From IMG/VR virus record IMGVR_UViG_3300050026_000607, positions 1 to 24,748 of that record: a stretch of 24,748 bases of DNA. One strand, 5' to 3'. Shown here piece after piece: positions 1 through 24,748 of this stretch. The notes under the pieces were generated by a model. The model made no database searches and was not told where the DNA came from. It saw nothing but the letters and a program-made list of their open reading frames with translations. The translations under genes were made by a program, and so were the position numbers. How positions within the stretch are numbered: position 1 is the stretch's first letter; every line of letters begins with the position of its first letter. Origin of the DNA: a virus.

Positions 1-750
1 GCGAACCGTGGGCGACGCTGAAGTCCCGGAATTGTAGTCAGAAACCGCCGTCGCGCTGGGGCGGAGAACAGAAGCAGAAGGGGTAATGCCTTGAAAACGT
101 GACCGGGGCTGTGGTTGCTGCCCGAGCGCGAGAGGAATGCCTTGGTCGCCCGGATAGAGCGGCTTTGACATAGCTGGCCCTGCGGAGACTAGTTCCGGCT
201 CAGACGGCCCCTGAGCATCTTCTGGCGTTTCCAGACCGGGGTCGGGCGCAGTAAATGCGTCCGTAGGCTCCTGGTCTGTCTGCTTGGCTGCCTTTGTAGC
301 GGGAGCCGGCTTGGCTGCCTTTGTAGCGGGAGCGGGAGCCGGCTTGGCCGGAGGAGTCGTGGCAGCAGCAGCAGCAGCATCCGTAGCCGGAGCCGGTTTC
401 GGCGCGGTCACGGGCGCGTTGGGGTCCAGGTCCCCTGCGTTATCCGTCGGGTCTAGAGGTATCGGCGGAGGCGCGCCCAGTTGATTCTGCAAAAAATTCT
501 GCGTAGCCATCTGGTCGGCCTGCATACCAGCCATTTTATTCTGCGTCGTGAGCGCTTGACCCTGGAGAGGGTTCAGTAAGTTCATGCCGGCGGTGCGTGC
601 TTGAGTCTCAGCCGTCTGGGCTTGCGTGCCCTGCGTCTGGGCTTCCAGAAGAGGGCGCTGCACCTGCTGGCGATAAATGAAGTCGCCGATTCCCGTTAGG
701 GCGGCCCGCATCCCTGCGGCACTCTGGGCATTGTCTGAAGCGGCACTCAT
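1..750 (-). CDS. Partial Gln/Ala/Pro-rich virion-associated protein (3' end outside window)
   Basis: This frame starts at ATG 750-748 and stays open for 250 codons to the window edge, so the C-terminus is missing. The start lies 3 nt after the TAA of the upstream gene. Residues 1-100 are Gln/Ala/Thr-rich and probably helical, with motifs such as QAQTAETQARTAGMN and few hydrophobic runs. This composition resembles internal-virion or tail-assembly proteins of short-tailed phages. Residues about 120-185 form an Ala/Pro/Lys-rich low-complexity linker (KPAPATKAAK repeats), encoded by a roughly 27-bp direct repeat near 283-336. The rest is Pro/Ser-rich. No catalytic motif is visible. Its place at the end of the tail module supports a structural role, but the function is not recognised. 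Confidence 0.75.
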   Translation of the reverse strand, partial: MSAASDNAQSAAGMRAALTGIGDFIYRQQVQRPLLEAQTQGTQAQTAETQARTAGMNLLNPLQGQALTTQNKMAGMQADQMATQNFLQNQLGAPPPIPLDPTDNAGDLDPNAPVTAPKPAPATDAAAAAATTPPAKPAPAPATKAAKPAPATKAAKQTDQEPTDAFTAPDPGLETPEDAQGPSEPELVSAGPAMSKPLYPGDQGIPLALGQQPQPRSRFQGITPSASVLRPSATAVSDYNSGTSASPTVR

Positions 751-753
751 AAG

Positions 754-1206
754 TTAAAACGATCCCCGAGCCATTTGAGTCATTGGACGCCAGGGTCCCA
801 GCGCGGTGGGTTGAGTCGACTGCCCGGAAGAAACGCCTCCACCGCCGCCTGGTGCCTGAAGAGCCGCGCCGCCGCCGCCCCCACCACCGCCCCCACCACC
901 GCCCCCGCCGCCACCACCCGACTTCGCTGCGGCTCCAAGTTTCTGCCAAAAAGAAGCGGGGTTGTTTGCGGAATTAAAATCGCTTTCTAAATCCCCAGAA
1001 GGCTGTTGCGGCGACTGTTGCGGCGGCTGCGGTCCTGCAATAGCAGCCACTAAGCCGGGCGCACCCCCGCCGGCTTGCGCAAACCGCGTGCCGGTAGCGC
1101 CCAACTTTTGCCAAAACCCCGGCCCCTGTGCGGGAGTGTCATATTGCGCATCGGGATAATTATTACCCGGGTCAGGCCAGCCGGATGAATCAGAAAAATC
1201 ACTCAT
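754..1206 (-). CDS. Small Gly-rich protein with repeated FWQKLGA motif
   Basis: This 150-residue protein starts at ATG 1206-1204 (MSDFSDSS), 4 nt after the upstream TAA. An in-frame ATG at 1230 would overlap the upstream gene and is less likely. The motif FWQKLGA occurs twice (PGFWQKLGATG and ASFWQKLGAAA), each after an Asn/Asp/Pro-rich stretch, so the protein contains an internal duplication. A run of about 17 glycines follows and then a Gly/Pro/Ser tail. Its DNA shares exact blocks with the next gene upstream: 956-1009 matches 1428-1481, and 1089-1134 matches 1387-1432. No known domain is recognised. Its setting in the tail module suggests a minor virion component. Confidence 0.6.
   Translation of the reverse strand: MSDFSDSSGWPDPGNNYPDAQYDTPAQGPGFWQKLGATGTRFAQAGGGAPGLVAAIAGPQPPQQSPQQPSGDLESDFNSANNPASFWQKLGAAAKSGGGGGGGGGGGGGGGGGAALQAPGGGGGVSSGQSTQPTALGPWRPMTQMARGSF
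956..1134 (-). repeat. Blocks shared with 1387-1481 (54 bp and 46 bp, exact)
   Basis: Within this span 956-1009 is identical to 1428-1481 and 1089-1134 is identical to 1387-1432. The two blocks are 79 bp apart here but overlap at the other site. This indicates a deletion or template-switch junction rather than simple tandem duplication. Confidence 0.9.
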
Positions 1207-1210
1207 AGAA

Positions 1211-1492
1211 TTACAGCCCGCCCAGTCCACTTAGAATGCTCGACATCATACTCGGATCGTCTTCAGCGCCGCCGCCGCTAACCAAGCCGCCAAGCGTGCT
1301 GGCATCCGGACTCTGTCCAGACGAGTAGGCCCCGGGAACGGCACTTAAATACTGCAACGGCGCGCCCGTCGCCTGAGCAAGCTGGCTGCCGGTAGCGCCC
1401 AACTTTTGCCAAAACCCCGGCCCCTGTGCGGGGTTGTTTGCGGAATTAAAATCGCTTTCTAAATCCCCAGAAGGCTGTTGCAAATCACTCAT
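1211..1492 (-). CDS. Chimeric small protein built from neighbouring gene segments
   Basis: This 93-residue product starts at ATG 1492-1490 (MSDLQQPS), 4 nt after the TAA of the 227-residue gene. A start at 1516 would overlap that gene by 20 nt. Almost the whole sequence consists of copies of its neighbours. Its first third (DLESDFNSANNPA, FWQKLGATG) matches the 150-residue gene downstream. Its second half (GSQLAQATGAPLQYLSAVPG, STLGGLVSGG, and a C-terminus ending GLGGL) matches the end of the 227-residue gene upstream. At DNA level 1271-1392 equals 1578-1699 with one mismatch. It may be expressed as a small virion protein or be a recent recombination by-product. The frame is intact. Confidence 0.55.
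   Translation of the reverse strand: MSDLQQPSGDLESDFNSANNPAQGPGFWQKLGATGSQLAQATGAPLQYLSAVPGAYSSGQSPDASTLGGLVSGGGAEDDPSMMSSILSGLGGL
1271..1392 (-). repeat. 122-bp direct repeat, copy 1
   Basis: Positions 1271-1392 match 1578-1699 with one mismatch (C at 1306, A at 1613). The block encodes the segment from GSQLAQATGAPLQYL through TLGGLVSGG in both the 93- and 227-residue genes. Confidence 0.95.
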
Positions 1493-1496
1493 AGAA

Positions 1497-2180
1497 TTAC
1501 AGCCCGCCCATTCCACTTTGAACGCTCGACATCAGACTCGGATTGTCTTCAGCGCTTGACCTAGTCGTATACATGGAGCCGCCGCTAACCAAGCCGCCAA
1601 GCGTGCTGGCATACGGACTCTGTCCAGACGAGTAGGCCCCGGGAACGGCACTTAAATACTGCAACGGCGCGCCCGTCGCCTGAGCAAGCTGGCTGCCGGC
1701 CGCGTTTTGATTTGCACGCTCGCTCGTGTAGTTTTGCAGCTTCATCTGCGCATCCTGCGCATTGGCCGACGCGTTGGCCGCCGCATTGGTAGACTGCTGG
1801 GCCTCTTGGCCGGCAGTTGAAAATTGCATTCCGTTCTTGGCGTATTGGTCTTTGATGCGCGCCTGCTGGTCTGCGGCAGAGGATTGCGCGGCAGCCCGGT
1901 TGTAGGCCATTGCTTGGTCTAACTGAGGGCTTCCGTTCAAATAGTCACCGGCAGCGTTGTTTTGCGCGTTTGTCTGCGCAGTCTGCCAGCCAGGATTAGC
2001 GGCAGCCGTCTGTAAGCCCTGGGCGTATTGCTGGCCGGCCTGGTTCGCCTGGCCCATTGAGCCGCCAAGATAGTTGAAAAGCTGGCTGCGCAGCGCCGCT
2101 GCGCCGGCAACGTTAGCATAGGGGTCTTCCCACTTGCCAGTGTTGTTTTGAGTTTGAGTGCTAGATGTAAAACCCCCCAT
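1497..2180 (-). CDS. Gln/Ala-rich tail or internal virion protein
   Basis: This protein has 227 residues and starts at ATG 2180-2178 behind a good Shine-Dalgarno sequence (GAGGAAAGGG), 19 nt after the 155-residue gene. It is hydrophilic and very rich in Gln, Ala and Asn. A long predicted helical segment lies at about residues 25-165 (for example QQYAQGLQTAAANPGWQ), followed by a Gly/Ser-rich C-terminus. N-terminal GG-F-T-S-S-T-Q-T and coiled Ala/Gln stretches are typical of short-tailed phage internal or tail proteins that follow the nozzle gene. The C-terminal 60 or so residues are duplicated in the next gene. No enzymatic motif is seen, and the exact role is unknown. Confidence 0.7.
   Translation of the reverse strand: MGGFTSSTQTQNNTGKWEDPYANVAGAAALRSQLFNYLGGSMGQANQAGQQYAQGLQTAAANPGWQTAQTNAQNNAAGDYLNGSPQLDQAMAYNRAAAQSSAADQQARIKDQYAKNGMQFSTAGQEAQQSTNAAANASANAQDAQMKLQNYTSERANQNAAGSQLAQATGAPLQYLSAVPGAYSSGQSPYASTLGGLVSGGSMYTTRSSAEDNPSLMSSVQSGMGGL
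1578..1699 (-). repeat. 122-bp direct repeat, copy 2
   Basis: This is the partner of 1271-1392 at an offset of 307 bp, inside the 3' end of the 227-residue gene. The adjoining stretch 1482-1555 also matches 1196-1269 with several mismatches, so two diverged gene ends lie in tandem. Confidence 0.95.
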
Positions 2181-2199
2181 ATAAACCCTTTCCTCTAAA

Positions 2200-2667
2200 C
2201 TACCCGACTTTGGTTGTTAAATCAAGCCCTTTATTGGCTCCCCGCACCGGCTCATCGTCAAAACTGTATTCCCGATACTTCGCCGACATCGCCGCCGCGT
2301 GCTCCCAGCCCCCGACACAAAAGCAGACGGCGAGAAAGACGTTCAAGTATTCGGACTTGAGAACCTGCGCGGTGATGCGCTCAAGAATGTCTGGACTAGC
2401 CTTACGGGCCTCTGAGGCGAGAAACGCAATGGCGCTCAATAAAATGACGGGCATTAGAAAGTCCTTGTGCTTCTGGAAAAACGGGCTGCTCACAGCGTAG
2501 ATCATGTTCGCGGGAGACCAGACCGCCAGCTTTATATCTACTGGCTTGTCCCGGTCAATCAAATCATCTTGCAGGTGCGCCCAGATGTAGAAGGCGCGCA
2601 GAAACTCCAGCGCGTCGAGGTTGCTAAGCGCCATTTCCTGAAAAGCTGATTCGGGTTGAAAACTCAC
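2200..2667 (-). CDS. Conserved-looking phage protein of unknown function
   Basis: This is a 155-residue protein with a GTG start at 2667-2665, 2 nt after the TAG of the 52-residue gene. A strong upstream GGAGGAAG, embedded in the end of that gene, supports this start. The N-terminal half carries the motif WAHLQDDLIDRDKPV, an acidic cluster (residues about 29-43). Two hydrophobic helices follow (near VILLSAIAFLASEA and VFLAVCFCVGGWEHA). They could be buried amphipathic helices or membrane-associated segments. The acidic cluster superficially recalls metal-binding motifs, but no enzyme family fits. The position after the large tail protein suggests a tail or morphogenesis function, which is inference. 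Confidence 0.65.
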   Translation of the reverse strand: MSFQPESAFQEMALSNLDALEFLRAFYIWAHLQDDLIDRDKPVDIKLAVWSPANMIYAVSSPFFQKHKDFLMPVILLSAIAFLASEARKASPDILERITAQVLKSEYLNVFLAVCFCVGGWEHAAAMSAKYREYSFDDEPVRGANKGLDLTTKVG

Positions 2668-2669
2668 CG

Positions 2670-2828
2670 CTATGAACTTCCTCCGCCCTGGGCGTTCTTA
2701 TCCACGTTGGACGCTATTTTTCGGATAGCCTGTTCGGCTTGACGAGTCCATACAGATACTGATTGGATAAACTCTTGCAAGTTACGGCCAGGCTTCGGCG
2801 TCGGCGGAAGCGTAATTACTGTTTTCAT
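2670..2828 (-). CDS. 52-residue hypothetical protein
   Basis: This short gene starts at ATG 2828-2826 (MKTVITLPPTPKPG) and ends at TAG 2672-2670. It exactly fills the gap between the 1203-residue tail gene (2 nt upstream) and the GTG of the 155-residue gene (2 nt downstream). Such tight packing is good evidence that it is real. After a Pro-rich start it has one probable amphipathic helix (FIQSVSVWTRQAEQAIRKIA) and a Gly-rich end. Its 3' end doubles as the ribosome binding site of the next gene. Small proteins of this style, with a Pro-rich start and a W-containing helix, are common beside phage tail genes. Their function is unknown. Confidence 0.7.
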   Translation of the reverse strand: MKTVITLPPTPKPGRNLQEFIQSVSVWTRQAEQAIRKIASNVDKNAQGGGSS

Positions 2829-2830
2829 AT

Positions 2831-5800
2831 TTAGTAGGTGCCACCAGGCCGGCAGTGAAGCTCAAATGACGAAACACGCCATTGGACATCGGCGTCCGCG
2901 CTGGAAAACCGCACACGCATAAACCGACCTGAGCCGCTGCCGGGATTGACTTTGACAGGCACCGTGGCGTGTCCATTCACCAGGACAGTCTTCGGAGCCG
3001 TCCAGGTAATTGGGCCTGCGTCGCCCGGCGAGTTGTCTATGCCACTGAGCGACGGGCGGGTGCCAACCTGCACCGTCATCAAGCGCGGCGTGTCCGTCTC
3101 CTCCAGGACCTGAAGACCGAGGACCACCACGTCCACATACTTCCACCGATCTGGGTCGCCCATGTCATAGTCCATTGTCTCACTGAAGGCCAGATAGCCG
3201 TCACCGTCGCGGTTGTAAACCCTGCCGTGAAGTTGAAGCTCACCATCTGTGGTCGCCAGAATAGGAACACGGCCGAGACTTTCCCCAGTGGAGGTTGAAG
3301 TCCACTCCACCATGCCCAGCGCCGTGAATTCCTTGCTCGGGTCGTAGTCGTCAATCGTCGCGGAGTCCTCGACGTAGTTCCAAATCAAAACTCGGAAGCC
3401 ACCCACTATGGGATATTGAACCCAAATCTCTTTGCGCGGGTCGTTGTGGAAAAGCCGAATCTCGCCGAGCCGGTTGCGGTCAAGCTCCTTATAAAGTTGC
3501 CGCGTCGCTTGCTGGCATACCGGAGTGAGGTTGGGGCCGCCCTGATAGGAATAAAGCTCCTTGTGGCCAAGAAACACGAGAGTCCCGTCGAACCTATCAC
3601 ACAGCGCGCCGCGAGCAAGCAGGCCCTCGCCGTGAACTTCATTGTGGATGAAGAAGGTGCCCGCTCCCAGGCCTGTATACTGCACACTTTGAATCGAGAA
3701 CTCTTTGAACATGTAGGCGTAATCGCCCTGCGGCAGCACGCGGAGAATGGGGCCGTTCATCAGCGAGCCCACCACGCGGGTCTCGCCCGCCTCGTTGGCG
3801 TCAAGCGTGAAAAACTGTTTTCCGTCCGCCGCAGAGATGGGCTGCCCCTGCGGCGTGGCCCCTGTAAGCGGCATGAGTTGCAGCACAAGCGAGGTCCCGG
3901 TCATGCTCACGACCGTATAATAGTTGTAGTAAACAACCCCGTCGCGCGGGTCTTCCAACGAGACAATTTGATTTGCTACCAGGTCAACAGAAGCTGGGAG
4001 GGTAAACCCATTGCCGGAGACCGGAAAGTTTATCGCTTGTTCGTCCGCATCTGAGTTGACAGTCAAGTAAATACCACTATAAAGAATGGCGTCTGTGGGT
4101 GAGAACGTAACCGAAACATTCTCCACATCGCCTGGAGCAAGTGTAGCGGCGGAATTGCCCACAGTGAACCCCGTGGGCGGTAAAATCGAAGATATGATTA
4201 CGGGGAGCATTCCGTTGTTCGTAATCGTCAGCAGAGACGTGATATTGCTGCCGACGGGCACCGAGCCAAAATCAAGGCTGCCAGAAAGCAGGATTGACGC
4301 GCCCCCGACTTGGGTGCTGGTAGTTACCGCGACAGACCCTACGCCGCTGGGCGAGCCGGTGAAAGTAAAAGAGAGGACCTGACCCCCCGACGAATCCGAG
4401 TCGGATGGGGTGTAAGTAAGCTGAAAACTCTCGCAGACCCCGCCTGCGTTTTGCTTAAGATTATCGCTGGGAACCGTCGCAGAAAAGCCGGAGGCGGGTG
4501 TCATGCCGGTTATCTTGATGTTACCAGATGCGGCGTCGAGGCGGTAAACGTAAATTGTTCCCGTCACGCTCGTATTTGACGGCACGCTCTGGAACTGGCA
4601 GGTGCCCCGGTCAGTCATAAAAACCTCGTGACCGTTAAGAACCTTCTGGGCGGAGGCGGTCACATCCACGGTTGTTTGACCTGTGACCGTTACGTTGGCA
4701 GTCTTACCAACCGTTATGGTTAAAGTTCCGCTGTAATCCTGAGACGACCCTTTCGTGATCTTATCCGGCGTGAAAGTCGCCTCGACAATCTGCTGACCTC
4801 CAGCGGCAATTGTTCCAGAAGTCCATTTTAAGCTTATGCAAGGAAGAGTTGAGATACTGGTTATAAGCATCGGCGCTGTTCCGCTATTACGAATTACAAA
4901 CGCGCTCGTAACCGGAAACGTTTGGCTGCCATTTTGCGCCTTCACGAGCCCGAAGGCCAGTGAATTGCCGCCGGAACAACTGACAATGGAGATGATGTTT
5001 GATTGACCCTCCCCACTACCAGAAATAGCGTGAACAAACGTGCCCTGCGTCGCATTACAGGTGATGGTGACCGTGCCGTTATATGAGACACCGCTCGCGG
5101 GAATAAATGTGAAATTAACCGACGCTGACCCATTAGGGGGGATAACGACGGGCTTCTCAACCGTGCCCTTAAAATCACACAACATGATCGAAGGGTCGAT
5201 GTCGGTAATGGTGACACTCGTAACAGAAAGGTCTGCCGTGGCCGAGCCCGTGTTGAGAATATTGAGAGTGCGGACAGGCGAGTTGGCCGCCGTCTTACCA
5301 AGCGGGCACACGCCGAAATCAAGATCGCCCTGAAGACTCACGCTGCGCACGACGGCCAGGTCGTTTATCAGCATCACTGTAAAATTCCCAGTGGTGAGAT
5401 CGGTTGGGTCGCCGGCCGCAGGCTGGTTGAAGTTAGCCCCGAGCGTGTAAACTGCGGAGACAGCAGTCTCCGCGATTGGTATGTAATTCGTAAAATCGTC
5501 CTTGTCGCTCCACTTGAGCCGGTCTTCTTTCCAAAGCAAGACGTGTCCGGCAAACGCCGCGACGCCATCCCAGCAAGAATCGTCGCCAGACGGCAACCCG
5601 GGCAAGTCAAGAGCCTTTGAGGGGAGCGGGGGTATCCAATACTGCGCGACGTTGTCGTGCTGCGCAAAAAGAATCTTGTCATAGAAATCGTCGGCAAACC
5701 AGGGATAGCCGGGCGTAGCGGGCACTCCCAGTGTCCTTACCTGGCCGGTCGTAGGATTTGCGCAAGGAAAGAGTTGAGTAAGCGAAAGCTGAAACTGCTG

Positions 5801-6442
5801 GAGGGTGTCGTCGTAGTCGGGCGAAGCTGCCCATAGGGCTGAACCCGTTGCCAGGACAACAGGAGTAGGGACACTGTTGATAAGGTTGCCCTGAAAAATC
5901 ATGTCGAAGTCGGACCCGAGGTAGGGATACGTTAAGCCGTCTCCGTTGTTGTAGAGAAAGACAACCTCGTCATCTGTCAACACGCGCGCCCAGACGGCCG
6001 TCTGGTCCACAGCGAATGCCGCGCTCACTGAGCCAATATCTTCCCGGTCCCAATTAGCAACCTGAAAACTAGTGGTGTGGGCAGACAGAGAGGCATCGGG
6101 AGTCTGGGCCACAGCCTTATGGGCCTGGACCCCGTTTAGAAAAATAGAAATCTGAGAGGCTGCTTTGTCGTAACGCAGGCAGATATAATTCCAGCCGCCG
6201 GTGATGATGTCGTCTGTGGTTGTAACGCCGGTTGTTGTCGAAGAAACCGAGTTCCAGACTGAGAAAGACAGCCGCCCCGTATGAGTGAGGCGTAACTCCC
6301 AGGCCGGCGCGAGCAGCACGGTCGCGGGCACGAAGCCCAGCAAGTCCTGAGTCTGTAGCCAGAGGGAGACAGTGAAAGACTCATCGCTGAGATTTGTGAG
6401 AGCCAAGTCGCTGTTCTGTAGATAGGGCGCGCCAGTAGCCAT
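2831..6442 (-). CDS. Giant tail protein: partial LamG domain, ASH/HYDIN-like Ig array, conserved C-terminal body
   Basis: This 1203-residue protein starts at ATG 6442-6440, 2 nt after the upstream TAA. Residues 1-180 are LamG/concanavalin-like (ESFTVSLWLQ, WNYICLRYD, ISIFLNGVQ, WARVLTDDEVVFLYNNG) but lack the first strands of that fold. Residues 181-365 are a conserved-looking body (DKILFAQHDNVAQYWIP, LLWKEDRLKWSD). Residues about 369-813 are beta-rich Ig-like repeats, including clear ASH/HYDIN or choice-of-anchor-D signatures (LDFGVCPLG, LDFGSVPVGSNITSLLTITNNG). The body then resumes (VSLEDPRDGVVYYNYYTVV, NGPILRVLPQGDYAYMFKE, LVFLGHKELYSYQGGPN). Its length, position after the adaptor and beta content suggest a nozzle- or tail-hub-like protein. 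The missing LamG N-terminus appears to be encoded in the two preceding genes. Confidence 0.8.
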   Translation of the reverse strand: MATGAPYLQNSDLALTNLSDESFTVSLWLQTQDLLGFVPATVLLAPAWELRLTHTGRLSFSVWNSVSSTTTGVTTTDDIITGGWNYICLRYDKAASQISIFLNGVQAHKAVAQTPDASLSAHTTSFQVANWDREDIGSVSAAFAVDQTAVWARVLTDDEVVFLYNNGDGLTYPYLGSDFDMIFQGNLINSVPTPVVLATGSALWAASPDYDDTLQQFQLSLTQLFPCANPTTGQVRTLGVPATPGYPWFADDFYDKILFAQHDNVAQYWIPPLPSKALDLPGLPSGDDSCWDGVAAFAGHVLLWKEDRLKWSDKDDFTNYIPIAETAVSAVYTLGANFNQPAAGDPTDLTTGNFTVMLINDLAVVRSVSLQGDLDFGVCPLGKTAANSPVRTLNILNTGSATADLSVTSVTITDIDPSIMLCDFKGTVEKPVVIPPNGSASVNFTFIPASGVSYNGTVTITCNATQGTFVHAISGSGEGQSNIISIVSCSGGNSLAFGLVKAQNGSQTFPVTSAFVIRNSGTAPMLITSISTLPCISLKWTSGTIAAGGQQIVEATFTPDKITKGSSQDYSGTLTITVGKTANVTVTGQTTVDVTASAQKVLNGHEVFMTDRGTCQFQSVPSNTSVTGTIYVYRLDAASGNIKITGMTPASGFSATVPSDNLKQNAGGVCESFQLTYTPSDSDSSGGQVLSFTFTGSPSGVGSVAVTTSTQVGGASILLSGSLDFGSVPVGSNITSLLTITNNGMLPVIISSILPPTGFTVGNSAATLAPGDVENVSVTFSPTDAILYSGIYLTVNSDADEQAINFPVSGNGFTLPASVDLVANQIVSLEDPRDGVVYYNYYTVVSMTGTSLVLQLMPLTGATPQGQPISAADGKQFFTLDANEAGETRVVGSLMNGPILRVLPQGDYAYMFKEFSIQSVQYTGLGAGTFFIHNEVHGEGLLARGALCDRFDGTLVFLGHKELYSYQGGPNLTPVCQQATRQLYKELDRNRLGEIRLFHNDPRKEIWVQYPIVGGFRVLIWNYVEDSATIDDYDPSKEFTALGMVEWTSTSTGESLGRVPILATTDGELQLHGRVYNRDGDGYLAFSETMDYDMGDPDRWKYVDVVVLGLQVLEETDTPRLMTVQVGTRPSLSGIDNSPGDAGPITWTAPKTVLVNGHATVPVKVNPGSGSGRFMRVRFSSADADVQWRVSSFELHCRPGGTY
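4004..5338 (-). other. ASH/HYDIN-like Ig-domain array inserted in the tail protein
   Basis: Residues about 369-813 of the 1203-residue protein form an array of probably four Ig-like repeats. The first and last are the clearest: both begin LDFG-V-P-G and run through a short-strand pattern ending in SGSG or SGNG. The middle ones are more diverged, with Cys pairs. The flanking sequences (NFTVMLINDLAVVRSVS before, LVANQIVSLEDPRDGVV after) read as one continuous body. The array therefore looks like a discrete insertion of about 1.3 kb. The boundaries are estimates from sequence character. Confidence 0.7.
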
Positions 6443-6444
6443 AA

Positions 6445-7563
6445 TTAGACATTCTCAATCGTTACGTCACAGATCATGTGCGCGCCGCCGTTACCCTGAC
6501 GGGCATAGACATACACCGTGGCTGGAAAAGAAACGCCTAAGGTGTTCTGCATGGAAAACGGTATGTCAACAGTCCCGTTTTGCGCGCCCGAAAGAGTTTT
6601 GGTGAAGAAAGACGACGGCCCTGTCTTCACCTTGATAATCACAGCCGAGGCGTTAACAGCGCTCATGCCAGACGTGATTAGATGAATATTGCACGATTCA
6701 CCAAGGCCGGGAGCGGTGACGGTGGCGGTGCTGTAGGCGGTGCTGGAGGCTTGGCCTGCGCTGGCCGGATAAAGAGTAACTACGGCCCGGTCCCCGTGCG
6801 CGCTCGCGGGAGTGAAAGTTCCAGACGACCCGCCGGACAAGGTGAGCACAGGGAACGGCCACGCAAGGGCACTCCAATCCAACGCACCACCGCCGCTGCT
6901 GCCAACAGAGCCGCTGCTGCCGCCGCTGCCGATACTGCCGATACTGCCCACGTCAGAAAAAGTCACTGAAGCGGCGAAAGCCGGAGGCACGACTGAAGTG
7001 CTGGTAGTCCCAAAAATAAACCCGATACTGACATAGACGTAGCACCCACCATTAGGCACGGTGAACGGCCCATCAAAGGTCCCATCGCCAACATTGTAGG
7101 TAGCCAGCGAGCCGCGCGAGGTATAGATAGAAATGTAAACGCCGCCCGCCGGGACTTGGCCGGCACAGCCAGAGGCAACAATGCGCACGTTGGCGTCCCG
7201 GCCTGCGGCAAAGTAGATGCTCGCAGTGTGTAAACCATAAAACGCGCTGCTCACCTGAGCCTGCCCGGCATACGTGGCTTCAGCACTCCTGGCAGAGCTA
7301 GGCAGAGCCGAATATATAAAAGAACCTTTCTCACTTATCGGCACAGCGGGAGACCAGAGAAGGTCATTCCAGCTATCGCCGGGATAGGAGCCCGGTGGAA
7401 CGATTGACAGCGACGGCGAGGAGCCGGAGGAAATAAAACTCCCGGAAGTAAAACTTCCGCCGCTCGGGCCAACCGGGCCAGCTATGAAGTTCGGCAGACT
7501 GGGAAAGAACGCAGCTTTGTTGAACTTTCCGGCTTGAGAAGTGACGTGAAGAACAGTTGTCAT
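6445..7563 (-). CDS. Beta-rich tail protein carrying the middle fragment of a split LamG domain
   Basis: This 372-residue product starts at ATG 7563-7561, 6 nt after the TAG of the 352-residue gene. A GGCTGAT spacer provides a weak AGG ribosome site, so coupling or re-initiation is likely. Residues 3-22 (VLHVTSQAGKFNKAAFFPS) resemble the second-strand region of LamG domains (V-T-x-x-A-G-K-x-x-N-A-A-x-F). A Gly/Ser linker at about 33-50 then leads to two beta-sandwich-like domains (about 80-205 and 225-372), separated by another Gly/Ser stretch (SIGSIGSGGSSGSVGSSGGG). The domains contain scattered Cys and Thr/Ser-rich strands but no recognised family. A virion surface role is inferred from context. 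Confidence 0.7.
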   Translation of the reverse strand: MTTVLHVTSQAGKFNKAAFFPSLPNFIAGPVGPSGGSFTSGSFISSGSSPSLSIVPPGSYPGDSWNDLLWSPAVPISEKGSFIYSALPSSARSAEATYAGQAQVSSAFYGLHTASIYFAAGRDANVRIVASGCAGQVPAGGVYISIYTSRGSLATYNVGDGTFDGPFTVPNGGCYVYVSIGFIFGTTSTSVVPPAFAASVTFSDVGSIGSIGSGGSSGSVGSSGGGALDWSALAWPFPVLTLSGGSSGTFTPASAHGDRAVVTLYPASAGQASSTAYSTATVTAPGLGESCNIHLITSGMSAVNASAVIIKVKTGPSSFFTKTLSGAQNGTVDIPFSMQNTLGVSFPATVYVYARQGNGGAHMICDVTIENV

Positions 7564-7569
7564 ATCAGC

Positions 7570-8628
7570 CTAAGGCGTAGTGAAATTAAGCTCGCATAGC
7601 CCGTCGCAATCGGGAGCCGAAGGATTACAAAAACCCGTATCGAGACGAAATCTAATCTCTCCAGTCCAAGGCACGTTGTCGGGACTCGGCAAGATGTCCA
7701 GAGTTATAAAGTGAGTTCCGTCTATAAGCGGATACGTGTGAGAGAATGTCTTTGACCCGCCGGTCCCTAGAGTCATGTCTATAATTACACTCGCTCCGCT
7801 GGGGAAAGACCCCGTATTGTGGTAAATAACGAACTGACAGAGGACAGTCTGAGCATAACCTGACGACGTGAAGTGGCCATACTCGTCACCCACCGCACGA
7901 GAACCCATAAGAGGAACCCCGTTCGGCAAGTCGAAAGTGAAACTTGTATACTGAGAAGTGGCGGCAATACCTGGGGACGCCGTGATAGTGCCGTTATTCG
8001 TCCCGGTCAAAACAACCGGAGCATCCCAATCCACATAGAACTGAGTGAGATCGGGAGCACCAGAACTGCCCTCGATTATTTCGACGCTGCCACCACTTGA
8101 GCCGGGGCCGCTGGAGCCGCCGCTGGAGCCACCGCTTGAGCCGCTGGAGCCACCGCTTGAGCCGCTGGAGCCGCCGCTTGAGCCGCCGCTGGAGCCACCG
8201 CTTGAGCCGCCGCTGGAGCCACCGCTAGAGCCACCGCTGGAGCCGCCGCTGGAGCCACCGCTGGAGCCGCCGCTGGAGCCGCCGCTGGAGCCGGGCGCGC
8301 TGCCGTCATAGGACCCGAGAACCTCAACGAGAGTGTGATTGTGCCCAGCCACATCATAACGGTTTCCAGTCGCCTCATCCATAGACCAGCTGGCAACAAT
8401 GGCCTGTAGCACAGGAGCGGAAAGACTGATAACCTCGTAACCAGGAGCCGTGCAGACAACACCATCCTCAAAACGCACATTGCTAGCCTTTGTCGCAGCG
8501 CGTATAAGGGAGCCGGGAACGATGCCGCCCTGCGAAGCCATGCGGTCTGCCAGTTCACCGGGAAGACGAGTGACTAAGCCGCGCGTGGGGGCCTTGACTC
8601 TAACGCTGATTGGTTTTGCGCGGCGCAT
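7570..8628 (-). CDS. Tail protein with LamG N-terminal fragment, SSGG repeat linker and beta domain
   Basis: This 352-residue protein starts at ATG 8628-8626, 14 nt after the upstream TAG. Residues 1-66 (KAPTRGLVTRLPGELADRM, NVRFEDGVVCTAPGYEV) look like a conserved phage tail N-terminus. Residues 75-105 (VASWSMDEATGNRYDVAG) match the start of a LamG domain, which then stops. A linker of about 17 SSGG-type repeats (residues about 111-180) follows, then a beta-rich domain of about 165 residues ending in a four-Cys cluster (CNPSAPDCDGLC). The LamG fold is incomplete here, and its continuation appears at the starts of the next two genes. The linker and terminal domain read as an inserted cassette. 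Confidence 0.75.
   Translation of the reverse strand: MRRAKPISVRVKAPTRGLVTRLPGELADRMASQGGIVPGSLIRAATKASNVRFEDGVVCTAPGYEVISLSAPVLQAIVASWSMDEATGNRYDVAGHNHTLVEVLGSYDGSAPGSSGGSSGGSSGGSSGGSSGGSSGGSSGGSSGGSSGGSSGGSSGSSGGSSGSSGGSSGGSSGPGSSGGSVEIIEGSSGAPDLTQFYVDWDAPVVLTGTNNGTITASPGIAATSQYTSFTFDLPNGVPLMGSRAVGDEYGHFTSSGYAQTVLCQFVIYHNTGSFPSGASVIIDMTLGTGGSKTFSHTYPLIDGTHFITLDILPSPDNVPWTGEIRFRLDTGFCNPSAPDCDGLCELNFTTP
8099..8293 (-). repeat. 12-bp minisatellite encoding the SSGG linker
   Basis: This is a tandem array of near-identical 12-bp units (GAGCC-rich on the plus strand) encoding SSGG on the minus strand. A few 9-bp units encode SSG. The unit length keeps the reading frame, so the linker can lengthen or shorten without breaking the protein. 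Confidence 0.95.
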
Positions 8629-9029
8629 GGTAAATCGCCAGCCTAACTGTAGTCCGCCGTAAGCGTGGCCGAAGAAGGACAGCTATTTGAATTCGCGCCT
8701 GTTATGCGGAGCCTGGGAACCAGTCTCCATCTAGTGGTGTTTAACGGAACAACAACCCCATCAGCATGCACCGGGAAGGGGGCACCACAAGCGCCTTCAG
8801 GTCCTCCAGACACGCCATTGCCGCCACCATACCAAACAAGGTCCCCAGTTTCGTCGTTATAGAGCTGCCATCCCCAATCAACACCCACGTCTGCGGAAGA
8901 GCTAACAACGGCATCGCTTGACAAAGTTAGACTGTGCGTTGAGTCGCCCGGCGTGATGATATAAGAAGTGCCATAACTTTGCCCTGTCGTACTGCGAGCA
9001 AGGGAGACTGTAACAGGGAACACAGTCGG
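8616..9029 (-). repeat. 414-bp duplicated cassette, tail copy
   Basis: This block matches 16778-17191 with a single difference (G at 8941, A at 17103; Ser versus Leu in the protein). It covers the TVFPV beta domain, its TAG stop, the 14-nt spacer, and the ATG plus first codons of the 352-residue gene. Confidence 0.98.
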
Positions 9030-9356
9030 TGTCTCGCTGCCACCACTGCCGCCACTGCCACTGCCACTGCGCCCGCCACTCGACCCGCCAATGCCGCCAC
9101 TGCCACTGCCACTGCCACCGCGCCCGCCACTCGACCCGCCAATGCCGCCACTGCCACTGCCACTGCGCCCGCCACTCGACCCGCCAATGCCGCCACTGCC
9201 ACTGCCACTGCGCCCGCCACTCGACCCGCCAATGCGCCCGCCACCAGACACGCCCACATGTCCGCCGCCCGCGCCGTCGCTGGCCGGAGCCCGTAGGGAG
9301 AACCTGGGATAGAGCCCGCGATTGGGCCGTTTGTCAAGAGGTCTTACGAAGTTCAT
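8643..9356 (-). CDS. Gly/Ser-repeat protein with TVFPV beta-sandwich cassette
   Basis: This 237-residue product starts at ATG 9356-9354, 1 nt after the HNH gene's TAG. Residues 1-25 (MNFVRPLDKRPNRGLYPR) are basic and look like the start of a different conserved protein. Residues about 30-108 are a Gly/Ser/Arg repeat (unit IGGSSGGRSGSGSGG, four copies). Residues about 110-237 form a compact Ser/Thr-rich beta domain (TVFPVTVSLARSTTGQ, WGWQLYNDETGDLVWYGGGN, TRWRLVPRLRITG). This last domain and the bases just after its stop codon are duplicated almost exactly beside the portal gene. The domain is not assigned to a family. A receptor-binding or decoration role is possible but unproven. Confidence 0.7.
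   Translation of the reverse strand: MNFVRPLDKRPNRGLYPRFSLRAPASDGAGGGHVGVSGGGRIGGSSGGRSGSGSGGIGGSSGGRSGSGSGGIGGSSGGRGGSGSGSGGIGGSSGGRSGSGSGGSGGSETPTVFPVTVSLARSTTGQSYGTSYIITPGDSTHSLTLSSDAVVSSSADVGVDWGWQLYNDETGDLVWYGGGNGVSGGPEGACGAPFPVHADGVVVPLNTTRWRLVPRLRITGANSNSCPSSATLTADYS
9046..9240 (-). repeat. 45-bp minisatellite encoding a Gly/Ser/Arg linker
   Basis: Four copies of a motif ending CGACCCGCCAATG on the plus strand lie at 9081, 9132, 9177 and 9222, with spacings of 51, 45 and 45 bp. All spacings are multiples of three. The array encodes IGGSSGGRSGSGSGG-type units in the 237-residue protein. Confidence 0.95.
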
Positions 9357-9357
9357 A

Positions 9358-9891
9358 CTAAAGCGCCGCGTAGCGGCTTCCTTTTCTCAAGTTCTCTTCT
9401 GCCCAAAGGGGCTGGAGATTGGTGTAATGAAAACAAGCTTTTTGTTGGGCCGGGTCGGTCAAGTCGAAAGAGGCACAGGGCTTGCGGTGGTCAATATGCC
9501 AAGCGCCGTGATTGTCCCACGACATGCCCGGCTGAAATTGAGAGGCAAGATACTGCTTCAAAAACTCGGGAGTGCAACCCACGAGAATAAAAGATTTGTC
9601 GGACTTACGAGTCCCCCTTAACACCCGGCCAATTCGGCAGCGCACCATATTTGAAAGCCGTATATGGGGATTACGGGCCAAACACGCCTTCATAACCTCC
9701 CTCCGCCTCTTCGGATTCTGGGCGCACCACCGCTTTGAATGAACCCTTCCAAAGAACCGAGCCCTATCAGGATTAGCAGCCCTCCATTTCCGGCTCTGCG
9801 CAGTGTTAATCCTTCGCTGAGCCTCGGGGTCGCGACTCCGGTATTCCTGCATATAGAGACGCATCCACTCCCGTTTTTCCTCGGCATTCAT
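9358..9891 (-). CDS. HNH homing endonuclease
   Basis: This 177-residue protein starts at ATG 9891-9889, overlapping the adaptor's stop codon by 4 nt (ATGA). The N-terminal 75 residues are basic, with repeated K/R-W motifs (SRKWRAANPDR, SKRWCAQNPKRR) expected to bind DNA. The HNH core lies in the C-terminal third: GMSWDNHG (about 122-129), WHIDHRKPCASFDL (131-144) and YTNLQPLWAEENLRKG (156-171). These supply the His-Asp-His and Asn residues of the metal site. Free-standing HNH genes of this type are common mobile elements in phage genomes. It sits between the adaptor and the cassette-rich tail genes and may have moved there independently. The catalytic residues look intact. Confidence 0.9.
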   Translation of the reverse strand: MNAEEKREWMRLYMQEYRSRDPEAQRRINTAQSRKWRAANPDRARFFGRVHSKRWCAQNPKRRREVMKACLARNPHIRLSNMVRCRIGRVLRGTRKSDKSFILVGCTPEFLKQYLASQFQPGMSWDNHGAWHIDHRKPCASFDLTDPAQQKACFHYTNLQPLWAEENLRKGSRYAAL

Positions 9892-11210
9892 AGGCGAGTT
9901 TCCAGGCCGCGAACATCCGAGTAGGAGTCTTGACGTATGGCTTCCCCAAGTCGTTTTTCAAACTCCATCTCGGCTTGCGTGGCAATCTCATCGTTGATTT
10001 CAGTGAAGGCAATCTCTTTGGCCTTGGCGAGGATGAGTTTCGGGTAAGCGTCCACTAGAGGCGACGTGTCGGTGTCGGCAACCATGTCCGGCAGATAGCC
10101 GTAATACTTGACGCGGAAATTGAAGGGATGCGAGAGCGGCTCCAAGACACCCAGCAAAGCGCCTGTCGCCGTGCGCTCGAAGAACACACGCGGGGGCCAT
10201 GTGCAGATAGGAGTCCCGCCGAAGGCCCAGACGCGGCGAATCTGCTGCTCCTCGGTCACGAGGTCGGCCGGTATGAATTGTCCGTCGTCTGTAATATACT
10301 GAACGGCTTCGCGCTTCTGAAGCTCTTTGAAGTCTAAGGGCAGCGGGGCAGTTTGCTTTTCGTTCAGGTCCAGCGGAATCGGGACCGCTGGAGTGTTGAC
10401 TACGATAGAGACAACGTCAAGCTGTAGCCACTGGCCGTTGTAGGGCTGAGCTAAAAGCAGAGGGGGGTCGTTATCAGGACAACTGGCATAGGCCGGCAGA
10501 AGGCCGTCGTAGAGACCGCCTCGCGACGCCAGGCGAATGGTTGCGCCAACAGCTATCTGAACGGAAAACTCATAGTTCGTTATGCCATAATCGCTTGCCC
10601 ACGGAGTGGGAGGATAAACCCCATCTGTGGGGGGAAGAAGGGTGCCGGTAACCAGGCTGTTGTTTACCAGCAGCATCTGAGGCGGGTCAGAGATAGTCAA
10701 GGAGTATTGAAACTCAACAGGCCCATAGTATCCGGGTGTCCCGCCTCCTGTCAGCCCGTTTGTGAAGGGGTAATTAGAAACATAGAGAGGCCCAGTGAAT
10801 TGAACAACTCGACTGACCGGGGTTGGGAGTATATATCTCTCCTCACAGATTTCACTGTAGTTCACATTCGCAACGTCGCCGCGCAGCTTGAAGGTCACGG
10901 TGCATATAGTCCCCGGCGTCCCTTGAAGCGTCGCATATTGGTCTGCTTCGGGATTTGGGTTGGTGAGGAAATTATAGCCGTCGTTTGGAACATTCCAAAG
11001 CAGGCGGCTGAGTCCGGTAGGAACAAGCGCGACGGGCGGTGCCGGCGGGTAGACAGAGACATCCACCTGGCGCTTCATCTGGACGAAAGAGTGGCGGTTT
11101 TCGGTTTCCCGAATTGCCTCATTCAAGTAGTCTCCGTAGAAGGGAGCGAGGTCGTCACGGAGGACACTGACACCGAGACGAGCTTTAAGCTGGGCGAATG
11201 TTTGGCTCAT
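9888..11210 (-). CDS. Head-tail adaptor-like protein with a large inserted beta domain
   Basis: This 440-residue protein starts at ATG 11210-11208, just after a terminator. Residues 1-53 (FAQLKARLG, DYLNEAIRETENRHSF) and 289-440 (PLPLDFKELQKREAVQYITD, RVFFERTATGALLGVLEP, FNFRVKYYGYLPDM, AEMEFEKRLGEAIRQD) together resemble a short-tailed phage adaptor of about 200 residues: an N-terminal helical pair, an FKEL strand, then C-terminal helices. Residues about 54-288 are a Pro/Thr/Tyr-rich beta segment that interrupts the expected fold. The family call rests on motif order and position after the capsid gene. A C-terminal helix pair near the end would contact the portal ring in known adaptors. Confidence 0.75.
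   Translation of the reverse strand: MSQTFAQLKARLGVSVLRDDLAPFYGDYLNEAIRETENRHSFVQMKRQVDVSVYPPAPPVALVPTGLSRLLWNVPNDGYNFLTNPNPEADQYATLQGTPGTICTVTFKLRGDVANVNYSEICEERYILPTPVSRVVQFTGPLYVSNYPFTNGLTGGGTPGYYGPVEFQYSLTISDPPQMLLVNNSLVTGTLLPPTDGVYPPTPWASDYGITNYEFSVQIAVGATIRLASRGGLYDGLLPAYASCPDNDPPLLLAQPYNGQWLQLDVVSIVVNTPAVPIPLDLNEKQTAPLPLDFKELQKREAVQYITDDGQFIPADLVTEEQQIRRVWAFGGTPICTWPPRVFFERTATGALLGVLEPLSHPFNFRVKYYGYLPDMVADTDTSPLVDAYPKLILAKAKEIAFTEINDEIATQAEMEFEKRLGEAIRQDSYSDVRGLETRL
10347..11051 (-). other. Beta-domain insertion within the adaptor
   Basis: Residues about 54-288 of the adaptor (from PPAPPVALVPTG to LDLNEKQTA) are Pro-, Tyr- and Thr-rich with alternating strand-like patterns. Removing them joins RQVDVSVYP to PLPLDFKELQ, which gives the order expected of an uninterrupted adaptor. 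The limits are approximate. Confidence 0.6.
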
Positions 11211-11249
11211 AAAAGCAAAGGCCGCAGGAAGCCGTAAAGCCCCTGCGGC
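11211..11249 (-). terminator. Rho-independent-like terminator before the adaptor gene
   Basis: The perfect 8-bp stem 11221-11228/11242-11249 (GCCGCAGG with CCTGCGGC), partly extended inward by GC pairs, is followed on the minus strand by CTTTGCTTTT. It lies between the 63-residue gene and the adaptor ATG at 11210. The broken T-tract suggests partial termination. Confidence 0.6.
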
Positions 11250-11279
11250 GTGAAAGCTTCCACGAGGTCACTGGGAAAA

Positions 11280-11471
11280 CTACTTGGCCACAGAACCGGG
11301 AGCCTTCTGCATCACAGAGCCGGAGCAATTCTTGACAGTATTCTCAGCTTCGATGGCCTCTACGTTCTTCTTCGAATACGGGCCGTCAAGGACCTGAGTT
11401 GAATACTTCTCGTTTTCCAAACCACTCTTCACAGAGCTTTTGGCATAGGTCGGTTTCACATTGTCAGCCAT
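11280..11471 (-). CDS. 63-residue hypothetical protein
   Basis: This small Lys/Ser/Val-rich protein (MADNVKPTYAKSSVKSG) starts at ATG 11471-11469. An AAAGG sequence about 8 nt upstream fits a ribosome site. It follows the 100-residue gene by 15 nt and is the last gene before the terminator at 11211-11249. It contains one Cys, no hydrophobic segment and no recognisable domain. Its position between the capsid and adaptor genes is where small head-completion or decoration proteins are often encoded, but nothing in the sequence proves that role. Confidence 0.6.
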   Translation of the reverse strand: MADNVKPTYAKSSVKSGLENEKYSTQVLDGPYSKKNVEAIEAENTVKNCSGSVMQKAPGSVAK

Positions 11472-11486
11472 AAGTTTTGCCTTTCA

Positions 11487-11789
11487 CTAAATCATTTTCA
11501 CTTCCACTATCCCGAGCGCCGGGTTCTTGGCCGCCGCTCGTAATTTCCCCGCCAGGTCTGTGTTGTCGGTGTCCAACCGGGACCCCGGCAAATATCCATT
11601 ACCGTCACTGCGCTTGATGAGCCGAAACTGAAAACTGGACCCATCTCGAAACTTTATATGGTCGGTGGGGCCAAACAACTTTGCGAACCGCCACCGAGTT
11701 TTGGGCAACACCGGAGTCTTCTCTTCTCCAGCCACGGCGGCAGGTTCAATCTGCCGCGCTGCCCCAATCATTACAACGCGCTTTTCCAC
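11487..11789 (-). CDS. 100-residue hypothetical protein downstream of the capsid gene
   Basis: The longest reading starts at GTG 11789-11787, 6 nt after the capsid stop. An in-frame ATG at 11771-11769, preceded by GGAAAAG, is an alternative that gives 94 residues. The centre (TRWRFAKLFGPTDHIKFRDG, SFQFRLIKRSDGNGYL) is basic and aromatic and looks like a small mixed alpha/beta or beta fold. The C-terminus ends in short helix and strand-like segments (LAGKLRAAAKN, GIVEVKMI). It is probably co-transcribed with the capsid gene. A head decoration or completion role is possible by position only. Confidence 0.6.
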   Translation of the reverse strand: MEKRVVMIGAARQIEPAAVAGEEKTPVLPKTRWRFAKLFGPTDHIKFRDGSSFQFRLIKRSDGNGYLPGSRLDTDNTDLAGKLRAAAKNPALGIVEVKMI

Positions 11790-11795
11790 GTCAGC

Positions 11796-13103
11796 TTACA
11801 GGGACTCAGTGATTAGGTCACCGCTGGAGCCTTGACCTGAGGAACCTTCGGCACCCACGCCGCCGCTAACCACAATATTCTGGAGACCGTAGGCGTAACC
11901 GAAAGCTTCAGCGAAGCGGAGCTTCAAGCCGAGCTTAGCGCGGAACTGTTCCTTGTAGGAATCCTGGCCCGGGGTCTGAATGTTGGGCTCCAGGAAGAGC
12001 GGCTCCATCGTCTTTTGTAAAACATGGGCGAGGTCGACGACAAACACCCAATCCGCGAAGGACGGGATTTCCTTGAGGAGAGGATGGAAGGCCAAATCAA
12101 GTTCGCCGAACGGCGTATTGATGACCGTAATGTTCATGCCAAACACATTCTCCTGGTTCATTATGCGGAAACCGTTGGTGGCCTGGTTAGCAAAAGTCGA
12201 GAACACGCTGTAGGCCTTCGGGCCGCAGAGCGCCAGCTTGGCGTCGCTGCCAACCGTCATAAAGGACTGAAGCCAATCCTGAACTACCGTGAGATTAACG
12301 CCCGCAGCGCCGCCGCCGTTGAGGGAATTCTGGGGCACGGCGCGATCAATGGCGTCTTTGATGCCACCCGTAAAATACTCATAGCCATTTGAGCCAGCCG
12401 TCCGTTTCTTGCAGCCCATTAGGAAGGAGCCCTCAACGTCCTTGGCAATCTTTTCCATCGCCTGAATTCGGCGGGCCTTGAGCGGGCCGGCAGCGTCTGA
12501 ACGCAGCTTGTTAGCCTTGAAAGCGTTGGTCAGTTCCACAACAGCGTTAAAGGTCTGCACGAAATTCGTAAGGATTTCCGGCTCTTCGTAGCTTGCGCGC
12601 GTAGGGAGCGCGCCCTCGTCTTTGCCGAGAGTGATAATCGCCCACACGTCGTTTGAATTGACGGCCAGGCCGGACACGTCGGTCGTATGAATCGACCGCA
12701 AAACACTAACAGCGTTCGAGGACGGCGTATCCGTCACGAGAACATACTCACCGCTGCGAGAGTTGCGGAGGACATGGCCTTGAGCCAAATACGGCCAGGC
12801 GTTGCCGCCGGCAGTAGACTCGGCAAAAGTAATAGTGCCGGCGGCGCTGGAGGTCGCCGGAGCGGCGGCGGAGGCGGAAACGAGTTCACGCCGCACGGGG
12901 TCGCGCTCGAACCAGTTAAATTCCGTATTCTCGGCGGGCTCGGCTTTAAGCCGGCTCATCAGGCCGAACAGGGTGCTGCCCGCATTCATGCCCTTCGAGT
13001 TACGCACCAGAATGGTGTCCTGGTATTCGCCGACGAGGTCGGCTTTAGTGTCGAGCGCCTGATTGGCGTTCGAGCTTGAGAGTAATCCTGCAACAGCGCT
13101 CAT
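11796..13103 (-). CDS. Major capsid protein (HK97-fold, SU10/DUF5309-like)
   Basis: This 435-residue protein starts at ATG 13103-13101 with AAGGGA 5-6 nt upstream. The pattern resembles SU10-like capsid proteins: an N-terminal arm with an F-W-F-E-R-D segment (EFNWFERDPVRRELV), a central long helix (NFVQTFNAVVELTNAFKANK, then KARRIQAMEKIAKDVEGSFL), a Gly-rich turn (YFTGGIKDAIDRAV) and a C-terminal beta region (FGMNITVINTPFGELDLAFH). It follows the scaffold and glycosyltransferase genes and has its own promoter. The last 25 residues are Gly/Ser-rich (GAEGSSGQGSSGD), unlike a typical capsid terminus and similar to the linkers in the tail cassettes. The family match is from motif memory, not a search. 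Confidence 0.85.
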   Translation of the reverse strand: MSAVAGLLSSSNANQALDTKADLVGEYQDTILVRNSKGMNAGSTLFGLMSRLKAEPAENTEFNWFERDPVRRELVSASAAAPATSSAAGTITFAESTAGGNAWPYLAQGHVLRNSRSGEYVLVTDTPSSNAVSVLRSIHTTDVSGLAVNSNDVWAIITLGKDEGALPTRASYEEPEILTNFVQTFNAVVELTNAFKANKLRSDAAGPLKARRIQAMEKIAKDVEGSFLMGCKKRTAGSNGYEYFTGGIKDAIDRAVPQNSLNGGGAAGVNLTVVQDWLQSFMTVGSDAKLALCGPKAYSVFSTFANQATNGFRIMNQENVFGMNITVINTPFGELDLAFHPLLKEIPSFADWVFVVDLAHVLQKTMEPLFLEPNIQTPGQDSYKEQFRAKLGLKLRFAEAFGYAYGLQNIVVSGGVGAEGSSGQGSSGDLITESL

Positions 13104-13142
13104 ATTTTCCCTTGGTTAAAAATCCATTACCTTGTAATTATC

Positions 13143-13171
13143 AAGCTATCCGAAAACGAAGATTTTGTCAA
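13143..13171 (-). promoter_or_regulatory. Sigma70-like promoter for the capsid gene
   Basis: On the minus strand a perfect TTGACA (13171-13166) is followed after 17 nt by TAGCTT (13148-13143). The capsid ATG lies 39 nt further on, behind AAGGGA. The promoter sits in the 99-bp gap after the glycosyltransferase cluster, so the capsid gene can be expressed independently of that cluster. Confidence 0.7.
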
Positions 13172-13202
13172 CAGGGAAATTCATTCTGAAAAATGCTGCT
13201 CA

Positions 13203-13880
13203 CTATAGCGCAATGACGACGGGGTCCGACTCACGGCTCTTAAACTCTTTCACGAAACGCTCGTGGGTCAAATCCTGATAGTGAACACTGAAACCTTTTT
13301 CAAGGTCGCCCGCGCTAATCCGATTTTTTCGGTCCCGAAGAATGCGCTCTTCAAACACCGGGTCCGCAGTTCTCCAGTGAGCCCCTCCCCACGTTTTCCC
13401 GGGCCGCCCTCCGGGGTAGTGAATCGAATGATGCCCAATTCCCACCAGCATGTGCGGAGACGGTCGGAATAATATAGGCTTCGACTCATTGGGGTAAGTG
13501 TCCAAAAGCTGGCCGTGAACCCGCTGCGGGATGGGTGGCGCGAAGAAATTTAGGTCTTTGTCTGAAGTGTGCCGCCATACGCGGGGCATCTCACAAAAAA
13601 TGAACTCCGCGTCTTTCTCGGCCTCCAGCGCTTTTCTCGGGTCGGTGCCGTAGGGCTTAGGGAATATGAACTCATCTGAGTCCGCCACGATAAGCCAGTC
13701 CGCTTCGGACTTTTTAACCTCTTCATTCACCAGCGCCAGGCCGGTTAGCTCAACCAATTTGTTGTCGGGATACTTGTGCGTCAACAGAGTGATTTTTTCC
13801 ACCCAAGGCGCGTAGTGCTGCATAAACAAAGGGATGAACAATTCGTCTCTATAATACCGCATTATGACTTCAATCTTCAT
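13203..13880 (-). CDS. Glycosyltransferase (GT-A, family 2-like)
   Basis: This 225-residue protein has an ATG at 13880-13878 with a strong AAGGAG upstream. The N-terminus (MKIEVIMRYYRDELFIPLFM) matches the opening of family-2-like glycosyltransferases that begin with a strand and an acidic E-L motif. WLIVADSDEFIFPKPYG at about residues 62-78 supplies the D-x-D metal and nucleotide-sugar site. Later HH and WGGAHWR motifs (about 140-170) are typical of the acceptor half. It is the last of three glycosyltransferase genes placed between scaffold and capsid. The donor sugar cannot be read from sequence. Likely substrates are virion proteins or host surface glycans, both inference. Confidence 0.75.
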   Translation of the reverse strand: MKIEVIMRYYRDELFIPLFMQHYAPWVEKITLLTHKYPDNKLVELTGLALVNEEVKKSEADWLIVADSDEFIFPKPYGTDPRKALEAEKDAEFIFCEMPRVWRHTSDKDLNFFAPPIPQRVHGQLLDTYPNESKPILFRPSPHMLVGIGHHSIHYPGGRPGKTWGGAHWRTADPVFEERILRDRKNRISAGDLEKGFSVHYQDLTHERFVKEFKSRESDPVVIAL

Positions 13881-13892
13881 ATCTTATTCTCC

Positions 13893-14519
13893 TTAACTTC
13901 GCTGAGCGAGCTTTACATAACCCGGCGCAGAAACCGTTTTCCACCAGGCCGTGCCGTCTGGCAGGTGGCCCACCATCTCTCGGGGGTCATCCATGCGGTA
14001 GAAGTGAACCGCCATCAGCGCGTGAATGAGACCAATGCGGAGGCCCGCCGCGTAGAGCCGGTCGCGCCAATCGGTGTCTATGCCTAAAATCCTGTGGCCG
14101 GGAGATGCCTTCGAGCCGCCCACCTCGGAAAAGGGAAAAGCCCGCCACAGCGATTTCGGGAAAAATAAAAACTGCCCATTGAGCGGTGTTCTCAATACCT
14201 CCACTCTCCCCTGGCGATTTTTTATTTGCCAGTCCGCGCGCCGCTTCAGCGCCACAAGGTTCTGCTCTTCGCGTATGTGCTGAAGCTGCTGCTGGCTGCG
14301 GCGGAAGGCCCGGTTGGTAACACAGGTGAAGGCGGCAAATTTCGGGTGAAAGCCTGCGATGACTTTTTCCAGTTCCTCCTGAATACGCTGCGAAGAAAAA
14401 AACATCGTGTCAATGTCAAGCAAACAAATCCAATCGGTGTCGTTCGGCACAAGCTCGCAGTGCCGATTGTAGGCGACACCCAAACCTCGCGTGTCGTAGG
14501 GTTTGAAGTAGTAAATCAT
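13893..14519 (-). CDS. Glycosyltransferase-like protein (GT2-like)
   Basis: This 208-residue protein starts at ATG 14519-14517, overlapping the stop of the preceding glycosyltransferase as ATGA. The two are therefore translationally coupled. GLGVAYNRHCELVPNDTDWI followed by CLLDIDTMFF (about residues 12-41) gives the conserved helix and D-x-D motif of GT-A enzymes. The C-terminal half has a P-L-N-G-Q motif (about 112) and GIDTDWRDRLYAAGLRIGLI (about 145-165), comparable to the region that positions the catalytic base. At 208 residues it is short for the family but motif-complete. The acceptor is unknown. Its neighbours suggest a short glycan assembled by three enzymes. Confidence 0.75.
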   Translation of the reverse strand: MIYYFKPYDTRGLGVAYNRHCELVPNDTDWICLLDIDTMFFSSQRIQEELEKVIAGFHPKFAAFTCVTNRAFRRSQQQLQHIREEQNLVALKRRADWQIKNRQGRVEVLRTPLNGQFLFFPKSLWRAFPFSEVGGSKASPGHRILGIDTDWRDRLYAAGLRIGLIHALMAVHFYRMDDPREMVGHLPDGTAWWKTVSAPGYVKLAQRS

Positions 14520-15241
14520 GCTGTGATTCGTTGACCGCTATTAAAGCGCCCGTCCAGAAAAGACCAGAGAGCCTGATTTAACCCCTTGTCCCCAAAAGAG
14601 AAAAAAGGACGGCCTCTGGTCCGCTCCACCAGCTGAGAAGGAGAAAGGTTCTCGCTAATCTTGCAATCTGAAATTTGAGTTCCCGGCAGCTTCAAGATAT
14701 TGCCGTAAATGGTGCGGGTAAGAAAGCCGACGGTGGGGTCCAGCCGATCAAGAATAGATAGCAACGACGGTTTGTGAAAAAGCATTGGGCCGTGAATTTC
14801 AAAGTTGACCTGAGGGAAAGCCTGCGCTTTGAGCCAAGCCTCGGTTTGACGAAGACACTGCTCGTAGGGGTTCCCGGGCCGCGTCTTGAACCATTCGATG
14901 TGCGCCCGCAGGCTGCCCCGGCAATAGCTAGGCATCGTTTCCGCAGCCTGGGGCTTCAGCAAAATACAGTCGTCATCCATGCGCAGAAAAGTCTCCGAGA
15001 CTTCCTGGGCGCGGCAGGCTTCCCGCAGGCAGTCATTGATATTACAAGCGGGCAATCGGTGATGGTCGGTAAGCGGGATATGGGCCCAAGAGAAACCACT
15101 AAGGGAAGTGCGGGGGAACGCGCCAACAAAAAAGACTTTACGAACGCCGCCAAGAAACCTGCACACGCTCTGAAGAGAATAGTGAAGTTCCTGGTCTTTG
15201 CTCGGGCTGCCCCTTCCTAAAATATAGACAACATCGACCAT
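14516..15241 (-). CDS. Stealth-like or GT-A glycosyltransferase
   Basis: I chose ATG 15241-15239 (MVDVVYILGRGSPSKDQE), giving 241 residues. GGGAGGG lies upstream as a ribosome site, and further extension into the scaffold gene yields only Pro/Arg-rich out-of-frame sequence. The N-terminal DVVYILGRGS is like Stealth-type (capsular polysaccharide phosphotransferase) or related glycosyltransferases. FLRMDDDCILLKP at about 86-98 is the acidic metal-site motif, and VNFEIHGPMLF at about 145 fits the acceptor region. It is the first gene of the cluster, directly after the terminator at 15244-15276, so its ribosome site lies inside the terminator stem. Confidence 0.65.
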   Translation of the reverse strand: MVDVVYILGRGSPSKDQELHYSLQSVCRFLGGVRKVFFVGAFPRTSLSGFSWAHIPLTDHHRLPACNINDCLREACRAQEVSETFLRMDDDCILLKPQAAETMPSYCRGSLRAHIEWFKTRPGNPYEQCLRQTEAWLKAQAFPQVNFEIHGPMLFHKPSLLSILDRLDPTVGFLTRTIYGNILKLPGTQISDCKISENLSPSQLVERTRGRPFFSFGDKGLNQALWSFLDGRFNSGQRITA

Positions 15242-15243
15242 GT

Positions 15244-15276
15244 AAAAAGGCCCTCCCCGGCCAAAGCCAGGGAGGG
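15244..15276 (-). terminator. Rho-independent terminator between scaffold and glycosyltransferase cluster
   Basis: The perfect 7-bp stem 15251-15257/15270-15276 (CCCTCCC with GGGAGGG), extended inward by three pairs after one mismatch around a 4-nt loop, is followed on the minus strand by CC then five T residues. It lies in the 58-bp gap between the scaffold stop and the glycosyltransferase ATG. Confidence 0.8.
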
Positions 15277-15299
15277 ATTCTGAGCCGACCCCTTTGCCC

Positions 15300-16388
15300 C
15301 TAGTCGGCCAAGCTCTTGGCGACACTCTTCTGCCAGTCCGGCGAAGCTCCCCCCACAAGGGACCCCGCCGGTGAATTAGAAGCCGGCGCACGAATGGGCG
15401 CGCGAGCGGGCGCTGGCGTGGCAGGTGCGGCAAATGTGGCCTTGGCGGCAGATGTGGCCTTGGCGGCAGGCGCAGCCTTGCCCGCATCCCGCCAGGTGCC
15501 TGCCGAGTTGGGCTGCCAGCGCTTGAACTCTGTCTGCAAAATGCGGTCTGTCTGTGACGCCACTTCAGCCAGCAAAGCCTCGCGCGTCATGGCAGCGCAC
15601 TCGTTAGGATATTGCTTCAACAGCGCGTCGCCCACCTGACGCACGGTATCCAAGTGGCCCTTCAAGTCCGGGTAGAGCCCCATAAATTGTTGCTCCGCTG
15701 CGACCGCTTCTATTTGAACATTGTTGTTCACGAGGGGATGTAGGTTCGATTCGATGCGCGCCAGAGTGGGGTTCATGTCGTCATAGATACTCTTGCGAGC
15801 CAGAAGGACCGCCTTTGAACAAACCTCGGTAAGTTTAGTCCCGAGCAGGGCCACAGCTTCGTCGCCACCGGAAAGGACCGTCTCCATTTCGTCCTTCGAG
15901 AGCGGGAAGGAAATCTTCTCCGCCTTAGCGTAGTTAGCGCACCACTCAGTTTCCTTCTTCGCAATTTCTTCCGGGCTGGGCGGCACGAAGGCTTGGGCAG
16001 AAGCGGGCTGGGTCGGCGCGGGAGCCACGGACCTGGCGGCCCGATCCGAGAGAAGCTTCTCAAGCTCGGCCTGAGTGTATTCCTTGCCGCCCACTTTCAC
16101 CTTGACAGGCTCGGGGGCCGGCTTAGGCTCGGGGGCCGGCGCGGGGACCGGCGTGGGCTCGGGAGCCGCAGGCTTGGAAGGCTCGGGAGCCGAAGCGGGA
16201 ACAGCTTCCGGCCTCGGCTTAAGAGTCGTAGCAGGAATGGCCGCCGGCTTGGGCTCGGGCATCGTCAAATCCTCCGGGCTAAAAAGCGCGGACGCGGGGA
16301 CGGAGAGCCGCTGCACGTCGGGTATAGCGGGGGCGGTTATTGCCGGCGCGGGAGCGGGGGCACCAGTAGGGGGAATGTTATCTGCCAT
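15300..16388 (-). CDS. Capsid scaffolding protein
   Basis: This 362-residue protein starts at ATG 16388-16386, overlapping the upstream gene by 11 nt. The N-terminal 100 residues and the last 60 are Ala/Pro-rich (for example EPTPVPAPAPEPKPAPEP). The central part is helical (about residues 100-290). It contains VKVGGKEYTQAELEKLL, a typical entry motif of phage scaffolds and related head proteins, and long charged helices (KDEMETVLSGGDEAVALL, DALLKQYPNECAAMTREALL). It has no membrane segment or enzyme motif. Its location between portal and capsid is the classic scaffold position. In that role it would co-assemble with the capsid protein and leave the prohead. Confidence rests on composition and synteny. 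Confidence 0.75.
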   Translation of the reverse strand: MADNIPPTGAPAPAPAITAPAIPDVQRLSVPASALFSPEDLTMPEPKPAAIPATTLKPRPEAVPASAPEPSKPAAPEPTPVPAPAPEPKPAPEPVKVKVGGKEYTQAELEKLLSDRAARSVAPAPTQPASAQAFVPPSPEEIAKKETEWCANYAKAEKISFPLSKDEMETVLSGGDEAVALLGTKLTEVCSKAVLLARKSIYDDMNPTLARIESNLHPLVNNNVQIEAVAAEQQFMGLYPDLKGHLDTVRQVGDALLKQYPNECAAMTREALLAEVASQTDRILQTEFKRWQPNSAGTWRDAGKAAPAAKATSAAKATFAAPATPAPARAPIRAPASNSPAGSLVGGASPDWQKSVAKSLAD

Positions 16389-16665
16389 AAGTTGTTTTTA
16401 AGAATTCGACGACTTGTAAAACCTGCGGCTTGGCGTCTGAAAGACCTAGAACTGTCAGCAGGTGCCTAGCCTCGGCAATCTGACCTTGAAGTTCCTTCAT
16501 GTCCTCAAGCGTGGCTGCCGTCTCCAGCGCCCGGCAAAGTTTTCCAATTTGCATCTGCAAAAAAAGGGCCAGGAACGTGCAAACCCTGCCGGACTGGAAA
16601 GTCGTCCAGTCCCGCCCGAAATCAAATTCGAGGTTTTTCGGGTCAATGTCCAGCGCGTTCAGCAT
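16378..16665 (-). CDS. 95-residue helical protein upstream of the scaffold
   Basis: This protein starts at ATG 16665-16663 with a candidate promoter only 8 nt upstream. Most of the sequence is predicted helix (FLALFLQMQIGKLCRALETA, MKELQGQIAEARHLLTVLG). It ends FLKTTYGR, overlapping the scaffold start by 11 nt, which suggests translational coupling. Small helical proteins in this portal-to-scaffold slot occur in many phages without a known role. One possibility is an assembly accessory, but no motif proves it. Confidence 0.65.
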   Translation of the reverse strand: MLNALDIDPKNLEFDFGRDWTTFQSGRVCTFLALFLQMQIGKLCRALETAATLEDMKELQGQIAEARHLLTVLGLSDAKPQVLQVVEFLKTTYGR

Positions 16666-16673
16666 CTAAGACA

Positions 16674-16702
16674 AGCGTAGCAGATTGGCCGAATGAGGTC
16701 AA
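16674..16702 (-). promoter_or_regulatory. Sigma70-like promoter before the 95-residue gene and scaffold
   Basis: The minus-strand TTGACC (16702-16697) is followed after exactly 17 nt by TACGCT (16679-16674), with an extended TGC just before the -10 box. The ATG at 16665 begins 8 nt after the -10, so the transcript would be nearly leaderless. Confidence 0.55.
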
Positions 16703-16714
16703 CAAGATTGTCAC

Positions 16715-16777
16715 TTAGATATACCCGCCGCCCAGGGCGATACGAAGAGCCTGCACGGCGTTGTAGAGAGCCGCCGA
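16715..16777 (-). pseudogene. C-terminal stub of a gene broken by the cassette
   Basis: Immediately past the duplicated block, one frame reads 20 residues, SAALYNAVQALRIALGGGYI, then TAA. The helical stretch followed by ALGGGY is a typical C-terminus of small phage proteins and resembles the ALYKALGGGW ending seen in efflux-protein-like phage ORFs. Upstream the frame is closed by a TAG inside the duplicated block (near 16803). It therefore looks like the severed end of the gene whose start is the N-terminus of the 186-residue ORF. Translation is not expected unless re-initiation occurs. Confidence 0.5.
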
Positions 16778-17191
16778 TTGCGCGGCGCATGGTAAATCGC
16801 CAGCCTAACTGTAGTCCGCCGTAAGCGTGGCCGAAGAAGGACAGCTATTTGAATTCGCGCCTGTTATGCGGAGCCTGGGAACCAGTCTCCATCTAGTGGT
16901 GTTTAACGGAACAACAACCCCATCAGCATGCACCGGGAAGGGGGCACCACAAGCGCCTTCAGGTCCTCCAGACACGCCATTGCCGCCACCATACCAAACA
17001 AGGTCCCCAGTTTCGTCGTTATAGAGCTGCCATCCCCAATCAACACCCACGTCTGCGGAAGAGCTAACAACGGCATCGCTTGACAAAGTTAGACTGTGCG
17101 TTAAGTCGCCCGGCGTGATGATATAAGAAGTGCCATAACTTTGCCCTGTCGTACTGCGAGCAAGGGAGACTGTAACAGGGAACACAGTCGG
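16778..17191 (-). repeat. 414-bp duplicated cassette, portal-proximal copy
   Basis: This block is identical to 8616-9029 apart from one base (17103). It includes the TVFPV domain, its TAG stop, and the ATG plus first codons (MRRA) belonging to the 352-residue tail gene. Here those codons lead nowhere useful. This suggests the sequence was copied from the tail locus to this place. Confidence 0.98.
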
Positions 17192-17365
17192 CGGCTCGGG
17201 AAGGGAAGGGCCGGAAGAATAAGACGACGGCTGTCCAGATGTGCCGGCTCTTGAGGAACTACTCGGGCCACCCAGAATAATGCTCTGCTGCGCGGGAGTA
17301 AGCCCTAAATGAATATACCGATTCACGGGGGGCTGTGGGGCGGGCGTAACAGTGCTGGAGCGCAT
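16805..17365 (-). CDS. Chimeric protein: small N-terminal piece fused to the TVFPV beta cassette
   Basis: This 186-residue product starts at ATG 17365-17363, 7 nt after the portal stop. Residues 1-58 (PPVNRYIHLGLTPAQQSIIL, then a Ser/Gly-rich linker) are unique to this site. Residues about 59-186 are the TVFPV beta domain and differ from the tail-locus protein only at one position (Leu for Ser in the DLTHSLTL stretch). The ORF is open and may yield a second, portal-region display of the same domain. The N-terminal piece probably belonged to a small gene whose C-terminus survives at 16715-16777. It is recently formed, given 413 of 414 identical bases. Confidence 0.7.
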   Translation of the reverse strand: MRSSTVTPAPQPPVNRYIHLGLTPAQQSIILGGPSSSSRAGTSGQPSSYSSGPSLPEPPTVFPVTVSLARSTTGQSYGTSYIITPGDLTHSLTLSSDAVVSSSADVGVDWGWQLYNDETGDLVWYGGGNGVSGGPEGACGAPFPVHADGVVVPLNTTRWRLVPRLRITGANSNSCPSSATLTADYS

Positions 17366-17372
17366 AGTAGAA

Positions 17373-19640
17373 CTAGATGTTGCCGGGTCTGGGCTGCGGA
17401 TTCTGCACGGGAGTCAGAGACGGGACGGCCAGGTCAGGCAACGCAGGCGTCGCTGGGCTGGGGCCTGGAGGGCCTCCTACGCCGGGCGGAAGGTTGACAG
17501 GGGGTAAAGCAGCCGGCGGCATCGGAGCGCCAGGAGGGCCGCCAGGAGGAGCGCCAGGAGGGCCGCCGGGAAGCGGAGTCGAAGAGTCATAGATAAAGTT
17601 TTCAACTTGCAGACCAAGCGCTTTAGCCCCCACGAGCAGAAGCTTGCGCACGTTAATGTTGCCGGGGGCTTCAGTGAAGAACTGCGGGAAGGCAGGGGCG
17701 GACTCCAGGAGTTTGGCAATGCCGGCGACCTTACGGCCATCGGAGCCAGGCAGCGTGCCATCATGCGAGATATACTCATACTCGCCCTGAATGGTGTCTT
17801 TTGACACATTTACGGCGGCGGCGTCTGCCAGCTCGGGCGGGATGTTGGTCGGGTCGGTCGGTTTGAAGCGGACGATTTGCGACTGGTCGAGGAACTGCTG
17901 GAAATTGCTCACAAACTGGCGTGTTTGAGGAACGAGAGCCTGCGAAGACAGAAGGCGCGCGATTGAAGCCATGCGCCCAGCGCCCATTTGCTGAGTCCCG
18001 GCGAACTGGGTCGCGCTCGGGTCTGCGCCGTTGGGAACGACACCCTGCATCCCGGAACTGGCGGCGGTGACGGATTCAGAGAACTTGACGAACTCCATTG
18101 CTTCCTCCAGAAAGTTCTCCGTCAAGTCCTTAATGGGAATCTGCTGAATGACATCAGAAATCCTCGTGCCAAAAGCTTCGGGCTTCATGGCGATGAGGAG
18201 CCCCTCTTTGTCGGGGTTCATAAAATCCGCGACATCCACGCGAGAGGGATCATAGACGAAAATATTACCTAATGTGCGAGATAAGGCTTCCTGATGCCGG
18301 TTCTTCAGCCAGTCGATGTAGTCCTGGAGACCCTTCAAGATTTGAATCCAGCCCGGCGAGAATTGGAAATGCGCGTTGGGCCGGCCCTCGCCGACAGAGT
18401 AGGGGAATAGGCCGTGGGCATACGTGGACTCGGTCATAGACAGAAGCACGTCGCCGCCGGCAATTAGAATCTGAAAGATAACTGGCTCGTCGGATGTGTC
18501 TGTCTCCTGAGGCGACACAGCGCCGGCCAGGTCCACGCCCGCGAGGTTAAGCTGCGCGCCTTGAGGGTTGGGGGCGGCGGGAGTTGTGGCACCCATCTCG
18601 GCGGAGCCAACGGGACCGACGGCGGAGGCGACCTGGTCCACTTTGGTTGGGGTGGGCTCGTCTTCATAAATCTTGTTCTCCGAGGGGACGAGGCGAACCC
18701 AAAGCTCGAAAACCTCGGTGTTCGAGGTGTCGTTTTTATCGGCCTGAGTGTTGCCGGTCGGCTGTAGGGCGCGCGTGCGCTCGTAGGCCGTGCGGCTCAA
18801 ACGTATCTCTGCGGGGTTGGGGAGGACGCCGGGCAGAGAGGGCACGGCAGCATCGGCCTGAGCAATACCCTTCTTGCTCTTCGCGACAAGGTCTTCGATT
18901 GCGCTCGGCAGAACATACGCAGGGTGTTCAATCGGAAGTTTAGAGCGGCGGCGCAACTCAGTTATAGGCATGACCGTCCGGTGGCCGCAAAACCGCATTT
19001 CATTAATGCGCAGAAGAGGGAGGGCCGGGTCACAAAGAAAATCGTATGGGGAAACTATCTCCAGCTTGTTGAAGCTCCCGATAACTTTATTGCGTCGGGT
19101 CGGGCGCATGTAAGTTTTGGGCACGCCGTTCTCGTCCAGGTCGTTGGGGTCCGCCACCGGAACCTCAACCATCTCTGGGCGAAATATGGGAGCCCAGGAA
19201 TTATAGAAGACACCCCGGTTGACGGCGATGCAGTCTTGACACCAGAGATACCCCAGAAGGTAAGTCGGCTGCTGCTCCGCATTCCACCGCAGAAGCTGGT
19301 TGATAAGCTCCGCAGGGACTTCATCCTCTGGTCTTCGGCCTTCCACTTTCCAGGGGGTCTCTTGCCCAAACAACGTCTGAGCAATGTAGGTTGACATTGT
19401 AGTAATCTGTGTTGCGGTCATCGGCAACACGAAGCGCTTGGGGTGCCCGCGCTCTATAGATTCCATGTCCTTTTTGGTCAGCGGAGCGTAGCAAGAAAGG
19501 GTGTCATAGGCCGTGTCGAAGTCGCTTGACCAATAGGCCAGCGCGTCGCGACCTTGTCTTAAGTAGTCTTTTGCCAGCTTTACCAAGCGGGCTCGATAAT
19601 CCTTATCTTCCTCCAGCCGGCGTGCGACTATGCGGTCCAT
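17373..19640 (-). CDS. Portal (head-tail connector) protein
   Basis: This 755-residue protein has an ATG at 19640-19638 and GAAGGGAG upstream. It would form the dodecameric ring through which DNA is packaged. Typical portal features appear in order: an N-terminal helical region (RRLEEDKDYRARLVKLAKDY), an aromatic segment (YWSSDFDTAYDTL), a conserved middle (VNRGVFYNSWAPIF, VSPYDFLCDPALPLLRINEM), a wing-like insertion rich in Pro/Gly/Ala (about 305-375), a stem region (GLQDYIDWLKNRHQEALSR, VYDPSRVDVADFM) and a crown-like C-terminus. The last 75 or so residues are collagen-like Pro/Gly repeats (GGPPGAPPGGPPGAP). The size matches podovirus-style portals. It lies between terminase-side genes and scaffold as expected. 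Confidence 0.88.
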   Translation of the reverse strand: MDRIVARRLEEDKDYRARLVKLAKDYLRQGRDALAYWSSDFDTAYDTLSCYAPLTKKDMESIERGHPKRFVLPMTATQITTMSTYIAQTLFGQETPWKVEGRRPEDEVPAELINQLLRWNAEQQPTYLLGYLWCQDCIAVNRGVFYNSWAPIFRPEMVEVPVADPNDLDENGVPKTYMRPTRRNKVIGSFNKLEIVSPYDFLCDPALPLLRINEMRFCGHRTVMPITELRRRSKLPIEHPAYVLPSAIEDLVAKSKKGIAQADAAVPSLPGVLPNPAEIRLSRTAYERTRALQPTGNTQADKNDTSNTEVFELWVRLVPSENKIYEDEPTPTKVDQVASAVGPVGSAEMGATTPAAPNPQGAQLNLAGVDLAGAVSPQETDTSDEPVIFQILIAGGDVLLSMTESTYAHGLFPYSVGEGRPNAHFQFSPGWIQILKGLQDYIDWLKNRHQEALSRTLGNIFVYDPSRVDVADFMNPDKEGLLIAMKPEAFGTRISDVIQQIPIKDLTENFLEEAMEFVKFSESVTAASSGMQGVVPNGADPSATQFAGTQQMGAGRMASIARLLSSQALVPQTRQFVSNFQQFLDQSQIVRFKPTDPTNIPPELADAAAVNVSKDTIQGEYEYISHDGTLPGSDGRKVAGIAKLLESAPAFPQFFTEAPGNINVRKLLLVGAKALGLQVENFIYDSSTPLPGGPPGAPPGGPPGAPMPPAALPPVNLPPGVGGPPGPSPATPALPDLAVPSLTPVQNPQPRPGNI

Positions 19641-19725
19641 TTTGCTCCCTTCGAGATGTTGCCTTTAGCCCAAAGGGGCTGAAGGTTTTAGCCGTCTCGT
19701 CTTTCTGCTCAACGTTCACGTTCAT
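19603..19725 (-). CDS. Possible 40-residue leader ORF overlapping the portal start
   Basis: An ATG at 19725-19723 opens a 40-codon frame (MNVNVEQKDETAKTFSPFG) that ends inside the first codons of the portal gene. It begins just downstream of the candidate promoter and spans the hairpin at 19662-19685. No strong ribosome site precedes it. It could be a leader peptide coupled to portal translation or simply an open frame by chance. Confidence 0.25.
   Translation of the reverse strand: MNVNVEQKDETAKTFSPFGLKATSRREQNGPHSRTPAGGR
19662..19685 (-). promoter_or_regulatory. Hairpin in the portal mRNA leader
   Basis: A 10-bp inverted repeat with one imperfect pair (CCTTTAGCCC against GGGCTGAAGG around AAAG) lies 22 nt before the portal ATG on the minus strand. 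It lacks a following T-tract in that direction, so it looks more like a leader structure or RNA-processing site than a terminator. Confidence 0.45.
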
Positions 19726-19733
19726 GCGCTTAC

Positions 19734-19762
19734 AATATCGCCCTCTTGTCTTCGCTCGTCAA
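19734..19762 (-). promoter_or_regulatory. Sigma70-like promoter before the portal gene
   Basis: The minus-strand TTGACG (19762-19757) and GATATT (19739-19734) are 17 nt apart. A second possible -10, TATTGT, is 2 nt further on. It sits in the 154-bp gap upstream of the portal, which is the largest non-coding gap in this part of the window. Confidence 0.5.
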
Positions 19763-19794
19763 CAAATTCAGTATCCGTAGTTCTGCGGACAAGT

Positions 19795-20172
19795 TTACTT
19801 CGGAGCCCGAGATTTCGGATTGCTGGGGTGGTCACCTATAGCCGTGGCAGGTGGCAAAACCCTAACCACAGGACCAACCGACCCATCAGGATTCTTAATC
19901 CTAAGAAGTATGCTGCCGTCCTCTTGGGTCGTGGTGACATACTGCGGAGGAGGCGGCGGTCCCTGCGCAGCGTTCGGCCCGCCAGTCGGGCGCTGCATGA
20001 TGGCCGCCAGCGCAGACAGAGACGGCCCGGCGTGTGGCATAGCGCCCGGAGGCGGCCCGCCCGCCGACGGCGCGTTGGGAATAGCACTCGGCATAGTTCC
20101 CGGCATGGTTGGCGGCAGTGAAGCGGATACTGGGCCGTTAGGGCCAATGGCTGGGCCGGCGTAATGTAACAT
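19795..20172 (-). CDS. Pro/Gly/Ala-rich 125-residue protein
   Basis: This protein starts at ATG 20172-20170, 5 nt after the stop of the 160-residue gene. The first 90 residues are low-complexity Pro/Gly/Ala/Met (PTMPGTMPSAIPNAPSAGG). The C-terminal third (YVTTTQEDGSILLRIKNPDG) is a short beta-hairpin-like stretch. No domain is recognised. Proteins of this style between terminase and portal are common and often dispensable or disordered. It is probably co-transcribed from the promoter at 20670-20698. Confidence 0.55.
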   Translation of the reverse strand: MLHYAGPAIGPNGPVSASLPPTMPGTMPSAIPNAPSAGGPPPGAMPHAGPSLSALAAIMQRPTGGPNAAQGPPPPPQYVTTTQEDGSILLRIKNPDGSVGPVVRVLPPATAIGDHPSNPKSRAPK

Positions 20173-20177
20173 AGCGT

Positions 20178-20660
20178 TTAGTCCTCCAGGTCTTTCGGCT
20201 TAATGGGGGGCTCCTCTTTCTTGACTTTGGGGCGCTTGTAACCGAGGGTCTTCTCTTCCTCGTCGGGGCTTTCAACGGGGGCCTCGGCAGCCGCTTCGCG
20301 CGCGAGCTCGTCGTCAGCAGTCGCACCCTCGCCTTCGTCGGCAGTGTTTTCGCCGCCGGTGTTCTCGCCCTCGTCACCCTCTGGTCCCTCGTCACCTTCA
20401 GGGCCGCCCACCGACAGAACCTCAAACGTCGCGCTCTTGCCGAGCTTGTCGTCGTTCTGCCCCGTGAGCTTAAGCTGAAGCGTGGCGGTCACCGTGTCGC
20501 CAACCTTGCAGGGATTAGCGGCCAGAAAGTCAGCGGCCTGCTCGTCGTTCAAGGTGAGCGTCGGGTTGACGACCGGCAACTCCGCAGGAGCGCTTGGAAT
20601 GCTGGTGTCCGGCGACTCCGCAGGAGCGCCCGAGATGTCAGAGTCGTTTAGTGGTGCCAT
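20178..20660 (-). CDS. 160-residue acidic protein with a small beta domain
   Basis: This protein starts at ATG 20660-20658 with GAAGAG 4 nt upstream. Residues 30-85 (LNDEQAADFLAANPCKVGDT, ATLQLKLTGQNDDKLGKSAT, FEVLSVGG) look like a small beta-barrel or OB-like unit often seen in phage proteins next to the portal. An acidic Glu/Gly/Asp repeat (GPEGDEGPEGDEGENTGG) and a Lys/Pro/Glu-rich tail (RPKVKKEEPPIKPKDLED) follow. Its strongly charged, disordered tail and lack of enzyme motifs suggest a structural or assembly accessory protein. The function is unknown. Confidence 0.6.
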   Translation of the reverse strand: MAPLNDSDISGAPAESPDTSIPSAPAELPVVNPTLTLNDEQAADFLAANPCKVGDTVTATLQLKLTGQNDDKLGKSATFEVLSVGGPEGDEGPEGDEGENTGGENTADEGEGATADDELAREAAAEAPVESPDEEEKTLGYKRPKVKKEEPPIKPKDLED

Positions 20661-20669
20661 AATCTCTTC

Positions 20670-20698
20670 AAGGTAGCTGATTTTGGCGGGGAAGTCAA
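20670..20698 (-). promoter_or_regulatory. Candidate promoter after the terminase gene
   Basis: The minus-strand TTGACT (20698-20693) and TACCTT (20675-20670) are separated by 17 nt in the 40-bp gap after the terminase stop. The ATG at 20660 lies 9 nt downstream of the -10, so the transcript would start at or almost at the codon. It is weaker than the capsid promoter. Confidence 0.45.
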
Positions 20699-20700
20699 GA

Positions 20701-22704
20701 TTAGTAATACCGCTTCGAGATGTTGGGGGTTTCCTTCCGCTCCAGCGCGCCGATGGTGTTCTTGGACTGCTCGACTTCCTCTCTTAATAAGCGCAAGCAA
20801 TTGAATTTTGCGTAACGGCTGGCGTCACAATTGCTCACCAAAATGCCGCTGGCAAAATACTCGTGCTCGCCTTCTACAGTCAGGTTATACACCGGCTCGC
20901 GTCTGGCGGGGCTTGTAGGGCCGGCATACCGGACAACCCCTAGACCTAACCCGGGCGTAGCAGTTCTGAAGATACTTCGCTCCACACGCGGCGCAAACTC
21001 GCTCGACACGCATAGAACAGAATCATTCTCATCTAAACAACATACCTCCTTCCACTCTCCAACGCAAGTCCAAACTGGGTGATTTTTTGTAGCCCGAAAG
21101 CTCCTTCCATTAGTGAAGGAGTAGCCGCGCGTTTCGGCGTCGGACGCCGTCCTCCAGGACTGCAAAACTCGGCGCAGCCCCGCGCGCGTCCAAACAAACT
21201 CGCCCGCTCTGATTTCTGAAATAGGCTTCTCGCCAAACTCAGTGAGAATCAGCGTGTCGCCGGAAAAGCAAATGTGGTCGTAGTCTCCGCCCGCAGGCCC
21301 TTTCAACGGCTCGTCGCCACCGAAACCGGGTTCTCCTTCGACGGGGTAGCGGTAGCCGCCCCCGCTCGCAATGTAAAGCATGGGGCAGGTGCCCTTATCA
21401 ATCCGGTAAATGTCCTTGTCGAATCGGTCCTTCTTCGTCAGCAAGCGGTTGTAAACGGCAATGGATTCCTGAAGGCCCATGCGGATAAAACCGGGGTGGA
21501 TGTCGTAGGTGTGAAGAACCTTGACGCTCGAACCTTTGTCCGTCTTGGCGTTGCCGGCTGGGTCACAATAATCCTTCACGCCAGAGCAAATGGAACGGTC
21601 GTTCCAGAAAGGGAAAACCGACTCAGTGATTTCCAGGACCGCTTTGCATTGCCGGTCCACGTCTGACTGGCGCGCGAAATACTCGTGCAGGTCCCACCAG
21701 TATTCGTCTTTATCGTCCGCCCAATACGCGGAGAAGACAACCGCGTGCGTAGAGCCAAAGTCCCAGCCACGAATCAGATAGGCTCCTGACGGCCAGGGCA
21801 AGTTCTCGTAAGCGTGGCTCTGGTGGAAAGAGTAAAGCACTGGCGTCCCGTCAAAGGCGTCCGCATACTTGCCCAGGACCATCCGGTCATACATGGCCGG
21901 GTTGCTGCGGTATTGGCGCTCCAGGCTCTCAGTGTAGCCGGCAGGCAGGTTGTGCGCGTTGTCGCGCGTGCGCAGGTGCCAGAAGCGCACTGAGGGGTCG
22001 TCCTTCGACTCCTTCTCAAGCTTCGCAATCCAGTGCTTCGTCCCGGGCGGGTTAGTGTCAAGAATTATACCAGAATCCCGAATGAAGCCCTTGTTGTCAC
22101 AGGTTGCCGGGTCCGCCCCTTTCCACCGCAGCGTGGCGACGCCCAGGTCCAGGTCTTCCTTCGCAAGCTGGTCCGCCTCGACAAAGATCAAGAGAGAGCA
22201 CTCGTAACCACGGAAGCGGCTGGCTCGATAACGCTCTTCAGGCACGCCCGCGAAATAAACCCAGGAGCAGAAGAGGTTTCCCACGGACTCAAGCCAGACT
22301 AGAGTTTGCGCTTTCGTAGCGCGGGGGGTGGTGGTCTTCCAGGCGTTGAATTTTTCAACTGCCATCTGTGACGGGAACCGAAAGCACTTACCCCCGTCAA
22401 GCTTTTTGAAAAGTGAAACCCCGGTGTCCTGGTAAGCAGTTCCCATGTTGGGAAAAACCTGATGCTCAAAAGTTTCAAGTGTAGTGTCCTGGTTGCTGTC
22501 CTGAGTCTTCCGCAGAATATACGCTTTCGCGCCCGCGTTGAAAAAGCAGTGACTTATGGCTTCAACAGCAATCCCGGTAGTTTTTCCCGTTCCACGTCCG
22601 CCGACAAGCGCCCTAATTGTGGCCCGGCTTTTGTGAAACTCCTGCATATCGGGTGAAGGCCGATACCAGGAAGCGGGAAGAGTCAGGTCTGAATTGTTGT
22701 CCAT
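20701..22704 (-). CDS. terL: Terminase large subunit with an in-frame mini-intein
   Basis: This 667-residue precursor starts at ATG 22704-22702. It packages DNA into the prohead using ATP and cuts the concatemer. The ATPase half has Walker A GGRGTGKTT (35-43), a Walker-B-like LLIFVEADQL (171-180, V-E-A-D rather than D-E) and an ILDTNPPG segment (214-221). The nuclease half has GWDFGSTHAVVF (313-324) and VKDYCDPAGNA (376-386). The last motif, DHICDASRYAKF, is split by a 147-residue intein. Without the intein the protein is about 520 residues, normal for the family. It is followed by the promoter at 20670-20698. No small terminase is obvious, though the cut-off gene at 24404-24748 is a candidate. 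Confidence 0.97.
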   Translation of the reverse strand: MDNNSDLTLPASWYRPSPDMQEFHKSRATIRALVGGRGTGKTTGIAVEAISHCFFNAGAKAYILRKTQDSNQDTTLETFEHQVFPNMGTAYQDTGVSLFKKLDGGKCFRFPSQMAVEKFNAWKTTTPRATKAQTLVWLESVGNLFCSWVYFAGVPEERYRASRFRGYECSLLIFVEADQLAKEDLDLGVATLRWKGADPATCDNKGFIRDSGIILDTNPPGTKHWIAKLEKESKDDPSVRFWHLRTRDNAHNLPAGYTESLERQYRSNPAMYDRMVLGKYADAFDGTPVLYSFHQSHAYENLPWPSGAYLIRGWDFGSTHAVVFSAYWADDKDEYWWDLHEYFARQSDVDRQCKAVLEITESVFPFWNDRSICSGVKDYCDPAGNAKTDKGSSVKVLHTYDIHPGFIRMGLQESIAVYNRLLTKKDRFDKDIYRIDKGTCPMLYIASGGGYRYPVEGEPGFGGDEPLKGPAGGDYDHICFSGDTLILTEFGEKPISEIRAGEFVWTRAGLRRVLQSWRTASDAETRGYSFTNGRSFRATKNHPVWTCVGEWKEVCCLDENDSVLCVSSEFAPRVERSIFRTATPGLGLGVVRYAGPTSPARREPVYNLTVEGEHEYFASGILVSNCDASRYAKFNCLRLLREEVEQSKNTIGALERKETPNISKRYY
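20830..21270 (-). other. Mini-intein (Hint domain, no endonuclease) in the terminase
   Basis: The intein spans terminase residues 479-625. It begins CFSGDTLILTEFGEKPISEI (Cys1, block A) and has a block-B-like ATKNHPVWT. It then has a C-terminal block (PVYNLTVEGEHEYFASGI) and ends LVSN, with Cys626 as the +1 extein residue. There is no LAGLIDADG or HNH insertion. The penultimate residue is Ser, not the usual His. Excision joins DHI to CDASRYA, restoring the third acidic motif of the terminase nuclease. Activity therefore depends on splicing. Confidence 0.93.
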
Positions 22705-22710
22705 TCAAGA

Positions 22711-22757
22711 AAACGGCCGCCGACCCGAAGGACTAAAATCCCCAGGCCGGCGGCCTG
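22711..22757 (-). terminator. Nested hairpins before the terminase gene (probable terminator)
   Basis: The larger stem pairs 22715-22722 with 22748-22755 (GGCCGCCG and CGGCGGCC) and is followed on the minus strand by GTTTTCTT. A smaller hairpin, 22743-22748/22752-22757 (CAGGCC and GGCCTG), is followed by GGGATTTT. The two are mutually exclusive. Both lie in the 72-bp gap between the 97-residue gene and the terminase ATG. Confidence 0.65.
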
Positions 22758-22776
22758 ATTCCCCACCCGTGGAAGA

Positions 22777-23070
22777 TTACGCGCCGGGGCCGCTTGAGCC
22801 GCTGGTGGCCACCGGAGGAGCGCCGGCGAGAGCGGTATTCAACGCAGCGGTCTGCGCATCAATGCGGGCCGCCTGCGCGAGCACATCGCTGTCGGGAGTG
22901 CTGGGCGCAACCGGCGGCAAAACTGCCACGACAGCAGTAACGGCGGCAGTCAGATTGTCAACGGAAGTAGTTAGGTTTGCGAGAACGGACATAAGAGACC
23001 TTTTGTTATTGGTTAGCTTTTCCTCCAGCGTCACAAGACACCGGAAAATTTTTTCAAGCTCAGGGCGCAT
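22777..23070 (-). CDS. 97-residue coiled-coil protein with Gly/Ser end
   Basis: The first ATG (23070-23068) directly abuts the upstream TAA. A second in-frame ATG (22992-22990) has a better ribosome site (AAAAGG, 6 nt away) and would give 71 residues. A heptad-like stretch (LANLTTSVDNLTAAVTAVVA) suggests a trimeric or other coiled coil. A Pro-rich hinge and an Ala-rich helix (AQAARIDAQTAALNTALAG) follow, with a GSSGPG end. This architecture is common for small phage proteins of unknown role. Both starts may be used. Confidence 0.6.
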   Translation of the reverse strand: MRPELEKIFRCLVTLEEKLTNNKRSLMSVLANLTTSVDNLTAAVTAVVAVLPPVAPSTPDSDVLAQAARIDAQTAALNTALAGAPPVATSGSSGPGA

Positions 23071-23271
23071 TTACTTTTTGCTGCCGCCCCAGGTTACCGG
23101 CTCGCCGACCAGGGGGCAGCGAGAGCCCAAACCATTGGGCGTGCCGCCGGGGTTATAGGGCAGATTGTTGCTGGCCTGGTCAGCGGTTTCGATGGTGATG
23201 CTGCGAGGAGCCTGGGGCTGGCCAGCGCCTACTTCACCCTCTCGCCCATCAGTATTGGTATTCTGTTTCAT
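23071..23271 (-). CDS. 66-residue hypothetical protein
   Basis: This short hydrophilic protein starts at ATG 23271-23269, 15 nt after the 86-residue membrane protein. It is Asn/Gly/Pro-rich (NNLPYNPGGTPNGLG) with one Cys near the middle and a Lys end. It has no hydrophobic segment and no known motif. It is packed directly against the next gene (TAAATG junction), which argues it is real and co-transcribed, but nothing indicates its function. Confidence 0.55.
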   Translation of the reverse strand: MKQNTNTDGREGEVGAGQPQAPRSITIETADQASNNLPYNPGGTPNGLGSRCPLVGEPVTWGGSKK

Positions 23272-23286
23272 AAGTCGTATCGGAGC

Positions 23287-23547
23287 TTACCAGCTTACCA
23301 GCGGATGACCCGCCAAGCCGGCGACAAAGTTGATGAAGGCCAGCGCCCCCAAAAGCACAAAAATCACATCCCAAATCTTCATGCCCGTTGCCGGCATTCC
23401 TAACATCGGGAATATCCAGCGGCCCAAGGCCCAGACCACCAGGCCAATCAGCACCACGAGAAAGATGCCCAGGAGAGCAGAGCCAAAACTGCCGCCGGCA
23501 ACAACAATCGCCGCAGCGGCAAACATGGAAGGAATTGCAATAGTCAT
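23287..23547 (-). CDS. 86-residue membrane protein with two predicted helices (holin-like?)
   Basis: This protein starts at ATG 23547-23545, 22 nt after a -10 box. Two hydrophobic helices are evident: about residues 8-42 (FGSALLGIFLVVLIGLVVWA) and 59-80 (IWDVIFVLLGALAFINFVAG), joined by a short loop around RWIFPMLGMPATGMK. The size and topology fit a holin or other small phage membrane protein. No lysis enzyme or spanin gene is visible nearby, so the holin label is only a suggestion. Confidence 0.6.
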   Translation of the reverse strand: MTIAIPSMFAAAAIVVAGGSFGSALLGIFLVVLIGLVVWALGRWIFPMLGMPATGMKIWDVIFVLLGALAFINFVAGLAGHPLVSW

Positions 23548-23569
23548 ACGTTGTTTTTACTTCTACTTC

Positions 23570-23598
23570 ACAATACCACCAAAGCCCCGAGTTTGCAA
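23570..23598 (-). promoter_or_regulatory. Candidate promoter for the membrane-protein gene
   Basis: The minus-strand TTGCAA (23598-23593) and TATTGT (23575-23570) are 17 nt apart in the 102-bp gap. The sequence between the -10 and the ATG (GAAGTAGAAGTAAAAAC) resembles that before the 24355 start (AGAAGTA). Confidence 0.5.
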
Positions 23599-23649
23599 CC
23601 TAAAAAGAGAGGGAAACGAGTTATACATCAATGAGCCACATGTTAGAAC

Positions 23650-23958
23650 TCATGCACTAGGGCCGATCATGCTCCTCCGCTTCTTCGGCGGATGCTGTTT
23701 TCCTCCCCGCAAAGGGAACGGCCCTGTCGCTTGTCGGGCTCGTCGTTCCGTTTGCGCGGAATTCAGGAGCCCTATCCCTAAAATCATTTTTTCTGTCCAA
23801 AACACTTTCCCGCCCAGGCTCTCCCAGTAGTCGCGAGCTATGACATCCGGCGCTGCCGGCTCCAGCCGAAGGGAAAGCTGCGCGGCCCGGTGTCCGAAGA
23901 TTCGAGCCCAGCCGTCGCGGTAGGCCTGGGTCGAGACGTTCCTGCGCTTCAGCCCCAT
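23650..23958 (-). CDS. 102-residue paralogue carrying an RNVST-AYR-GW-IFG motif
   Basis: The start is ATG 23958-23956 (MGLKRRNVSTQAYRDGWARI), overlapping the upstream gene by 10 nt. A longer frame from 24093 is out of phase with that gene and is rejected. Residues 5-22 repeat the motif RNVST-x-AYR-x-GW-x-x-IFG of the neighbouring 96-residue protein. The rest has no zinc motif and ends in a basic, Gly/Pro-rich stretch (LRGGKQHPPKKRRSM). It is probably an ancient duplication followed by divergence. The function is unknown. Confidence 0.65.
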   Translation of the reverse strand: MGLKRRNVSTQAYRDGWARIFGHRAAQLSLRLEPAAPDVIARDYWESLGGKVFWTEKMILGIGLLNSAQTERRARQATGPFPLRGGKQHPPKKRRSMIGPSA

Positions 23959-24239
23959 ACTCGCAGGCGGTGCATCATCAAACCAGGTGAACACGCGACG
24001 TGCTCCCCCTCGTGACCTGCCAGACGCGAACAAATATAATCTCCGGCTTCGGGGAGCGCTTGACACCACTCCCCACCGTGAGAACAAGTGCAAGTTGTGA
24101 GCCAGCCGTCAGAGGCCGGAGGCGGAACCTTGACCCCGAAGATCTGATCCCAGCCCTCGCGATAAGCGGAAGTCGAGACGTTCCTGTGCTTGCGCGGGCC
24201 TTTCCCGGCCTCGTGGGTGATGTCGGTTGCCATAGTCAT
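23949..24239 (-). CDS. 96-residue zinc-finger-like protein
   Basis: The start at ATG 24239-24237 (MTMATDITHEAG) overlaps the stop of the 39-residue gene as ATGA. The alternative ATG at 24233 is also possible. The N-terminal half carries HRNVSTSAYREGWDQIFG, shared with the next gene. The C-terminal half has CTCSHGGEWC and ICSRLAGHEGEHVACS, that is Cys-x-Cys...Cys and Cys...GHxGxHxAC pairs that would bind one zinc ion. Such short GH-G-H zinc modules are common in phage and actinobacterial small proteins. A DNA- or protein-binding role is plausible but unproven. Confidence 0.7.
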   Translation of the reverse strand: MTMATDITHEAGKGPRKHRNVSTSAYREGWDQIFGVKVPPPASDGWLTTCTCSHGGEWCQALPEAGDYICSRLAGHEGEHVACSPGLMMHRLRVWG

Positions 24240-24355
24240 TGGCCTTTTTGGTCCGCGCGCTCGAAGCCGGCGGCCAGGCACAGGGACAAGCAGAAGATGC
24301 AAGTCCCGATGCCCAGCACATAGCCGGCGAGGAAGATTAGAACGTGCCAGAACAT
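24236..24355 (-). CDS. 39-residue single-pass membrane peptide
   Basis: The ATG at 24355-24353 starts a very hydrophobic peptide: MFWHVLIFLAGYVLGIGTCI, then FCLSLCLAAGF, ending ERADQKGQ. It forms one membrane helix with a charged tail, 39 residues in all. Its TGA overlaps the next start (ATGA), a normal coupling arrangement, and an extended -10 promoter lies 7 nt upstream. Such phage peptides may help lysis or inhibit host functions. There is no direct evidence for which. Confidence 0.7.
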   Translation of the reverse strand: MFWHVLIFLAGYVLGIGTCIFCLSLCLAAGFERADQKGQ

Positions 24356-24362
24356 TACTTCT

Positions 24363-24391
24363 ACTCTAGCATACCTTCGTAGCTTTGTCAA
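24363..24391 (-). promoter_or_regulatory. Sigma70-like promoter for the small-gene cluster
   Basis: The minus-strand TTGACA (24391-24386) and TAGAGT (24368-24363) are separated by 17 nt, with an extended TGC before the -10. The start codon at 24355 is 7 nt after the -10, so translation would be leaderless or nearly so. Confidence 0.65.
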
Positions 24392-24403
24392 ATTCGGAGC
24401 GCG

Positions 24404-24748
24404 TTATTTGGTTGTCAAGGACAATTGATATTGGAGAAACTCGTCCTGATACATGAAAGAGACGCCCCGAGACGTAACTTGACGCGCCGCGAGGGGGAGG
24501 TGCTTTACCTCTTTCATCAGAAGCGCAATGTGGTTGGCCGCGCGGCAGAGGTTTATAGACGCCGATGAAGCGGAGTTAAAAACCGCGCCGGCCTGAAAGA
24601 CCTGCTGCCCGCCGATGCCGACGGGGAAATCCGGGTCGCCGGTGTCTACGGAGAGAACGCGAACCTTGCGGCTGCGGCCGCGGGCCGGCGGCAGAGAGGG
24701 CGCGGCGGACTCTGGCAAAGCGCCCGGCTCCCGCAGGTTGGCGAAGAA
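24404..24748 (-). CDS. Partial DNA-binding-like protein (5' end outside window)
   Basis: The frame is open from the window edge (first visible residues FFANLREPGA) to TAA 24406-24404, so the start lies outside. In all, 114 residues are visible. After a Pro/Arg/Ser-rich stretch, the segment from GQQVFQAGAVFNSASSASIN to RGVSFMYQDEF resembles the helix-turn-helix plus beta-turn pattern of NUMOD1-like DNA-binding modules. The features compared are F-x-S-A-S-x-A, a helix, then G-V-x-F-x-Y-x-D. The region just upstream of the terminase makes a small terminase possible, but the match is too weak to assert. It could equally belong to a homing-endonuclease fragment or other regulator. Confidence 0.5.
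   Translation of the reverse strand, partial: FFANLREPGALPESAAPSLPPARGRSRKVRVLSVDTGDPDFPVGIGGQQVFQAGAVFNSASSASINLCRAANHIALLMKEVKHLPLAARQVTSRGVSFMYQDEFLQYQLSLTTK

Follow-up and report, generated by a model that had tools for sequence, protein, structure and literature searches.

The window, a virus contig of 24.7 kb, carries a tail nozzle gene of the P22 gp10/SU10 gp17 type in three pieces, the consecutive open reading frames ORF1 (7570–8628), ORF2 (6445–7563), and ORF3 (2831–6442) of the minus strand. The nozzle protein has an inserted LamG domain, situated after its N-terminal arm and ahead of propeller blade 1, and both cuts fall within this domain: ORF1 encodes the N-arm and strand 1 of the inserted jellyroll, ORF2 starts with strand 2, and ORF3 contains the remaining LamG domain, an Ig-like stack, and the propeller. 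Taken as a whole, our account is that a LamG-bearing nozzle was split twice by cassettes and that the three separate products reassemble via strand complementation, to which we assign a probability of about 0.7.

The tail nozzle is the part through which DNA passes into the host. The structural module of the window lies on the minus strand, as do the nozzle pieces and both copies of the duplicated segment described below, and is SU10-like; Pfam matches identified, in this order, the terminase, the portal (PF23899), the major capsid protein (MCP, PF17236), and the adaptor (PF24175), followed by the region of the split gene. With the SU10 portal, MCP, and adaptor families matched in order, the gene downstream of the adaptor occupies the nozzle position. 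The C-terminal part of ORF3 (2834–3976) belongs to the virion protein family phrog_3287 (E 2e-20) and corresponds to the C-terminal propeller/platform of the nozzle; it is preceded by Ig-like domains of the HYDIN/ASPM/DUF1573 type (3977–5335, approximate limits, Pfam). The AlphaFold model of an unsplit homologue (L005) matched the nozzles of Pa223 (Z 20.3), SU10 (Z 19.0), and P22 (Z 17.9), with the match starting at nozzle residue ~51–54; this full-length model is of moderate quality (mean pLDDT 57), and as its residues 1–145 are unplaced it is silent on strands 1 and 2. The propeller of the SU10 nozzle has seven blades, is closed in blade 1, and accommodates inserted Ig-like domains between its second and third blades; a platform is also part of this nozzle (PMC9509320). 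The Ig-like stack of ORF3, within its approximate limits, has a comparable position. The propeller fold and the gene order portal-MCP-adaptor-nozzle are common to the window and the systems of SU10, P22, and Pa223, and with SU10 the window further shares the Ig-like insert within the propeller. However, each of these nozzles is one polypeptide, and neither a LamG domain nor a cut has been described for them. Searches of the open-access literature turned up neither a split nozzle nor a nozzle with a LamG domain.

The preliminary description of this DNA had reported LamG motifs in three consecutive frames, and all of them were found at the positions claimed, on the minus strand. The closely spaced stops and starts were recovered as well: ORF1 ends with TAG, followed after 6 nt by the ATG of ORF2, which itself ends with TAA, 2 nt ahead of the ATG of ORF3. 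ORF1 and ORF2 share one frame and are separated by a single TAG, and ORF3 lies in a different frame from ORF2. Residues 1–68 of ORF1 (8425–8628) form the N-terminal arm, the expected platform segment of the nozzle; its alignment with seven relatives contains the invariant GL..P..NxR.DG..APG, and the N-arm HMM matches every relative, split and unsplit. LamG fragment 1 (strand 1) follows at residues 69–112 (8293–8424) and aligns with the intact LamG of L005, L007, L045, and L046. Fragment 2 (strand 2, VTSQAGKFNKAAFFP) comprises residues 1–28 of ORF2 (7480–7563) and matches VGSEGGQFALAAVFP of L002, and fragment 3, the remainder of the jellyroll, comprises residues 6–176 of ORF3 (5915–6427). Within fragment 3, residues 15–160 match Pfam Laminin_G_3 (PF13385) above the cut-off (E 5e-14), and since this match begins at profile position 11, the start of the domain is absent from ORF3. 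A profile for the missing start was built from the first part of the domain, using relatives only. It matched residues 69–117 of ORF1 (36 bits, E 4e-13) and, when residues 1–30 of ORF2 were searched, residues 9–23 (13.1 bits, E 6e-6); with the two pieces joined in gene order, the score was 52.6 bits (E 3e-18). As the ORF2 piece is short (~15 conserved residues), its support is weaker than that for the ORF1 piece.

When ORF3, the adaptor, or ORF2 was used directly as a query against viral contigs, no relatives were returned. Relatives were gathered by profile searches with the MCP and the nozzle; those retrieved with the capsid protein show 52–81% capsid identity. A search for homologues with an unsplit LamG had been proposed as a check, and such homologues exist, with the joint intact and colinear with the three pieces of the window. 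In L004, L005, L008, and L007 one protein of 869–872 aa runs from an ORF1-type N-arm through an intact LamG to an ORF3-type body. In the more distant L044, L045, and L046 a single long protein (1011–1069 aa in L045 and L046) likewise contains the complete LamG, and in L040, L047, L049, and L048 the nozzle protein is unsplit and without LamG. Because the unsplit relatives span N-arm, LamG, and body, the three ORFs of the window derive from a single ancestral gene.

A maximum-likelihood tree was built from the blade and C-terminal regions that the nozzle proteins share. In it, the LamG phages form one clade (100) in which the unsplit lineages diverge first, and the split-LamG phages (the window, L002, L003, and L025) form a clade nested in the unsplit ones (bootstrap 97). 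The cut between FP and PYL (FP/PYL) is found at the identical place in all four split-LamG genomes; since their clade is nested in unsplit lineages, this cut is derived and common to the four phages. The cut between strands 1 and 2 was seen only in the window and may be younger than the FP/PYL cut, or may have been lost in the other phages. The earlier proposal that two insertions split one gene therefore stands in so far as one nozzle gene was split twice, but not as one event, as the cuts differ in their distribution. L025 (CAIYDQ010000167.1), a contig binned in a Geobacter MAG, is a phage relative of the window; its nozzle pieces are separated by three additional ORFs, of which two are homologous to one another and to the ORF in the middle of the L003 arrangement.

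Some relatives without LamG are split as well, but at a different loop that follows the first blade-1 strands (L011, L021, L034–L037, L041, L042, L012, L026, and L038). L011, L021, L034–L037, L041, and L042 carry a metallophosphatase and, where scanned, also Big_2 and VWA domains, and L012 and L026 carry PKD domains near the blade-1 cut. As the LamG members are continuous at the blade-1 loop and these split members without LamG are continuous at the LamG site, the nozzle gene underwent at least two independent fissions. The sequences indicate that nozzle fission has recurred, at two different loops. The phosphatase is calcineurin-like and was located on the N-terminal nozzle pieces (L011 14688–16946, L021 4346–7015, L041 14283–16460, and L042 11608–13743), with Big_2 and VWA matches (Pfam) in those of L011 and L042; such pieces represent an enzyme on the phage tail hub.

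In ORF1, fragment 1 is followed by a (GSSG)n linker of 12-nt tandem repeats (8077–8292) and a C-terminal domain that is probably beta-rich (7573–8073) and for which neither a Pfam match nor, among viral contigs, a relative over the region was found. ORF2 contains two orphan domains, the first with linkers (6919–7443) and the second at 6448–6888, which are homologous to each other (E 2e-6) and had no external relatives among the viral contigs searched. The 237-aa ORF just upstream of ORF1 has the make-up of the ORF1 tail, consisting of linker, domain, and TAG. The junction ahead of the ORF2 ATG, TAG GCTGAT (7564–7572), carries the motif TTAGGCTG, which on that strand of the window is confined to the ends of three reading frames, the 237-aa and 186-aa ORFs and ORF1. 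A stretch of 414 nt (8616–9029), made up of a domain, TAG, a spacer, and the next start with the first ORF1 codons, has a second copy that differs at a single position; this copy (16778–17191) is flanked by the portal gene and a 95-aa gene and makes the 186-aa ORF. This duplication implies that cassettes of domain plus stop plus start moved within this genome, and such a cassette probably made the second cut. The basis for the cut between strands 1 and 2 is one contig with a single in-frame TAG, and ORF1 and ORF2 are in one frame, as would be expected if the TAG had arisen through a sequencing error, or through a single nonsense mutation within an insertion that kept the frame, and only one split were real. 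However, the TAG stands at the end of a domain, within the same motif that closes the 237-aa cassette, and an ATG follows 6 nt past it; we consider an error or a nonsense mutation unlikely.

Separate translation of the three ORFs would be the simplest reading. The shared frame of ORF1 and ORF2 with its single TAG could also allow read-through from ORF1 into ORF2 and, with a frameshift into ORF3, the production of some full-length protein. Nevertheless, TAG ends many genes here (the portal, HNH, 237-aa, and 362-aa ORFs) and is an ordinary stop, no tRNA was found in the window, and the frames of ORF2 and ORF3 differ. Stop type, frame, and spacing are variable among relatives, with no conserved context. 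In addition, the N and C pieces of L002, L003, L025, L011, L038, L041, and L042 have separate ORFs between them, in L011 a DUF6734 gene; with whole genes between the pieces the products in these relatives are not one chain, which argues against read-through there. Joining in translation is thus very unlikely in our view, although the TAG of the window itself may be read through to some extent. Even less credible is splicing at the RNA or protein level, by an intron or a split intein, that would restore one polypeptide: while a Hint/intein-like domain is present inside the terminase of this phage, the Pfam search gave none in ORF1–3, no Rfam intron family was detected at gathering thresholds in five loci (the window, L002, L003, L005, and L012), and the inserts consist of open reading frames that are continuous in frame with linkers.

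The LamG fragments of ORF1 and ORF2 could be relics, with ORF1 an independent small tail protein and the LamG of ORF3 working without strands 1 and 2. These strands are the first of the fold, common descent by itself can preserve short fragments, and fragment 2 was not confidently placed in either AlphaFold model (L005 and L046). Against this stands the conservation of the pieces. Across the four split genomes the synonymous sites of fragment 1 are saturated (pS 0.69–0.89; pN/pS ~0.3–0.6), yet its 39 residues align without gaps at 38–74% identity, and between the window and L002 identity is 0.44 for fragment 1 and 0.45 for fragment 3, the LamG body, so that fragment 1 changes at the rate of the rest of the domain and is not decaying. 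The W, E, R, and D positions that are invariant in intact LamG are retained in the split fragments; the attached domains, by contrast, differ. We regard relics as unlikely. The separated products remain under selection, where a relic would be expected to be lost, and their conservation suggests that the three parts can still be fitted to one another.

The fold of the joint was approached with the intact LamG of L046, predicted alone (mean pLDDT 63.5, pTM 0.69). In this model, residues 1–211 match solved jellyrolls (Z ~17) and fragment 1 forms a strand at residues 9–14; confidence is low (pLDDT <50) for residues 16–69, the stretch containing fragment 2, and the AlphaFold models were based on a shallow alignment of 12 sequences. 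A single-sequence search of solved structures with the L046 LamG gave no significant match and a profile was needed; the A7 profile, combining the joined fragments and the intact domains, matched the arabinanase LamG 5hon (E 8e-6), colinear over the three parts. We infer that the three pieces probably reassemble into one LamG. The best LamG matches were clostridial receptor-binding domains (Foldseek, VIA), a common jellyroll fold that was not read as function.

The course of events that we propose starts from a short-tailed phage with an SU10/P22-type nozzle, in which an extra LamG (a ConA-like jellyroll) would have been located between the N-terminal arm and the first blade. In the ancestor of the four-phage clade, domain-coding DNA of foreign origin, bringing a stop and a start of its own, would have entered the LamG loop at FP/PYL and split the gene, and a further cassette of this kind (Gly/Ser linker, domain, stop, and start) would have cut the gene once more in the window lineage, between strands 1 and 2. 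Each ORF would be translated separately, with starts 2–6 nt past the stops, and the products most likely reassemble non-covalently, by beta-strand complementation, strand 1 of ORF1 and strand 2 of ORF2 completing the jellyroll of ORF3. The completed jellyroll would be the joint that connects the N-arm with the body of the nozzle, and the extra domains would hang from the tail hub as free C-terminal ends, probably as host-binding modules. In donor-strand complementation during pilus assembly, a missing beta strand comes from another chain; here another chain would likewise supply the missing strand, although the likeness is an analogy only. More tentatively, the beta-sheet joint might act as a plug, with single LamG or propeller strands as docking tags that clip domain-bearing proteins, separate and exchangeable, into the nozzle; fission at two loops might then be an evolved cargo display where in-frame insertion cannot accommodate the termini.

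The closest precedent is found in phage genes-in-pieces, such as Aeh1 NrdA split by mobE, the T4 topoisomerase gene split by mobA, and gp43A/43B (PMC2988022). As in these cases, the nozzle gene is contiguous in relatives and split into separate ORFs by insertion in the window. Reassembly of the products has been shown for Aeh1 NrdA, which still works when split, and 43A and 43B co-purify (PMC2988022). However, the splits reviewed for T4-like phages affect enzymes, and the interrupting element is mostly a homing endonuclease, which is typical of the split but not universal, as gp43A/B of 44RR are separated by a spacer only, whereas here domain-coding DNA lies in the gene of a virion protein, and one small jellyroll is cut twice, into three. 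The mitochondrial cox2 of a wasp is similar in that insertional fission yielded complementary polypeptides that are thought to pair, but this occurred in a different genome, was nuclease-linked, and involved one cut (PMC5374615). Between the nozzle pieces of the window no homing endonuclease was found; an HNH endonuclease ORF (9358–9891) follows the adaptor gene, 0.7 kb upstream of the pieces. Its homologue in L003 (41%, 5475–5975) is located before the portal.

A virion part needed for DNA delivery has been split recurrently, at two loops, with domain genes at the cut, and this suggests a route by which phages add domains to the tail hub. One small jellyroll distributed over three proteins would be a natural test, within a virus, of how much cutting a beta-sandwich tolerates without losing its ability to assemble. 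Nozzle genes in such phages can be expected to be misannotated as several unrelated genes.

The terminase large subunit (20701–22704) contains its Hint/intein-like stretch at about residues 478–625 (Pfam Hint_2/Intein_splicing), apparently a mini-intein. The adaptor (10353–11051) has an insert of ~230 residues (53–285) that matches no Pfam family and is missing from the L002 adaptor; unlike the nozzle gene, the adaptor gene is in one piece. At 1073–1704, short genes with tandem partial duplications are present, one copy of which contains a run of 17 glycines.
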